Shown here: positions 1 to 53,582 of the stretch, one piece after another | How positions within the stretch are numbered: the first letter of the stretch is position 1 | How the letters are laid out: each line of letters starts with the position of its first letter | Origin: Bacteroidota bacterium | GTDB lineage: Bacteria; Bacteroidota; Ignavibacteria; UBA10030; SZUA-254 | Assembly: GCA_020056225.1 (NCBI GenBank) | Contig: JAGVIE010000054.1 | Location: 1 to 53,582, forward strand | Direction of reading: 5' to 3' | DNA: 53,582 nucleotides | Made by a program: the position numbers and the translations under genes | Notes under the pieces: model-generated | What the model was told of the DNA's origin: nothing | Database searches by the model: none | The model's input: only the letters and a program-made list of their open reading frames with translations

Positions 1-447
1 ATCTTCTTCTTCTGACTTGTTCTGCTTCCATTTCGGACTTCTCCTTTTCTCTAATATACTGGCTTTTCTCTCTGTCCGAAAATTAGGGGGAAGATCAGTG
101 CTATGGTTAATCATGGTGTTATGGTTAATCGTGATGCTATGGTTAATCATGGTGTTATGATTAATCGTAGCACCACAATTCATTGTGGTGTAATAATTAA
201 TTTAAAAATATTTATTAACCAATTTATCGGTTTATGTCTTGTTCCTTTGCGATCTTCTTGATTGTTTTTTGAAATGCTTCACTTACGTTTACTTAAGCAT
301 CGAGTGAACAAAGTATTGAGAATGATAACATTAATAGTAATAGGGTACGTTTCATATGAATATCTCTTCAAATATTCTGATTAGAATTGATATTTTGAGA
401 GTTAATATTTTCAAAAAGCAATTGTTTCCTGATGCCATAAATAAAAT
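1..447. other. Intergenic stretch downstream of the HerA gene
   Basis: No convincing gene is seen here. It holds an 18-bp tandem repeat (about 98-170) directly followed by a perfect 8-bp hairpin with a 4-nt loop (171-178 with 183-190). The rest is AT-rich. The hairpin has no T-run on either side, so it is not a classical terminator. Confidence 0.6.
98..170. repeat. 18-bp tandem repeat, four copies
   Basis: The core TATGGTTAATC recurs at 102, 120 and 138, with a one-base variant (TATGATTAATC) at 156. Copies alternate between two flavours (...CATGGTGT and ...CGTGATGC). It is non-coding, just beyond the 3' end of the defence genes. Function unknown. Confidence 0.8.
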
Positions 448-1221
448 TTACTTTTTGGCATTCTTTGATTCACCTTCATTGCTTTTGGAAGTAATCCCTT
501 GCCATTCATCAGTAATTTTTTTCCAATCAACTTTCCTTTCCTCTTTTCCTGTCCAAACATCCCAATAGGCAGGATCTTTTGATTGGGGACGTTGTTCATC
601 GGGTATTTCACTAATCTCAACAAGTATAGGAATCGGTGCAGCCCATCCCAATAAAACTGCTTTTCTTGTAGGCAATATTGGCAGCTCATTTAGAATACTA
701 CCAAGATTGTCAGGCACCAATTTCTTCACCATCTCTTGGTCTCTGTCGTTTACTAATCGGTGTAATAAGAAAGTATTGCATTGAGAAAGAACAGTTTGCG
801 ATAATTCAGATGGTCTTTGAGAAGAAAGAACAAGACCAAGCCCGAATTTTCTCCCTTCCTTTGCAATCCTTTCAAAAGATTGGCTACACAATTTTGTCGC
901 ACTAATTTCTTCTACATCGTTATCATAACGTTTGATAAAATTGTGCGCTTCTTCAACCACAAGGGTAGTCGGTAAAACTTTATTTTCTTGTCTTCGGTAT
1001 CTTTGTAATGCCTCAAAAATAATTCGACTAATTACGGAGACTACAATAAATAGTATATCAGGTGGAACGAGGGAAAGGTCTATTATAGAAATTTCTCCTT
1101 TTGCTGATTTTCCATGCCCTATATATGCTTCGAGCCATTCCTGCAGGCTGATATCCTTTTCATCTTTTGCGCCTATAACTGATGACATCCGAACATCAGA
1201 TATGATTGTTCTAACACGCAT
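448..1221 (-). CDS. HerA-type ATPase, C-terminal half (frame-broken)
   Basis: This 257-aa frame carries the C-terminal part of a HerA/FtsK-fold ATPase. It has a Walker B strand LVVEEAH (residues 87-93), the sensor-like SSQRPSELS segment (about 133-141) and the HerA C-terminal extension. It has no Walker A motif; that lies in the frame immediately upstream, which stops at a T8 run overlapping this ATG (TAATG). One extra T, or a -1 ribosomal slip, would fuse the two into about 708 aa. HerA partners SIR2 in the SIR2-HerA defence system, forming a hexameric ATPase that assembles with the NADase. What is seen is a split gene; whether it is a sequencing error, a mutation or programmed slippage cannot be decided here. 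Confidence 0.85.
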   Translation of the reverse strand: MRVRTIISDVRMSSVIGAKDEKDISLQEWLEAYIGHGKSAKGEISIIDLSLVPPDILFIVVSVISRIIFEALQRYRRQENKVLPTTLVVEEAHNFIKRYDNDVEEISATKLCSQSFERIAKEGRKFGLGLVLSSQRPSELSQTVLSQCNTFLLHRLVNDRDQEMVKKLVPDNLGSILNELPILPTRKAVLLGWAAPIPILVEISEIPDEQRPQSKDPAYWDVWTGKEERKVDWKKITDEWQGITSKSNEGESKNAKK

Positions 1222-1232
1222 TAAAAAAAATC
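1219..1232 (-). other. T8 slippery run at the HerA frame break
   Basis: The minus strand reads ATG GAT TTT TTT TAA TGC, with eight consecutive T (A8 at 1223-1230 on the plus strand). A -1 slip or one inserted T turns the stop into TTA ATG CGT and joins both HerA halves in frame. Such runs are typical both of indel errors and of transcriptional or ribosomal slippage sites. Confidence 0.8.
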
Positions 1233-2573
1233 CATGAACTGCGAAGCACTTGATTCTTTTGATAGTCTTTCTAGATGACTTATAAAATCTTCGTCTTTGA
1301 AATATATTGGATTATCTTCATCAGGACCTTCGTATGCAATTATGCCACCTATAGTTGCTAAAAATCCTTCAATATAAGCGACAGATTTCACTACTTCATC
1401 TTTTGTGAAATCATCATAATATTCAATCTCTTCTTTTTTATCATTTAAGAATATTTTGTGTTTTTTATTTGAGAGTGATAATAATTCATTGGCTAATTTA
1501 GTTAAACGCTCATTCAATACTGTAACAGAATATTTTTCTCCCGAATCTTTTAACGCATCATCTGAAATACTCTTTAACTTTTTTCCAAAGTCATTCTTTC
1601 CCGGTTTTCCCTTGAAAGCTGGTGCACCTAGATGAAGATCATTCATTAATTCTATCGCACAGCTAGAATAATACCTTCTCAAAGAATTGATTTCTTCAGA
1701 ATATGAACTGTCGGATCCTGCACGTAATTCACGAAGAGCACGTCGAAGCAAAGGTCTTTGCGTCCTAACACTTGCTTGTGCAATAGAACTCCATTCATAA
1801 CTATTCCACATCCAAACAGGCACCTTAAGTTGTTCAGCTACGGAAGATTCTGAACCAAGCTTGACTTGAAACTTCTTTATGTCACATAATCCATCAAACG
1901 AATTCGTGTATTCACCGTTAGGATCTAGTACAATAAAGCGAGCATTACAATTCTTGCCATCTTCAATTTCTTTTTGTGCTGTTTCAAGTGACCATCGCAC
2001 AAGTCCAGCGACCGAACAGGATTTACCACTGCCAGTATTTCCAAGAATCGCAATATGTCGCCCGAATACTCTATCAGGATTTACAAAAACTGGGGCGTTT
2101 GCTGCAAGCGGAGAAACGCCTATTTTGACTCGAGCATTTTCATCCTTATTTTGAACTATCGCACGTAATTGATCTTGATCCGGTATTATTGCAATATCAC
2201 CAACTGACGGATAACTGTAAACTCCTCTTTCAATTTCAAAAGTCCCCTTTGTTTCCTTCAATATCCCAAGAGGACTTAATGAAAGCTTACGCAAAGGAAA
2301 AGGCAAATCAATTAAATCATAATCTTTATAACCCTGTCGTTGTGGATATCGTGAATATTCTATTCCAATCCATGATATCATTCCAATAAGCGCACCCGCT
2401 TCATTTGGAATCAGAATAAAGCCATTTACTTTTGGGAAAAGAGTTGGTTGACCGGTGTTAATTGCCGTATTTTGTGGAGCATAAATATCTAAGAGAATTT
2501 TTATTTCCCTAGGAGAAACATATTCAACTGTACCAATGACCTGATTCCTAACGTAATCAAATTCATTGCTCAT
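1221..2573 (-). CDS. HerA-type ATPase, N-terminal half with Walker A
   Basis: 450 aa. Residues 1-150 form a beta-rich HAS-barrel-like domain typical of HerA. The P-loop GNTGSGKS is at 178-185, followed by the LDPNGEY strand characteristic of HerA ATPases. The frame ends abruptly at a TAA inside a T8 run, before Walker B, and the missing half continues in the next frame. The start ATG overlaps the stop of the SIR2 gene by 4 nt (ATGA), indicating translational coupling. HerA-family ATPases use ATP to translocate DNA; in SIR2-HerA systems the ATPase gates or enhances the NADase and may add nuclease activity. Family assignment is strong. Activity of the split product is uncertain. Confidence 0.88.
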   Translation of the reverse strand: MSNEFDYVRNQVIGTVEYVSPREIKILLDIYAPQNTAINTGQPTLFPKVNGFILIPNEAGALIGMISWIGIEYSRYPQRQGYKDYDLIDLPFPLRKLSLSPLGILKETKGTFEIERGVYSYPSVGDIAIIPDQDQLRAIVQNKDENARVKIGVSPLAANAPVFVNPDRVFGRHIAILGNTGSGKSCSVAGLVRWSLETAQKEIEDGKNCNARFIVLDPNGEYTNSFDGLCDIKKFQVKLGSESSVAEQLKVPVWMWNSYEWSSIAQASVRTQRPLLRRALRELRAGSDSSYSEEINSLRRYYSSCAIELMNDLHLGAPAFKGKPGKNDFGKKLKSISDDALKDSGEKYSVTVLNERLTKLANELLSLSNKKHKIFLNDKKEEIEYYDDFTKDEVVKSVAYIEGFLATIGGIIAYEGPDEDNPIYFKDEDFISHLERLSKESSASQFMDFF

Positions 2574-3841
2574 GATTCTTCCTCTTTCACATTTAAGTTC
2601 TGTTTTTCGCCTCTTTTTTCATCAATCTTATGCTTCCTCTCAGTAATTCTATCTATGGCTGCCTTTGGCAAATAGTTATCAACCAGTGTCGTAAAATCAG
2701 CAAAGTGATTTCCAATCAATAGTGTCAACTGTGATGGATTACAACTTTTAATAAAATTAGTTAAACGATCATCCGCATGTCCATAAGAGATGATAACAAG
2801 ATGCGTTGACGGAGTTGTGAGCATATCATGAATAATTTGGTTGATATGTGAATCGCCGAAGCCATAGCCGTATGTTACCAAGACAGAATTCGGTCTGCAA
2901 ATTGCGGCCGAAAAATCTCGGAATAATTCCGAATATGGATAAAAGACGGTTTCTATTCCTTTTGCCGAATTGGGAAAAATAACTGTCGTATCAAGTGGAT
3001 TTTTAATTTCATCTGTTGTCTTTTTATCGGGTCCAAATTGAAGTGGTACTCTTGATATAATTTTTCCATCCATCTTCCAATCGAGAGATCCATGAAGCTT
3101 TGTATATCGTACAACACCTTCGACGTAACGAGGTTCACCTCGAATTCCTGGTGGATTGTAATGATAATCTAATTCCACCTTATTAGTTCTGAATATGGGT
3201 TTTATCTTACCAACAAAGCGATCAATTGTAAAGATACTTGCTAGATCAAGTGCATATTCAATAAATCTATCATAGTTCGTTGTAAATATCTGTAGACGAT
3301 CCCTTGTAGCGGTACGGCTTGCAAAACTTATTAGAAAACGTTTAAGCGTTTTAATCGCAACTTCATAATTACTTGACGTTAGTATGTTGGACTCATTTTG
3401 CAACAATTCTTTTATCAGAGTTATCAAATGTACATTGAGTTCATCCTTGAGAGATGTTGATTGAGATTTATTTAGAATTAGCAATCCCTTGAGTAATTCA
3501 ATAGCAACGCGAAAATCATCCTCAAAATTAGCATTCCCTCTGCCCATTTCTTTTGCTTGATTGTCGGCATTAGTTTTTATTGGATCTTTATAGCTATCGA
3601 ATTCAATGCGAGCCATACTTTTTGGATCGTTGCCCGTGGCAAGCTTGCAAACAGCTGTCGTCAAGCCTGTACCTGTCAATAATGCCAAATGCTCACTTTG
3701 AAAAACAGCAGTTAACCATGGCTCAATGATCCGTCGCAGCTCGTTAATATTATTTTTGGGGTCTGCTGTATATTTAGAGTGTATCTCATTCGCGATCCAA
3801 AGAATATGCTCTTTCTTAAAATCGATGTAATCCATTTTCAA
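2570..3841 (-). CDS. SIR2-domain NADase of a SIR2-HerA defence system
   Basis: 423 aa. The SIR2-like fold is shown by the nucleotide-binding GTGLT (57-61), TTNYD (187-191), the putative catalytic histidine in KLHGS (H250) and GYGFGDSHIN (325-334). The region between 70 and 180 is helical and not a canonical deacetylase insert. Proteins of this type in defence operons deplete NAD+ on phage sensing rather than deacetylate. The gene precedes and overlaps the HerA gene by 4 nt, the standard SIR2-HerA (Nezha) arrangement. A purine-rich AAAGGA lies about 8 nt upstream of the chosen ATG. The family call is firm; the anti-phage role is inferred from the known two-gene system. Confidence 0.88.
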   Translation of the reverse strand: MKMDYIDFKKEHILWIANEIHSKYTADPKNNINELRRIIEPWLTAVFQSEHLALLTGTGLTTAVCKLATGNDPKSMARIEFDSYKDPIKTNADNQAKEMGRGNANFEDDFRVAIELLKGLLILNKSQSTSLKDELNVHLITLIKELLQNESNILTSSNYEVAIKTLKRFLISFASRTATRDRLQIFTTNYDRFIEYALDLASIFTIDRFVGKIKPIFRTNKVELDYHYNPPGIRGEPRYVEGVVRYTKLHGSLDWKMDGKIISRVPLQFGPDKKTTDEIKNPLDTTVIFPNSAKGIETVFYPYSELFRDFSAAICRPNSVLVTYGYGFGDSHINQIIHDMLTTPSTHLVIISYGHADDRLTNFIKSCNPSQLTLLIGNHFADFTTLVDNYLPKAAIDRITERKHKIDEKRGEKQNLNVKEEES

Positions 3842-4544
3842 TTTCCTTTTCTGATTGTATTCTATATACTGCCTAAGAGTATTTCAAGGGTGTCGCAAAT
3901 TGTGATATCCTCAAAATTTCTTCTCTTTCCAAAAATCTCTTCGGGAGCGTTATTCTTTATTATTATTTTTCGCGATGGGTTGAACTCTGTCCTCACTTAC
4001 AAAATCCATTCTTATCTGTAGGTTCTTCCCAATAATGTATCCGCTTTTCATTCCTCTAATTTAATGTTATGGCAAGTTATTAAAAGTTCTTCATATTGTC
4101 AAGCTCAATTCCAAAAATCCTCAGCCAATCCATCCCTCTCCACAATGGGGAGATGCCTGCCCGCCGATACTATGCGGGGATTACAGGGTAAGGGTCAATA
4201 AATCCCATCTACCATAGCTCAACCCCGGCGAGATGGGAGAAGGGGGTGTGTAGCATAAGCAAAAAACATCTCCCCCCTTTTATTTGTCACTCTGAGTCCC
4301 GTCTTTGACGGGACGAAGAGTCTCAATTTTGTTTCAGATTCTTCTCCCGCCTTCGGCGGGATCAGAATGACAATTCTTTTTAAATAGCTCTCACACTGTC
4401 TGACAACTCCTTCCAGCTAGAGATTCTTGATATTGTGCATTGAGATTTGTACATTCTTGGCAAGCATTGTGATCAATCGTAATTGAGAACCTGAAATTGA
4501 CTTAACTGAAACCTTTTAATATAAAAGAATATCGAGGAATAATT
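3842..4544. other. 703-bp intergenic region with palindromic sequences
   Basis: No gene is supported. It contains inverted repeats: TCCCATCT/AGATGGGA (4203-4210 with 4231-4238), and a compact palindromic element at 4284-4373 listed separately. It must also hold the divergent promoters of the SIR2 gene (minus) and the peptidase gene (plus), but I cannot pick -10/-35 boxes with confidence. Confidence 0.6.
4284..4373. repeat. REP/MITE-like palindromic element
   Basis: The termini TTGTCACTCTGA and TCAGAATGACAA are inverted repeats with one mismatch. Inside are two perfect hairpins: GTCCCGTC/GACGGGAC with a 3-nt loop (4296-4314) and TCCCGCC/GGCGGGA with a 3-nt loop (4345-4361). It is non-coding and resembles dispersed palindromic elements, but no second full copy is visible in this window. 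Confidence 0.65.
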
Positions 4545-5651
4545 ATGAAACGAGCAAAACTTTCGATCAAACAAATAAGTGCAATGAGCATGGTGTTACT
4601 CATATCTTTTCTGTTCACCACTATCCTTAACGCGCAAGAGGGGACACAGGAAAGTACGGGCGTTGAGAAGCGTATCGACAAGAAATTCGAAGCACTTCAG
4701 CATCGCCTTGACGAATTAGAAAAAGCCAATGACGATATCCTCTGGTACCACAAAGTCGGAGACGTGGCAAACATCGATAAGGTATTCATCGTTGGTCCGC
4801 CGCCTGCTAATGTTAAAAATGAAACAGCTATGGGCGCAAAGAATCCTGTAAAATTTTGGCTGTACATTTTCGCTCCGCATAATCTTGACCACAGCAAGAA
4901 GTATCCTCTGCTTATTTTACCTCACGGCGGAGTACATGCTAACTTCGACACCTATTACACTCACATCATCCGAGAGTTAATGGCACAGGGATACGTTGTA
5001 GCGGCACCGGAATACCGCGGCAGTACAGGATATGGAAAAGGTTTCTACGAGAAAATTGATTATGGAGGATTGGAAATTGAAGACAACCATGCAAGCCGTG
5101 ATTATATGATTGAGAATTATGATTATGTTGACAAAAATCGGGTTGGGATTATCGGATGGAGTCACGGCGGGCTAATTGCGCTGATGGATATTTTCGAACA
5201 TCCAGACGACTATCAGGTTGCATTTGCAGGTGTGCCCGTTAGCGACCTTATCGCCCGCATGGGATATTACGACGATGAATATCGCAATGAATTCTCGGCA
5301 CCTTTTCACATTGGCAAGACAGCTAACGAGAATGTTCAAGAATACCGAAAGCGCTCGCCCGTTACACACGTTGAAAAGCTTCGCACACCGCTTCTCATTC
5401 ACACAAATACAAACGATGACGATGTCAACGTGCTGGAAGTGGAACATTTGATCGATGCATTGAAGGCGGCGGGAAAGAAATTTGAATATGAAATTTTCAA
5501 AGATGCACCCGGCGGGCATAGTTTCGATCGCATCGATACGAAGTTGGCAAAGGAAACACGGATTAAAATTTACAAGTTCATTGCGAATTATTTGAAACCA
5601 TCATTCCCTTTCAAATCGGTTCATGAACTGGAAAAAGCCGGGTATAAATAA
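4545..5651 (+). CDS. Secreted S9-type peptidase / alpha-beta hydrolase
   Basis: 368 aa with an N-terminal signal peptide (hydrophobic residues about 14-29, cleavage near LNA-QEG) and a short coiled segment (40-62), then a prolyl-oligopeptidase-type alpha/beta hydrolase. The oxyanion motif HGG is at 127-129, the S9 hallmark YRGSTGYG at about 157-164, nucleophile elbow GWSHGG with Ser206, Asp near 291-293 and His325 in GGHSF. The triad is therefore complete. It lacks the N-terminal propeller of classical S9 enzymes. Probable periplasmic or exported peptidase or esterase; substrate unknown. It is a single-gene unit closed by a strong terminator. Confidence 0.85.
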   Translation: MKRAKLSIKQISAMSMVLLISFLFTTILNAQEGTQESTGVEKRIDKKFEALQHRLDELEKANDDILWYHKVGDVANIDKVFIVGPPPANVKNETAMGAKNPVKFWLYIFAPHNLDHSKKYPLLILPHGGVHANFDTYYTHIIRELMAQGYVVAAPEYRGSTGYGKGFYEKIDYGGLEIEDNHASRDYMIENYDYVDKNRVGIIGWSHGGLIALMDIFEHPDDYQVAFAGVPVSDLIARMGYYDDEYRNEFSAPFHIGKTANENVQEYRKRSPVTHVEKLRTPLLIHTNTNDDDVNVLEVEHLIDALKAAGKKFEYEIFKDAPGGHSFDRIDTKLAKETRIKIYKFIANYLKPSFPFKSVHELEKAGYK

Positions 5652-5671
5652 AACATCCCCTGAGTCAACAA

Positions 5672-5703
5672 AAAAGGACTTCCATTATTCTGGAAGTCCT
5701 TTT
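5672..5703. terminator. Bidirectional rho-independent terminator
   Basis: A perfect 13-bp stem (5672-5684 with 5691-5703) and a 6-nt loop, ending in TTTT on the plus strand and in a T-run on the minus strand. It lies between the convergent peptidase and hppA genes and can serve both. Confidence 0.9.
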
Positions 5704-5720
5704 ACAAACACTGCTCAACA

Positions 5721-5741
5721 TTCTGATGGAGGCCATCAGAA
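5721..5741. other. Perfect 9-bp hairpin between convergent genes
   Basis: TTCTGATGG and CCATCAGAA are separated by AGG. No T-run follows on either strand. It could stabilise the hppA mRNA 3' end, or be a remnant of a small repeat. Confidence 0.6.
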
Positions 5742-5787
5742 CGAAAAATATATCATCCTTCGCCTTAGTTCAGGATAACGATCAAAT

Positions 5788-7956
5788 TTATATAAACAAC
5801 GGCGCCAACACCAGCGTGAGCGTTGCAAGTAATTTAATCAACACGTGAAGCGATGGACCCGCAGTATCTTTGAACGGATCACCGACAGTATCGCCGACAA
5901 CCGACGCTTTATGCGGCTCTGATTTCTTACCGCCATACGCACCGGTCTCAATATACTTCTTAGCGTTATCCCACGCGCCGCCGCCGTTATTCAGGAAAAG
6001 CGCCATCAATATTCCCGTGATCGTACCGGACATCAGGAAACCGCCAACAACTTCAGCGCCGCTCGCACCGGTTGCACTCTGCCCGCCGGCATAATATATC
6101 CACTTGAATATAATTCCAACACCAATCGTCATACCGACGACTAAAAGACCCGGCATTACCATTTTCCTGAGCGCCGCCTTCGTTGCGATATCTACACACT
6201 GTCCGTAATCCGGTTTCGACGTTCCCTTCATGATACCCGGATTGTTTTTGAACTGCTCCCGGACATTATTGATGATCGCATACGCCGCTTTCCCGACCGC
6301 CTTGATCGCCAGTGACGAGAAAAGATATACCAGCACAGAACCGAGCATTGCCCCGACAAACACTTCCGGTTTATTCAGGTTGATAACCGGCTGGAACGTC
6401 GGCATATAGTTACGAACCTCATCGATATATGCACCGAAGAGCAGGAAAGCCGCCAATGCCGCCGACCCGACAGCGTATCCTTTCGTCAAAGCTTTCGTCG
6501 TGTTTCCGACAGAATCCAATCTATCAGTACGTTTCCTAACTTCTTCCGACTGCTGGCTCATCTCAACTATACCGCCGGCATTATCGGTGATCGGTCCGAA
6601 CGTATCCATTGCGAGAATGTACGCCGCTGTTCCTAACATACCCATCGTAGCAACAGCCGTCCCGAACAAACCGCCTTCATGCAAACCGGAATGTGTTCCG
6701 AGATAATACGCCGATACAATCGCTGTACCGATAACAAGAATCGGATAACCGGTTGATTCCATCCCGACTGCGACACCTGCGATGATGTTTGTCGCCGGTC
6801 CTGTCTGTGAAGCTTCGGCAATCGATTTTACAGGTCTGTAAGTATACTCCGTGTAATATTGGGTGATGTAAACAAAAGCCACCGAGGTAAGTACACCGAT
6901 TACACCACAGATAAAGAAATTAAAATAAAACTCTGTTCCAATGAGCCAGCGTGATGCGAAGAAAAACCCGACTATCGCGAGAACGGCAGTAATGAAGTAC
7001 CCGCGATTCAATGCCTTCATCGGGTCTTCCCGATCATTAGTCTTCACGGAAAGTACACCGATCATCGATGCGATAATACCGAACGCGCGCGCAACAAGCG
7101 GGAACAGTATCACTCCAAGCAGTGAAATCTGGTTTGCTTCGAAGTATGCAGTGTTCGCGCGATACAAACCTGCCGCAAGTATCATAGCGCCGATATTTTC
7201 GGCAGCCGTCGATTCAAACAGATCGGCGCCGCGCCCCGCACAATCGCCAACGTTATCGCCAACAAGATCGGCGATGACTGCGGGATTGCGTGGATCGTCT
7301 TCAGGGATACCGGCTTCAACTTTTCCGACAAGATCCGCGCCGACATCTGCGGCTTTGGTATAAATTCCGCCGCCGAGCTGGGCAAACAACGCCACAAAAC
7401 TTGCTCCAAAACCGTATCCGACTATCATCAAGGGAATCTGAGTAACATACTTCGCAACTCCGAACGATTGCACAATGGCAAAAAGTCCGGCAACACCGAG
7501 TAAACTCAAGGCAACGACGAAGAAACCCGATACCGCACCGCCACGTAAAGCGGGTTGCAGAGCACTGTTCATGTCCTTAATCGCGCCGGCAGCCGTTCGT
7601 ATATTCGAACGTATTGCTACCCACATACCCATATACCCTGCCGCTACGGAACACGCCGCACCGAATAAGAACGAGAGCGTCGTCCAGAGAGCAAGGTCGG
7701 ATGCCGTGGCAGGATCGTTGATGTTTGGTGTGCGAACAAAAGCATACAGGATATAAATTAGAAAAGCCAGAGCAATCGCTAGCATAATGATCGTTCTGTT
7801 CTGACGGCGCATAAAAGCTTCTGCCCCTTGTTTAATCGCGTTCGATATTTCTTGCATTTTTGCTGTACCGGTATCTCTCCGAAGAACATCCCTGATAAGA
7901 TAAACGGCAAACAATAAACCCAAGACGCTTATCCCGATAATAAGTGTCAATTCCAT
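5788..7956 (-). CDS. hppA: Membrane-bound K+-independent H+-pyrophosphatase
   Basis: 722 aa and about 16 hydrophobic segments, the normal size for membrane pyrophosphatases. It hydrolyses PPi and pumps cations across the cytoplasmic membrane. Pyrophosphate-binding signatures are intact: KAADVGADLVGKVE (201-214) and DDPRNPAVIAD...GDNVGD (220-238), with further Asp-rich motifs near the C-terminus (VVGDTVGDPFKDT). At residues 484-489 it reads GNTTKA. In this family Lys at that site marks K+-independent, proton-pumping enzymes, whereas Ala marks K+-dependent ones. The gene stands alone, convergent with the peptidase gene. It probably recovers energy from biosynthetic PPi. Confidence 0.95.
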   Translation of the reverse strand: MELTLIIGISVLGLLFAVYLIRDVLRRDTGTAKMQEISNAIKQGAEAFMRRQNRTIIMLAIALAFLIYILYAFVRTPNINDPATASDLALWTTLSFLFGAACSVAAGYMGMWVAIRSNIRTAAGAIKDMNSALQPALRGGAVSGFFVVALSLLGVAGLFAIVQSFGVAKYVTQIPLMIVGYGFGASFVALFAQLGGGIYTKAADVGADLVGKVEAGIPEDDPRNPAVIADLVGDNVGDCAGRGADLFESTAAENIGAMILAAGLYRANTAYFEANQISLLGVILFPLVARAFGIIASMIGVLSVKTNDREDPMKALNRGYFITAVLAIVGFFFASRWLIGTEFYFNFFICGVIGVLTSVAFVYITQYYTEYTYRPVKSIAEASQTGPATNIIAGVAVGMESTGYPILVIGTAIVSAYYLGTHSGLHEGGLFGTAVATMGMLGTAAYILAMDTFGPITDNAGGIVEMSQQSEEVRKRTDRLDSVGNTTKALTKGYAVGSAALAAFLLFGAYIDEVRNYMPTFQPVINLNKPEVFVGAMLGSVLVYLFSSLAIKAVGKAAYAIINNVREQFKNNPGIMKGTSKPDYGQCVDIATKAALRKMVMPGLLVVGMTIGVGIIFKWIYYAGGQSATGASGAEVVGGFLMSGTITGILMALFLNNGGGAWDNAKKYIETGAYGGKKSEPHKASVVGDTVGDPFKDTAGPSLHVLIKLLATLTLVLAPLFI

Positions 7957-8044
7957 AAAGTAGAAAGAACCCCTTTCAATAAAAATTATTATGCGTCTTA
8001 CATTTGCTTAATTATGATTTAAATCGGTATTTCAACAAAATAAA

Positions 8045-8083
8045 TAAAACAAAAACCACTCTTGGTTACGAAACCAAGAGTGG
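8045..8083 (-). terminator. Terminator of the exb-tonB-TPR operon
   Basis: A perfect 12-bp stem (8056-8067 with 8072-8083) and 4-nt loop, followed on the minus strand by TTTTTGTTTTATTT. It lies downstream of the TPR gene and upstream of hppA. Confidence 0.9.
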
Positions 8084-8165
8084 ATCAACCGATTTAGAAA
8101 GCCCTGTAAATGTAATAAAAAAAGAGGAAAAAGTCGAGTATTATTTTTAGCCGGTATTTTATCGG

Positions 8166-9665
8166 CTATTTGCAGTCCATACCCATACTTTTTAGTCCTG
8201 AAGTGGCAGATTTTGCATGCTCGGATTTCGGGCATTGCTGTATTACTTTACAATAATACCTCTGCGCTTCCTCCTCATTTTTAGTGCGTTGATATAAAGA
8301 ACCGACGGCAAGCAAGAGTGCGCAATCCTTGGGATTTATCAGAAGCGCCTTTTTAAAATATTCGATCGCCTCAGGATATTTTTTCTCACCCATCAGACGC
8401 GATCCTTCAGAACGGTATGCCGCATCGAGACTGTTCTTGTATTTGACGTCTCCCCCATTTTTGCTGGTATCTTTAGCGACAAGCTCGATGACTTTTTTAT
8501 ATGCCGCACTCTGCTCCGTTGTTAATTGGAGAGCGCCATTATAAAGCGCAAGCATGTCCCATGCAGGGATATATTCCGGTTTATAATCGAAACTCTTTAT
8601 GACGAATTCTTTCGCTTTTTTGTAATCCTTCATATTCGCAAACGATTGAGCCGCCTGGAAATAACATGCCCACCGATAATTGACATTTGAATCAGCCGCA
8701 ATCTTTTTCTCAAACATCGCGACCGCATCAAGATAGCGTTCCCTTTTGTTATACAATGTTGCCAGATCATAATAGATATCTGTATAAGTGGAATCTTTCT
8801 TGTATGCTAATTCATAAGAAGCGATGGCTTCGTCGAATTTTTCTTGAGCTTTTAGTCCTTTTCCGCGCTTTACAAGATCTTCAGCACCCAAGGAATCGGG
8901 ATTATCCATTGAAAATAATTTTTCTGCATTTATATAATCCTTTGTTGCGACATAGGCGTCCCGAAGCATGTTTCTTATCTCAATATTATTCGGATCTTTC
9001 TTCAAGATGTTCTCAGCATACGGTATAAGCTCTATATAATATTTCGTCTCGTAAAGAATCTTAACATAAATTATTTGATAAGAGATTGAATCCGGTTGAA
9101 GCGTCACTAATAATCGAAATAGCGGGAGCGCATTCAGATATTGTTTAGCCCTGAAATAGATAGTTCCGAGATCGGGAAGTGCGATGAGGTTTGTCGAATC
9201 GATCAACAGTACGCTTGTGTAAGCTTCCGCGGCTTCCTTGTATAACCGGGCTTTTTTATCTACATCCCCCAATTTTAAAAAGATACCGACATTCTTTTTG
9301 TCGAACTCAAGCGCTTTCCTGTATTGTTCATCTGCCGCGCGATAAATTCTTTGCTTTGCATATACATCGCCAAGCAATTCGTAAATCCGGGGATTTTCCG
9401 GCTGAAACTCACGTGCCTGAATCAACGGTGCAGTTGCCTGGTCGAGAGAATCAGCTTTGTAGTAAGCATTCCCAAGCCAGAAATATGCGTCAGGATTTTT
9501 CTTGTCCTTTTTGACTGCTTCTTTAAAGGATATTATCGCAGATAAAAAATCTCCCTTTTCATACGCAGCTTTCCCAATACTAATTGGATCTTCGGCGTAA
9601 GACGTTGAGAAAAAGCTTATCGTAAACGACAAAATGATGAACGAGATTATGATTGAGTTTTTCAC
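8166..9665 (-). CDS. Periplasmic TPR-repeat protein of the TonB cluster
   Basis: 499 aa. An N-terminal signal peptide (cleavage near SYA-EDP at about 24) is followed by roughly ten tetratricopeptide repeats through the whole length, for example A.F.LG.AY..KGD.. patterns such as YFWLGNAYYKADSLDQA and LAVGSLYQRTKNEEEA. TPR arrays are protein-interaction scaffolds. The start overlaps the stop of the PstS-like gene by 4 nt, so it is translationally coupled. It is the last gene of the exbB-exbD-exbD-tonB run and probably works with the periplasmic side of that complex. Exact role unknown. Confidence 0.88.
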   Translation of the reverse strand: MKNSIIISFIILSFTISFFSTSYAEDPISIGKAAYEKGDFLSAIISFKEAVKKDKKNPDAYFWLGNAYYKADSLDQATAPLIQAREFQPENPRIYELLGDVYAKQRIYRAADEQYRKALEFDKKNVGIFLKLGDVDKKARLYKEAAEAYTSVLLIDSTNLIALPDLGTIYFRAKQYLNALPLFRLLVTLQPDSISYQIIYVKILYETKYYIELIPYAENILKKDPNNIEIRNMLRDAYVATKDYINAEKLFSMDNPDSLGAEDLVKRGKGLKAQEKFDEAIASYELAYKKDSTYTDIYYDLATLYNKRERYLDAVAMFEKKIAADSNVNYRWACYFQAAQSFANMKDYKKAKEFVIKSFDYKPEYIPAWDMLALYNGALQLTTEQSAAYKKVIELVAKDTSKNGGDVKYKNSLDAAYRSEGSRLMGEKKYPEAIEYFKKALLINPKDCALLLAVGSLYQRTKNEEEAQRYYCKVIQQCPKSEHAKSATSGLKSMGMDCK

Positions 9666-10603
9666 TGTTTTATACCTTTGTTTGTTAGTTCGACTAAACG
9701 AATAGGCATTGTTGCCGGCACCAAGCCGTTGTTCAAAATAATCTGCTGACCCGGAGCGCTTGTAATAAACGAAATAAATCCTGCCCCTACACTGTACATA
9801 TCCGCTTTTGAATAAATATAAATTCCTCTGGTTATCGGATAAAATCCGCTATAAATATATGCCTGAAACGGCGCAAAATATTTGCCGCGAATACCCAGAG
9901 AATCCGGCGCGTTTGGATCGGATAGCTCCAGAGTTCTGATACTCTCATTGTTGTCACGCAACCAGTTCACGCCGATCATGCCGATAGCATCAGGATGCTC
10001 GGATACATATTGAATCATCCCGTGTGACGTTTCTACAACTTGTGCCGGGGTTGTAAAATTCCCACCCTTTAAAACATTCATCCCTACAATCTCGAACGTA
10101 CCTGAATTCCGGTTGGGCAGGCAAATCTGAATTGAAGATTTTTTACCTCCTATGGCATCCCATCGGGTAATCAATCCCCGGTAAATGCTGTCAAGCTGTG
10201 TCGTTCGAAGCTTCTCGATGGAATTCTTTGCGTTCACGATGATTGCTATACCATCGATTGCGATTTTATATTCCTGAAAATCGAGTTTCGATCTTTTTGC
10301 CACTTCCTGCTCTTCTGCATTCATGGACCGGGAGGAAACAACAACTTTGATTGTATCGTTGAACAATCTTGTCAGCGCTTCTCTCGCGGTCATTGACAAG
10401 AGATCGACGTGGGCTTCAGAATACCATTCTTCAAACCGCTGTTCCTCTTGTTTGATAACAGGCAAAATAGATTCGGATACAGCAATGGTTATCTTTCCCA
10501 TTGTCGGCGATTCCTTCCGCTCAGGGATACACCCGAGGATGGACATAACCACTAAGAATGTCCATCCAGGGATAATCCAACGATATCTATTCTTCAGTAT
10601 CAT
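9662..10603 (-). CDS. PstS-like substrate-binding lipoprotein
   Basis: 313 aa. The N-terminal hydrophobic segment ends in a lipobox-like SILGC (Cys25), so it is probably a lipoprotein. The body is a PstS-type periplasmic binding domain (PBP-like 2): VVSSRSMNAEE near residue 90, a conserved NRNSGTFEI segment like the phosphate-binding loop, and GMIGVNW. No pstCAB transporter genes are nearby; it sits instead between a TonB operon and a TPR gene. It may sense or present an anion or other ligand to the TonB system rather than feed an ABC importer. The 5' end overlaps the upstream small gene by 17 nt. Confidence 0.85.
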   Translation of the reverse strand: MILKNRYRWIIPGWTFLVVMSILGCIPERKESPTMGKITIAVSESILPVIKQEEQRFEEWYSEAHVDLLSMTAREALTRLFNDTIKVVVSSRSMNAEEQEVAKRSKLDFQEYKIAIDGIAIIVNAKNSIEKLRTTQLDSIYRGLITRWDAIGGKKSSIQICLPNRNSGTFEIVGMNVLKGGNFTTPAQVVETSHGMIQYVSEHPDAIGMIGVNWLRDNNESIRTLELSDPNAPDSLGIRGKYFAPFQAYIYSGFYPITRGIYIYSKADMYSVGAGFISFITSAPGQQIILNNGLVPATMPIRLVELTNKGIKQ

Positions 10604-10799
10604 TTTCAGCCCGTTTTTTTATTGTTATCGTAACGATCCTGTATATTGAATAGAGAATCATCATGATGCCAAGAACGATCCGAAAATTCGTTGGCAGGGA
10701 ATCGGGAATCGAATACCCCAGGAGTACTGTAATCCCGAGAGCGAGAATAAGTCCCGCCGTAACGTACGTAAGCAGCCGAAGAATAGCTTGTGCATTCAC
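10587..10799 (-). CDS. Small two-helix membrane protein in the TonB operon
   Basis: 70 aa, with two predicted transmembrane segments (about 8-28 and 39-60) and a charged C-terminal tail. It is not recognisable as a named family. It fits tightly between tonB (9-nt gap) and the PstS-like gene (17-nt overlap) on the same strand, which supports expression as part of the operon. A competing 66-aa frame in the same place is cysteine/serine-rich without hydrophobic pattern and was discarded. Confidence 0.65.
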   Translation of the reverse strand: MNAQAILRLLTYVTAGLILALGITVLLGYSIPDSLPTNFRIVLGIMMILYSIYRIVTITIKKRAENDTEE

Positions 10800-10808
10800 A
10801 TTGCATCT

Positions 10809-11534
10809 TTATTTATTGAGTTTGAATCTAAACGGAACGGCAGCCCAAACCGGCACTGGTCCGTTATTCATCATCGCCGGTGTGAAAACCCATTGCATAG
10901 CGGCTTTCTTTGCCGGCTCGTCGAAGATTTCGGCATCGCTCTTCATTACTACTGCCTTCTTTGCTTTGCCTTCTTTATCAACGAGAATTTTTATCCACAC
11001 AGTACCTTCAACTCCGGCACGTCGGGCGATTTCCGGATAATCGGGCTGTACTTGCTTAACAGGAACTGGTTGTTTTTCAACAGGTACAAAATCGGGTGGA
11101 TCCATTTCATCGATATTGATATCCTGTTCAATCTGTACCTGATCATCTCCGGACTGTTGCTGAATAACAGGACTTTGTATCGCTGATAATTCCTGTTGAG
11201 TAGCGATAGTCTGTTCAGGACTAACTTCCGCATCCGGAACCGGAACCGGTATACCGACCGTTGGTCTCGCTACCGGAACATTTACTGCAACTGCCGGCGC
11301 GGCTTCCGCTTCCGTCATGGAAGGCGGTGGACCGAGGTCTGTATATTTTGTAATTCTAACCATCACAACAGGTTCATCTTCCTCTGATAAGTAACCGACG
11401 AGATAATAGCTTCCGATTATCATCAGATGAAATGCTATTGCGATGGCAAGTGCGATTCCGAGGTGACGTTTGTAATATGAACGAAGTTCCTGAAATCCGA
11501 ACTGAGCATTTACTATTATTGCTTTAGCTGTCAT
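10809..11534 (-). CDS. tonB: TonB energy transducer
   Basis: 241 aa. A short cytoplasmic start, one transmembrane helix (about 25-47), a Pro/Val/Glu-rich periplasmic spacer (70-150) and the C-terminal TonB domain (about 155-240), with the motif QPDYPEIARRAGVEGTVWI typical of the family. TonB couples the proton-driven ExbB/ExbD motor to outer-membrane receptors. It directly follows two exbD genes with a 16-nt gap. In this lineage, clusters with two ExbDs plus TonB are common. No TonB-dependent receptor is encoded in the window. Confidence 0.92.
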   Translation of the reverse strand: MTAKAIIVNAQFGFQELRSYYKRHLGIALAIAIAFHLMIIGSYYLVGYLSEEDEPVVMVRITKYTDLGPPPSMTEAEAAPAVAVNVPVARPTVGIPVPVPDAEVSPEQTIATQQELSAIQSPVIQQQSGDDQVQIEQDINIDEMDPPDFVPVEKQPVPVKQVQPDYPEIARRAGVEGTVWIKILVDKEGKAKKAVVMKSDAEIFDEPAKKAAMQWVFTPAMMNNGPVPVWAAVPFRFKLNK

Positions 11535-11550
11535 ATATTCTGCTCCTTCC

Positions 11551-12048
11551 TCAAATTACCTTTGCAAGAATTCGCTTGTCGGCATCTTGCATTGGTGCTA
11601 AACTGAAGCGTGTTATATTTGCTACGTTCAGCTCGTCCATAATATCGACCATCATGGAATATTTTCCCTTCCGATCGATTTTAATTAAGGTAATCAGTTT
11701 CGGATTTTCCTGATTCTTCTGGACCAGGAATTTTTGAAGATCCTTGAATTCAATCTTCTGAGGATCATCGACACCGACATTCCAGTAAATAGTTCCATCC
11801 TCCTTAACACGAAGGGTGAATAAATTGCTTTGCGCGACTTCAACACTCACATCGTTGCTTGGAGGTAGATTTATCTCCATTGTCTGTGGTTTGTTCAATG
11901 TCGTCGTCAGCATGAAAAAGGTCAGTAAGAGAAATGCTATATCGACCATTGGCGTGTTATCAATCTTTACACCAAGTCGGCGCTTTTTCTTCTTCTTTCC
12001 GCCCTTTCGTTGGTGACCACGGGGGCCACTAGTATCGACCATACCCAT
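11551..12048 (-). CDS. exbD: ExbD/TolR biopolymer transport protein (copy 2)
   Basis: 165 aa. A Lys/Arg-rich cytoplasmic tail (residues 10-28, GGKKKKKRR) is longer than usual. It is followed by the VDIAFLLLTFFML transmembrane helix with the conserved Asp that carries protons, and then the periplasmic ExbD domain. It is only 3 nt from the upstream exbD. The two ExbDs differ in sequence, so they may form a heterodimer within the ExbB pentamer. Confidence 0.93.
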   Translation of the reverse strand: MGMVDTSGPRGHQRKGGKKKKKRRLGVKIDNTPMVDIAFLLLTFFMLTTTLNKPQTMEINLPPSNDVSVEVAQSNLFTLRVKEDGTIYWNVGVDDPQKIEFKDLQKFLVQKNQENPKLITLIKIDRKGKYSMMVDIMDELNVANITRFSLAPMQDADKRILAKVI

Positions 12049-12051
12049 AGT

Positions 12052-12528
12052 TTATTGTCCTTTCCTGTCTTGTTCAAAATCAGTAACAAGGTTGAAACGT
12101 GTAATCTGCGTTTTTTGCAATATGTCCATCACGTCCTCAGAAATTCCGTACTCTGCATCTTGATCGCCCTTAACTACTGTCCGCAGTTTGGGATTTGCGA
12201 TACGAGCGCGTATAAGCAGATCGGGTAGTTCTTTGATCGTGACAGGAATTGCAAGCCGCAATTTATTTTCTTCTCCAAACAATTTCATCATCATGTTCTG
12301 AGAGTCGAATCCCAGCAAAACACGATTGTCTTTGCTGATAGTAATCGACATGACATTCGATTCCGGTAATTTGAATGCGGAATGCGATGACGGAAGAACG
12401 ATCTGAACCTCTTCAGGCGGTTTGAATTGCGTAGTCAACATGAAGAATGTCAACAGCAGAAATCCAACGTCAACCAGTGGTGTATTATCAATTGATACGC
12501 TGATTCTATGTTTTTTTATTTTAGGCAT
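12052..12528 (-). CDS. exbD: ExbD/TolR biopolymer transport protein (copy 1)
   Basis: 158 aa. The N-terminal RISVSIDNTPLVDVGFLLLTFFML carries the single transmembrane helix and the functional Asp; the periplasmic domain follows. It lies 15 nt after exbB and 3 nt before the second exbD. A member of the proton-driven ExbB-ExbD-TonB motor. Confidence 0.93.
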   Translation of the reverse strand: MPKIKKHRISVSIDNTPLVDVGFLLLTFFMLTTQFKPPEEVQIVLPSSHSAFKLPESNVMSITISKDNRVLLGFDSQNMMMKLFGEENKLRLAIPVTIKELPDLLIRARIANPKLRTVVKGDQDAEYGISEDVMDILQKTQITRFNLVTDFEQDRKGQ

Positions 12529-12543
12529 GAAGTAGCCTCTTTA

Positions 12544-13320
12544 TTATTGTTTAACTTTAAGCGTCTGTATCATATCAAAGCTTGCTTCATCAATCATATA
12601 AGTAAACGTATCTACTTTATTGACGAAGAAATTATAGGAGACGATTCCGATAATAGCCGCAAATATACCAAGCGCGGTGTTAACGAGCGCTTCTGAAATA
12701 CCTATTGAAAGCGCTATAGCATCCGGTGCGCCTGCACGGGCAAGTGCCTGGAATGCGCGGATCATGCCGATAACTGTTCCTAATAATCCTAACATTGTTG
12801 CGATAGATGCAATCGTTGAAAGAATGATGAGGTTCTTCTCAAGAAGCGGCATTTCGAGCGCGGTTGCCTCTTCTATGGCGCGCTGTACTTCGGACATTTG
12901 TTTTTCTGCTTCCATAGCTTTGCTCTCTTTTGCCAGTGTATTATAGCGATCCAAACCCGCACGGAGTATGTTCGCCATCGAGCCGCGCTGTTTTTCGCAT
13001 TCTTTCATCGCCGCTTCGATATTTCCATCGACAAGATTCTTTTGGACGTTCTTTAAAAATGTTGCAAGTGAACCACGTCCTTGAGCTTTTTTCAAGGATA
13101 AGGTTCGTTCAATAATGAAAGTGATAACCATTATCGAGAGTGCTATTAACACCGGCACGATGTAACCACCGGTGAACATCATTCCCATCAAATTATTCGG
13201 TTTCATCCGGTTAGCGCCATCAAAGAAGTTGGCAGGACTTCCAAGAATGAACCACCAAACAATAATACCAACTACGATCGCTGTGGATACAACAATCGTA
13301 ACGAATGTAGATTGCTTCAT
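12544..13320 (-). CDS. exbB: ExbB/TolQ/MotA-family proton channel
   Basis: 258 aa. It has an extra N-terminal helix (6-26), then the ExbB core: a helix near 50-70, a cytoplasmic domain, and two C-terminal helices (about 160-185 and 205-235). The segment around ATMLGLLGTVIGMIRAFQ is the family signature. It forms the pentameric channel around the ExbD helices. First of the exb-tonB genes; the STAS gene lies 45 nt upstream on the same strand. Confidence 0.93.
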   Translation of the reverse strand: MKQSTFVTIVVSTAIVVGIIVWWFILGSPANFFDGANRMKPNNLMGMMFTGGYIVPVLIALSIMVITFIIERTLSLKKAQGRGSLATFLKNVQKNLVDGNIEAAMKECEKQRGSMANILRAGLDRYNTLAKESKAMEAEKQMSEVQRAIEEATALEMPLLEKNLIILSTIASIATMLGLLGTVIGMIRAFQALARAGAPDAIALSIGISEALVNTALGIFAAIIGIVSYNFFVNKVDTFTYMIDEASFDMIQTLKVKQ

Positions 13321-13365
13321 TAGTTTTTACTCCTATATATTTTATTTAGAATAATGATTAAAGAA

Positions 13366-13722
13366 TTATTTTGAATTCATATTATAACTTATTACAGCGT
13401 CTTCTAATTTATCGTGTACATCGAATATCTCTACAAGCCTTGTTACTGCTAATAAATTTTGAATATTCTGACTGAGGCCAACAAGCTTTACTTCACCGCC
13501 ATTTTTTTGATAATTAGTGTGTGCAGTGATAATCGCACCAATACCCGAACTGTTCATATAATTCAACCGCTCCAGATTGATAATCAGATTTTTATTTCCC
13601 TGTTCGATAAAATCGGTAACATGATCACGGAAGAGGTCTGTCTCTTCATCGCCGATTAGAGAACCCCTAACATCTATGATGGCAATTTTACCATCTAATA
13701 TCGTTCTGGATTTAACTGACAT
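13366..13722 (-). CDS. STAS-domain anti-sigma-factor antagonist
   Basis: 118 aa, a single STAS domain. The phosphoacceptor region is MNSSGIGAI with Ser58/Ser59, as in SpoIIAA/RsbV-type antagonists. These proteins bind an anti-sigma kinase when dephosphorylated by a SpoIIE-type phosphatase. No kinase or sigma factor is adjacent; a SpoIIE-type phosphatase is present far away in this window (37040-38461). It may be co-transcribed with exbB, since the gap is 45 nt. Confidence 0.9.
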   Translation of the reverse strand: MSVKSRTILDGKIAIIDVRGSLIGDEETDLFRDHVTDFIEQGNKNLIINLERLNYMNSSGIGAIITAHTNYQKNGGEVKLVGLSQNIQNLLAVTRLVEIFDVHDKLEDAVISYNMNSK

Positions 13723-13979
13723 TAATTTATTGTTCTTAATCTAATTAATTGATTGACTGTCTTATTAATAAAACTGCAAACCTAATGCCATAAATAATTT
13801 AGACGTAAGATTATTTTTTGCTGGATATTTCAAGCGATTATAGAGGGTTTATTTCTTGATATCGGCATGACTTGAATCCCGTCGTGCAAAATGCAAGACA
13901 TAATTTCATTAACTCACGAAATCCGTCGTAAGGATTATATAATATAGGATATTAGATGGTATTGCAATTTGCAGGAGAA

Positions 13980-15311
13980 TTAATCTTGAAGACCATATTT
14001 TTTTCTTTTCCTCCACAGAGTTGCCGGATCGATATTCAACACTTTCGATGCTTCGTCGAGGTCTTGCACTATCTTTAGGACACGGGAAATGTGCTGTCTT
14101 TCAATTGCTTCGAGTGATAACAGACCGGCTTTTGCCTGCTCGGGATTTTGCAACTCGGACGGTAAATGGGACACGTCGATCAAATTCTGTTTCGCCAAAA
14201 GGACAGCCCGCTCCATTACATTTTCAAGCTCCCGAATATTCCCGGGCCAACTATAAGCAGTCAACATCTTTAATGCTTCCGGTGCTATTTCAATTTGTAA
14301 ATCTGGCGAAAATTTCTTTAGAAAATGATGTAGCAGCAAAAGAACATCTTCCGCCCGTTCACGGAGAGGTGGCAAGGATATTCTTACAGTATTTATCCTA
14401 TAGTAGAGATCCTCACGGAAACTTCCATCACGCAGTGAATCGGATAGTTTTTTATTAGTCGCGGCGATAACTCTAACATCGACTTTACGAGTTATGTTTT
14501 CACCTATTCGTTCAAATTCCCGATGCTGAAGGAACCTCAACAGCTTCGCTTGTGAAGCAGGTGGTATATCGGCAATCTCATCGAGGAACAAGGTGCCGCC
14601 ATCTGCCGCTTCGAATCTACCTTCACGATCTTTGAATGCCCCTGTAAATGAACCTTTCACGTGACCAAACAACTCACTTTCCAATAAATTTTCCGGTAAA
14701 GCAGCCGAGTTGATCTTGATGAAAGGTTTATCAGCGCGGTTGCTCTGCGAATGAATATATTGAGCGATCAGTTCCTTGCCTGTACCGCTCTCTCCTTCGA
14801 TCAAAACAGTCAACAAACTATCGGCAACCTGTTTGGCAAATTCAACTTGCTGGCGCATCGCGGGATTGCTGGTAATTATGTTTGATTCAGGTCGAATAGC
14901 CGCAAGCTGACGTCTCAAGGTGTCTATCTCATCTTGCAGCTTATGGTAGTCCAATACTTTTTCTGCGAACAAATGTAATTCTTTCAGATCGAACGGTTTC
15001 TGTATAAAATCAAAAGCTCCGCCTTTAATGGCATCAACAGCGCTGTCTATCGAACCATGAGCAGTGATTATAACACACGTTGTCGTAGGCGATTTTGCCC
15101 GAATCTCTTTCAGCACCTGCATACCGTCTATTGGCTGCATCATCAGGTCGATGAATGCGATATCATAATTCCCGTCCTTAAGAGTATCCAATGCATCCAG
15201 AGGATTTAGAAATCCGTTCACATTCAACCCGATTGTTTCTAATCCGATTTTTAAAGTTTTCAGAATGTTCGGTTCATCATCAACGACTAAAACATTTGCT
15301 CTTTGTTTCAT
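13980..15311 (-). CDS. NtrC-family sigma-54 response regulator
   Basis: 443 aa. An N-terminal receiver (acidic pair D11-D12, phosphoacceptor D55, Lys105), an AAA+ domain with Walker A GESGTGKE (173-180), sigma-54 contact loop GSFTGA (220-225, Ser instead of the usual Ala) and Walker B LFLDEI (241-246), then a C-terminal Fis-type helix-turn-helix ending at WRKRKKYG. It activates sigma-54 promoters when phosphorylated. The start overlaps the stop of the kinase gene by 4 nt, so the two are a cognate pair. Confidence 0.95.
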
Positions 15312-17164
15312 GCGGAATTCACCTCGGCTATTGGCAGATATATAGAAAAAGTTGAACCTTTATTAACTTCGCTCTCGACCCGGATTTTGCCCCCATACAT
15401 TTCAACGATCTCCTTGACAATTGCTAATCCCAATCCTACACTACCCGGGGTTGCATCGAGAGTTTGTTTTACCTGTACGAACTTATCGAATATTTTGTCG
15501 ATATATTCCGGGGGAATCCCTCTTCCCGTATCACTGACCTTCAGGATTATATAACCCCCATCACGCTGAATCTTGATATTTACTTTCCCGCCAGAGTTCG
15601 TGTAGCGCAGTGCGTTATTGACAAGATTGGAAATTACCCAGGACAGTTGTTGCTCGTCTCCGATCAGCAATGAGGGTTGATCCTCAGGCATAAATTTTAG
15701 GATGACTTCTTTTTCTCTAAAAGGAAGTTGAAGCGGCTGAATGCTCGATTCTATAATTTTGCTCAGATCTATCAAATCTTTTCGGATTTCGAATTTCCCG
15801 GATTCCAACTTGGATAGCTGCAATAGTTCTTTTACTAATTTTGTTAACCTTTCACAATCTTGCTTGCAAGATGCCACAATATCTTCCTGCGATTGCGTGA
15901 GCGGACCTAACAAACGCTGGGTTAAAATGTCAACACTCATGTTAATTGATGTCAAGGGGGTCCGGAATTCATGTGATACAGCCGCCATGAAATCCGATTT
16001 CATTTTATCGAGTTCTTTAAATTGAGTGACGTCCTGCAATATGAGAACAAGACCGCCGCGCCCGCCGTGCAAAGCAGGAATTTCGGAAATGCGGGGTCTT
16101 AAGAATACCTGTCTGCCGTGGTGTTTGAATTGCAGGTACGGCTGGCTGAGCACTGCGGCATTTCTCGGCGATTGGAATATTTCAAGTACTCTGTCATCAT
16201 GTATGCAATCATTCACCTTTTTCCCGATAACATCATTCTCCTTCACATCTAACAGTTCTTCCGCAGAGTGATTTATAAGCTGAATGTTAGACTCAGAATC
16301 ACAGACCACTATGGCGTCGGAAATACCCTCAACGATTGTTTCCGATTTCTGTTTTTCAGATATGAGTTTTTCGATATTCAATTCTTCGTACTTCCGCAGA
16401 CGCTCGGTCATTTTATTAAACTCTCTGCTCAACTCGCCAATCTCATCGTTTGTCTTGATATCAATCTTAAGATCGAGCCTTCCCCTTCCGATTTGATTTA
16501 CAGTTTCTGTTAATTTTTCTGCCGGCTCGATGATCCGCCTGGTGAATTGGATCATGGTGATAATACTCAAACCGACTGCAATCAGCGCGGAAAATAGAAC
16601 TGCAATTATTGCCTCGTCTGAAGTTTGCTTCGCGTCTTTCGCGATCTTCATCATCTCTTTCTGATTCTCTTCGATCAACCAAAACGCGTTATCCGATAAT
16701 CTTTGGGCGAAGGGCCTTACGATATTTCCATAATATGTTCTCGCTTTGATGTCCCTCTTCCTCGAAGCCAGCGAGAACAATGAATCAGAAACGAGTATGT
16801 ATCCATCGTACGTCGATCTTATATTATCGAGAATTGGTCCGGCATCAGGCAATGAACGTTTCTCGTTTGCCTTATCAAAAATCTGATAGAATTCTTCTTT
16901 AGCAGTACTGAATTCAGAATAACCGTTATCATACTCACCATTCAAAATCATGCTTAGTCCATGCTCGTGCCGCTCTACCAGATGAGCCATGCGTTCTAGA
17001 ACAACAACGTGAGGATAATTTTCACTGAGGATGGAATTGTAAGATAACGTCAATCTGCCAAAGTTATAAATAGCAAAAGCAGTAACAGCGATATTGATTA
17101 TTACGAGAACGATATAACCAAAACCGACTTTAAATCTAAGGCTATTTAGAAACGATGTTTGCAT
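15308..17164 (-). CDS. KinB-like membrane sensor histidine kinase
   Basis: 618 aa. One helix (12-35), a roughly 150-residue helical periplasmic domain, a second helix (186-207), HAMP (208-260), PAS (about 270-385), HisKA with His398 in VSHEFRTPL, and an ATPase domain with N-box (513-517), DTGRGI (545-550) and GLGL. All catalytic motifs are present. The architecture matches KinB-type kinases, whose partners are NtrC-family regulators, as found here. The ligand is unknown. Confidence 0.93.
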   Translation of the reverse strand: MQTSFLNSLRFKVGFGYIVLVIINIAVTAFAIYNFGRLTLSYNSILSENYPHVVVLERMAHLVERHEHGLSMILNGEYDNGYSEFSTAKEEFYQIFDKANEKRSLPDAGPILDNIRSTYDGYILVSDSLFSLASRKRDIKARTYYGNIVRPFAQRLSDNAFWLIEENQKEMMKIAKDAKQTSDEAIIAVLFSALIAVGLSIITMIQFTRRIIEPAEKLTETVNQIGRGRLDLKIDIKTNDEIGELSREFNKMTERLRKYEELNIEKLISEKQKSETIVEGISDAIVVCDSESNIQLINHSAEELLDVKENDVIGKKVNDCIHDDRVLEIFQSPRNAAVLSQPYLQFKHHGRQVFLRPRISEIPALHGGRGGLVLILQDVTQFKELDKMKSDFMAAVSHEFRTPLTSINMSVDILTQRLLGPLTQSQEDIVASCKQDCERLTKLVKELLQLSKLESGKFEIRKDLIDLSKIIESSIQPLQLPFREKEVILKFMPEDQPSLLIGDEQQLSWVISNLVNNALRYTNSGGKVNIKIQRDGGYIILKVSDTGRGIPPEYIDKIFDKFVQVKQTLDATPGSVGLGLAIVKEIVEMYGGKIRVESEVNKGSTFSIYLPIAEVNSA

Positions 17165-17392
17165 ATGACTCTGGGTAATATATCTAGAAAGGAAGCAAAA
17201 TTCAAACGCGGAAATATTTTAAAGAAAGTTAGTGCTATGATAGCCCAACAAGTCGCAACATTAGGGTTGGAACGGCTTATCTTAGGCGTTGCGCAAAACA
17301 GTCTCGTAAATAAGGCACTGCGCGGAGATGTGAAACGAATGGTATCGGAACTATTACCTGAAGAGATCCAACTGATTATACACAGAACTTGA
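17165..17392 (+). CDS. Possible small basic protein, divergent from the kinase
   Basis: 75 aa from the ATG at 17165. It fills almost exactly the 233-bp gap between the kinase (which starts at 17164 on the other strand) and the receiver gene. Composition is ordinary for a protein: basic N-terminus, then amphipathic helices. No clear ribosome-binding site is visible, no family is recognised, and the same DNA must hold the kinase promoter. An ATG at 17237 is an alternative start. Uncertain. Confidence 0.35.
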   Translation: MTLGNISRKEAKFKRGNILKKVSAMIAQQVATLGLERLILGVAQNSLVNKALRGDVKRMVSELLPEEIQLIIHRT

Positions 17393-17397
17393 TAAGA

Positions 17398-17784
17398 TTA
17401 TTTAGAATCGAGTAAAGCGTTCACTCGATTTTCAATCTGCTCAACGTCGATCGGTTTTCGTAATATTCCGAAGACACCGATTTTCCGCGCCTCTGCAAGA
17501 ACGCGTTCATCTTGAAAACCGGTAATAAATAAAAATGGTATCGATGCTGTCTCAGGCGACAATTTTAACTTCTTGAACATCTCGAAGCCGCTCATCCGCG
17601 GCATCACAATATCAGAGATAATAACATCCGGTTTGAAAGTCTGCACTTTCTCGATCCCTTCAACTCCGTCGTATGCAACGTCGACTTCATAGTGATCCAT
17701 TATGAGGAGATCGCGAAGTAATTCCGCAAATCCAACCTCATCATCTACCAACAATATCTTGCTCAACTTATTTTCTTTTGTCAT
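17398..17784 (-). CDS. Single-domain response regulator
   Basis: 128 aa, receiver domain only. Acidic pair D14-D15, phosphoacceptor D58, Thr88 and Lys110 are all in place. There is no output domain, so it acts as a CheY-like relay or protein-interaction switch. It lies upstream of the KinB-like kinase on the same strand with a 233-bp gap. Confidence 0.93.
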   Translation of the reverse strand: MTKENKLSKILLVDDEVGFAELLRDLLIMDHYEVDVAYDGVEGIEKVQTFKPDVIISDIVMPRMSGFEMFKKLKLSPETASIPFLFITGFQDERVLAEARKIGVFGILRKPIDVEQIENRVNALLDSK

Positions 17785-18015
17785 CAGATTTGATACCTGC
17801 TATTTTTCAATGTCAAATATATGCAAAGCAAATCCAAGAATCAAGTTAATTCTATGCATTCACATTCGTGACCTAAGATGGAAGTACCTGCGGGCAGAAG
17901 ATAAAACCGGCAATATAATTGAAAAAAAACCGGAGACCGATATTTTTCTATTGACATTCGGGAATAGCTTTCGTACATTTTGATAGAATTAATTAAAATA
18001 TTACGAGAGAAGACG

Positions 18016-18387
18016 ATGGGTCATCATCTAAAAATGCTTTGTGTAGACGATAATGAAGATTTACGCGAAAGTCTTAAAGATCAGTTCGTTTTAGAAAATT
18101 TCGATGTAGATACCGCCAGCGACGGCGATATTGCTTTGGAAATGATCAAACAAAACAATTATGACATTGTTCTTCTCGATGTGAAGATGCCCCGAATGGA
18201 CGGGCTATCCGTTCTGAAAGAATTGCGCACCCTTGATAAAAACCCTCAGGTCATTATGCTCTCGGCTGTGAATGATTTACCAACCGCAAAGGAATGTGTC
18301 AGTCTTGGTGCAAAAGATTATATTTCTAAACCTTACGAACCCGAAGAACTCCTGCACGTCGTCATTAAAGTTTTGGGATCGCATTAA
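18016..18387 (+). CDS. Single-domain response regulator
   Basis: 123 aa from the ATG at 18016, chosen because a GAGAGAAG purine tract lies 5-6 nt upstream and the receiver fold begins right after. Acidic pair D11-D12, phosphoacceptor D55, Ser83 and Lys105. No output domain. It is divergently transcribed from the other single-domain receiver across a 231-bp gap. Confidence 0.9.
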   Translation: MGHHLKMLCVDDNEDLRESLKDQFVLENFDVDTASDGDIALEMIKQNNYDIVLLDVKMPRMDGLSVLKELRTLDKNPQVIMLSAVNDLPTAKECVSLGAKDYISKPYEPEELLHVVIKVLGSH

Positions 18388-18422
18388 GTTCGGCGGTGAT
18401 TATATCTTTTTCCTGATATGAT

Positions 18423-18659
18423 CTAACGAGGTGTGACTAAGCTGTCGAGATTTCCCAATTGCTCGCGCTGTTGATCGTAAGTGCTTGTTCCCTGTCCTGC
18501 CTTATAAGGATTGTAAGCCCGCTTCGTGCTATCCCGCGTCAAACTATCGACGCGTGATAATTCCTGCTGTTTGACTCTTGAAAACTTGCATTGCAAAAAA
18601 AGGAATGGAAGCACACAAACGACCAGCGTGAATGCAATATGTTTTCTCCACATGTTCAA
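18423..18659 (-). CDS. Small exported protein of unknown function
   Basis: 78 aa. A basic start and a hydrophobic helix (9-23) end in FLQC, a poor lipobox because Gln precedes the Cys. The mature part is short, polar and rich in Gln/Ser/Asp. It is 15 nt downstream of the small membrane protein gene and likely in the same operon as lolD. No family recognised. Confidence 0.6.
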   Translation of the reverse strand: MNMWRKHIAFTLVVCVLPFLFLQCKFSRVKQQELSRVDSLTRDSTKRAYNPYKAGQGTSTYDQQREQLGNLDSLVTPR

Positions 18660-18674
18660 AGAGGAAGGGAAATA

Positions 18675-18959
18675 TTACGATCCAATTTTCTCTGGAGCCG
18701 GTTGATTTACAGACTGCGGTTTTTCTTTCTTTCTGTACATAATACCGACCGGTATGATAACACAATAACCTAGCACTAATAATATCGGCGCGAGAGTCAG
18801 TTGTGAAAATCCTTCTACCTTATTCCCGGAAAGAGCTATATATCCGAGAACGATGACAAGCAACCCGATTCCGAGAATGATGTAATTCTCTTTCTCTAAT
18901 GGAAGAATTTCGTCTTGTTTCGATTTCTTTGTCTGTTTTGATTTCTCAATTTTTGCCAT
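18675..18959 (-). CDS. DUF3098-like small membrane protein
   Basis: 94 aa. A charged Lys-rich N-terminus, then PLEKENYIILGIGLLVIVLG and a second helix (55-75) followed by a basic tail. Size and pattern fit DUF3098, small inner-membrane proteins common in Bacteroidota and often near ftsX/lol genes; this is from memory of the family. It lies 57 nt after lolD on the same strand. Confidence 0.65.
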   Translation of the reverse strand: MAKIEKSKQTKKSKQDEILPLEKENYIILGIGLLVIVLGYIALSGNKVEGFSQLTLAPILLVLGYCVIIPVGIMYRKKEKPQSVNQPAPEKIGS

Positions 18960-19016
18960 ATTAATTCCTTCTTTTCAATATGTGTGAAGATAATGTAAGA
19001 AAAATCTTCTAATTCA

Positions 19017-19706
19017 TCAAATCCGAAATAATTTTCCATCCGCCATCCTGAATACCCGATTAGATTGCTCGGCATACTTCTCATTATGCGTAACGATGAC
19101 GAATGTTTGCTTTTCTTTCTTATTTAATTCGAGCAACAATTCATAAATTTGTTGGCTACTGATTGAATCGAGGTTTCCCGTTGGTTCATCGGCGAGAATG
19201 ATCCTCGGATTATTCGCAAGTGCGCGGGCTACCGCAACACGCTGCTGCTCGCCGCCGGAAAGCTCCGTCGGTTTATGATTTAATCTCGATGTAAGCTCAA
19301 CTCTCGATAAAAGTTTCTTTCCTATGTTTTCAGCTTCATCCTTTGATCTGCTGTTGATCATCAGAGGAACCATCACATTCTCAAGTGCGGTAAATTCAGG
19401 CAGAAGATGGTGAAATTGAAAAACGAATCCTACATTTTCAATCCGCCGTTTTGCAAGCTTCTCATCATTGAACGATGATATATCCTCATCTCTCCAGTAA
19501 ACTTTCCCGTCAGTGGGCTTATCCAATCCGCCGAGTATATGAAGCAGTGTGCTCTTCCCCGAACCCGAAGCTCCAACTATCGATACTATCTCACCTTCGA
19601 CGACCTCAAAATCTATTCCCTTAAGAACATGAAGGTTAGATATTTCTTTTTTATCGAGTGAAAAATATTTCTGTATTCCGGTGCAACGTAAAATCGGTTG
19701 TGTCAT
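19017..19706 (-). CDS. lolD: LolD lipoprotein-release ABC ATPase
   Basis: 229 aa. Walker A GASGSGKS (45-52), ABC signature LSGGEQQ (149-155), Walker B and D-loop [10 protein letters not shown] (171-180). With two LolC/E-type permeases immediately upstream (1-nt gap) it forms the LolCDE complex, which extracts lipoproteins from the inner membrane for delivery to the outer membrane. The family also includes MacB-type ATPases, but the neighbouring four-helix permeases favour Lol. Confidence 0.92.
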
Positions 19707-19707
19707 A

Positions 19708-20940
19708 TTATTCCCACCTAAGCCCTTCTGCGGGTATTGTTGCCGCCGCTCTGCGCGACGGATAGTATGCCGCTAAAAACGACAGTCCGAGCGACACAAA
19801 TGCAATCTCGACAAAATCAATCCATTGTATCTCAACGGGTATCGCCGGAATTATATAGATCGTCGCATCTAAAGCAAATAGCTGATAATGAACTTGTAGA
19901 TACAGGACAATCAGCCCAATGATAACGCCCAGTACTGTGCCTATAATCCCGATTATTAAACCTTCAACCATAAAAATCCGGACGATATTTTTCGAGGTCA
20001 TCCCGATCGATTTCAAAACACTGATGTCCCGTTGTTTCTCAATAACGCCCATCGTTAATGAACCAAGCATATTGAACGTGGCAACGAGGATAATCAAGCT
20101 AAGAAGAATGTATGCCGACCATCGCTCAATTTTCATCACAGAATATAAACTCTGATGCAAATCGTACCACGTTTGAACATTATAATCATCCGGCAATTTT
20201 TTCTGAAGTTCCTTTTTGACTTTCTCCGCATTATTAAAATCGCTCAACCGTAATTCTATCCCGTTATATTTATCCTCCAGATTGAACATTTCCTGTGCAA
20301 CCGGAAGCGAGATGTAAGCATAGTTCGCGTCATAATCTTTATTGTTTGATTCGAAGATGCCGTTCACGGTAAACTTCATCCCCCGAGGTGCGCTAATGCC
20401 GCTCAATGCATACTGCACTGAGTTCGGACTGTAGATTACAATTTCATTGCCAATAACCGATGCGAGCCGGTCAGCAAGAGTTAGTCCAATTACGATTCCG
20501 GGAGAACTGCCGGTATTTTTAAAATCCACAGAACCCAGAACCACTTTGTCCTTCAACCCGGTAACATCTGCGATACGTTTCTCATCTACACCTCGTATAA
20601 ACACGACTTTATTAAATGAAGTTGTTGTCAGCATCGCTTTCCCGGAAACATATGGCGAGACTGCGGTAATATCGATATTGCTTTTCAGAATTTTCTCTAT
20701 GTCATGATATTCTGTTGATGAAATATTTCCGTGCTTCTCAATCCGTATGTGAGGGTCGAAACCCACGAGCACTGAGGTAACTATACTGCTAAATCCATTG
20801 AATACCGAAAGAGCAATCAGAAGAGCGGCTACACCCACAGTAATACCTACGATCGATATGTAACCGATAATATTAATAAAACGAATTTTTCTTTTCGATC
20901 TGAGATAACGGCACGCTATAAATAATTCAACTTTATTCAT
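19708..20940 (-). CDS. LolC/LolE-type ABC permease
   Basis: 410 aa. An N-terminal helix (25-48) follows the cytoplasmic CRYLRSKRKIRFINII segment, then a large periplasmic MacB-PCD-like domain (50-270) and three C-terminal helices with FtsX-family features (VIEKQRDISVLKSIGM). It is paralogous to the permease immediately upstream (3-nt gap). LolC/LolE cannot be told apart by eye. Confidence 0.9.
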   Translation of the reverse strand: MNKVELFIACRYLRSKRKIRFINIIGYISIVGITVGVAALLIALSVFNGFSSIVTSVLVGFDPHIRIEKHGNISSTEYHDIEKILKSNIDITAVSPYVSGKAMLTTTSFNKVVFIRGVDEKRIADVTGLKDKVVLGSVDFKNTGSSPGIVIGLTLADRLASVIGNEIVIYSPNSVQYALSGISAPRGMKFTVNGIFESNNKDYDANYAYISLPVAQEMFNLEDKYNGIELRLSDFNNAEKVKKELQKKLPDDYNVQTWYDLHQSLYSVMKIERWSAYILLSLIILVATFNMLGSLTMGVIEKQRDISVLKSIGMTSKNIVRIFMVEGLIIGIIGTVLGVIIGLIVLYLQVHYQLFALDATIYIIPAIPVEIQWIDFVEIAFVSLGLSFLAAYYPSRRAAATIPAEGLRWE

Positions 20941-20943
20941 GTA

Positions 20944-22155
20944 TCACCCGAACCTCAAAGCCGTTACTGAATCGAGTTTTGCGGCGGCTTTCGACGGAAG
21001 AAGTGTTGTAAGCATACATAAAATGAAAGCTATGGCTGTAACAAGAAGAAAGTTTTCCGGTCTTATCAGAATCGGCGCCGCATCCATATAATAAATATCA
21101 GACGGCAGTGAAATGATCTTGAACTTGAATTGAAGGTAGCATAAAATATACGCCATAATATTCCCAAGTCCGATTCCTAAAACCGCAATAATTAAACCGT
21201 GAAATCTGAAAATCCGACTGATCAGCTTGGGACCCGCGCCTACCGATTTCAGAATTCCGATGGCGTGTGTTTTCTCAAGGACAAACATCAGTAATGTGCC
21301 GATGATGTTTACCGTCGCTACAATAATAATAAGACTCAAAAGAATCGGTGACATCTTTTTTTGAAGTTCGACCCAGGAGAACAGATTCCGGTAAAGCTGA
21401 AAAACCGTGCGCGCATAGTGCGGATATCCAAGAAGATCTTGAATTTGCTGCGACACTTTATCAACTTGTGCAATATCATTCACCAAAATATCGTAACCGG
21501 TGACATCGTCTCCCAGTTGGAATAATTTCTGAGCATCTCTTAAACCGGTATAAGCATAGATATCGTCAAATTCTGCCATGCCCGATTCATATATTCCGAC
21601 CAACTGGAATTGAAGAGCGCGCGGTTGTAACCCGGAATCCCTTGGGAGTGCGAAGACGGTAAGTTTAGCTCCGATATCGGCGCTCAAGCGATTGGCTAGC
21701 TTTTTTCCAATTACAATCTCTGCCAAACCTTCATGCCGGCTCGATATGGTACGACCCTTTATGATATGTTGATGAGAATTTAAAACATTGTTGTCTGGAT
21801 CGATTCCTTTTAGAAATATTCCATCGACTGCATCATGCGAACGGATCATACCTTCTCTCGCGGCAAAGGGCGATATATCATTCACGCCGGGGATTTCTTT
21901 CCTGACACGCTCGATCGATTGCCGGTAATCGGACAATGGTTTATTCTGAAACCCGCGTACCTCGATATGAGATGTAAAGTTGATTACTTTTTCTTTAATC
22001 TCACGTTCGAATCCATCGAGCACCGATAGCGTGATGATGAGCGCGGCAGTCCCAAGCATCACTCCGAGGATTGCTATCGTTGTAATAAAAGAAAGAAAAC
22101 CGCTCTTACGATGAGCCTGAATATAACGTTTTGCTATGAACCAGGAAGGAGACAA
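20944..22155 (-). CDS. LolC/LolE-type ABC permease with TTG start
   Basis: 403 aa. Same architecture as its neighbour: FIAKRYIQ motif, helix at about 22-47, periplasmic domain, then three FtsX-family helices with LEKTHAIGILKSVGAG. No ATG precedes the conserved start of the family; TTG at 22153-22155 is the only good start and stops lie just upstream in frame. That start sits at the edge of a 7-bp tandem repeat. First gene of the lolCED-like operon. Confidence 0.88.
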   Translation of the reverse strand: MSPSWFIAKRYIQAHRKSGFLSFITTIAILGVMLGTAALIITLSVLDGFEREIKEKVINFTSHIEVRGFQNKPLSDYRQSIERVRKEIPGVNDISPFAAREGMIRSHDAVDGIFLKGIDPDNNVLNSHQHIIKGRTISSRHEGLAEIVIGKKLANRLSADIGAKLTVFALPRDSGLQPRALQFQLVGIYESGMAEFDDIYAYTGLRDAQKLFQLGDDVTGYDILVNDIAQVDKVSQQIQDLLGYPHYARTVFQLYRNLFSWVELQKKMSPILLSLIIIVATVNIIGTLLMFVLEKTHAIGILKSVGAGPKLISRIFRFHGLIIAVLGIGLGNIMAYILCYLQFKFKIISLPSDIYYMDAAPILIRPENFLLVTAIAFILCMLTTLLPSKAAAKLDSVTALRFG

Positions 22156-22188
22156 GTTATCAGTTATGAGTTATGAGTTATGAGTTAT
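22154..22188. repeat. 7-bp tandem repeat abutting the lol permease start
   Basis: Five heptamers, AAGTTAT, CAGTTAT and three of GAGTTAT, lie next to the TTG start of the permease on the minus strand. Copy-number changes would alter the spacing between promoter or ribosome-binding site and the start codon. Confidence 0.75.
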
Positions 22189-22230
22189 GCGTTTTGAGTT
22201 TAATAAATAAATAAATAATTTTTTAATTTT

Positions 22231-22260
22231 TGCGCCACAGGCGCATCCGCCTCTGGCGGA
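22231..22260. repeat. Two adjacent short GC-rich hairpins
   Basis: TGCGCC/GGCGCA (22231-22245) and TCCGCC/GGCGGA (22246-22260), both with 3-nt loops, lie between prfB and the lol operon. Similar GGCGGA palindromes occur at 4345-4361 and 31081-31101, so they look like members of a dispersed palindrome family. They could also end prfB transcription, but no T-run follows on the minus strand. Confidence 0.6.
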
Positions 22261-22274
22261 GAATTTTGCATTGA

Positions 22275-23382
22275 TTAGTGGGTTTGCTTTCCATATTCCA
22301 TTAAAAACGCTTTGATGAATTCATCAATATCACCATCCATCACTGCTTGTGTGTTGCTTGTCTCAACGTCAGTGCGGTGATCTTTTACCATGTTGTAAGG
22401 ATGAAAAACATAAGAGCGAATCTGACTTCCCCACTCGATTTTCTTTTTCGTACTCTCGATTGTAGCAAGCCGCGCTTCTTCCTCTTCCTTACGCAATTGA
22501 TAAAGCCGCGATTTTAACATCTTTAGTGCGCGTTCTTTATTCTGGAATTGAGAACGCTCCTGCTGACACGCAACAACAACACCTGAAGGAATATGCTTGA
22601 TACGAACTGCAGTTTCTACCTTGTTGACGTTTTGTCCGCCTTTACCACCCGCGCGGAATGTATCGACTTCAAGATCGGCGGGATTGATCTCGATCTCGAC
22701 ATCATCTTCGATTTCCGGATATACGAAAACTGAAGAGAAAGAAGTATGCCGACGTGCATTTGAATCGAAAGGCGAGATGCGAACTAAACGATGCACTCCA
22801 CTCTCGGCTTTCAAATAGCCATATGCGAATTGTCCCTGCACTTCGATTGTTGCGCTTTTTAATCCGGCTCCCTCACCGGCTAACTCATCTAATAGAAACG
22901 TTTTGAATTTTTTTCGCTCGCACCAACGGAGATACATCCGCATTAACATTTCAGTCCAATCTTGCGCCTCGGTGCCACCGGCACCTGCATGAACGGTGAG
23001 AATACAATTTTTTTCATCATCATCGCCGCTGAGCATGTTTCGGAATTCTACATCGTCAAGAAGTTTTTCAGTATCCGTAATCTCAGTTTGCAATTCAGCC
23101 TCAAAAGAGTTATCTGACGATTCAACTGCCAATTCTAAAAGTGCTTGTGCATCTTGAAGTTTGCGTTGGATGGTACTCCACGAATTTACCCATTGCTTTC
23201 GCCTGTCTATTTGCCGCATTATTTTTTGTGCGGCGATGTTGTCACTCCAAAAATTCGGCGTATGCGCTCTTGCTTCGAGGTCGGCTATTTCTTTTTCTTT
23301 AGTGTCAAGGTCAAAGATACCCCCGGAGAGATGTTAATTTTGCTTCAAGTTCTTTTAATTTATCTTTTACGTCTTCAAACAT
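22275..23382 (-). CDS. prfB: Peptide chain release factor 2 (with +1 frameshift)
   Basis: The complete gene starts at ATG 23382 (codons [12 protein letters not shown]...). After 23 codons it meets an in-frame TGA at 23313-23311; a +1 shift at CTT-TGA-C continues to the stop at 22275, giving 368 aa, the normal RF2 length. The downstream frame holds the UGA/UAA recognition motif SPF (in VRISPFDSN) and the catalytic GGQ (in [10 protein letters not shown]). RF2 releases finished peptides at UAA/UGA and autoregulates its own synthesis through this frameshift. The frame alone (22275-23219) would look truncated without it. Confidence 0.95.
23307..23332 (-). promoter_or_regulatory. prfB: Programmed +1 frameshift site of prfB
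   Basis: On the minus strand the site reads CGGGGGTATCTTTGAC: an internal Shine-Dalgarno-like GGGGG, then CTT TGA C, matching the canonical bacterial RF2 site. Low RF2 slows UGA reading and favours slipping into the +1 frame. Confidence 0.95.
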
Positions 23383-23480
23383 ATTATTATTCAATGCTAT
23401 TTTATGATTTTACCGATTCAAATTACGCATAATAGCTCTTAAAACAAAATTGGGGGGGATTTTTGAAATGATTAGATATT

Positions 23481-23513
23481 CAGCTTGAGCCGCTGGTGAG
23501 CTGGCATTAGGGA
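23481..23513 (-). other. Degenerate attC-like left half
   Basis: On the minus strand a CCTAAT box and a GGCTCAAGCTGAA box lie 3' of the HNH gene. The CAAGCTGA core is shared with the sites at 25131-25158 and 42651-42676, but here the two boxes are separated by extra bases, so this copy is degenerate. It would mark the 3' border of the HNH segment. Confidence 0.35.
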
Positions 23514-23516
23514 TTA

Positions 23517-24239
23517 TCATTTTCCAAAAATAGTTTTTAATGTGTGTATATTGGTCTTGGTGGATCTAATTTCCTGATAAAGGATCATGTGCCTGTGTAT
23601 CATTTGATGGCAATTCGGACAAAGTAAAGCAATGTTGTCAATTGTGTTTGCCATAGAATCATTTATCTTACTCACGGGCATAATATGATGACCCTGAATA
23701 ATACTATCTCCATATTTTCTCTCGTTAGAAAAATTAAAATTACATATTTCGCAGTACAAGAAACCATGTTTCCCCCGGAATTCTTTTTTTGCAAGCGGTA
23801 TTATTTTCGAGTTTCGCTCTCTAATAAGATGAGAAACAAGTTCTTGTTTTCCCTCAAAATATGTTTCTGTCGGAGCATTAACAATAGAATCGAGATCAAC
23901 GTCAGAACACATTTCCAAACCATTGATCGAACGTTTAATGTATTCTTTAGCAAAACCATATAAATACACTTCGTTCTTAGTATCAATAACCTTATGCGTT
24001 TTTAAAAGTTCAAATGTAGTTGCTTCTATTTTCTTGGGATTGATTTTATAAAATCCTTCAATAACTATGGATATTTTTTTATAATTCAAACTACTTGGGG
24101 TTTTTGCATTGGTTGGACTTATTTTAATACAGTTATTGAGAATGTCGGTAATTTTATAACGACTTTTACCACCTCCGGAATAAATAATTTCACCCGTATT
24201 AAAATAACTTTGGATGTCTATTTGATTAAGATATTTCAT
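23517..24239 (-). CDS. HNH endonuclease
   Basis: 240 aa from the ATG at 24239, 4 nt after the previous stop; an upstream start would overlap that gene by 44 nt. The C-terminal HNH domain is complete: zinc cysteines C163/C166 and C207/C210, catalytic HH (184-185), Asn202 and His211/His215. The N-terminal 150 residues are not recognised and may bind DNA or sense a signal. It lies in an accessory segment bounded by attC-like sequences, so a defence or mobile role is plausible but not proven. Confidence 0.82.
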   Translation of the reverse strand: MKYLNQIDIQSYFNTGEIIYSGGGKSRYKITDILNNCIKISPTNAKTPSSLNYKKISIVIEGFYKINPKKIEATTFELLKTHKVIDTKNEVYLYGFAKEYIKRSINGLEMCSDVDLDSIVNAPTETYFEGKQELVSHLIRERNSKIIPLAKKEFRGKHGFLYCEICNFNFSNERKYGDSIIQGHHIMPVSKINDSMANTIDNIALLCPNCHQMIHRHMILYQEIRSTKTNIHTLKTIFGK

Positions 24240-24243
24240 AGTA

Positions 24244-24951
24244 TTATTTGGAGAGTTGTGTAGCGTGTTCAGTCGCGGTTTTTGCAAACGTCCAGATTAC
24301 ATTTAGCCCTTCATCACGGAAAATCTGTTCTTCTCCATCTTTATCTTTTTGAATTGGAATACGATATTTTTCTTGAAAGGGTCTCAAAGTGGGATATCGA
24401 TTTAGAGGTGATCTACCAAATTGGTATTTCAAATCCGCGAATTTTTTTTCGAAACCACCATTCATATTAGCTACTTCATCTGGTTTCAACGTTTCGTTCC
24501 AAAACGTTGATGCATCAACATACGCATCAAGAGCAGTCTTCATATTGGTTTTTAATTCTCCGTCTTTAAGTTCAATAAGGGCTTCCTCGACAGATGATTT
24601 TAGATCAATAACACGAGTGCTATATTCTTTGAAACTAATTCCAACTTCGGTGGCTCCAGCAAATTTGCGCAATTCTTTAAGCGCGGACTTAATTGTTTCG
24701 GATAATGGGGGTACTACAATTATGGAATCTCCAGTGAATTCCCAAGTTCCATCAGTATTAAGTAATACAATCTGCCCACTTTTAGTCGTCGCAGTTATTG
24801 GTTTTTCAATAATTAAAGATTTTTTAAGAACGCTTTCTTGTTTTTTAGCAACGCTCTCTTGTTTTTTTGATTTATTTTGGGAATGCAAAGGTTCACACGT
24901 AATAAAAAAGCTATTTGTTATTAATAGTACAAAGATAACTAATGTGCGCAT
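24244..24951 (-). CDS. Exported protein of unknown function
   Basis: 235 aa with a signal peptide (residues 1-24; a Cys at 19 is not in a good lipobox). The segment TKSGQIVLLNTDGTWEF (57-73) resembles the small beta-domain 'GQKVLLNDDGTW' found in many Bacteroidota envelope proteins. The rest is helical and charged. It is 4 nt upstream of the HNH gene, so the two are probably co-transcribed. Function not recognised. Confidence 0.7.
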   Translation of the reverse strand: MRTLVIFVLLITNSFFITCEPLHSQNKSKKQESVAKKQESVLKKSLIIEKPITATTKSGQIVLLNTDGTWEFTGDSIIVVPPLSETIKSALKELRKFAGATEVGISFKEYSTRVIDLKSSVEEALIELKDGELKTNMKTALDAYVDASTFWNETLKPDEVANMNGGFEKKFADLKYQFGRSPLNRYPTLRPFQEKYRIPIQKDKDGEEQIFRDEGLNVIWTFAKTATEHATQLSK

Positions 24952-24992
24952 TGTTTTTGCCTTTCTTTTTTAAGAATATAGTTTTGAAGAAT

Positions 24993-25158
24993 GTCAGCTA
25001 ACGGACCGCCGTTATGCTGCGGAGTAGACTGGACGGTATGTACTGCCCGCACCTGCTCCGCTAAACCTATGATTATTTTCTTTCACGATCTATTGCACTT
25101 GAACAATTACAATTCGCTGACGCTTATTCAGTCAGCTTGAGCGCCTGGTTAGGTGCAC
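24993..25158 (-). other. Integron attC-like recombination site
   Basis: On the minus strand, just after the HEPN-like gene, the left half reads ACCTAAC (25154-25148), a 5-nt spacer, then GCTCAAGCTGAC. This matches the R''-spacer-L'' layout of the aadA-type attC (GTCTAAC, 5 nt, GTTCAAGCCGAC). About 150 bp later a CGTTAGCTGAC box (near 25003-24993) can act as the R' end before the next gene. The internal arms do not pair well and the length is at the upper limit for attC, so the right end is less certain than the left. Confidence 0.55.
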
Positions 25159-25171
25159 CCTTCTTTATCTA

Positions 25172-25924
25172 TTAATATTTTGTGGAACTGAAATAATCAA
25201 TCAAACTAAAAAGCTTCTTTAAATAAGTTGCAAACATTTGGAGCATAACAAAAGCATCATCCTTTTGAGTTATTTTACCTGTTGGATGCCCAGATTCATT
25301 TCGATAAATCCTGATTAAATCTAAAACACTGTCCAATGTTAACGCCATATTGTCTGCAAATTCTGCTGGAAGTTTAGGTTTGCAAGGTTCGATTCTTTTT
25401 CTAAACTCAGAGAATTTTGCAATCATATTTTGTTTGGAGTTTTTAAGCGTGTCTAATAAATGGTCTGACTTATTGGTAGGTAACCACAATGCGAAAGATT
25501 CCGCCATTAAAAGAAAGGCTTTCTCTGAAGCCACACCAAGCATTACCATCGTTGAAAGATAACACTCAGCGTTAAAGGCACGCAAACTCTCTGACGTATA
25601 AAAGAGAACCGTCTCATCAATTTTAGGTACTCTAATTTTCAATCGAGAAATATATTCGTCTGGATCGTATGGATTAAAATCATCAGAATTATTAAGAACC
25701 TGATTTCCTTTTTCAGAAATCATTAATTCCCAATTTGAAGATGTATTAGTAAGACAATCAAAGTAAATCAGACCTTCTCCGAGCATTTTCCATACCTCTT
25801 GAAGAATCTTTTGACGATTATACGTTATACCAATTGAGGATTCTAAATCCCTAAAGAATATTAGTAATCGTGTATCTCCATGCTTAGTAAGTAACTCAAG
25901 AATATGGCGCTGTAATTCTGTCAT
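25172..25924 (-). CDS. Unknown protein with HEPN-like motif, in an attC-flanked segment
   Basis: 250 aa from the ATG at 25924; a GTG start 7 codons earlier would lie inside the attC-like flank and is less likely. The N-terminus looks like a winged-helix (residues 1-70). The C-terminal helical half contains YRNESGH with R208 and H213, fitting the R-x4-H motif of HEPN domains, many of which are RNases or DUF4145-like sensors. The gene alone fills the interval between two attC-type borders, like an integron cassette. Function unproven. Confidence 0.7.
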   Translation of the reverse strand: MTELQRHILELLTKHGDTRLLIFFRDLESSIGITYNRQKILQEVWKMLGEGLIYFDCLTNTSSNWELMISEKGNQVLNNSDDFNPYDPDEYISRLKIRVPKIDETVLFYTSESLRAFNAECYLSTMVMLGVASEKAFLLMAESFALWLPTNKSDHLLDTLKNSKQNMIAKFSEFRKRIEPCKPKLPAEFADNMALTLDSVLDLIRIYRNESGHPTGKITQKDDAFVMLQMFATYLKKLFSLIDYFSSTKY

Positions 25925-25943
25925 CGAAATAATATTGGTGCAC

Positions 25944-25985
25944 ACCTAACTATTAATTATTCCGCCATAAAGAAAGGCGGATAAA
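25944..25985 (-). other. attC-like right half (R' box) and hairpin
   Basis: On the minus strand GTTAGGT (25950-25944) fits the R' consensus GTTRRRY and lies 20 nt before the HEPN-like start. It is preceded by a CCGCC/GGCGG hairpin and an ATAATTAATA spacer. The 16 bases CCTAACTATTAATTAT (plus strand, 25945-25960) recur exactly at 44097-44112 in front of another accessory gene. Confidence 0.55.
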
Positions 25986-26039
25986 ACTGCCAAATATCTA
26001 AAATTAAACACAGTGAGAATGTATCATAAAAAAGATAAG

Positions 26040-26640
26040 AAATCAAATCCCTCTCGCCTGTGTTTATTACACGAAGACCACGGAGAAGACACGAAGTTCC
26101 ACTGAGATTCTTCGTGTTTCTTCGTGTAAGTTTTTTACAAGAGCCGCACGAAGGATTTTTCTTAATTTATTATATTCATATGATCAAGTAATTGAGGATT
26201 ATTTTTTTTTACTTTCATAATATAAACCGTTTTAAACTTAGCGTAAACATATTATTAATAAAAGGCAAAATCAAATCCCTCTCGCCTGTGTTTATTACAC
26301 GAGGCTCACGGAGAAGACACGAAGTTCCACTGAGATTCTTCGTGGTTCTTCGCATTCCTTCGTGTTTCTTCGTGTAAGTTTTTTACAAGAGTCGCGCGAA
26401 GGATTTTTCTTAATTTATTATACTCATATGATCAAGTGATTGAGGATTATTTTTTGTTACTTTCATAATATAAACCGTTTTAAACTTAGCGTAAACATAT
26501 TATTAATAAAAGGCAAAATCAAATCCCCTCGCCTGTGTTTATTACACGAAGCTCATGGAGAAGACACGAAGTCTCACTGAGTTTCTTCGTGGTATTATTT
26601 TTTATTCTTCGTGGTTCTTTGTGAAATTATTTTTTTCACC
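26040..26640. repeat. Long tandem repeat, three copies, CACGAAG-rich
   Basis: Units begin AAATCAAATCCC at 26040, 26268 and 26516. The first is 228 bp, the second 248 bp with an extra copy of a TTCGTGNTTCTTCG block, and the third is truncated. Each has a palindromic part (CACGAAG...CTTCGTG) and an AT-rich tail ending in ATATTATTAATAAAAGGC. Short frames inside are conserved only because the DNA repeats. The stretch 25946-26769 has no supported gene. Confidence 0.88.
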
Positions 26641-26769
26641 CGTGCTTCTGTAGCTCAGAAATAGAACTTCTTCCCAGCTTGATGGAAAGCCAGAAGTCTT
26701 AAAATCGTCTCGAAAAGCTTACTCAATATCTATTCTTGAGATTAATAGAAAACATTCGTATTTTTGACC

Positions 26770-29700
26770 ATGTCTTTTTCGAACCGTTTACCTGTATTAG
26801 CATCAGCTTTTCTCGCGGTCGGAGTTATGCTTACCGAGGCAAAGCCGAATATTCGATCCGATTATTTCGCTGAAGAACTTTCGTCCACGTGCGTGAATTC
26901 CATTCTTCAATCTCGCAAAGGCGAAAATACTTTGAACAAAATCGATAGCGACACACCCGCCAACATTTCATCTGATATTCGGACGAATACACTTTACCGC
27001 GTTGACCGAATTAAAACCAAGAAACTTGATCTGATCGAACCCAAAATACTTCTACCCTTTCGAACATACACCATCAAAGATGGACTTGTAGGAAATAGAG
27101 TAAGAGCGCTCATGCAAGATTCAAAAGGATTTATCTGGATTGGAACCACGGAGGGTTTAAGTGTTTATGATGGCACTTATTTTCAGAACTACAGTAAAGC
27201 AAATGGCTTTCCTGTTGGTACTGTTTTGTCTATTTATGAGAGTGGCTATCAACCGGGCAATATCTGGGTAAGTGTTGCCGGCGAAGGAGCTGTTAGGTTT
27301 AGCGATGATAAAGCGGAAGTTTATAAAATCGGAGACGAGAATTCTCAAAACTATGTTTTTTGTTTTTATGAGGATCCCAGGGGTACACTCTGGTGTGGTA
27401 CAAGATATGGATTATTCTGTTTTATAGACGGCATCTTTAAAAAAGTTAATACCAATCTAGCATTTGAATCGGTAAAAAACATATTCAGAGTAAATGACAG
27501 CTCGACGGTACTTGTGAGCGATAACGATTGTTATTTATTCAACCGCAACAACTATCAAACTAAACTAATCCCATTGCACCTGGATGTTAAAAAAGATTAT
27601 ACGATTGATGCAATGGTTGATAAGGAGGGTGATATCTGGGTCGGGATATTGGATGGCTCTCTTATCCGGATTCATAATTTAGTAGCAGATGCAAGTTACA
27701 AAATAGGTAATAATTATATGCAGCCGGGATTAGACGATGGTGAAGGATTTATTTGGGCTGCAGACGTGATCGGTTTATTACGGATAGCCAAATCGTCAGA
27801 CATAAAACAGGCAACACTTTACACACCTGCAAATGGATTACCACACGAAAGTTATTGGGCAATGATTAAGGATCGTGAGGGCAATTTATGGTTCGGTAAC
27901 AATAGCAACGGATTAATAAAATTAGAAAATCAGTTCTTCTATCATTTTCCACTCGAAAATCCTAAAAACGCCGTTATAGATCAACAGAATCACATCTGGG
28001 TTGCCATGCCCAATCACCTAAAAGAGTACTGGCGTGAAAGTAAAGGTGATTATCCCATATTGCGGGATAAAATTCATGATTTAAAAAACTTTGATCGCAA
28101 TGATAAGATATCTTTAATGACGATTGATTATTACAATCGACTTATTCTCACCACAACTGATGGAACTATTCAACGGCTTGAGATACAACCATCTGCCGAT
28201 GGTGGTTCGATTTTAAAAATGAATCAAAGTTTTGATCTTCCGGGGAAAAATTATGCGGTACAGTCTGATCATCGTAATCGTTTATGGGTTGCTCACGAAG
28301 GGAATATTTTATCGTTCATTGATTCTCCCACCAATGATAGAATAAAAGTGTCTGCACCGAATAGACAAACTGCTCATACAATATACTGTTCGCCTGATAG
28401 TACCGTGTGGTTTAGTTTATTTGAGAATGGGTTGTATTCATTAAAATTTACATCCTCTAACGACAGTCAGCCAATCCTTGAGAGTAAAACATTTAAAGAT
28501 ATACATGTTAGAAGTATTCTGCAGACACGAAATGGCGAACTTCTGATCGGAACAAGCGGAAATGGTTTGTTTATTCTTCAATCGGATCAGATTAAAAATA
28601 TAACAACAACTGACGGTTTACTAAGCAATACTATCTGGGATATTTCCGAAGGCAACGATGATAATATTTGGCTCGCTACCTCTCATGGATTATGTTATCT
28701 CAAGAGTGCTCAAATAAATACCGTTCATACTATTTTCCCAATGTATGGGCGATGGTTTTTCAAGTGCGGTGAGTTGACTGATGGACTGGTATGGGGATTA
28801 AGTCCCGACGGACTTACTATCTATGATTATAAAAAAGATATAAGACAAGAAGTGGCTCCTCCAATATACATACGAAGCGTATCAATAAATGGAAGTCAGG
28901 TTCCATTTTATGACGGGATGGAACTCACATACGATATGAGCAATTGTGAAATTAATTATGTTGGCATCAGTTATAAAGGTGAACGTGCTGTTCGCTATCA
29001 ATATACAATCGGAGAGAACGACACGACATGGAGTCAACCTATCGAACATTCACGCGTAACGCTTGCAGCATTGAAACCGGGTATGTACACGTTTCGTGTT
29101 CGGGCGATAAATCAAAATGGCACAACAAGTTTAGAACCTGCAACTTGGGAATTCACAATTCTTCCACCACTGTGGCAGCGGTGGTGGTTCACGGCAATAG
29201 TTATAATAGCAATTGGGTTGACCGTTTATTTAATATACCGTTACCGTGTGAATAAAATTTTAGAAATGGAACATCTTCGCCGGCATCTCGCCTCCGATCT
29301 TCACGATGAACTTGCAACAAACATGAGCAGTATTGCAATGTTCAGTAATATCGTTCAGGAAAATCCGCAGCAACAATCAGGGCTTTTAGGAAGGATTACA
29401 ACATTAGCGAAAGAATCGGTAGATGCAGTACGTGATATAATCTGGACGTTGGATACAAAACAGGAAACGATCGGCAGTTTATTAATACGATTGCACGATG
29501 TAACAGTTATAAATTGCAGAGCGAGAGATTTCCAATTTAAATTCGATCTGCCGCCGAAGGATAGTTTGCCATCGTTCTACTTAGAACCGGAAACAAACAA
29601 AAACCTCTGGCTATTATTGAAAGAAGCGGTAAATAATGCATGTAAACATTCGGGATGTTCTGAAATATTGATTGAAACAACACATCGTTCCGGATTACTT

Positions 29701-29871
29701 GATATTCGAGTTAGAGATAATGGGAATGGTTTCGATAAATCTGTAAAGACAACCGGTAAAGGTTTGGAGACAATGAAAATGCGAGCCAAAGAATTAGGCG
29801 GAAAGTTAGAAATTAGCTCCCAGGTGGGTAACGGCACGGAGATATTATTTCAATGGAAGATGAAAAAATAG
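26770..29871 (+). CDS. Propeller-sensor histidine kinase (two-component system)
   Basis: 1033 aa from the ATG at 26770. A signal-like helix is followed by two seven-bladed-propeller-like regions made of Reg_prop repeats (for example FIWIGTTEGLSVYDG, LWFGNNSNGLIKL), a Y_Y_Y domain (about 690-795), a transmembrane helix (about 803-825), a HisKA_3 dimerisation helix with phosphoacceptor H845 in SDLHDELATNMSSIA, and an ATPase domain with EAVNNACKHS, DNGNGF and GKGLETM. Such kinases sense periplasmic ligands, often glycans, and pass phosphate to NarL-type regulators. The NarL-type gene at 30238 is the likely partner. Confidence 0.92.
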   Translation: MSFSNRLPVLASAFLAVGVMLTEAKPNIRSDYFAEELSSTCVNSILQSRKGENTLNKIDSDTPANISSDIRTNTLYRVDRIKTKKLDLIEPKILLPFRTYTIKDGLVGNRVRALMQDSKGFIWIGTTEGLSVYDGTYFQNYSKANGFPVGTVLSIYESGYQPGNIWVSVAGEGAVRFSDDKAEVYKIGDENSQNYVFCFYEDPRGTLWCGTRYGLFCFIDGIFKKVNTNLAFESVKNIFRVNDSSTVLVSDNDCYLFNRNNYQTKLIPLHLDVKKDYTIDAMVDKEGDIWVGILDGSLIRIHNLVADASYKIGNNYMQPGLDDGEGFIWAADVIGLLRIAKSSDIKQATLYTPANGLPHESYWAMIKDREGNLWFGNNSNGLIKLENQFFYHFPLENPKNAVIDQQNHIWVAMPNHLKEYWRESKGDYPILRDKIHDLKNFDRNDKISLMTIDYYNRLILTTTDGTIQRLEIQPSADGGSILKMNQSFDLPGKNYAVQSDHRNRLWVAHEGNILSFIDSPTNDRIKVSAPNRQTAHTIYCSPDSTVWFSLFENGLYSLKFTSSNDSQPILESKTFKDIHVRSILQTRNGELLIGTSGNGLFILQSDQIKNITTTDGLLSNTIWDISEGNDDNIWLATSHGLCYLKSAQINTVHTIFPMYGRWFFKCGELTDGLVWGLSPDGLTIYDYKKDIRQEVAPPIYIRSVSINGSQVPFYDGMELTYDMSNCEINYVGISYKGERAVRYQYTIGENDTTWSQPIEHSRVTLAALKPGMYTFRVRAINQNGTTSLEPATWEFTILPPLWQRWWFTAIVIIAIGLTVYLIYRYRVNKILEMEHLRRHLASDLHDELATNMSSIAMFSNIVQENPQQQSGLLGRITTLAKESVDAVRDIIWTLDTKQETIGSLLIRLHDVTVINCRARDFQFKFDLPPKDSLPSFYLEPETNKNLWLLLKEAVNNACKHSGCSEILIETTHRSGLLDIRVRDNGNGFDKSVKTTGKGLETMKMRAKELGGKLEISSQVGNGTEILFQWKMKK

Positions 29872-30237
29872 TTAATCAAGTGTGCTTTCAGGTCTTTCTG
29901 ATGCCATCAGTGTGCCGTCAGGTCTTTCTGATGCCACCAGTGTGCCGTCAGGTCTTCCGACCTGACGGTATAGTAGTTTGGAATTCTAAGTTTGTGTCAG
30001 AAAGAAATTTCTGACACCACGCTGCAAAGGTCTGTATTAGCGTCAGGAATCCCGTAAAGCGGGACTGACGCCACCCTAAAATAGTTAATATGTTCTATTG
30101 ATTTTACGTCGAAATTATTTTATCATCAATCATAAAAAATCCGAAATCCCTGCCCGCCGCTTCGCATTGGCAGGCTCGCCTAAGTTCTCTGAACGTCGGC
30201 GAGCAGGCGGGCGAAATCAAAAATCTAAAATCCAAAA
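29872..30237. other. Intergenic region between kinase and NarL-type regulator
   Basis: No gene is seen in this 366-bp stretch. Besides the 30-bp repeat it has the inverted repeat GCGTCAG..CCCG/CGGG..CTGACGC (30040-30071), and a longer imperfect palindrome around 30140-30215 built from CCTGCCCGCC and GGCGGGCG. It is probably an accumulation of palindromic elements separating what may once have been a tight kinase-regulator operon. Confidence 0.6.
29881..29968. repeat. 30-bp tandem repeat ending in a palindrome
   Basis: Two full 30-bp units (29881-29910, 29911-29940) built on TCAGGTCTTTCTGATGCCA, plus a partial third, run into a perfect 10-bp hairpin CCGTCAGGTC/GACCTGACGG (29945-29968). Confidence 0.82.
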
Positions 30238-30882
30238 ATGCCAGTAACTGTTGCAATAGTTGAAGACAATCCCGATTACCGCACGGGAATTTCATTAATC
30301 CTCAGCGCGTCGCCCACTTGTACGATTGTAGGCGAATTCGCTAATGCTGAGGATTTTCTTGGTGAAGTTGATCATCTTCTCCCCGACGTAGTTCTCATGG
30401 ATATCGGCTTGCCCGGAATGACAGGGATTGAGGCGACCTCAATCGTTAAGGGAAAATATCCTAGGATACAAATTATTATTTTATCGGTCTTCGAGGATGA
30501 TGATAATGTCTTTAACGCCATATGTGCCGGGGCTATTGGTTATGTTTCAAAACCTGTAACGCCGCAACAGTTGTTAGAAGCCATTGAAAATGCTTTTAAT
30601 GGCGGAACCCCGATTTCTCCGCATATTGCCCGGAAAATGCTGCAAATGTTCAAAGAGCATCTACCTCCGCCGAAGGCAGATTACAATCTGACCGACAGAG
30701 AACTCGACGTGCTGGGACACCTTGTACAAGGAGATGACTATAAACTCATTGCAGACAAACTATTTTTAAGCATCTTCACTATACGTGCCCACATCCGCAA
30801 TATTTACGATAAACTTCACGTTCATTCAAAATCGCAGGCAGTTTCAAAAGCGCTAAATGAAAGGATTTTAAGAAAGCAGTAA
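30238..30882 (+). CDS. NarL/FixJ-family response regulator
   Basis: 214 aa. Receiver with acidic pair E9-D10, phosphoacceptor D55 and Lys in YVSKPV. The C-terminal LuxR-type helix-turn-helix (about 148-210) includes LTDRELDVLGHLVQG, the IADKLFLS turn and SIFTIRAHIRNIYDKLHVHSKSQA. Likely receives phosphate from the propeller kinase 366 bp upstream on the same strand, since HisKA_3 kinases pair with this regulator type. Confidence 0.93.
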   Translation: MPVTVAIVEDNPDYRTGISLILSASPTCTIVGEFANAEDFLGEVDHLLPDVVLMDIGLPGMTGIEATSIVKGKYPRIQIIILSVFEDDDNVFNAICAGAIGYVSKPVTPQQLLEAIENAFNGGTPISPHIARKMLQMFKEHLPPPKADYNLTDRELDVLGHLVQGDDYKLIADKLFLSIFTIRAHIRNIYDKLHVHSKSQAVSKALNERILRKQ

Positions 30883-31194
30883 ATTGGTTCATTTACATAT
30901 TGATTCATTTTCTCATTGAGTCAATGATTAAATGGTTCAATGATCCGATGAACCAATTCCCCATTAATCCATCATTCCACTTTTCCATTTGTATCCGTTC
31001 TACCTATTTTATTCAAATTTACCTCCTACCTTCACTAATCGATCTCTGATCCCGCCTACATTTCATTCCGGCGGGATTCTCAATCCGCCTCAGGCGGATT
31101 GGAAATTAGTCAATTTGTTCTATTTATTTTTATATCGCTTTCACATATCTTTTCAGTAAACTTACTTTTCTCACAATAATTGCAAAGGAATGTT
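30883..31194. other. Intergenic region with GGCGGA hairpins
   Basis: No gene is seen. It holds several near-repeats of GGTTCA/TGATTCA/TCAATGAT type (30885-30955) and two hairpins: ATCCCGCC/GGCGGGAT (31049-31077) and CAATCCGCC/GGCGGATTG (31081-31101). The second is a perfect 9-bp stem with a 3-nt loop. The regulator transcript may end here, though no clear T-run follows. Confidence 0.55.
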
Positions 31195-31731
31195 ATGACA
31201 AAAAGATCAATCAATTTCATCATGATATTCTATCTCCTCTTTATTCCTTTAGTTTCAACAACCGCTCAGAACAGTAAAGTCAGTTGGTGCTCGTTCAATA
31301 TGGGGTATGGAGCTGTGGAATCATACAACTTAAAGATTAAATCCGTTATCGGACAACAATTTGTTGGAACTGTAATGTACAATGATTTCAAAGTCATCAG
31401 CGGATTTCTTGCTGATACGCTATTTGGGGGAACATTGGTATCCGTAGAAGATGATAAAGAGTTACCGAAGATGTTTTCGCTGGATCAGAACTACCCGAAT
31501 CCTTTCAACCCAAGTACGAAAATAAAATTTGCCATCCCAAGAGAATCGCATGTGACCCTTAAGGTATATGATATATTAGGACAAGAAGTAATAACGTTAG
31601 TAAATGAAGTTGTTCAACCGGGGAATCATGAATTATTTTATGACGGATCAAGACTCACGAGCGGCGTATATTTCTATCGTCTTGTTACCGACAGCTACAC
31701 ATCGACAAAGAAATTAATTCTACTGAAATAG
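31195..31731 (+). CDS. Small secreted protein with type IX sorting domain
   Basis: 178 aa from the ATG at 31195, preceded by AAAGGA. A signal peptide (1-24) and a short unrecognised N-terminal part (25-85) precede the C-terminal Por/type IX sorting domain, with the NYPNPFNP box, VTLKVYDILGQEV, SGVYFYRL and final KKLILLK. The protein should cross the outer membrane through the type IX system and be cleaved or anchored. Two larger genes on the same strand follow. Confidence 0.82.
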   Translation: MTKRSINFIMIFYLLFIPLVSTTAQNSKVSWCSFNMGYGAVESYNLKIKSVIGQQFVGTVMYNDFKVISGFLADTLFGGTLVSVEDDKELPKMFSLDQNYPNPFNPSTKIKFAIPRESHVTLKVYDILGQEVITLVNEVVQPGNHELFYDGSRLTSGVYFYRLVTDSYTSTKKLILLK

Positions 31732-31777
31732 TATAGACCAATAAATTATTAATCATCAAACATTTTATGGAGATAGT

Positions 31778-34258
31778 ATGAAACAATTTAGTTATTTCCT
31801 GTTTGCAGGTATAATCTTGATTTTCTTGCTCAGTTCGATAGCGCAGGGACAAATACCGAGAACAATTTCATTCCAAGGTGTGCTGACAGACAGTCTTGGT
31901 AAACCGGTCGGCGATGGACAATGGGGTCTGACTTTCCGGTTGTATGATGACTCTACAGAAGGGATTCAATTATGGAATGAATCAAAAGTGCTCCAAACAA
32001 GCCATGGTTTGTTCTCAACAATCTTGGGAGATGTTATACCGTTCGGGGCATCGGTTAAATTTGATAAACAATATTGGTTAGCAATTCAGGCAGGCGGACA
32101 ACCGCAAATGACGCCTCGCATACCGCTGACTTCCGTTGCATACAGCCTTAATTCATGCAAGTCGGACACGGCAAGATATGCCGAAACGGTTTCTCAACAA
32201 ATGTTTGCCGACAGCGCAAGAGTAGCCGGAACAATAGCTGAGAATTCTATTACAAGTTTAAATATTATTGACGGAACAATTGGGACGGAAGATATCGCGC
32301 CGACTTTTACAGCACCATACAGCGACACTGCAATGTACGCGCGGAATACCCCCAATATTCCTGTGACCGACAGTGCTCGTATCGCAGGCACCATACCGGA
32401 TGGTTCATTGACCGAAATTAAGATTGCAAATTCACAAGTTGTTAAAAGTCTGAACAACATAAAAGATAACGTTATCCTATCTGCTCAAGGTGGTGCAACT
32501 ATCACTTCAAACGGCGATACAATTATAATAAATGCAGGAACCGGCGGTGGTGGGACAGGTATTCAGGGCATTCAAAACACAGATGCCTCATTGACGATCA
32601 CCGATCCAAATGGACCGACGGCAACCATCAACGTAGCAACTTCAGGAATCAAGAGTGCCCACATTAATAACGAGGCAATTACCCCAGCAAAAATAAGTCC
32701 CTTCGGCGCGGGAATTAAACAGTCACTAATCTGGAACGGTTCGAATCTTGTTTGGGGCAATCCAGACGGCGGATTGTTACTACCATATATTGATAGCGCT
32801 TCTTCTTCAAGCGCTGCGGCATTACAAATCATCAATACAAGCACCACCGGAAGTGCCTACGGAGTGCTCGGGAAGAGTAACTCCACCTCAGGTGTTGGAG
32901 TCCGAGGATATGCACCAAGGACAGGCGTGAATGGGTATGCAAGCAATACAACCGGTACGACGTATGGTTTTTACGGAGAAACGCCGTCAACTTCCGGATA
33001 CGGTGTATTTGGTGCGGCAACTGCCTCAAGCGGTACAACCTACGGAGTGTATGGACGGAGTTACTCAGACGATGGTTATGGTATTTACGGCAGGGCTCCG
33101 CTTTATGGAGTATACGGTTTAGCAAGTGCTACGAGCGGAAATAATTATGGAGTATATGGAACAAGCAATTCAACTTGGGGAATTGGTGTTAGAGGAATTG
33201 CCCAATTATACGGCATTGAGGGACATGCTAGTGCGACAGATGTTGTAAACTATGGCGTGTACGGATCTAGCAATTCAACAAGCGGCTATGGTGTTTATGG
33301 AACCAATGGCGCGGCTACCGGTGCAACATTCGGTGTGTATGGTGAGAGTAATTCTTCATCAGGTCGTGGTGTGCAGGGAATATCTCCGTATCTTGGTACA
33401 TATGGCAGAGCCGAAGCAACAACCGGATTAAACTATGGAGTCTATGGAAGAAGTAATTCAACAAGCGGTTGTGGTGTTTATGGAATTGGAGGTGCCACAA
33501 CCGGTGAAAATTATGGTGTACTTGGAAAAACCAACTCTCCGGATGGATATGGGATTTGGGGTGACGGTCAAAAAGCGGGTGTTGTAGGTGTTCAGACTGC
33601 GAACCGGACCGACGGTGCTGCGATTATGGGGTATGCTCTAGCAGGTGGTAGAGCTGGTTATTTTAGCGGCTATACAGTCGTTGATGGTTATATGGGTGTC
33701 ACAGGGACATTGACAAAAGGTGCTGGCTCATTCAAAATAGATCATCCTTTAGATCCAGAAAATAAATATCTCTATCACTCATTTGTCGAATCTCCCGATA
33801 TGATGAACATATATAACGGTAATGTAGCGCTTAATAATATTGGTGAAGCAGTCGTGCAATTGCCCGATTGGTTCAGTGCATTGAACAAAGAATTCCGTTA
33901 TCAACTCACTGCGATCGGCGCACCTGGTCCACACCTTTATGTTGCATCAGAGGTAGATAACAACCAATTTAAAATTGCTGGTGGAACTTCAGGTCTGAAG
34001 GTTTCATGGCAAGTTACAGGCATACGTAAAGACGCGTATGCAGAGAAAAATCGTATTCCTGTTGAGGAAGACAAAGTCGGCGATGAACTTGGGAAATTCT
34101 TGCATCCTGAAGCTTTTGGTAAATTACGCGAAGAAGGTATAGGCGCACTTCAGATGCCCAAACTACCAAATAAAACGATGAAGGATGATGAAGATATTTC
34201 TTCGCCTAAACTTCCTTCGCTGGATCAGAAGGCACCTTCCCAATCTGATCAACAGTAG
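31778..34258 (+). CDS. Large repetitive exported protein, YGVYG-repeat surface protein
   Basis: 826 aa with a signal peptide (1-25). The N-terminal part (26-110) resembles the 'FQG.LTDS.G.P..G.....F.LY' domain seen at the start of many large Bacteroidota and planctomycete surface proteins. Residues about 345-610 are Gly/Ser/Thr-rich repeats built on YGVYG and SNSTSGYGVYG, likely a stacked beta structure as in fibre proteins. The C-terminal 130 residues (KYLYHSFVESPDMMNIYNG, WQVTGIRKD) are a conserved domain that caps such proteins. No type IX sorting domain is present. A cell-surface or fibre-like role is an inference. Confidence 0.78.
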   Translation: MKQFSYFLFAGIILIFLLSSIAQGQIPRTISFQGVLTDSLGKPVGDGQWGLTFRLYDDSTEGIQLWNESKVLQTSHGLFSTILGDVIPFGASVKFDKQYWLAIQAGGQPQMTPRIPLTSVAYSLNSCKSDTARYAETVSQQMFADSARVAGTIAENSITSLNIIDGTIGTEDIAPTFTAPYSDTAMYARNTPNIPVTDSARIAGTIPDGSLTEIKIANSQVVKSLNNIKDNVILSAQGGATITSNGDTIIINAGTGGGGTGIQGIQNTDASLTITDPNGPTATINVATSGIKSAHINNEAITPAKISPFGAGIKQSLIWNGSNLVWGNPDGGLLLPYIDSASSSSAAALQIINTSTTGSAYGVLGKSNSTSGVGVRGYAPRTGVNGYASNTTGTTYGFYGETPSTSGYGVFGAATASSGTTYGVYGRSYSDDGYGIYGRAPLYGVYGLASATSGNNYGVYGTSNSTWGIGVRGIAQLYGIEGHASATDVVNYGVYGSSNSTSGYGVYGTNGAATGATFGVYGESNSSSGRGVQGISPYLGTYGRAEATTGLNYGVYGRSNSTSGCGVYGIGGATTGENYGVLGKTNSPDGYGIWGDGQKAGVVGVQTANRTDGAAIMGYALAGGRAGYFSGYTVVDGYMGVTGTLTKGAGSFKIDHPLDPENKYLYHSFVESPDMMNIYNGNVALNNIGEAVVQLPDWFSALNKEFRYQLTAIGAPGPHLYVASEVDNNQFKIAGGTSGLKVSWQVTGIRKDAYAEKNRIPVEEDKVGDELGKFLHPEAFGKLREEGIGALQMPKLPNKTMKDDEDISSPKLPSLDQKAPSQSDQQ

Positions 34259-34284
34259 AACGATTACAGTGAAATGACTGAACA

Positions 34285-34319
34285 GATGGAGTCCACTTTT
34301 AAAGTGGGCTCCATCTTTA
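34285..34319 (+). terminator. Hairpin terminator after the YGVYG-protein gene
   Basis: GATGGAGTCCACTTT pairs with AAAGTGGGCTCCATC (one G-U pair), followed by TTTAT. It lies 27 nt after the stop codon. Confidence 0.75.
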
Positions 34320-34361
34320 TGCTGTTAGTCAAATAAACATTTACAAAATGGAGATACAAAG

Positions 34362-36431
34362 ATGAAAACATATTTACAGTTAATAATAGCTCTTCTTCTT
34401 TCTTCGCTATCAGTTCAAGCACAATGGCAGCAAACAAACGGACCTTACGGCGGCGACATTCACTCTCTCGCTGTTATTGGTTCAAATACTTTTGCAGGGA
34501 CATGGGGCGGGGGTATATTTCATTCAACAGACAACGGTGCAAATTGGACAGCAGTAAATACCGGATTGACAAATAAAATAGTTCGCGCACTTGCTGTAAA
34601 CGGCTCTACCCTATTTGCTGGAACCTGGGGCGACGGCGTGTTTTTATCCACTAACTACGGCACAAACTGGACGGCAGTTAATACCGGTTTAACTAATAAC
34701 TTAATACAGAGTCTTGCTGTTATCGATACAAATATTTTTGCCGGGACATGGGGCGGCGGTGTATTTCGTTCGTCTAATAATGGCACAAACTGGACAGCAG
34801 TAAATTCCGGTTTATCAAGCAATCAAATATATTCTCTTGCCGGCAGTCCTGCCGCGGCGGGAAATATTTTTGCCGGTACTTTTGGCGGAGGTGTATTTTT
34901 TTCTTCCGATAACGGAGATAATTGGAATGCCGTTAATACCGGTTTGACCGGTCTGTATGTTTATTCCCTTGCTATAAACGGCACGAATGTTTTTGCTGGA
35001 ACATTCAACTGTGGAGTTTTTCTATCAACAAATAATGGAGCAAACTGGTCCCCTGTTAATACAGGTTTGACAAATCTCAGCATAAATGGATTTGCAGTCA
35101 ATAACCAGTATATTTTTGCCGGGACTTCAGAAGGTGTGTTTCTCTCTTCTAACAACGGTACAAATTGGAATCCGGCACACAATGGAATAACGACTCCTTC
35201 TACAAAGGTTTTTGCTATAAATAATCCATATCTTTTTGCAGGAACTTCCGGTGGTGTTTTTCTCTCAACAAATAATGGCGATAGCTGGACGGATGTTAAT
35301 CATAATTTATTATCCACAAAAATTAATTGCATTGCTGATAATTCTTCAAATCTATTCGCCGGGACTTATGGCGGTGGCGTGTTTTCTTCTTCAGATAATG
35401 GTATAAATTGGGATAGGATGAACGATGGTTTTACCAATACTAATATTTATACGCTGATGATAAACGGTTCGGATATTTTTGCAGGTACGTTGGGCGCCGG
35501 GGTTTTTCGCTCTACCAACAACGGAACCAACTGGTTTGCCGCTAATAGTGGAATATCATCGACCCAGGTATCTTCTATAATCATTAACGGTACAAACATT
35601 TATGCAGGCACAAACGGTAGCGGTGTATACCACTCAACAGACTATGGTACAAATTGGACTGCAGTTAATAATGGATTGACAAATTTATATGTTTATTCTC
35701 TCGTACTACTTAATACAAATTTATTTGCGGGAACAAATAACGGGATGTTCATTTCAACGGATAACGGCGCTAACTGGAATCAAATTAATAATGGTCTAAC
35801 AAATACTTCAATCCGATGTGTGGCAGTTAAGGACGATAATATTTTTGTAGGAACAACATCTTCGGTTTTTGTTTCAACTGATAATGGGGCTAACTGGAAC
35901 CCGGTAAATACGGGGATACCCAGCAGAGAAATAAAAACAATTATTGTGGAGGGAGATAATCTCTTTTTAGGAATGTCCGCTTATGGCGTTTATGTCTCAG
36001 CTAATGATGGTTCAAGCTGGACTCAGGTTAGTACAGGATTGGGAGATTATAATGTCAACTCACTTGTCATTAGAGATTCGAATCTTTTTGCTGGTACAGA
36101 AGTGAGTGGTGTTTGGCGTCGTCCATTATCACAAATCATAACGAGCGTAACTGAGAACCCAATACCAAATAAGTTTTTGTTAGAGCAAAATTATCCTAAC
36201 CCGTTCAACCCATTGACAATTATCAATTATCAATTGCCAATTGACAATTGGGTAACACTGAAGGTGTATAATGTACTCGGTCAAGAAGTCGCAACACTCG
36301 TAGATGAACATAAGCCGGCTGGTAAGTATGATGTCCAATTCAACGGGCCGCATTTAACCAGCGGCGTATATTTCTATCGGCTAGTTTCCAACGACTACCT
36401 ATCGATAAAGAAATTAATCCTAATGAAATAG
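34362..36431 (+). CDS. Secreted beta-propeller repeat protein with type IX sorting domain
   Basis: 689 aa. Signal peptide (1-20), then about 13 tandem units of 38-43 residues with the pattern NGTNIFAGT.GGGVF.STNNGTNWTAVNTGLTN, matching BNR/sortilin-like propeller blades (Ser-x-Asp-x-Gly-x-x-Trp type Asp-boxes: STDNGANW). The C-terminus carries the type IX sorting domain (NYPNPFNP, VTLKVYNVLGQEVATL, SGVYFYRL, KKLILMK). Exported and probably surface-attached; ligand unknown. The high DNA similarity of the units makes recombination between them likely. Confidence 0.88.
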   Translation: MKTYLQLIIALLLSSLSVQAQWQQTNGPYGGDIHSLAVIGSNTFAGTWGGGIFHSTDNGANWTAVNTGLTNKIVRALAVNGSTLFAGTWGDGVFLSTNYGTNWTAVNTGLTNNLIQSLAVIDTNIFAGTWGGGVFRSSNNGTNWTAVNSGLSSNQIYSLAGSPAAAGNIFAGTFGGGVFFSSDNGDNWNAVNTGLTGLYVYSLAINGTNVFAGTFNCGVFLSTNNGANWSPVNTGLTNLSINGFAVNNQYIFAGTSEGVFLSSNNGTNWNPAHNGITTPSTKVFAINNPYLFAGTSGGVFLSTNNGDSWTDVNHNLLSTKINCIADNSSNLFAGTYGGGVFSSSDNGINWDRMNDGFTNTNIYTLMINGSDIFAGTLGAGVFRSTNNGTNWFAANSGISSTQVSSIIINGTNIYAGTNGSGVYHSTDYGTNWTAVNNGLTNLYVYSLVLLNTNLFAGTNNGMFISTDNGANWNQINNGLTNTSIRCVAVKDDNIFVGTTSSVFVSTDNGANWNPVNTGIPSREIKTIIVEGDNLFLGMSAYGVYVSANDGSSWTQVSTGLGDYNVNSLVIRDSNLFAGTEVSGVWRRPLSQIITSVTENPIPNKFLLEQNYPNPFNPLTIINYQLPIDNWVTLKVYNVLGQEVATLVDEHKPAGKYDVQFNGPHLTSGVYFYRLVSNDYLSIKKLILMK

Positions 36432-36434
36432 TAT

Positions 36435-36463
36435 GGGCTTTCACGCACATGGAAGCCCTTTTT
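36435..36463 (+). terminator. Terminator after the propeller protein gene
   Basis: GGGCTTTC and GGAAGCCC form an 8-bp stem (one G-U) with an 8-nt loop, followed by TTTTTG, 3 nt past the stop codon. Confidence 0.88.
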
Positions 36464-36561
36464 GTTGATCTCATAGATGAGGATCAGATAATATCCTCAA
36501 TGTTCTCCGAATCGCAGTTTCCAAGAGAATGAAAAATAGTTGTCTATTCTCTCTTGCACCC

Positions 36562-36930
36562 TCACGAAGTCTGATCGGGTACTTTCAAGACTTTCCGTCG
36601 ATTCAGATAACCACGAACAATCGACAGAATACCAAATAGAATGATAGGAATGGATACTGGATTATTAATAACAATGACAAAGAAAACCAGGGCACAGATG
36701 CACAGCAGGATACCACCAGAGTAAGGGCGAAAAATCGTGTAGATTGTAAGCAGACCAGTTAGGATGAACATGACGCAAACGCGGGTGTTTTGCTCTAGAT
36801 AGTTGTCTGGTACATCTGGATTAATGAGGTTTGCCACCCCAAATAGCAGTAGAAAGGCAGCCAGAAGGACACCAAGGACAATTGTAATAGCACTAAATAC
36901 TCGATAAGAACGGTTATCTGAAGAATGCAT
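36562..36930 (-). CDS. Four-helix membrane protein of unknown function
   Basis: 122 aa from the ATG at 36930, which has AGGAGA about 8 nt upstream; a TTG start 11 codons earlier is less likely. Four hydrophobic segments cover most of the length. The C-terminus is basic. No family recognised. It is the first of several small membrane genes on the minus strand. Confidence 0.68.
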   Translation of the reverse strand: MHSSDNRSYRVFSAITIVLGVLLAAFLLLFGVANLINPDVPDNYLEQNTRVCVMFILTGLLTIYTIFRPYSGGILLCICALVFFVIVINNPVSIPIILFGILSIVRGYLNRRKVLKVPDQTS

Positions 36931-37039
36931 ATTATATCTCCTATCTCTTGAGTAATTAATCAAAGTGTAATTTAACAGCGCTGTAAATGAGTTAATAAAT
37001 ATTTTATTTTATTTAACCTACTTCAAAAAGCAAGTGACC

Positions 37040-38461
37040 TTATCGGGTAGATGCTCGAGGAAACTTCGCGCTCCCGTTTAGTAAATATTTTACAACTACA
37101 AGACCAACATCGTCATCAAGCACTTTTCCTTTACTGAAATTCTTCACTTTTTCTAAAAGACTTTGAACAAATGTCCGAGCATCCAAGTGAACATTCGATT
37201 GGAAGAATTCACACAGCCGCTGCTCACCATATTGTTCTTCCTGTGAATTGAATTGCTCAAGAAGTCCATCGGTATAAGAGACAATAGTGCTACCAATCCG
37301 AAATTCTTCAACCTGCTTCGTCATGTTTGGCAACATCGAACGAACACCGAGAGGGATTGTTCCCTTCTTCAATGAACGAATTTCACCACCGCTATGTATT
37401 AGGGGTGACGGATGACCTGCATTCACATATGAAATAATTTGCTTCGTCGTATCTACTTCTGCCACAAAAAACGTAACGAAATTTTTCTTTTGTATACTTT
37501 TCAATAATAAGATGTTTAATCGCTCAACGAGTTGTTCTAACTCGATTTCCGTTTGAGCAAGAAGATGAACCGAAGCCCGCACCTCCGCCATGATTAATGC
37601 GGCAGGCACTCCATTACCTGAGACATCGGCTACAACAATGAGAACCCGGTCATGTGCCAGCTCAATTAGATCACAATAATCGCCCCCAACAAATTTACCT
37701 TGTTCAACTATGCCGTATAGATCGAGACCTGAGATCGTAGGAAATGAACGCGGAACGAATTGCTGCTGAACGTGAGATGCGACCTGAAGTTCTGACCGGA
37801 TCTGTTCTTGCTCCAGTCTAACTGTTAACTCATCACGAACAAGTTTAATTATCAGACGGCGAGAATACTGAGCCAGATAACCAATCAACGCAATAAATCC
37901 GATAAGAAGAATTAATTTTGTCGCCTGCCCGATATATGTTACTTCCCCACTAAAAAGCTCACGGTCGTATCCACCCCATGTTAACTCAATAGCATTGATG
38001 CGGTAAAGATAATAAACAAGCGTAAGGTATAATATGACTGTCAATCCGCCTGCTGTCCATGTTAGTTTTCTATCATATCGAAAAGCCGTCAAACCTATAA
38101 GCAGGTATACTATGATGAAAACATAATTCTTAAGAGCAACAGACGGAATTTCAATCCGGGTATACAGAACAAGAAGCAGAAAAACCATTATGATATCGAG
38201 ACAAGACGTGATGTATTTCATTGAGGAATGATAACCAAAGCGGCGCATTCTGATATAGACAATCAAGCCATACGTATAACAGAGAACCAAAACGGTGAAA
38301 TTCATCATATTGGCTTCAAATGAAACAGATTGAATATTGATGAGTGCCAGAAAAGTAAGGATAATAATTAGAATAATGCGGCCGCTGTTGGCTAACCGTT
38401 CCGCCTGTGCCTCTTGATTTGAGATCGCTTGATTGATTCGCCTGGTTAAGTCTTCCGTCAT
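37040..38461 (-). CDS. Membrane SpoIIE-type serine phosphatase
   Basis: 473 aa from the ATG at 38461 (GAGAGGAA about 10 nt upstream; the longer start 22 codons earlier has no such site). About six helices (28-200) precede a coiled linker and a PP2C-like SpoIIE domain. Metal-binding motifs are intact: GGDYCD (259-264), ADVSGNGVPAAL (278-289), NAGHPSPL and SYTDGLLEQ. Such phosphatases dephosphorylate STAS anti-anti-sigma factors. The STAS protein encoded at 13366-13722 is a candidate substrate, though the genes are far apart. Confidence 0.9.
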   Translation of the reverse strand: MTEDLTRRINQAISNQEAQAERLANSGRIILIIILTFLALINIQSVSFEANMMNFTVLVLCYTYGLIVYIRMRRFGYHSSMKYITSCLDIIMVFLLLVLYTRIEIPSVALKNYVFIIVYLLIGLTAFRYDRKLTWTAGGLTVILYLTLVYYLYRINAIELTWGGYDRELFSGEVTYIGQATKLILLIGFIALIGYLAQYSRRLIIKLVRDELTVRLEQEQIRSELQVASHVQQQFVPRSFPTISGLDLYGIVEQGKFVGGDYCDLIELAHDRVLIVVADVSGNGVPAALIMAEVRASVHLLAQTEIELEQLVERLNILLLKSIQKKNFVTFFVAEVDTTKQIISYVNAGHPSPLIHSGGEIRSLKKGTIPLGVRSMLPNMTKQVEEFRIGSTIVSYTDGLLEQFNSQEEQYGEQRLCEFFQSNVHLDARTFVQSLLEKVKNFSKGKVLDDDVGLVVVKYLLNGSAKFPRASTR

Positions 38462-38600
38462 AACATCATTTCCTCTCGATAGATTATCTCTGCATATACA
38501 CGGGAAAAATTCTGCACCAGTATACATCAGGAGACATCACGAACCGAGAACAAATCGAAAAAATGAAACTCGTTCGTATGCCTCCTTCACTCTTTATTAT

Positions 38601-39134
38601 TCAATCTTCAATCAGATACGCATCCTTGACCGGCTCCGATTTCAAGACTTCTTTTATCATTTCTTTCATCCTATCATTTGGTTCGAAGAAGGCGGCAATT
38701 TTTTCTGTTACGTCTATCAATTCAACATCAGGACTGTTATAAGTCAATTCCCATTTTGAAACTATTGCAGTCAGATTTTCGTTCTTTGCTAAAACTGCAA
38801 TCTTATCCTTCACCGTTTCGATGATGCTACTAATTGAACCCGTACCGAATCCCTGCTCGTGCGCCATCACTTGCCGCAGCGATCCTTCTCGTTCAATTTT
38901 AGCCATGGCTTTTTTATCATCCTTTTCTTTTGCAGTTTTCATTTCCGACTTCAAAGATTCCATTAGATTCTTGAAATCCTTTGAATTGTAATACACTATG
39001 GCAACCGCTCTCGAATCGAACGTGCCGATTCTTTTAGGCGTTTGGGCATTCGTTCTCTCAGTCCCAAAGAGAACCATTGAAATAAGCACCAAACAAATCA
39101 CTATTATCATCGAATACAATCTACCGGAGATCAT
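38601..39134 (-). CDS. Exported protein, possibly OmpH/Skp-like
   Basis: 177 aa. A signal peptide (1-31, cleavage near TNA-QTP) and then a start resembling Skp-like proteins (RIGTFDSRAVAIVYY), a charged helical middle (55-95) and a C-terminal strand region with IDVTEKIAAFFEP. The Skp/OmpH resemblance is weak: those proteins have a long coiled coil that is short here. Isolated gene. Confidence 0.65.
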   Translation of the reverse strand: MISGRLYSMIIVICLVLISMVLFGTERTNAQTPKRIGTFDSRAVAIVYYNSKDFKNLMESLKSEMKTAKEKDDKKAMAKIEREGSLRQVMAHEQGFGTGSISSIIETVKDKIAVLAKNENLTAIVSKWELTYNSPDVELIDVTEKIAAFFEPNDRMKEMIKEVLKSEPVKDAYLIED

Positions 39135-39226
39135 AATGACTCCTTCCTTTATTTATTTATTGAACATTAGTTAATTAGATTAAATGAAATTGATTGATCA
39201 TTCTTTTGCTTAAGAAATCCAGATAT

Positions 39227-39604
39227 TCATTCTTTGACTAACCTTTTTCTGTACCAAGAAACAATAAACAATATACCCAGAATAAAGAGCGGCAATCCCA
39301 TGACAACGCCAGCCCCACGATCTGTCTCCACAACAAACAGTCCTAAGTACCACATACCAAGCCACCAGAAAATAAAAAGCAATCCTGCGATTCTCTCATT
39401 CTTCCATGAAAAGAAATAGCCCACCAAGAAAAGAACAAACAATAAATTTACAACGATATATTCAGCATTATAAGGAGCGGTATTTTCTGTAATATTCCCA
39501 ACTATGAATAGCAGATACAAAAAAGCATATGTGGAAGTTAGTATCTGAAGTTTTGTCGGATATTTTTTCTTTTTTACCCGCAGTGTATCAGAGTCATTTT
39601 TCAT
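39227..39604 (-). CDS. Four-helix membrane protein of unknown function
   Basis: 125 aa. A basic N-terminus (KKKKYPTK) is followed by four hydrophobic segments and a basic end (WYRKRLVKE). No family recognised. It is downstream of two larger membrane genes and the XRE regulator on the same strand, so it may belong to the same module. Confidence 0.68.
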   Translation of the reverse strand: MKNDSDTLRVKKKKYPTKLQILTSTYAFLYLLFIVGNITENTAPYNAEYIVVNLLFVLFLVGYFFSWKNERIAGLLFIFWWLGMWYLGLFVVETDRGAGVVMGLPLFILGILFIVSWYRKRLVKE

Positions 39605-39662
39605 AATATAGTTTCTTTCTTATTTAATTTATATCGAGTATTTTTCATTGTTTCTCCTTCGC

Positions 39663-40529
39663 TTATTCTTTCACTAAAATCACACCATTCAGCATCATCA
39701 TCATATGGTTACCTTGCTTAGTTGGATACTGATCAATTTTGTATTCTCTTGCGTAGTAACCAAACCTTACAACAGATAACATTGAATCTCCACGAAATTC
39801 AACATTAGCGCTGCTGATAAAGGAAGGTCCAACCTTAATAGCCAGATTTTCATAATCAGAAGCTCTGTCATTAATATTTTGAGTTATCGTTACTGTGCCG
39901 TTTGACATTATCCGTAGCTCAAATCCTGTAGCTGATTTCCATAAACCTACGAACATATTCTTATCGGATGGAATCGTTTTAGGAAGATTCAATATGTATG
40001 CTGTCAATACGATCAGAAGAAAAGGAGAAGAGATGAGCAGGACTTTCGTTGTCCTGTTCAATTCTATCTTACGTTTTAATATCCACAATCCTAAGAACAT
40101 ACCTGCATAAGAACTAATAAGAAATGCAACCAAACCCCAGAAATAGATTTCGAATTGACCAGTTTCAGCCCAGAACTTAAATACTATCCAAATAGGAATA
40201 TTGATTACTACTCCTCCATACCACTTGCACGCAGTATATTTCTTAGTAAGAGATAGACCACCGAGAAGGTAGAAGATAAACGTAGCGGCAACTCCGATTT
40301 CTCCTCTTCCTGAAACGGAACCGAAAGCGAAGAATACAACAAAACCGAGCAATCCGATAAGTATAGCACTTACTACTGCGCGAATATGTATGTGCAAATT
40401 TGCAGTCTCAAGATCGTTATTCCCTAATCGACTTGCTTGTGTTGTAATTTTCACTGTGCTTGTCATCCGCTTTCTTAAAAGCAGATAGAGAACAATTGTT
40501 CCGGGAATAATGATCACTAGTGTCCACAT
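39663..40529 (-). CDS. Membrane protein with C-terminal soluble domain
   Basis: 288 aa. A short helix at the start, about five further helices (50-190), then an outward-facing soluble domain (200-288) beginning MFVGLWKSATGFELRIMSNGTVTI, which looks like a small beta-barrel domain. No family recognised. Same strand and close to the XRE-linked membrane gene (34-nt gap). Confidence 0.68.
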   Translation of the reverse strand: MWTLVIIIPGTIVLYLLLRKRMTSTVKITTQASRLGNNDLETANLHIHIRAVVSAILIGLLGFVVFFAFGSVSGRGEIGVAATFIFYLLGGLSLTKKYTACKWYGGVVINIPIWIVFKFWAETGQFEIYFWGLVAFLISSYAGMFLGLWILKRKIELNRTTKVLLISSPFLLIVLTAYILNLPKTIPSDKNMFVGLWKSATGFELRIMSNGTVTITQNINDRASDYENLAIKVGPSFISSANVEFRGDSMLSVVRFGYYAREYKIDQYPTKQGNHMMMMLNGVILVKE

Positions 40530-40563
40530 ATTATTTTCCTTTTGTTAGTTCTATTTGATATAT

Positions 40564-41238
40564 CTATTGAACCTGCGTTGATTTCAACTTTGCACCTTTG
40601 TAAAAACAAAATGCAGTTACAAACAAGGGCAATGAGAGAATAATCCCCATAAAAATACGAGTCTCGGTGAGTCCACCGCCAGGACCGAAAAATATAAAAG
40701 TCGCGAGTCCAATTATTGCGAGTAATATAGCGCTGATCACCGGTCGCTTGATTCCTACCAACCCAACAATAATAATTAGTAATCCGGGCGACGCTTCCAT
40801 AAGAGTCCCTAATGTAAAACCATGCGAGAGAGAAGCAAAGAGAGTAATTGCAACACCTGCAATGATTGTAATTCGCACGGCAACGGCGCGATAATCGCCA
40901 ATCATTACAAGACCGACGATCCCTTTAGCCACAAGCGCAATTGCCACGAGCATAGCGTACTCATCAAAAGCTTGCTTCCCGCTTAATCCTGCTTTGACGG
41001 CAAAGATAATTATTGCTACAACAACAACTGTCAAAGCAATATTACCAGAATGATATTGAATCTGCATTTGTCGCTCGTCGGCATATTTTTTCGCCACACC
41101 GAAAGCGAGCAATGTGGGTCTAAGCAAAAATCCCCCAACCATCAGATATAAAAATAATTCATTTAAAAACGCGCCGAGCAATATTCCTGAAAGAAATATT
41201 CCCGTAGCGATCCAGGATATTTTATCCCATTTAAACAT
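40564..41238 (-). CDS. Seven-helix membrane protein linked to an XRE regulator
   Basis: 224 aa from the ATG at 41238, preceded by GAGGAGAAAG; the longer TTG start is unlikely. About seven hydrophobic segments and the cytoplasmic KKYADERQMQIQYHSGN segment, the DERxxxI..k pattern of DUF2178-like proteins that are often encoded beside small HTH regulators. The start overlaps the regulator's stop by 8 nt, so they are co-expressed. Function unknown. Confidence 0.75.
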   Translation of the reverse strand: MFKWDKISWIATGIFLSGILLGAFLNELFLYLMVGGFLLRPTLLAFGVAKKYADERQMQIQYHSGNIALTVVVVAIIIFAVKAGLSGKQAFDEYAMLVAIALVAKGIVGLVMIGDYRAVAVRITIIAGVAITLFASLSHGFTLGTLMEASPGLLIIIVGLVGIKRPVISAILLAIIGLATFIFFGPGGGLTETRIFMGIILSLPLFVTAFCFYKGAKLKSTQVQ

Positions 41239-41440
41239 AATCTTTCTCCTCAAGTTGAAAAAGTTCTTCTACAGTTGTGTTAAGTTTGCGGGCAAGCAAT
41301 AACGCAAGCTTCACCGAGAGATTGTAATCGCCCCGCTCAATCGCTACAATCGTTTGTCGGGAGACCTTAATCATATCAGCAAGCTGTTGCTGACTTAAAT
41401 CGTCCTGTTCGAATCTATATTTACGCAAGTTTGTTTTCAT
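41231..41440 (-). CDS. Small XRE-family transcriptional regulator
   Basis: 69 aa, essentially one HTH_3 domain: LSQQQLADMIKVSRQTIVAIERGDYNLSVKLALLLARKL is the classic pattern of this type (YozG/Cro-like, as in many HTH-DUF2178 pairs). It is the first gene of the membrane-protein module. A perfect 22-bp palindrome lies 59 nt upstream and is its likely operator, implying autoregulation. Confidence 0.92.
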   Translation of the reverse strand: MKTNLRKYRFEQDDLSQQQLADMIKVSRQTIVAIERGDYNLSVKLALLLARKLNTTVEELFQLEEKDYV

Positions 41441-41498
41441 CTTCTATGTCTAACAGATATTGTTGAAAATCGATAGTAATGTAATAATTAATTTATTT

Positions 41499-41520
41499 AA
41501 TGTCAAATATATTTGACATT
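41499..41520. promoter_or_regulatory. Perfect 22-bp palindromic operator
   Basis: AATGTCAAATA is exactly mirrored by TATTTGACATT with no spacer. Each strand carries a TTGACA -35-like box within it. Placed 59 nt before the XRE gene; a Cro/C.protein-like dimer could bind it and block both directions. Confidence 0.75.
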
Positions 41521-41652
41521 ATGTCGCTTATACCATACATTTTGTTCAAAAATAAGGATATCTGATCGGAATACAACAAAAAGGATATTCAAAAAAATTT
41601 GGAATGGGATTGACAAGATAAACAGCTTTGATCAAAAAGTCGAGTCAAATAT

Positions 41653-42033
41653 TTACTTCAAGCCGTATTTCTTTATATGCCGGTAGGCAAGATAGGCAAC
41701 ACCGCCAAGCTGGACAGTTCCCAAAATTGTCCTTAACGTTCTAAGTTCTTCCTGCTTGGTCAATTCATATTGCCATGGAGAAACAAGATCAATTCTCTCC
41801 GGTGATTTCCAAGAGAAAGACCGCATGCCGAGCGTGAACGGCGACTGAAGAAGTGTTGGATAAAATGCTGGTGCAGTTCTGAATGACAAATTGGAGAGAA
41901 CAGGCGGGGTAACAATAGACAATCCTGAATCGAATATATTCGGTTTGATTGTTGAAGTATCCTTCGGTTCTTGCCCGTGTGCAACAAGCATGAGTACAAA
42001 TAACAAGATCAAAATATAGAATATCCGGTCCAT
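41653..42033 (-). CDS. Small exported protein of unknown function
   Basis: 126 aa from the ATG at 42033, which gives a clean signal peptide (hydrophobic 4-18, cleavage near AHG-QEP); the 38 extra residues of the longer frame have no such sense. A C-terminal hydrophobic stretch (TILGTVQLGGVAYLAYRHIKKYG) may be a membrane anchor. No family recognised. It lies between the XRE module and repeat-rich accessory DNA. Confidence 0.6.
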   Translation of the reverse strand: MDRIFYILILLFVLMLVAHGQEPKDTSTIKPNIFDSGLSIVTPPVLSNLSFRTAPAFYPTLLQSPFTLGMRSFSWKSPERIDLVSPWQYELTKQEELRTLRTILGTVQLGGVAYLAYRHIKKYGLK

Positions 42034-42180
42034 TTTATTAAACGACAGATCAAACTCATATTTTATTTCAGGAAATTGCTTCGTGAAATCTTTTTCTTCG
42101 TATCTCTTCGTGAAATAATTTTTTAACCTTGAATCCACACTCTTCACTGGATATAATTACGAGAATATCAACAATCATAC

Positions 42181-42290
42181 ATTTTTGTTACACGAAGCCC
42201 ACGAAGAAGACACGAAGTTACACTGAGACGCTTCGTGGTTCTTCGTGAAATGTTTCTCCTTCGTGTCACTTCGTGAAATATATCTTCATA
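42181..42290. repeat. Dispersed CACGAAG repeat copy
   Basis: TTACACGAAGCCCACGAAGAAGACACGAAGTT and the mirrored CTTCGTGGTTCTTCGTGAAAT are near-identical to the cores of 26040-26640, 44160-44325 and 44705-44785. It adjoins the broken quinone oxidoreductase gene. Confidence 0.85.
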
Positions 42291-42304
42291 CAGCCAACTT
42301 TGAT

Positions 42305-42616
42305 TTAAATTAAGCAGAACATAAGAGAAAACAAAATCATCTTCATCTCACCGGAAGGAATCGTAAAACTTTCAACCCGCCCCGCCATGTCAGCTCCGAG
42401 AATCTGTTTTTTTGGTTTCAGAAACCCAAAGCCCATTAGGCGCACCAAAAACGGTTTACCTCTCATTACATGCCAGTCATATGCATTCAGGGATGCCGCA
42501 TGAATTTTCACCAATACTTCATCATCCTTTGGAGTAGGTTTTTCTACCTCTTTTAATTCAAGAACATCGGGTGAACCATATTTGTGATAAACTATAGCTT
42601 TCATTTTATTATCCAT
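42305..42616 (-). pseudogene. Truncated zinc-type quinone oxidoreductase
   Basis: 103 aa. Residues 1-85 match the start of NADPH:quinone reductase/alcohol dehydrogenase-like proteins (MKAIVYHKYGSPDVLELKEVEKP, LVKIHAASLNAYDWHVMRG, LGADMAGRVE). Homology then stops; the rest of the normal ~320-aa protein, including the Rossmann domain, is missing and the last 18 residues are unrelated. The break lies beside a CACGAAG repeat. It is probably a remnant. Confidence 0.75.
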
Positions 42617-42650
42617 CTTTATTTATTTGAGAACACAACATTCAAAACTT

Positions 42651-42676
42651 CAGCTTGAGTTGCTGATTAGGGCGCA
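42651..42676 (-). other. attC-like left half (R''-L'' boxes)
   Basis: On the minus strand, 3' of the membrane gene: CCCTAAT, a 5-nt spacer, then ACTCAAGCTGAA. The spacing and the CTCAAGCTGA core match the site at 25131-25158. The terminal base of the R'' box departs from the RYYYAAC consensus, so it may be weak. Confidence 0.45.
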
Positions 42677-42679
42677 GCA

Positions 42680-43072
42680 TTATTTTGATGATATGTGTTT
42701 CTGTTCTTGCTTTAATGCTTTCACAATTCCTTTAGCAACACCTCGACTTACAGGACGGACAAGTTCGATCATAAAATAAGCAGCAAGTGTTATCGAAAAA
42801 GATACGCAAGACAAAAATAGACATGCCAATGAAAGCAATGGATATTTATAAAAAGTTAACAAGGAGAAACATAGTATGAGCAAAGATAATATGCCATTTA
42901 TAACCAGATACTGTATTTCTTTGGTTAACCATTTGACGTGGGTAATTTCTTCATCTTCCTTTATTTTAGGATTTGCTGCGGCACGCACAGCCTTTGCATT
43001 TATAATCGCGGATACGATGACCGCAGCCGATGTAATACTTGCGGCAATGATGGTTGCTAATTCAATATTCAT
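42680..43072 (-). CDS. Membrane protein of unknown function in a cassette-like segment
   Basis: 130 aa from the ATG at 43072, which has AAAGGA 5 nt upstream; the longer frame overlaps the previous gene and is unlikely. One N-terminal helix (5-25), a charged loop, and two helices (about 52-72 and 75-103), then a basic C-terminus. No family recognised. It follows the DUF4365 gene on the same strand and is closed by an attC-like box. Confidence 0.62.
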   Translation of the reverse strand: MNIELATIIAASITSAAVIVSAIINAKAVRAAANPKIKEDEEITHVKWLTKEIQYLVINGILSLLILCFSLLTFYKYPLLSLACLFLSCVSFSITLAAYFMIELVRPVSRGVAKGIVKALKQEQKHISSK

Positions 43073-43179
43073 TGGTGTTCCTTTGGTATTAAATTCATTC
43101 CTGTTAAAGATTAGTTCATATACTGTTCGTATTTTCTGCCAGCTTAATTGGCGGGTTAGACAACACGCTATAAAAATAT

Positions 43180-44079
43180 TTAATTGAGCACAATTAATTG
43201 ATTGAGTATTTCCTCCATATCCCAAAGTGATTCGAGTGTCGAAATAAGATATTTTGTAAGACCCTTATAGGAAAATGGTACAAAGTTTATCTCACCGGAC
43301 ATTACCCGTTTTTCTCGCAGCCAGAAATGATTTCGAAGTCCAATATACTCATCAAGTTTGCTCTCCACAATCAAGGCTACACGTGATGATACCTGTAGAC
43401 GCAATGGCGAATCTTCTTTCCATAGGTTCATCAAGAAATCATCATGAAGGCCGTACCCAAGTAAAAACAATTGCATATAGTCCTGTAAATCCTTCTCATT
43501 TCGACCACTGGTGAGTGCTAGATGAATCCGTGTAAGTGTACGCGCTAAAGCAGAGACATGTAGCAGAAGACGAGACAGCTGAACATCTTCCGCAACGTCG
43601 CGTAAATCAGCGCGTAATCGGTCGAAGTACGACGAAACATATGTCACCACTGATGATGCAAATTCGTCTTTGATTTGATTGGACAGATGAAAATCAACAG
43701 ATAACTCAGAAGAAATCAGTTTCGGATATTTTGGATAAGCATATTCAAGCCAATTAAACCACATTCGATTATTTTCTGTATCTGCAAGTACTATCATTGT
43801 TGGATTGAGTTTCCCAAGCCAATAGTTAACAGTTGATGATTGAATGGATAAGGAGACACAGCCATCTGCTCCTGTCATTACTTGAGATCGACCCTTAATT
43901 TGAACACCAAATTCTTCTCCCTTGAGTGCTCCTTCATATGCAAGTTCAACACGTAAATCAAGGCCATAGTCAGGACTAAGAGGTGCAACTACCCATTCGG
44001 CTGGACAGATGTTACTGAACATTCTTACAGCTTTATCGCCAACGAAATGAGAAATTGGTCGTTTAGGATATGTTGTCAT
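43180..44079 (-). CDS. DUF4365 / PD-(D/E)XK nuclease-like protein
   Basis: 299 aa. The N-terminal 120 residues match DUF4365: ...VAPLSPDYGLDLRVEL...EEFGVQIKG, with D37, D41, E45 and Q60-x-K62, a PD-(D/E)XK-like arrangement. The C-terminal 170 residues are helical and unrecognised. DUF4365 proteins are frequent in defence islands and often act with partner genes. A small membrane gene lies 107 nt downstream on the same strand. The nuclease activity is inferred. Confidence 0.78.
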   Translation of the reverse strand: MTTYPKRPISHFVGDKAVRMFSNICPAEWVVAPLSPDYGLDLRVELAYEGALKGEEFGVQIKGRSQVMTGADGCVSLSIQSSTVNYWLGKLNPTMIVLADTENNRMWFNWLEYAYPKYPKLISSELSVDFHLSNQIKDEFASSVVTYVSSYFDRLRADLRDVAEDVQLSRLLLHVSALARTLTRIHLALTSGRNEKDLQDYMQLFLLGYGLHDDFLMNLWKEDSPLRLQVSSRVALIVESKLDEYIGLRNHFWLREKRVMSGEINFVPFSYKGLTKYLISTLESLWDMEEILNQLIVLN

Positions 44080-44095
44080 TTTTAATTTGAGTGTT

Positions 44096-44120
44096 GCCTA
44101 ACTATTAATTATACTGCCAA
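44096..44120 (-). other. attC-like right half (R' box)
   Basis: On the minus strand, GTTAGGC (44102-44096) fits GTTRRRY and lies 16 nt before the DUF4365 start. The 16 bases CCTAACTATTAATTAT are identical to those at 25945-25960, followed by the same half-conserved CNGCCA. The downstream linker to the CACGAAG repeat is also shared. Confidence 0.5.
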
Positions 44121-44159
44121 TTATCTGTATAAAACACATTGAGAATGTATGATGAAAAA

Positions 44160-44325
44160 AAATACAAAATCAAATCCCCTCTCGCCTGTGTTTGTTACAC
44201 GAAGATCACGAAGGAGACACGAAGTTACTCGGAGATTCTTCGTGGTTCTTCGTGATATAATATTTTATGCTTCGTGGTACATCGTGAAATTATCTTTTTC
44301 CTCCGTGCCACTTCGTGAAATGCTT
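44160..44325. repeat. Dispersed CACGAAG repeat copy
   Basis: Begins AAATCAAATCCCCTCTCGCCTGTGTTT like the units at 26040, 26268 and 26516, then carries the CACGAAG...CTTCGTG palindromes several times. Translated short frames here and at 26192-26377 look alike only because of the shared repeat. Confidence 0.85.
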
Positions 44326-44697
44326 TTAAAGCACATACCGCTTGATACCATTTTTCAAAAGTGTCACGTTAAAATTGATCAACAAACCGATTTTCTTTTG
44401 AGCGAATTTCATATAAGTCAATATCTGAGCTTCATGTACAGAATTAAAACAGTCTATCGATTTCAATTCGAGCACTAATTTATCTTCGACTAAGATATCA
44501 ATCCGATAACCGCAATCTAATTTTATTTCTTTATAGACAACCGGAATCGGCTTTTGTCGCTCAATCTTATATCCTCTTTGAACTAATTCGAAAGATAAAC
44601 ATTCCTCATATGCTGATTCTAACAATCCTGGACCGAGATGTTTATGAACCTCAATCGCAGCGCCTAGGACATCTTTTGATAATGATTCAAACTCCAT
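44326..44697 (-). CDS. GxxExxY family protein
   Basis: 123 aa from the ATG at 44697 with an excellent AAAGGAGGAG site upstream; the longer frame would start inside the repeat. The GxxExxY motif is GLLESAY (24-30), followed by a PD-(D/E)XK-like core with D67 in RIDILV and E77-x-K79 in LELKS. These small nuclease-fold proteins are very common in Bacteroidota and usually solitary, with unknown function. It is framed by CACGAAG repeats on both sides, as often seen for this family. Confidence 0.9.
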   Translation of the reverse strand: MEFESLSKDVLGAAIEVHKHLGPGLLESAYEECLSFELVQRGYKIERQKPIPVVYKEIKLDCGYRIDILVEDKLVLELKSIDCFNSVHEAQILTYMKFAQKKIGLLINFNVTLLKNGIKRYVL

Positions 44698-44704
44698 ATT
44701 CTCC

Positions 44705-44785
44705 TCCTTTATTTTTCTTACACGAAGAGCACAGAGAAGACACGAAGTTACACTGAGCAACTTCGTGTTTCTTCGTGATATTATC
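44705..44785. repeat. Dispersed CACGAAG repeat copy (short)
   Basis: TTACACGAAGAGCACAGAGAAGACACGAAGTT followed by ACTTCGTGTTTCTTCGTGATA, matching the other copies. It sits between the GxxExxY gene and the mevalonate-type operon. Confidence 0.85.
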
Positions 44786-44787
44786 AT

Positions 44788-45180
44788 TTAAGCTAATACA
44801 GCTTTATACCCGTACATGTGGATTCCGGCTTTGCCATCATCCTGAATTTTACGGAAGACGAGCTTCACCTTTTGTCCGATCTTCAGTTTATCAAAATCAA
44901 CTACACCTGCTATCTGTGCCGTCAAGCGGAGTTTATCGTTCAACTCGATAATCCCGATTGCGTATGGAGTCTCTTTTGAAAATTTATCGGGTCCCACACG
45001 GATTACTGTGTAGGTAATTATTTTCCCTTCATCCTTCAACACGATTGGTTTGAATTTTTTAGTGTTGCACTTCGGACAAACAAGTCGCGGCGGGAAAGCT
45101 ACATACCCGCATTTTGTGCACTTGCCTGCTTCAAGCCGATAGCGTTGAGGAACTTCGCGATGATAACGTGCAGTAATCAT
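44788..45180 (-). CDS. DUF35 OB-fold zinc-ribbon protein
   Basis: 130 aa. An N-terminal helix, then a zinc ribbon with C21/C24 and C35/C38, and a C-terminal OB fold (about 45-130) for acyl-CoA binding. In archaea DUF35 proteins bridge acetoacetyl-CoA thiolase and HMG-CoA synthase in one complex. The start overlaps the thiolase stop by 4 nt, supporting that role here. Confidence 0.92.
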
Positions 45181-46328
45181 TTTCCACCTTCCAATATATG
45201 AATGACACAGCTTGCGCCGCTTCCGCCCATGTTTTGCGCCATACCGATACGCGCGCCTTTTACCTGTCGGTCGCCTGCTTTGCCATTGAGTTGTTCATAA
45301 AGTTCAATTATTTGTGCTATGCCTGTTGCTCCAACCGGATGACCTTTTGATTTCAGTCCGCCGCTTGTGTTGATTGGAATTTTTCCCCCGATAGCTGTTA
45401 AACCTTTCTCTGCGGCTTTTCCACCTTCGCCTTTTTTGAAGAAGCCTAAATCTTCAGAGACGACAATCTCGGCAATCGTGAAGCAATCGTGCACTTCGCA
45501 AAGATCGATATCAGATGGTTTTAATCCTGCCATCTTGTATGCTTTCTTTGCTGCATTCACAACGGAACCGATAGTAGTAATACTCGGTCGGCTATGAAGC
45601 GCGATCGTATCCGATGCTTGCGCGGATGCAATAACTTTGATAGGTTTCTTTTTGAGTTTTTTAGCAATCTCCATCGTTGTAACAATTACGGCAGCGGCTC
45701 CATCGCTCACGGGTGAACAATCGAGTAATCCGAACGGATCGGAAACCATCGTTGCGTTGAGGACTTGATCTATTGTAATCTCCGAGCGAAATTGCGCGTT
45801 CGGATTCTTGGCGCCGTTTCTGTGGTTCTTCACAGCAACCGCAGCAAGCTGTTTTCGTGTTGTGCCGAATTCTTTCATATGTGCATGAGCAATCATCGCG
45901 TACAATCCGGGGAATGTAACACCCTGATATACTTCATACTCCTGATCGGCGGCAGTTGCCAAAGCTTCTGTTACATCGGCGCCGTCTGTCATTTTCTCAA
46001 CACCGCCTGCAAGTACAATATCACTCGCACCTGAAGCAACTTCGAGATATGCCTGACGGAACGAAACACCGCCCGATGCGCACGCCGATTCAACGTGTGT
46101 TGCCGGAATCGGAGTAACGCCAAGATAATCTCCCATCACCGCGCCTAAATGTTCCTGACCAACGAATAAGCCAGACGACATTGCACCGACGTACATCGAG
46201 TCGATTTGTTTTACTCCGGCATCTTCAATCGCTTTCAGAGCAGCTTCAACAAAAATATCTTTTATTGATTTACCCCAAAGCTCGCCGAACTTCGTCATGC
46301 CGGCTCCTATTACTACTACATCTCTCAT
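45177..46328 (-). CDS. Acetoacetyl-CoA thiolase, archaeal type
   Basis: 383 aa. Nucleophile C83 in ESACASGG, then the CEVHDCFT and KGHPVGATG segments that carry the catalytic His residues, and a C-terminal [11 protein letters not shown]. It belongs to the SCP2-thiolase/archaeal acetyl-CoA acetyltransferase branch rather than to classical FadA/AtoB. It is between the HMG-CoA synthase (12-nt gap) and DUF35 genes. The reaction is condensation of two acetyl-CoA to acetoacetyl-CoA. Confidence 0.92.
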
Positions 46329-46340
46329 AGTCAGGTCTCC

Positions 46341-47387
46341 TTATTCATTAAGTTTAATTTTTTTACGGAACTTCGCGTACTCACCGTAGTCGAGATAGAT
46401 TTTATCTTTATCAAGATAATCTTTCAACTTCGGCGCACGATTCTGAACCTTGGTAATTTCTTTGGTAACTTTAAAGATGAAACCATCGCTTCCAGCGCCT
46501 GAACCGAACGACACCATAAAGATCATATCATCCGGCTTGGCAACATCAAGAATCGCCGCAAGTCCGGTGGGGGATGATCCTGAATAAGTGTTACCCATCC
46601 ACGGAACAATCCATCCGACTTCCAACTGCTCTTTAGTGAAACCGAGCCGTTTGCCGACTTCCTGTGGAAATTTTCCGTTCGGCATATGAAACACAGCATA
46701 TTTAAAATCGGAAGGTTTCATTTTAGATTTTTCGAGAAGCGCGTTTGCGGCACCCATAACATGTTTGAAGTATGCAGGATCACCTGTAAATCTTCCGCCA
46801 TGACGGGGATAATCTTCACCTTCGCGCCGCCAGAAATCGGGAGTATCGGAAGTGTAAGAGTGAGTGAAAAGAATTTCAGCTACAACTTTTTCACTTCCCA
46901 TAATGAACGCCGCACCGCCTGCCGACGCGGAATATTCCAGCGCATCGCCCGGTGCACCTTGTGAAGTATCTGCACCGATGCCCATTGCATATTTCATCTC
47001 GCCCGCTTTCACAAGACTGTAAGCGACGTACATTGCTTCGCTTCCGGCTTTACATGCGAACTCATAGCTTGCTACATGGACATGCGGACCAACTCCAAGA
47101 GCATCGATTACAATTGTGCCGCTTGGTTTCACCGCATACGGATGCGATTCAGAACCTATATACAATGCACCAATATCCTGCGGATCAATTTGTGCGCGCA
47201 ATAGTGCATTCTTTGCCGCCGCGACAGAGATTGTGATAGTATCTTCATCTTGTCCGGGGACAGTTTTTTCATTCAACTGTAATCCCCGTATTATAGCATT
47301 AGCATCCATCCCCCACTGCTTTGCTATAGTTTCTGCTTTTATGCGGTACCGTGGAAGGTACGCGCCAAAACCGACAATTCCGATCAT
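46341..47387 (-). CDS. Hydroxymethylglutaryl-CoA synthase, archaeal type
   Basis: 348 aa, the shorter archaeal form. Catalytic E80, C112 in YEFACKAGSEA and H234 in FHMPNGKFP are in place, as is the GNTYSGSSPTG loop. It condenses acetoacetyl-CoA and acetyl-CoA to HMG-CoA, the entry to the mevalonate pathway. With the thiolase and DUF35 genes downstream it forms the archaeal-type three-gene set. No HMG-CoA reductase is in the window, so the end product cannot be assigned from here. Confidence 0.92.
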   Translation of the reverse strand: MIGIVGFGAYLPRYRIKAETIAKQWGMDANAIIRGLQLNEKTVPGQDEDTITISVAAAKNALLRAQIDPQDIGALYIGSESHPYAVKPSGTIVIDALGVGPHVHVASYEFACKAGSEAMYVAYSLVKAGEMKYAMGIGADTSQGAPGDALEYSASAGGAAFIMGSEKVVAEILFTHSYTSDTPDFWRREGEDYPRHGGRFTGDPAYFKHVMGAANALLEKSKMKPSDFKYAVFHMPNGKFPQEVGKRLGFTKEQLEVGWIVPWMGNTYSGSSPTGLAAILDVAKPDDMIFMVSFGSGAGSDGFIFKVTKEITKVQNRAPKLKDYLDKDKIYLDYGEYAKFRKKIKLNE

Positions 47388-47450
47388 AAATTCTCCTTAT
47401 AAGAGTTATATAATTATTTATATTATTTTTTCAAATTGAAATAAGTTCGT

Positions 47451-48002
47451 TCATATATTTCTCCTCCGAATACGATACCTGGTCTTAGCCTCTTTCACCT
47501 GAAAACCAATTTGCCGCTTTGGTTTTTCGGGTGAAAGCATTAATTGGCGAATAGCATCGAATACAATTTTAAACTGGGCATCATACTTCTTTTCCATCTC
47601 ATCTAATTTGCGGACTAAATCTTTATGTGTTGATAATATTTCGCGTAGTTTAACAAATGCACGCATAATTTCGATATTAACTTGAATTGCTCTATCAGAA
47701 TTTAGAACAGAAGAGAGCATAGCTACTCCTTGCTCTGAAAAGACGTAGGGTAGGTACTTACGATGACGGCCACGTTGCAAGTTTAAGGTCGCAAAATGCG
47801 ACCTTAAAGCATTATATTCTTCCCAATCAAGCTGGAACGTGAAATCCTGAGGAAACCGTTTAAGGTTTCGCCTAACTTGTTCGTTGAGCCGCTTCGTGGA
47901 AACACCATATAGTTCGGCAAGATGTTCATCAAGCATGACCTTCTGACCTCGAATCAGTAATATTCGCTTCTCGATAGTTTCCTGAGGTATAATTTGTTTC
48001 AT
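47451..48002 (-). CDS. ORF6N-domain DNA-binding protein
   Basis: 183 aa. Residues 10-100 form an ORF6N domain: [31 protein letters not shown]...[10 protein letters not shown], then a helical region and a very basic tail (RYRIRRRNI). ORF6N proteins are common, usually single genes, related to phage KilA-N regulators. Located between two housekeeping operons; role unknown. Confidence 0.9.
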
Positions 48003-48048
48003 CCGGACTTACTACATCTGAGAATTAAAATTAGACATGATGATTTTA

Positions 48049-49812
48049 TCAAACAATTTTTATATGCAGCTCTTTTAATTGTGCTTCATCGACTTCCGAA
48101 GGTGACTCATCCATCAACGACATCGCGCTTGTTGTTTTGGGAAATGCAATCACATCACGAATCGATTTCTCTCCCGTCATCAACATGCAGATACGGTCGA
48201 ATCCATAAGCGATACCGCCATGCGGTGGTGCGCCGAAACGGAATGCTTCGAGCAAGAATCCGAATTTCTTCTTCGCGTGTTCCTCGTCGATTCCTAAAAG
48301 TGTAAAGACTTTGCTCTGCAAAGTCCGATCATGAATTCTGATACTGCCGCCAGCGATTTCGTTTCCGTTTAACACAAGATCGTACGCACGGGCGCGCGCT
48401 TTGGATGGATCGGAATCCAATAATCCGAGATCTTCTAATTTTGGTGACGTGAATGGATGATGAACAGCGATATATCTCTTCTCATTTTCATCATACTCGA
48501 ACATCGGGAAATCAGTTACCCACAAGAGATTATTTTTTGAATCGTCGAGCAGATTCAATCTCTTGCCGATTTCAAGTCGGAGATTACCAAGGATAGTGTA
48601 TGTTTTCATCCAATAATCAGAGATCAGAAGTATAAGATCACCGACGTTTGCTTGCATTTTATTTTTAATGGATAGAAGAACTTCTTTACCGATAAATTTT
48701 TCGATTGGTGATTCAACACTATCCGCCGTAACTTTCATCCATACCAATCCACCTGCACCCATTTTCTTTGCAAGATCAGTAAGAAGATCGAGTTGACTGC
48801 GTGAATAGTTCGCACATTGTGGTGCAACAAACCCGGCAACCACTCCACCCTTCTTCACAACATCTGCGAATACTTTAAAACCGGAATCCTGAACCAATTC
48901 ACTTACATTTGTGAATTTCAAATCAAACCTTGTATCCGGTTTATCAGAACCGTAAGTTTCTATTGCTTCTTTGTATGTCAATCGTGGAAACGGAATTTGG
49001 ACATCGATCCCTTTTATCTCTTTAAAAAACCGTTTCATCAATCCTTCTGTCACCTGATAAATATCTTCTTCATCTACAAACGACATTTCAACATCAATCT
49101 GGGTGAACTCCGGTTGTCGATCTGCGCGCAAATCTTCATCGCGGAAGCATTTCACTATCTGGAAATATCTATCCATCCCCGCAACCATCAACAATTGCTT
49201 GTATGTTTGCGGCGATTGTGGAAGCGCGTAAAACTTACCGTGATGAACACGGCTTGGGACCAGGTAATCGCGTGCACCCTCCGGTGTACTTTTCATAAGT
49301 ATCGGAGTTTCAATCTCGATAAAATTTAGCTCATCATAATATTTACGTGTAATCTGATACATCTGATGACGCGTTAAGAAATTCTTCTGCAACGCGGGTC
49401 TGCGAAGGTCGAGATAACGATATTGCAAACGCAATTCTTCACTCGCGTTCACGTCGTCAGTTACGGCAAAAGGCGGAACATCGGCTTTTGTTAATATCGT
49501 GAGTTCTTCTGCTGTAATATCGATTTCACCTGTCGGCATATTGGGATTTATCATACCATCCGGACGATTATTCACTTTACCAGAGACGGATATAACATCC
49601 TCGCTTCTGAGACCGGCAGCTTGTTGATGAAGCTGAGAATTATTTTGTGGATTAAAGACAACCTGCGTCTTCCCGTACCGATCACGGACAACGATGAAGA
49701 TAACCCCGCCAAGGTCGCGTTGGAAATCTACCCACCCGGTGAGAGTAACATGTTTACCAGCATCGGATGCTCTTAGTTCTCCGCATGTGTGTGTACGTTT
49801 ATTATATCGCAT
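48049..49812 (-). CDS. aspS: Aspartyl-tRNA synthetase
   Basis: 587 aa, the bacterial length. An N-terminal OB-fold anticodon-binding domain (VTLTGWVDFQRDLGGVIFIVVRDR), the class II core with motif 2 FRDEDLRADRQPEFTQID and motif 3 in GIAYGFDRICMLM, and the inserted bacterial GAD domain (about 295-415). It charges tRNA-Asp. Start ATG at 49812 is supported by the family N-terminus. Single-gene unit. Confidence 0.96.
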   Translation of the reverse strand: MRYNKRTHTCGELRASDAGKHVTLTGWVDFQRDLGGVIFIVVRDRYGKTQVVFNPQNNSQLHQQAAGLRSEDVISVSGKVNNRPDGMINPNMPTGEIDITAEELTILTKADVPPFAVTDDVNASEELRLQYRYLDLRRPALQKNFLTRHQMYQITRKYYDELNFIEIETPILMKSTPEGARDYLVPSRVHHGKFYALPQSPQTYKQLLMVAGMDRYFQIVKCFRDEDLRADRQPEFTQIDVEMSFVDEEDIYQVTEGLMKRFFKEIKGIDVQIPFPRLTYKEAIETYGSDKPDTRFDLKFTNVSELVQDSGFKVFADVVKKGGVVAGFVAPQCANYSRSQLDLLTDLAKKMGAGGLVWMKVTADSVESPIEKFIGKEVLLSIKNKMQANVGDLILLISDYWMKTYTILGNLRLEIGKRLNLLDDSKNNLLWVTDFPMFEYDENEKRYIAVHHPFTSPKLEDLGLLDSDPSKARARAYDLVLNGNEIAGGSIRIHDRTLQSKVFTLLGIDEEHAKKKFGFLLEAFRFGAPPHGGIAYGFDRICMLMTGEKSIRDVIAFPKTTSAMSLMDESPSEVDEAQLKELHIKIV

Positions 49813-49889
49813 GAATTATATATTCTCTTAAATAGATGATAAAACAACAAGTTGTAGCAAAAGGAATATAGGAAAAAACGGAGTGAGTA

Positions 49890-49931
49890 TCAAACAAAAA
49901 TGCCGTACGCAAGCGGAAAACGCACGGCATT
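49890..49931 (-). terminator. Terminator after the TIG-domain protein gene
   Basis: AATGCCGT (49899-49906) and ACGGCATT (49924-49931) form an 8-bp stem with a further internal pair; on the minus strand TTTTTGTTTG follows. Confidence 0.8.
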
Positions 49932-49954
49932 AGGAGGACAGTATGAGAGTACTG

Positions 49955-51469
49955 CTATTTAATTAGAATCATCTTCTTTATACTCGAATAGTGCTGTCCC
50001 GCTTCATCATCAGCAGTTATATGGTAGAAATATTCACCCGATGACAAACTCCCGGAATTGAAATTATAATTTTGAATTCCTGCTGAAAGCTCCTCCTGAT
50101 CGAGAATAGTCTCAATGGCCTGGCCGATAGAATTGTACACCTTCAATGTCACCGTAGATCGATTCGGCAGTTCAAAGTTAATAACGGTGTTTGGATTGAA
50201 AGGATTCGGGTAATTCTGTGCCAGAATATTGTTTTCTGGTACTATTGCATTCGTTCGATTGACTATCTCATTGTTATCGGTTTTTGTTTTTGAACTGAAA
50301 ACCGTGAATGTCGCCTTATTATATTCAATGTCCATCGAAATCCGATCTGTAAGAGTAATGGAATAGACACCAACAGACTTAAGATCAGTTGTAAGAATGT
50401 TAACAAACATTTCGGTTACGCTTAAGTATGTTGTCTGACGCGATAAACCATTAAATTTTGCAATCGTATTCTTTGTAAAATTCTGACCTGTTACCTTCAT
50501 CAGGAAACCATTTGTACCCACTATTCGTGAGGAAGGTGAAAGTTTGAGTATCTTTGGAATCACACACTGAATAGTAAATACCATTGTATTAGATTCTCCG
50601 CCCCCCGGAAGAGGGTTAATAACAGCAATATTTAACACTGCTCCGGTTGTAAGGAGATCTGTTGGTAATGGAACCGAGAGGGTCTGTGTATCAACGAACA
50701 TGGTCCGATAATTGACGCTATTTATGACTGCGACTGAATATATTCCAAAATTGGAACCCGAGATAGTAAGTGCGAATCGTCTATCCTCCACACCTTCTAG
50801 AGATGTATCTATACGTGAAATTGAAGGATGCGGATAAACAATCGACAGATTAATTTCATTAGACTCACTACCTGATATTGAATTGAAAACTGTTACAGGG
50901 ATATTTCCAGATTCATTCAAATCCTCAGGGTAGAGCGAAGCTACTAAGTGGGTTGAATTATCATATGTTGTTGGTCGATCAGAACCGCCAAATTTTACAA
51001 CTAAATTCGCTGAAAAATTTTCGCCAATAATATCCAGTCTCTGGTCTGAATCACCGATATATTTAAATTCTGGCGAAATACTATTAATTTGTGTGACAGG
51101 CTTCGAGATGCTAAATGAAACGACATTCGATCTCCCACCACCAGGTGCCGGATTTATAATCACAATCTCGTAAGATCCAGTATTCACTAAACAACTTTGT
51201 GGTACATATGCCTCAATTTCCGATGCACTAATGAAAGTTGTGACAAGATCCTTTCCATAAAACTGAACTACTGATGATACTATAAAATTTGATCCGAAAA
51301 CCGATAGGGTGAATCCTGGGTTCCTTTGTTCACAACTCATTGGATTAATATTTGCAAGTGCAGGTACTGGGTTATCCTGCCCCATAACAGCTATAGTTGT
51401 AATGAGAATCAAGGCAACTATGTAAACAATCCTACTCCACATGCTAATATTTATTATTCTTTGCTTCAT
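49955..51469 (-). CDS. Secreted TIG-domain protein with type IX sorting domain
   Basis: 504 aa. A signal peptide (1-30) and about four IPT/TIG immunoglobulin-like domains of roughly 90 residues each (repeating patterns 'I..I.P......G......I.G.NF...V..F.G' such as FKYIGDSDQRLDIIGENFS), followed by a type IX sorting domain (NYPNPFNP, VTLKVYNSIGQ, SSGEYFYHI, KKMILIK). It should be exported across the outer membrane. Adhesive or binding role is only inferred. Confidence 0.88.
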   Translation of the reverse strand: MKQRIINISMWSRIVYIVALILITTIAVMGQDNPVPALANINPMSCEQRNPGFTLSVFGSNFIVSSVVQFYGKDLVTTFISASEIEAYVPQSCLVNTGSYEIVIINPAPGGGRSNVVSFSISKPVTQINSISPEFKYIGDSDQRLDIIGENFSANLVVKFGGSDRPTTYDNSTHLVASLYPEDLNESGNIPVTVFNSISGSESNEINLSIVYPHPSISRIDTSLEGVEDRRFALTISGSNFGIYSVAVINSVNYRTMFVDTQTLSVPLPTDLLTTGAVLNIAVINPLPGGGESNTMVFTIQCVIPKILKLSPSSRIVGTNGFLMKVTGQNFTKNTIAKFNGLSRQTTYLSVTEMFVNILTTDLKSVGVYSITLTDRISMDIEYNKATFTVFSSKTKTDNNEIVNRTNAIVPENNILAQNYPNPFNPNTVINFELPNRSTVTLKVYNSIGQAIETILDQEELSAGIQNYNFNSGSLSSGEYFYHITADDEAGQHYSSIKKMILIK

Positions 51470-51742
51470 ATGTCTGTCCCTCTCTAAAATATTAATGAAT
51501 CATTTTCTTAACTATGAAGCTATAAGCACAAAAGCAGTGCCATATAAAAAATCAGAAGAACATCTGTATATAATATCGCTTAACTTCTTGTATTTCAATT
51601 GATTATAAGTGAGATTAAAATTATGGCAAGGAAGATAAAACGAGGTAAAACTTGTAATTTCTACAAAATTTTTGTAATTAAGAGAAGAATAGAATTAGCA
51701 CTTAATTACAAGAACTATTATTTTTCCAGCTCAGCGCCAAGC

Positions 51743-53122
51743 TTACGATAGTTGGTATTGAGCAATTTTGGTGTAGAGCGTTTTCAAACTGATACCTAAG
51801 ATTTTTGCAACTACCTTCTTATCCCCATGTGCATGTTTCATGATTGCTTGAATATGTAACCGTTCTGTGTCTTTTAAAGAAAGTAATTCACCTATGAAAC
51901 CCGGTACTTCACCAGCAGATTTCATTTTAGTGAATCGACTATGGGGAAGCATTATATCGGAAGGTTGAATTACTTCACCTCTTGAAAGAATGACGGCACT
52001 CTCTAAAACATTTTCAAGCTCCCTGATATTCCCAGGCCATTCATACTCCATCAGGATATCCAGAGCTTGGGGATCGAGTAGTTTCGGAGTCTTATGAAGG
52101 AATTTTCTTCTCATGAAATTATCTACCAATAACGGAATATCAGTTTTACGATCTTTGAGAGGCGGGATAACAAGTGTTATGACGTTTATACGGTAGAGCA
52201 AATCCTCACGAAAACGATTTTCCTGAACTTCTGATTTTAAGTCCTTATTTGTTGCAGAAATAATCCGAACATCGGCGTGTAAACTCACGGTCCCTCCGAT
52301 ACGGCGGAATTCACCTGTCTGAACAAATCTAAGTAGTTTCGGCTGGATAATCGGACTAATATCGCCGACTTCATCTAGAAACAATGTGCCATTATTAGCC
52401 AGTTCAATCAACCCTTGTTTCTGTGCTCGAGCATCTGTGAATGCCCCTTTTTCGTGACCGAATAATTCACTTTCAAGTAATGTATCTGGAATAGCAGCGC
52501 AATTGATCGCGACCATAGGTCTGTTTGCCCGCGAGCTTCTCTTATGAATAAAGTTTGCCACTAACTCCTTACCTGTCCCGCTTTGTCCCTGAATTAAAAC
52601 GCTCGCTTCTGCATCCGCTACACGCTCAGCGATGGACAACATATTCTTAAAAGACTCACTTTCTCCTACAAGGTCACTGCTCCTCGAAAGCCGGTTAATT
52701 TCCGATTTCATAATGGAGTTTTCAAACAAGAGAGTATGACGTTCAACTGCACGCGATATCACCTGCAACAACTCTTCCGCCATGAATGGTTTTACGATAT
52801 AATTATACGCACCCTGAATCATGCAATCCACCGCAACCTTCACGTCACCAACTCCGGTTAACATGATCACTTCTATTACCGGATATCTCTCCTTGATAAA
52901 ACGTAGCACTTCCAGACCGTCGACCTTCGGCATATTTATATCAAGCAATACTATATCATAACCGTTGTGCTGTAGAGCATTGATTGCTTCTACGCCATCG
53001 ACTGCGACATCTACAGCGTAGCCTTTAATCTGCAACAGTTCGCTTACCTGGCTTCGAAATGCTTCTTCATCGTCAGCATGAAGAATTTTTATTGTCTGAT
53101 TGTTCTTTTTCCCGCTACTCAT
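51743..53122 (-). CDS. NtrC-family response regulator with GAFTDA loop
   Basis: 459 aa. Receiver with D17-D18, phosphoacceptor D61 and Lys111; AAA+ domain with Walker A GQSGTGKE (179-186), the sigma-54 contact loop reading GAFTDA (226-231) instead of GAFTGA, Walker B LFLDEV (247-252); C-terminal Fis-type HTH (SLKTLYTKIAQY). Changes in this loop can alter sigma-54 contact, but DA variants do occur naturally. No kinase is adjacent, so it is an orphan in the window. It lies between two secreted-protein genes. Confidence 0.92.
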   Translation of the reverse strand: MSSGKKNNQTIKILHADDEEAFRSQVSELLQIKGYAVDVAVDGVEAINALQHNGYDIVLLDINMPKVDGLEVLRFIKERYPVIEVIMLTGVGDVKVAVDCMIQGAYNYIVKPFMAEELLQVISRAVERHTLLFENSIMKSEINRLSRSSDLVGESESFKNMLSIAERVADAEASVLIQGQSGTGKELVANFIHKRSSRANRPMVAINCAAIPDTLLESELFGHEKGAFTDARAQKQGLIELANNGTLFLDEVGDISPIIQPKLLRFVQTGEFRRIGGTVSLHADVRIISATNKDLKSEVQENRFREDLLYRINVITLVIPPLKDRKTDIPLLVDNFMRRKFLHKTPKLLDPQALDILMEYEWPGNIRELENVLESAVILSRGEVIQPSDIMLPHSRFTKMKSAGEVPGFIGELLSLKDTERLHIQAIMKHAHGDKKVVAKILGISLKTLYTKIAQYQLS

Positions 53123-53230
53123 AATACTCTCCTATCGATTAAGAGATAACCGGATCATTCACGGTCTCTTCTGAATAATTTAACCCACCATATTTAACAA
53201 AATTTATTCTAAGAGTCAATGGAAAAACAA

Positions 53231-53261
53231 AGGCTCGATATTAATATTAAATATCGAGCCT
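53231..53261 (-). terminator. Terminator of the edge-truncated secreted protein gene
   Basis: A perfect 12-bp stem (53231-53242 with 53250-53261) with a 7-nt loop; on the minus strand TTTGTTTTTCC follows. It serves the gene entering from the right window edge. Confidence 0.9.
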
Positions 53262-53293
53262 GATCTTCATAATTTGAAGAAATAGCTAACGGT

Positions 53294-53582
53294 TTACTTG
53301 ACCAACATCATCTTCTTTACAGTTTGGTAAGTGCTCGTTGTTGCGCCGTCGTCATCCATTCCTTCGGCTACGATACGATAGAAGTATATACCTGAGGAGA
53401 ATTCATTAGCATTGAACTGCACCTCCTGCGTTCCTTCATTCATATCCTGTCGATCCAGTATAGTTGCCATCTCCTGACCAAGCACGTTGTATATCTTCAA
53501 CGTTACAAGGGCTTCCATCGGCAAATCAAACTGTATCGTTGTCGTCGGGTTGAACGGATTCGGATAGTTCTGATACAACGCG
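53294..53582 (-). CDS. C-terminal part of a secreted protein with type IX sorting domain
   Basis: Only the last 96 codons are inside the window; the frame stays open to base 53582 (the codon before the first visible TTG is GCG), so the gene begins outside. It shows the complete sorting domain: NYPNPFNP, VTLKIYNVLGQEM, SSGIYFYRI and a final KKMMLVK. The functional part of the protein is not visible. Confidence 0.9.
   Translation of the reverse strand, partial: ALYQNYPNPFNPTTTIQFDLPMEALVTLKIYNVLGQEMATILDRQDMNEGTQEVQFNANEFSSGIYFYRIVAEGMDDDGATTSTYQTVKKMMLVK

What the first reader, a model, noticed from the sequence alone, without database searches (positions are those of the whole stretch)
448..3841. 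SIR2-HerA defence pair with HerA split at a T8 run
The SIR2 NADase and HerA ATPase are adjacent and overlap by 4 nt, as in the known SIR2-HerA system. HerA is broken into an N-terminal half with Walker A and a C-terminal half with Walker B. The break is a run of eight T on the coding strand, where one extra T or a -1 slip restores a ~708-aa protein. All motifs on both sides are intact, with no sign of decay, and the second half has an ATG overlapping the stop. This fits either a sequencing indel or a slippage-controlled defence gene; the latter would be a new form of dosage control.
Basis: partly seen in the sequence, partly recalled or inferred. Interest (0 to 1): 0.75.

Follow-up and report, generated by a model that had tools for sequence, protein, structure and literature searches.

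The report
Frameshifted HerA in SIR2-HerA defence pair
This is an ordinary bacterial anti-phage gene pair (SIR2-HerA) whose second gene is broken in this one assembly by a one-base frame slip at a run of eight T's, and no relative that could be read at that place has the run or the break, so it looks like a private mutation or an assembly slip rather than a new kind of gene control.

Summary
On the minus strand a SIR2 gene (3835-2570) overlaps HerA by 4 nt. HerA is split into a 450-aa half (2573-1221, Walker A) and a 257-aa half (1221-448, EEAH motif) at a T8 run (1230-1223). Both halves match consecutive parts of one PADLOC HerA model.

Slippage control is not supported by comparison. In 91 of 94 related loci HerA runs through the junction in one frame; the exceptions are a contig end, a truncation and a break elsewhere. 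In 91 readable junctions the longest T run is 6. The ATG overlapping the stop is an inherited codon (Met in 47 of 91). No RNA structure follows the run. A relative's model puts the break inside a helix.

In an 816-kb sample of the same genome, HerA's is the only one of 60 A/T runs of 8 or more in predicted genes flagged as a split. But a second gene, conserved in relatives, is split at an A7 run, which favours an assembly error somewhat.

Best reading: a private, probably inactivating frameshift in an ordinary SIR2-HerA operon, with an assembly error almost as likely. Leaky rescue by slippage is possible but unshown.

The parts
2570..3835 (-). SIR2-family NADase gene (ATG at 3835; the ORF list gives a TTG at 3841)
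   Evidence: PDLC04079 SIR2 E 4.4e-168; Pfam SIR2_2 E 6e-12; TTNYD and KLHGS motifs, N189/H250 in the 423-aa numbering, N in 89 and H in 89 of 90 relatives with a SIR2 hit, the other alignment not reaching the columns
1221..2573 (-). HerA N-terminal half, 450 aa, Walker A GNTGSGKS, ends at TAA right after the T run
   Evidence: Pfam DUF87 E 3.4e-18; PDLC04098 positions 1-441
448..1221 (-). HerA C-terminal half, 257 aa, EEAH (Walker B type, name recalled) and SQRP motifs, in the other frame
   Evidence: PDLC04098 positions 445-684; no Pfam hit at 0.001; motif columns conserved in relatives
1223..1230 (-). run of eight T on the coding strand where the frame is offset by one base
   Evidence: longest T run 6 in 91 of 91 readable related junctions, 42 nt examined in each
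1221..1223 (-). TAA stop of the N half, overlapping by one base the ATG of the C half
   Evidence: the ATG column is Met in 47 and Leu in 20 of 91 relatives

Best explanation
This is an ordinary SIR2-HerA (Nezha-type) anti-phage operon in which HerA carries a private one-base frame offset at a T8 run. The ancestor most likely encoded the common family sequence DFFL-MRVR here with an unusually long T run, and replication slippage changed its length. Ribosomes now stop at the run and give a HerA that lacks EEAH and the rest of the C-terminal core. The HerA that SIR2 needs as partner should then not form, so the system should be off, or nearly off if slippage leaks some full-length product. Shown: the architecture, the frame offset, its absence in relatives, and no further lesion in the three frames. 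Inferred: that the run has this length in the living cell, the replication-slippage origin, and the loss of function.
For: Both halves fit one HerA model end to end. HerA passes the junction in one frame in 91 of 94 related loci. Junction T runs are 1 to 6 in 91 loci, and L040 and L041 encode exactly DFFL-MRVR with T runs of 5. The overlapping ATG is an inherited codon. The matching residue of a relative's model (L037, M445) lies inside helix 437-452. A/T runs of 9 or more are depleted in this genome's genes (A 5 observed vs 36.1 in synonymous shuffles; T 1 vs 8.6). HerA's is the only one of 60 runs of 8 or more flagged as a split. Damaged copies occur in relatives: a frame break elsewhere in Sporomusa acidovorans L045 and two fragments with stops in G258. 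In V. cholerae, deleting herA raised plaquing by three of the phages named, and the authors read HerA as required for immunity (PMC11559045, passages seen).
Against: No reads and no second strain were available, so an assembly error cannot be told from a mutation. A second gene in the sample, conserved in relatives, is also split at a homopolymer (A7), which fits errors at runs. SIR2 and both HerA halves show no further damage, which fits a very recent break, an error, or a gene still expressed by slippage.
Confidence: 0.5

Rival explanations
1. Assembly or sequencing error: the organism's run has another length and HerA is intact.
For: A homopolymer, every other feature intact; one frame through the junction in 91 of 94 relatives. 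A second gene of the same assembly (C7:148665-149688) is split at an A7 run although 34 of 40 genomes searched (own included) hold a relative and three relatives read it as one frame of 315-320 codons.
Against: Of 60 A/T runs of 8 or more in predicted genes of the 816-kb sample only HerA's is flagged, so most long runs are assembled in frame. Another A8-bearing gene in the window (24244-24951) is a complete separate gene in two relatives.
Confidence: 0.37
2. Leaky rescue: transcriptional slippage on the T8 run, or a -1 ribosomal slip on U UUU UUU before the UAA, makes some full-length HerA, so the system works at reduced dose. This is adventitious rather than evolved control and can hold together with a real mutation.
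For: T8 directly at the junction. Precedents: poly-A rescue of tssM1, about 20-25% (PMC4256274, passages); the U run of mxiE, and the human apoB A8 run giving about a tenth full-length product (both described in PMC1088944, section 4 read). A/T runs of 8 and above are depleted in this genome's genes, most strongly from 9 on, as expected if slippage there has a cost.
Against: No conserved two-ORF organisation in relatives, the criterion used in PMC1088944. The 83 nt after the run fold no better than shuffles (z -0.04). No expression data.
Confidence: 0.13
3. Programmed or phase-variable control: the T run is a selected on/off or dosage switch.
For: Run, stop and downstream frame sit together.
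Against: No T run above 6 in 91 readable relatives and no break at this place in the loci compared; long runs are depleted in this genome's genes.
Confidence: 0.03
4. Two-subunit HerA: termination-reinitiation at TAATG makes both halves, which assemble.
For: The stop and ATG overlap by one base; a GGA lies nine bases upstream of the ATG (read).
Against: The ATG is an inherited codon (Met in 47 of 91). The break falls inside a helix in a relative's model. None of the 94 loci is split at this place, though two (L046, L050) do not reach it.
Confidence: 0.04

Closest known systems
SIR2-HerA (Nezha) anti-phage system; PADLOC PDLC04079 and PDLC04098; solved complexes 8wld and 8j4u
   Same: SIR2 followed by HerA on one strand, 4-nt overlap (the commonest spacing by nearest start codon, 47 of 90 relatives), NADase dyad and HerA motifs present, and the fold of a relative's HerA ranks 8wld, a SIR2/HerA complex, first (TM 0.61 by query length)
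   Different: HerA is interrupted by a one-base frame offset at a T8 run in this assembly
Citrobacter rodentium tssM1, poly-A transcriptional slippage (PMC4256274, passages seen)
   Same: A homopolymer run close to a premature stop, with the rest of the gene intact downstream
   Different: A11 rather than T8, 28 nt before the stop, with protein and RNA evidence there; here no expression data
Genes interrupted at long A/T runs whose homologues are single ORFs, in the genome survey PMC1088944 (sections 4 and 5 read)
   Same: Relatives encode the product in a single ORF and slippage could restore it
   Different: That survey searched runs of nine; the conserved two-ORF arrangement that it took as a sign of function is absent here

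Membership tests
SIR2-HerA (Nezha) | SIR2-family protein with Asn/His NADase residues | tested here: met
   PDLC04079 E 4.4e-168; N and H columns, 89 of 90 each; matching residues named in PMC11263360 and PMC11559045 (passages), the match being by motif
SIR2-HerA (Nezha) | HerA-type DUF87 ATPase with Walker A and Walker B | tested here: met
   Both motifs present and conserved, but in different frames
SIR2-HerA (Nezha) | Adjacent co-directional genes, SIR2 first | tested here: met
   4-nt overlap; 90 of 94 related loci have a SIR2 hit, all 90 on the HerA strand; in the other four the locus begins at or just before HerA
SIR2-HerA (Nezha) | HerA encoded as one continuous protein | tested here: not met
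   Frame offset at 1230-1223 in the sequence as given; filed as a broken copy, not an intact member
SIR2-HerA (Nezha) | SIR2 dodecamer-HerA hexamer complex with NADase activity, phage defence | not testable with these tools
   Needs protein and phage assays
[quoted passage not shown]
   No T run above 6 in 91 readable junctions and no break at this place
Programmed -1 ribosomal frameshift | Slippery heptamer plus stimulatory structure | tested here: inconclusive
   U UUU UUU before UAA is present; the 83 nt downstream fold no better than shuffles (z -0.04); pseudoknots and upstream elements not tested

The most novel reading that the evidence does not exclude
The T8 run is real, and polymerase or ribosome slippage on it makes a minority of full-length HerA, so an NADase defence system is kept at low dose by a slippery site that arose only in this lineage.
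Probability: 0.1. Interest if true: 0.5.

Novelty: new member of a known kind. Interest (0 to 1): 0.14.

Why it matters
As it stands it is one more SIR2-HerA operon with a broken HerA, useful mainly as a caution: a gene split at a homopolymer looks like recoding until relatives are compared. If slippage rescue were shown, it would be a case of limiting the dose of a costly defence system by an accidental slippery site.

Tried and rejected
Programmed slippage: not supported by comparison with 94 loci. A downstream frameshift-stimulating structure: none found in 83 nt. A second copy of the gene in the genome: one close match, the window itself, plus a weak HerA relative in contig C4 at 33% identity. 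A general homopolymer problem in the assembly: at runs of 8 or more only HerA is flagged; at runs of 7 there are six candidates. Four of them carry separate genes by Pfam, or no family on the short side (L123 twice, L150 at 2676, L163). One pair of short frames (L150 at 19309) was not tested. One (L162) is a true split. Candidates at runs of 5 and 6 (29 in the first half of the sample) were not tested by homology, so the overall frameshift rate is not known. Four other genes with long runs near their 3' ends show no obvious continuing frame or end just before another gene (my reading, no homology test). A second split at the HNH pair 23517-24951: not supported, since the upstream gene is complete in two relatives. 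Plasmid records: 203 of 72,556 hold a match at 60-80% identity, none covering 80% of the query. Viral contigs: 6 loci, all one frame. Rfam on the window: no match at gathering score. Promoter and terminator scans: no more than in shuffles. Papers: SIR2-HerA with frameshift gave 4 papers; in the one opened (PMC11559045) the word refers to a phage gene, and the other three were seen only in the listing, as were the papers not named here. Two structural papers (PMC11514289, PMC11472057) are not held.

Rows left out before counts: of the loci fetched by the genome search, L001/L035 (the window itself), L002, L004-L021 (distant HerA relatives) and L029-L034, L036 (partial family matches, including the damaged G258 pair) were not in the 94. 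L028 had no readable junction position, and L046 and L050 have no C half, which leaves 91 junctions. Some of the 94 are near duplicates (for example L097/L098).

Full report
What is there. The minus strand of the window's first 4 kb encodes a SIR2-family protein (3835-2570) and, overlapping it by 4 nt, a HerA ATPase in two pieces (2573-1221 and 1221-448). PADLOC's best model for the first is SIR2 PDLC04079 and for both pieces HerA PDLC04098 (positions 1-441 and 445-684 of 686). Pfam finds SIR2_2 in the first and DUF87 in the N half. The break is at eight T on the coding strand (1230-1223), followed by AA, which gives TAA in the upstream frame and ATG in the downstream frame. The window is the whole of contig C6 of a 3.5-Mb, 62-contig assembly, so the operon ends about 450 bases from a contig end.

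Relatives. I compared 94 related loci: eight from whole genomes, 80 from genome contigs, the best of 550, and six from viral contigs. HerA passes the junction in one open frame in 91 of 94 (in a few, such as L027 and L047, the contig ends within the C half). The exceptions are L046 (contig ends), L050 (frame ends after the part aligned to residue 335, no C half in the rest of the contig) and L045 from Sporomusa acidovorans (a frame break at about residue 381, not at this site). Of the 92 loci with a C half, 91 gave readable junction codons. The longest T run there is 1 to 6, never 7 or more. L040 and L041 encode DFFL then MRVR, as the window does when its upstream and downstream frames are read on either side of the run, with T runs of 5; L047 and L048 encode DYFL-MRVK with T6. 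The closest full-length relative found is L037 (59% over the N half, 72% over most of the C half), so nothing close enough to date the break was available. The 4-nt SIR2/HerA overlap is the commonest spacing (47 of 90, taking the start codon nearest to the SIR2 stop).

Integrity of the parts. The SIR2 Asn and His (189 and 250 in the 423-aa numbering) are conserved in 89 of 90 relatives with a SIR2 hit, the remaining alignment not reaching them. By motif they match the catalytic residues named in PMC11263360 and PMC11559045 (passages); that match is my inference. HerA's Walker A lysine is K in 94 of 94, the second E of EEAH is E in 92 of 92, and the first is E in 86 and D in 6. By sequence the proteins match solved SIR2-HerA and HerA complexes. 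An AlphaFold2 model of the L037 HerA (mean pLDDT 79.6; 89 in residues 441-450) ranks 8wld, a SIR2/HerA complex, first (TM 0.61 by query length, rmsd 12.5). The residue matching the junction, M445, lies inside helix 437-452, between Walker A (178) and EEAH (533). The split is therefore in the body of the protein, not at a linker between domains.

Is the assembly to blame? I sampled 815,846 bases of the same genome (window included, 23%). In 506 predicted genes there are 60 A/T runs of 8 or more, HerA's included, and the split test flags HerA's alone (a first sample of 415,846 bases gave the same). The test needs at least 80 open codons on both sides and would miss breaks near gene ends. At runs of 7 it flags six places. 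Four are separate genes by Pfam or have no family on the short side, one was not tested, and one is a true split: C7:148665-149688, where frames of 184 and 165 codons meet at an A7 run and match consecutive parts (1-158 and 157-320) of a single frame of 315-320 codons in three relatives. Its upstream half has relatives in 34 of 40 genomes searched, own included. So long runs are mostly assembled in frame, but homopolymer splits are not unique to HerA. Two splits in about 500 genes could be ordinary pseudogenes or two errors; a broken copy of a widely held gene leans a little towards error.

Is slippage likely in this organism? Against synonymous shuffles of the same genes, A runs of 9 or more are seen 5 times where 36.1 are expected and T runs of 9 or more once where 8.6 are expected; runs of 8 are milder (A 42 vs 68.1, T 12 vs 19.9). 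This is the kind of depletion that PMC1088944 takes as a sign of a cost of slippage (sections 4 and 5 read); replication slippage would give it too. So a T8 run could leak some full-length HerA. [quoted passage not shown] No RNA structure better than shuffles follows the run (z -0.04).

Mechanism and verdict. In V. cholerae, deletion of herA raised plaquing and SIR2 active-site mutations abolished immunity (PMC11559045, passages). A review passage describes a SIR2 dodecamer with a HerA hexamer, and HerA binding that opens the SIR2 pocket in the S. aureus system (PMC12198126). A HerA cut before EEAH should therefore leave SIR2 without its partner (inference). I conclude: an ordinary SIR2-HerA operon with a private frame offset, somewhat more likely a real and recent inactivating mutation at an unstable run than an assembly error, with leaky rescue as an untested possibility. 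Interest is low.

Noticed in passing
L162 8665-9688, minus strand (G000:C7:148665-149688): A second gene of the same genome split at a homopolymer (A7): frames of 184 and 165 codons match consecutive parts of one 315-320-codon frame in three relatives; the upstream half has a weak ArgZ-like Rossmann match (PF21570, E 2.2e-6).
   Followed up: partly
window 98-168: Near the contig end, an 18-bp unit repeated about 3.8 times (36-bp unit 1.9 times); it may be why the contig stops here.
   Followed up: no
window 23517-24951, minus strand: HNH endonuclease gene (weak type IV restriction match, PDLC03656) overlapping by 44 nt an unnamed 235-aa gene that carries an A8 run; 3 of 296 genomes of the phylum searched, the window's own included, have the unnamed gene, in open frames of 221-248 codons. 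Possible small restriction pair.
   Followed up: partly
window 17398-17784, minus strand: 128-aa protein with weak matches to the defence proteins SduA (DUF4263; model positions 3-65 of 323) and PD-T4-6.
   Followed up: no
L045 around 2558-2712: HerA of Sporomusa acidovorans has its own frame break, at about residue 381 of the N half, another private lesion.
   Followed up: partly
L029 and L036 (G258 contig 22): Two HerA C-half fragments with stops counted inside, about 3 kb apart in one genome: probably decayed copies.
   Followed up: no
L050 5900-6145: HerA in a Desulfobacteraceae MAG ends after the part aligned to residue 335, with no C half in the remaining bases of the locus: truncation or rearrangement.
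   Followed up: no
genome G000, 816-kb sample: A/T runs of 9 or more are depleted several-fold in coding sequence against synonymous shuffles.
   Followed up: yes
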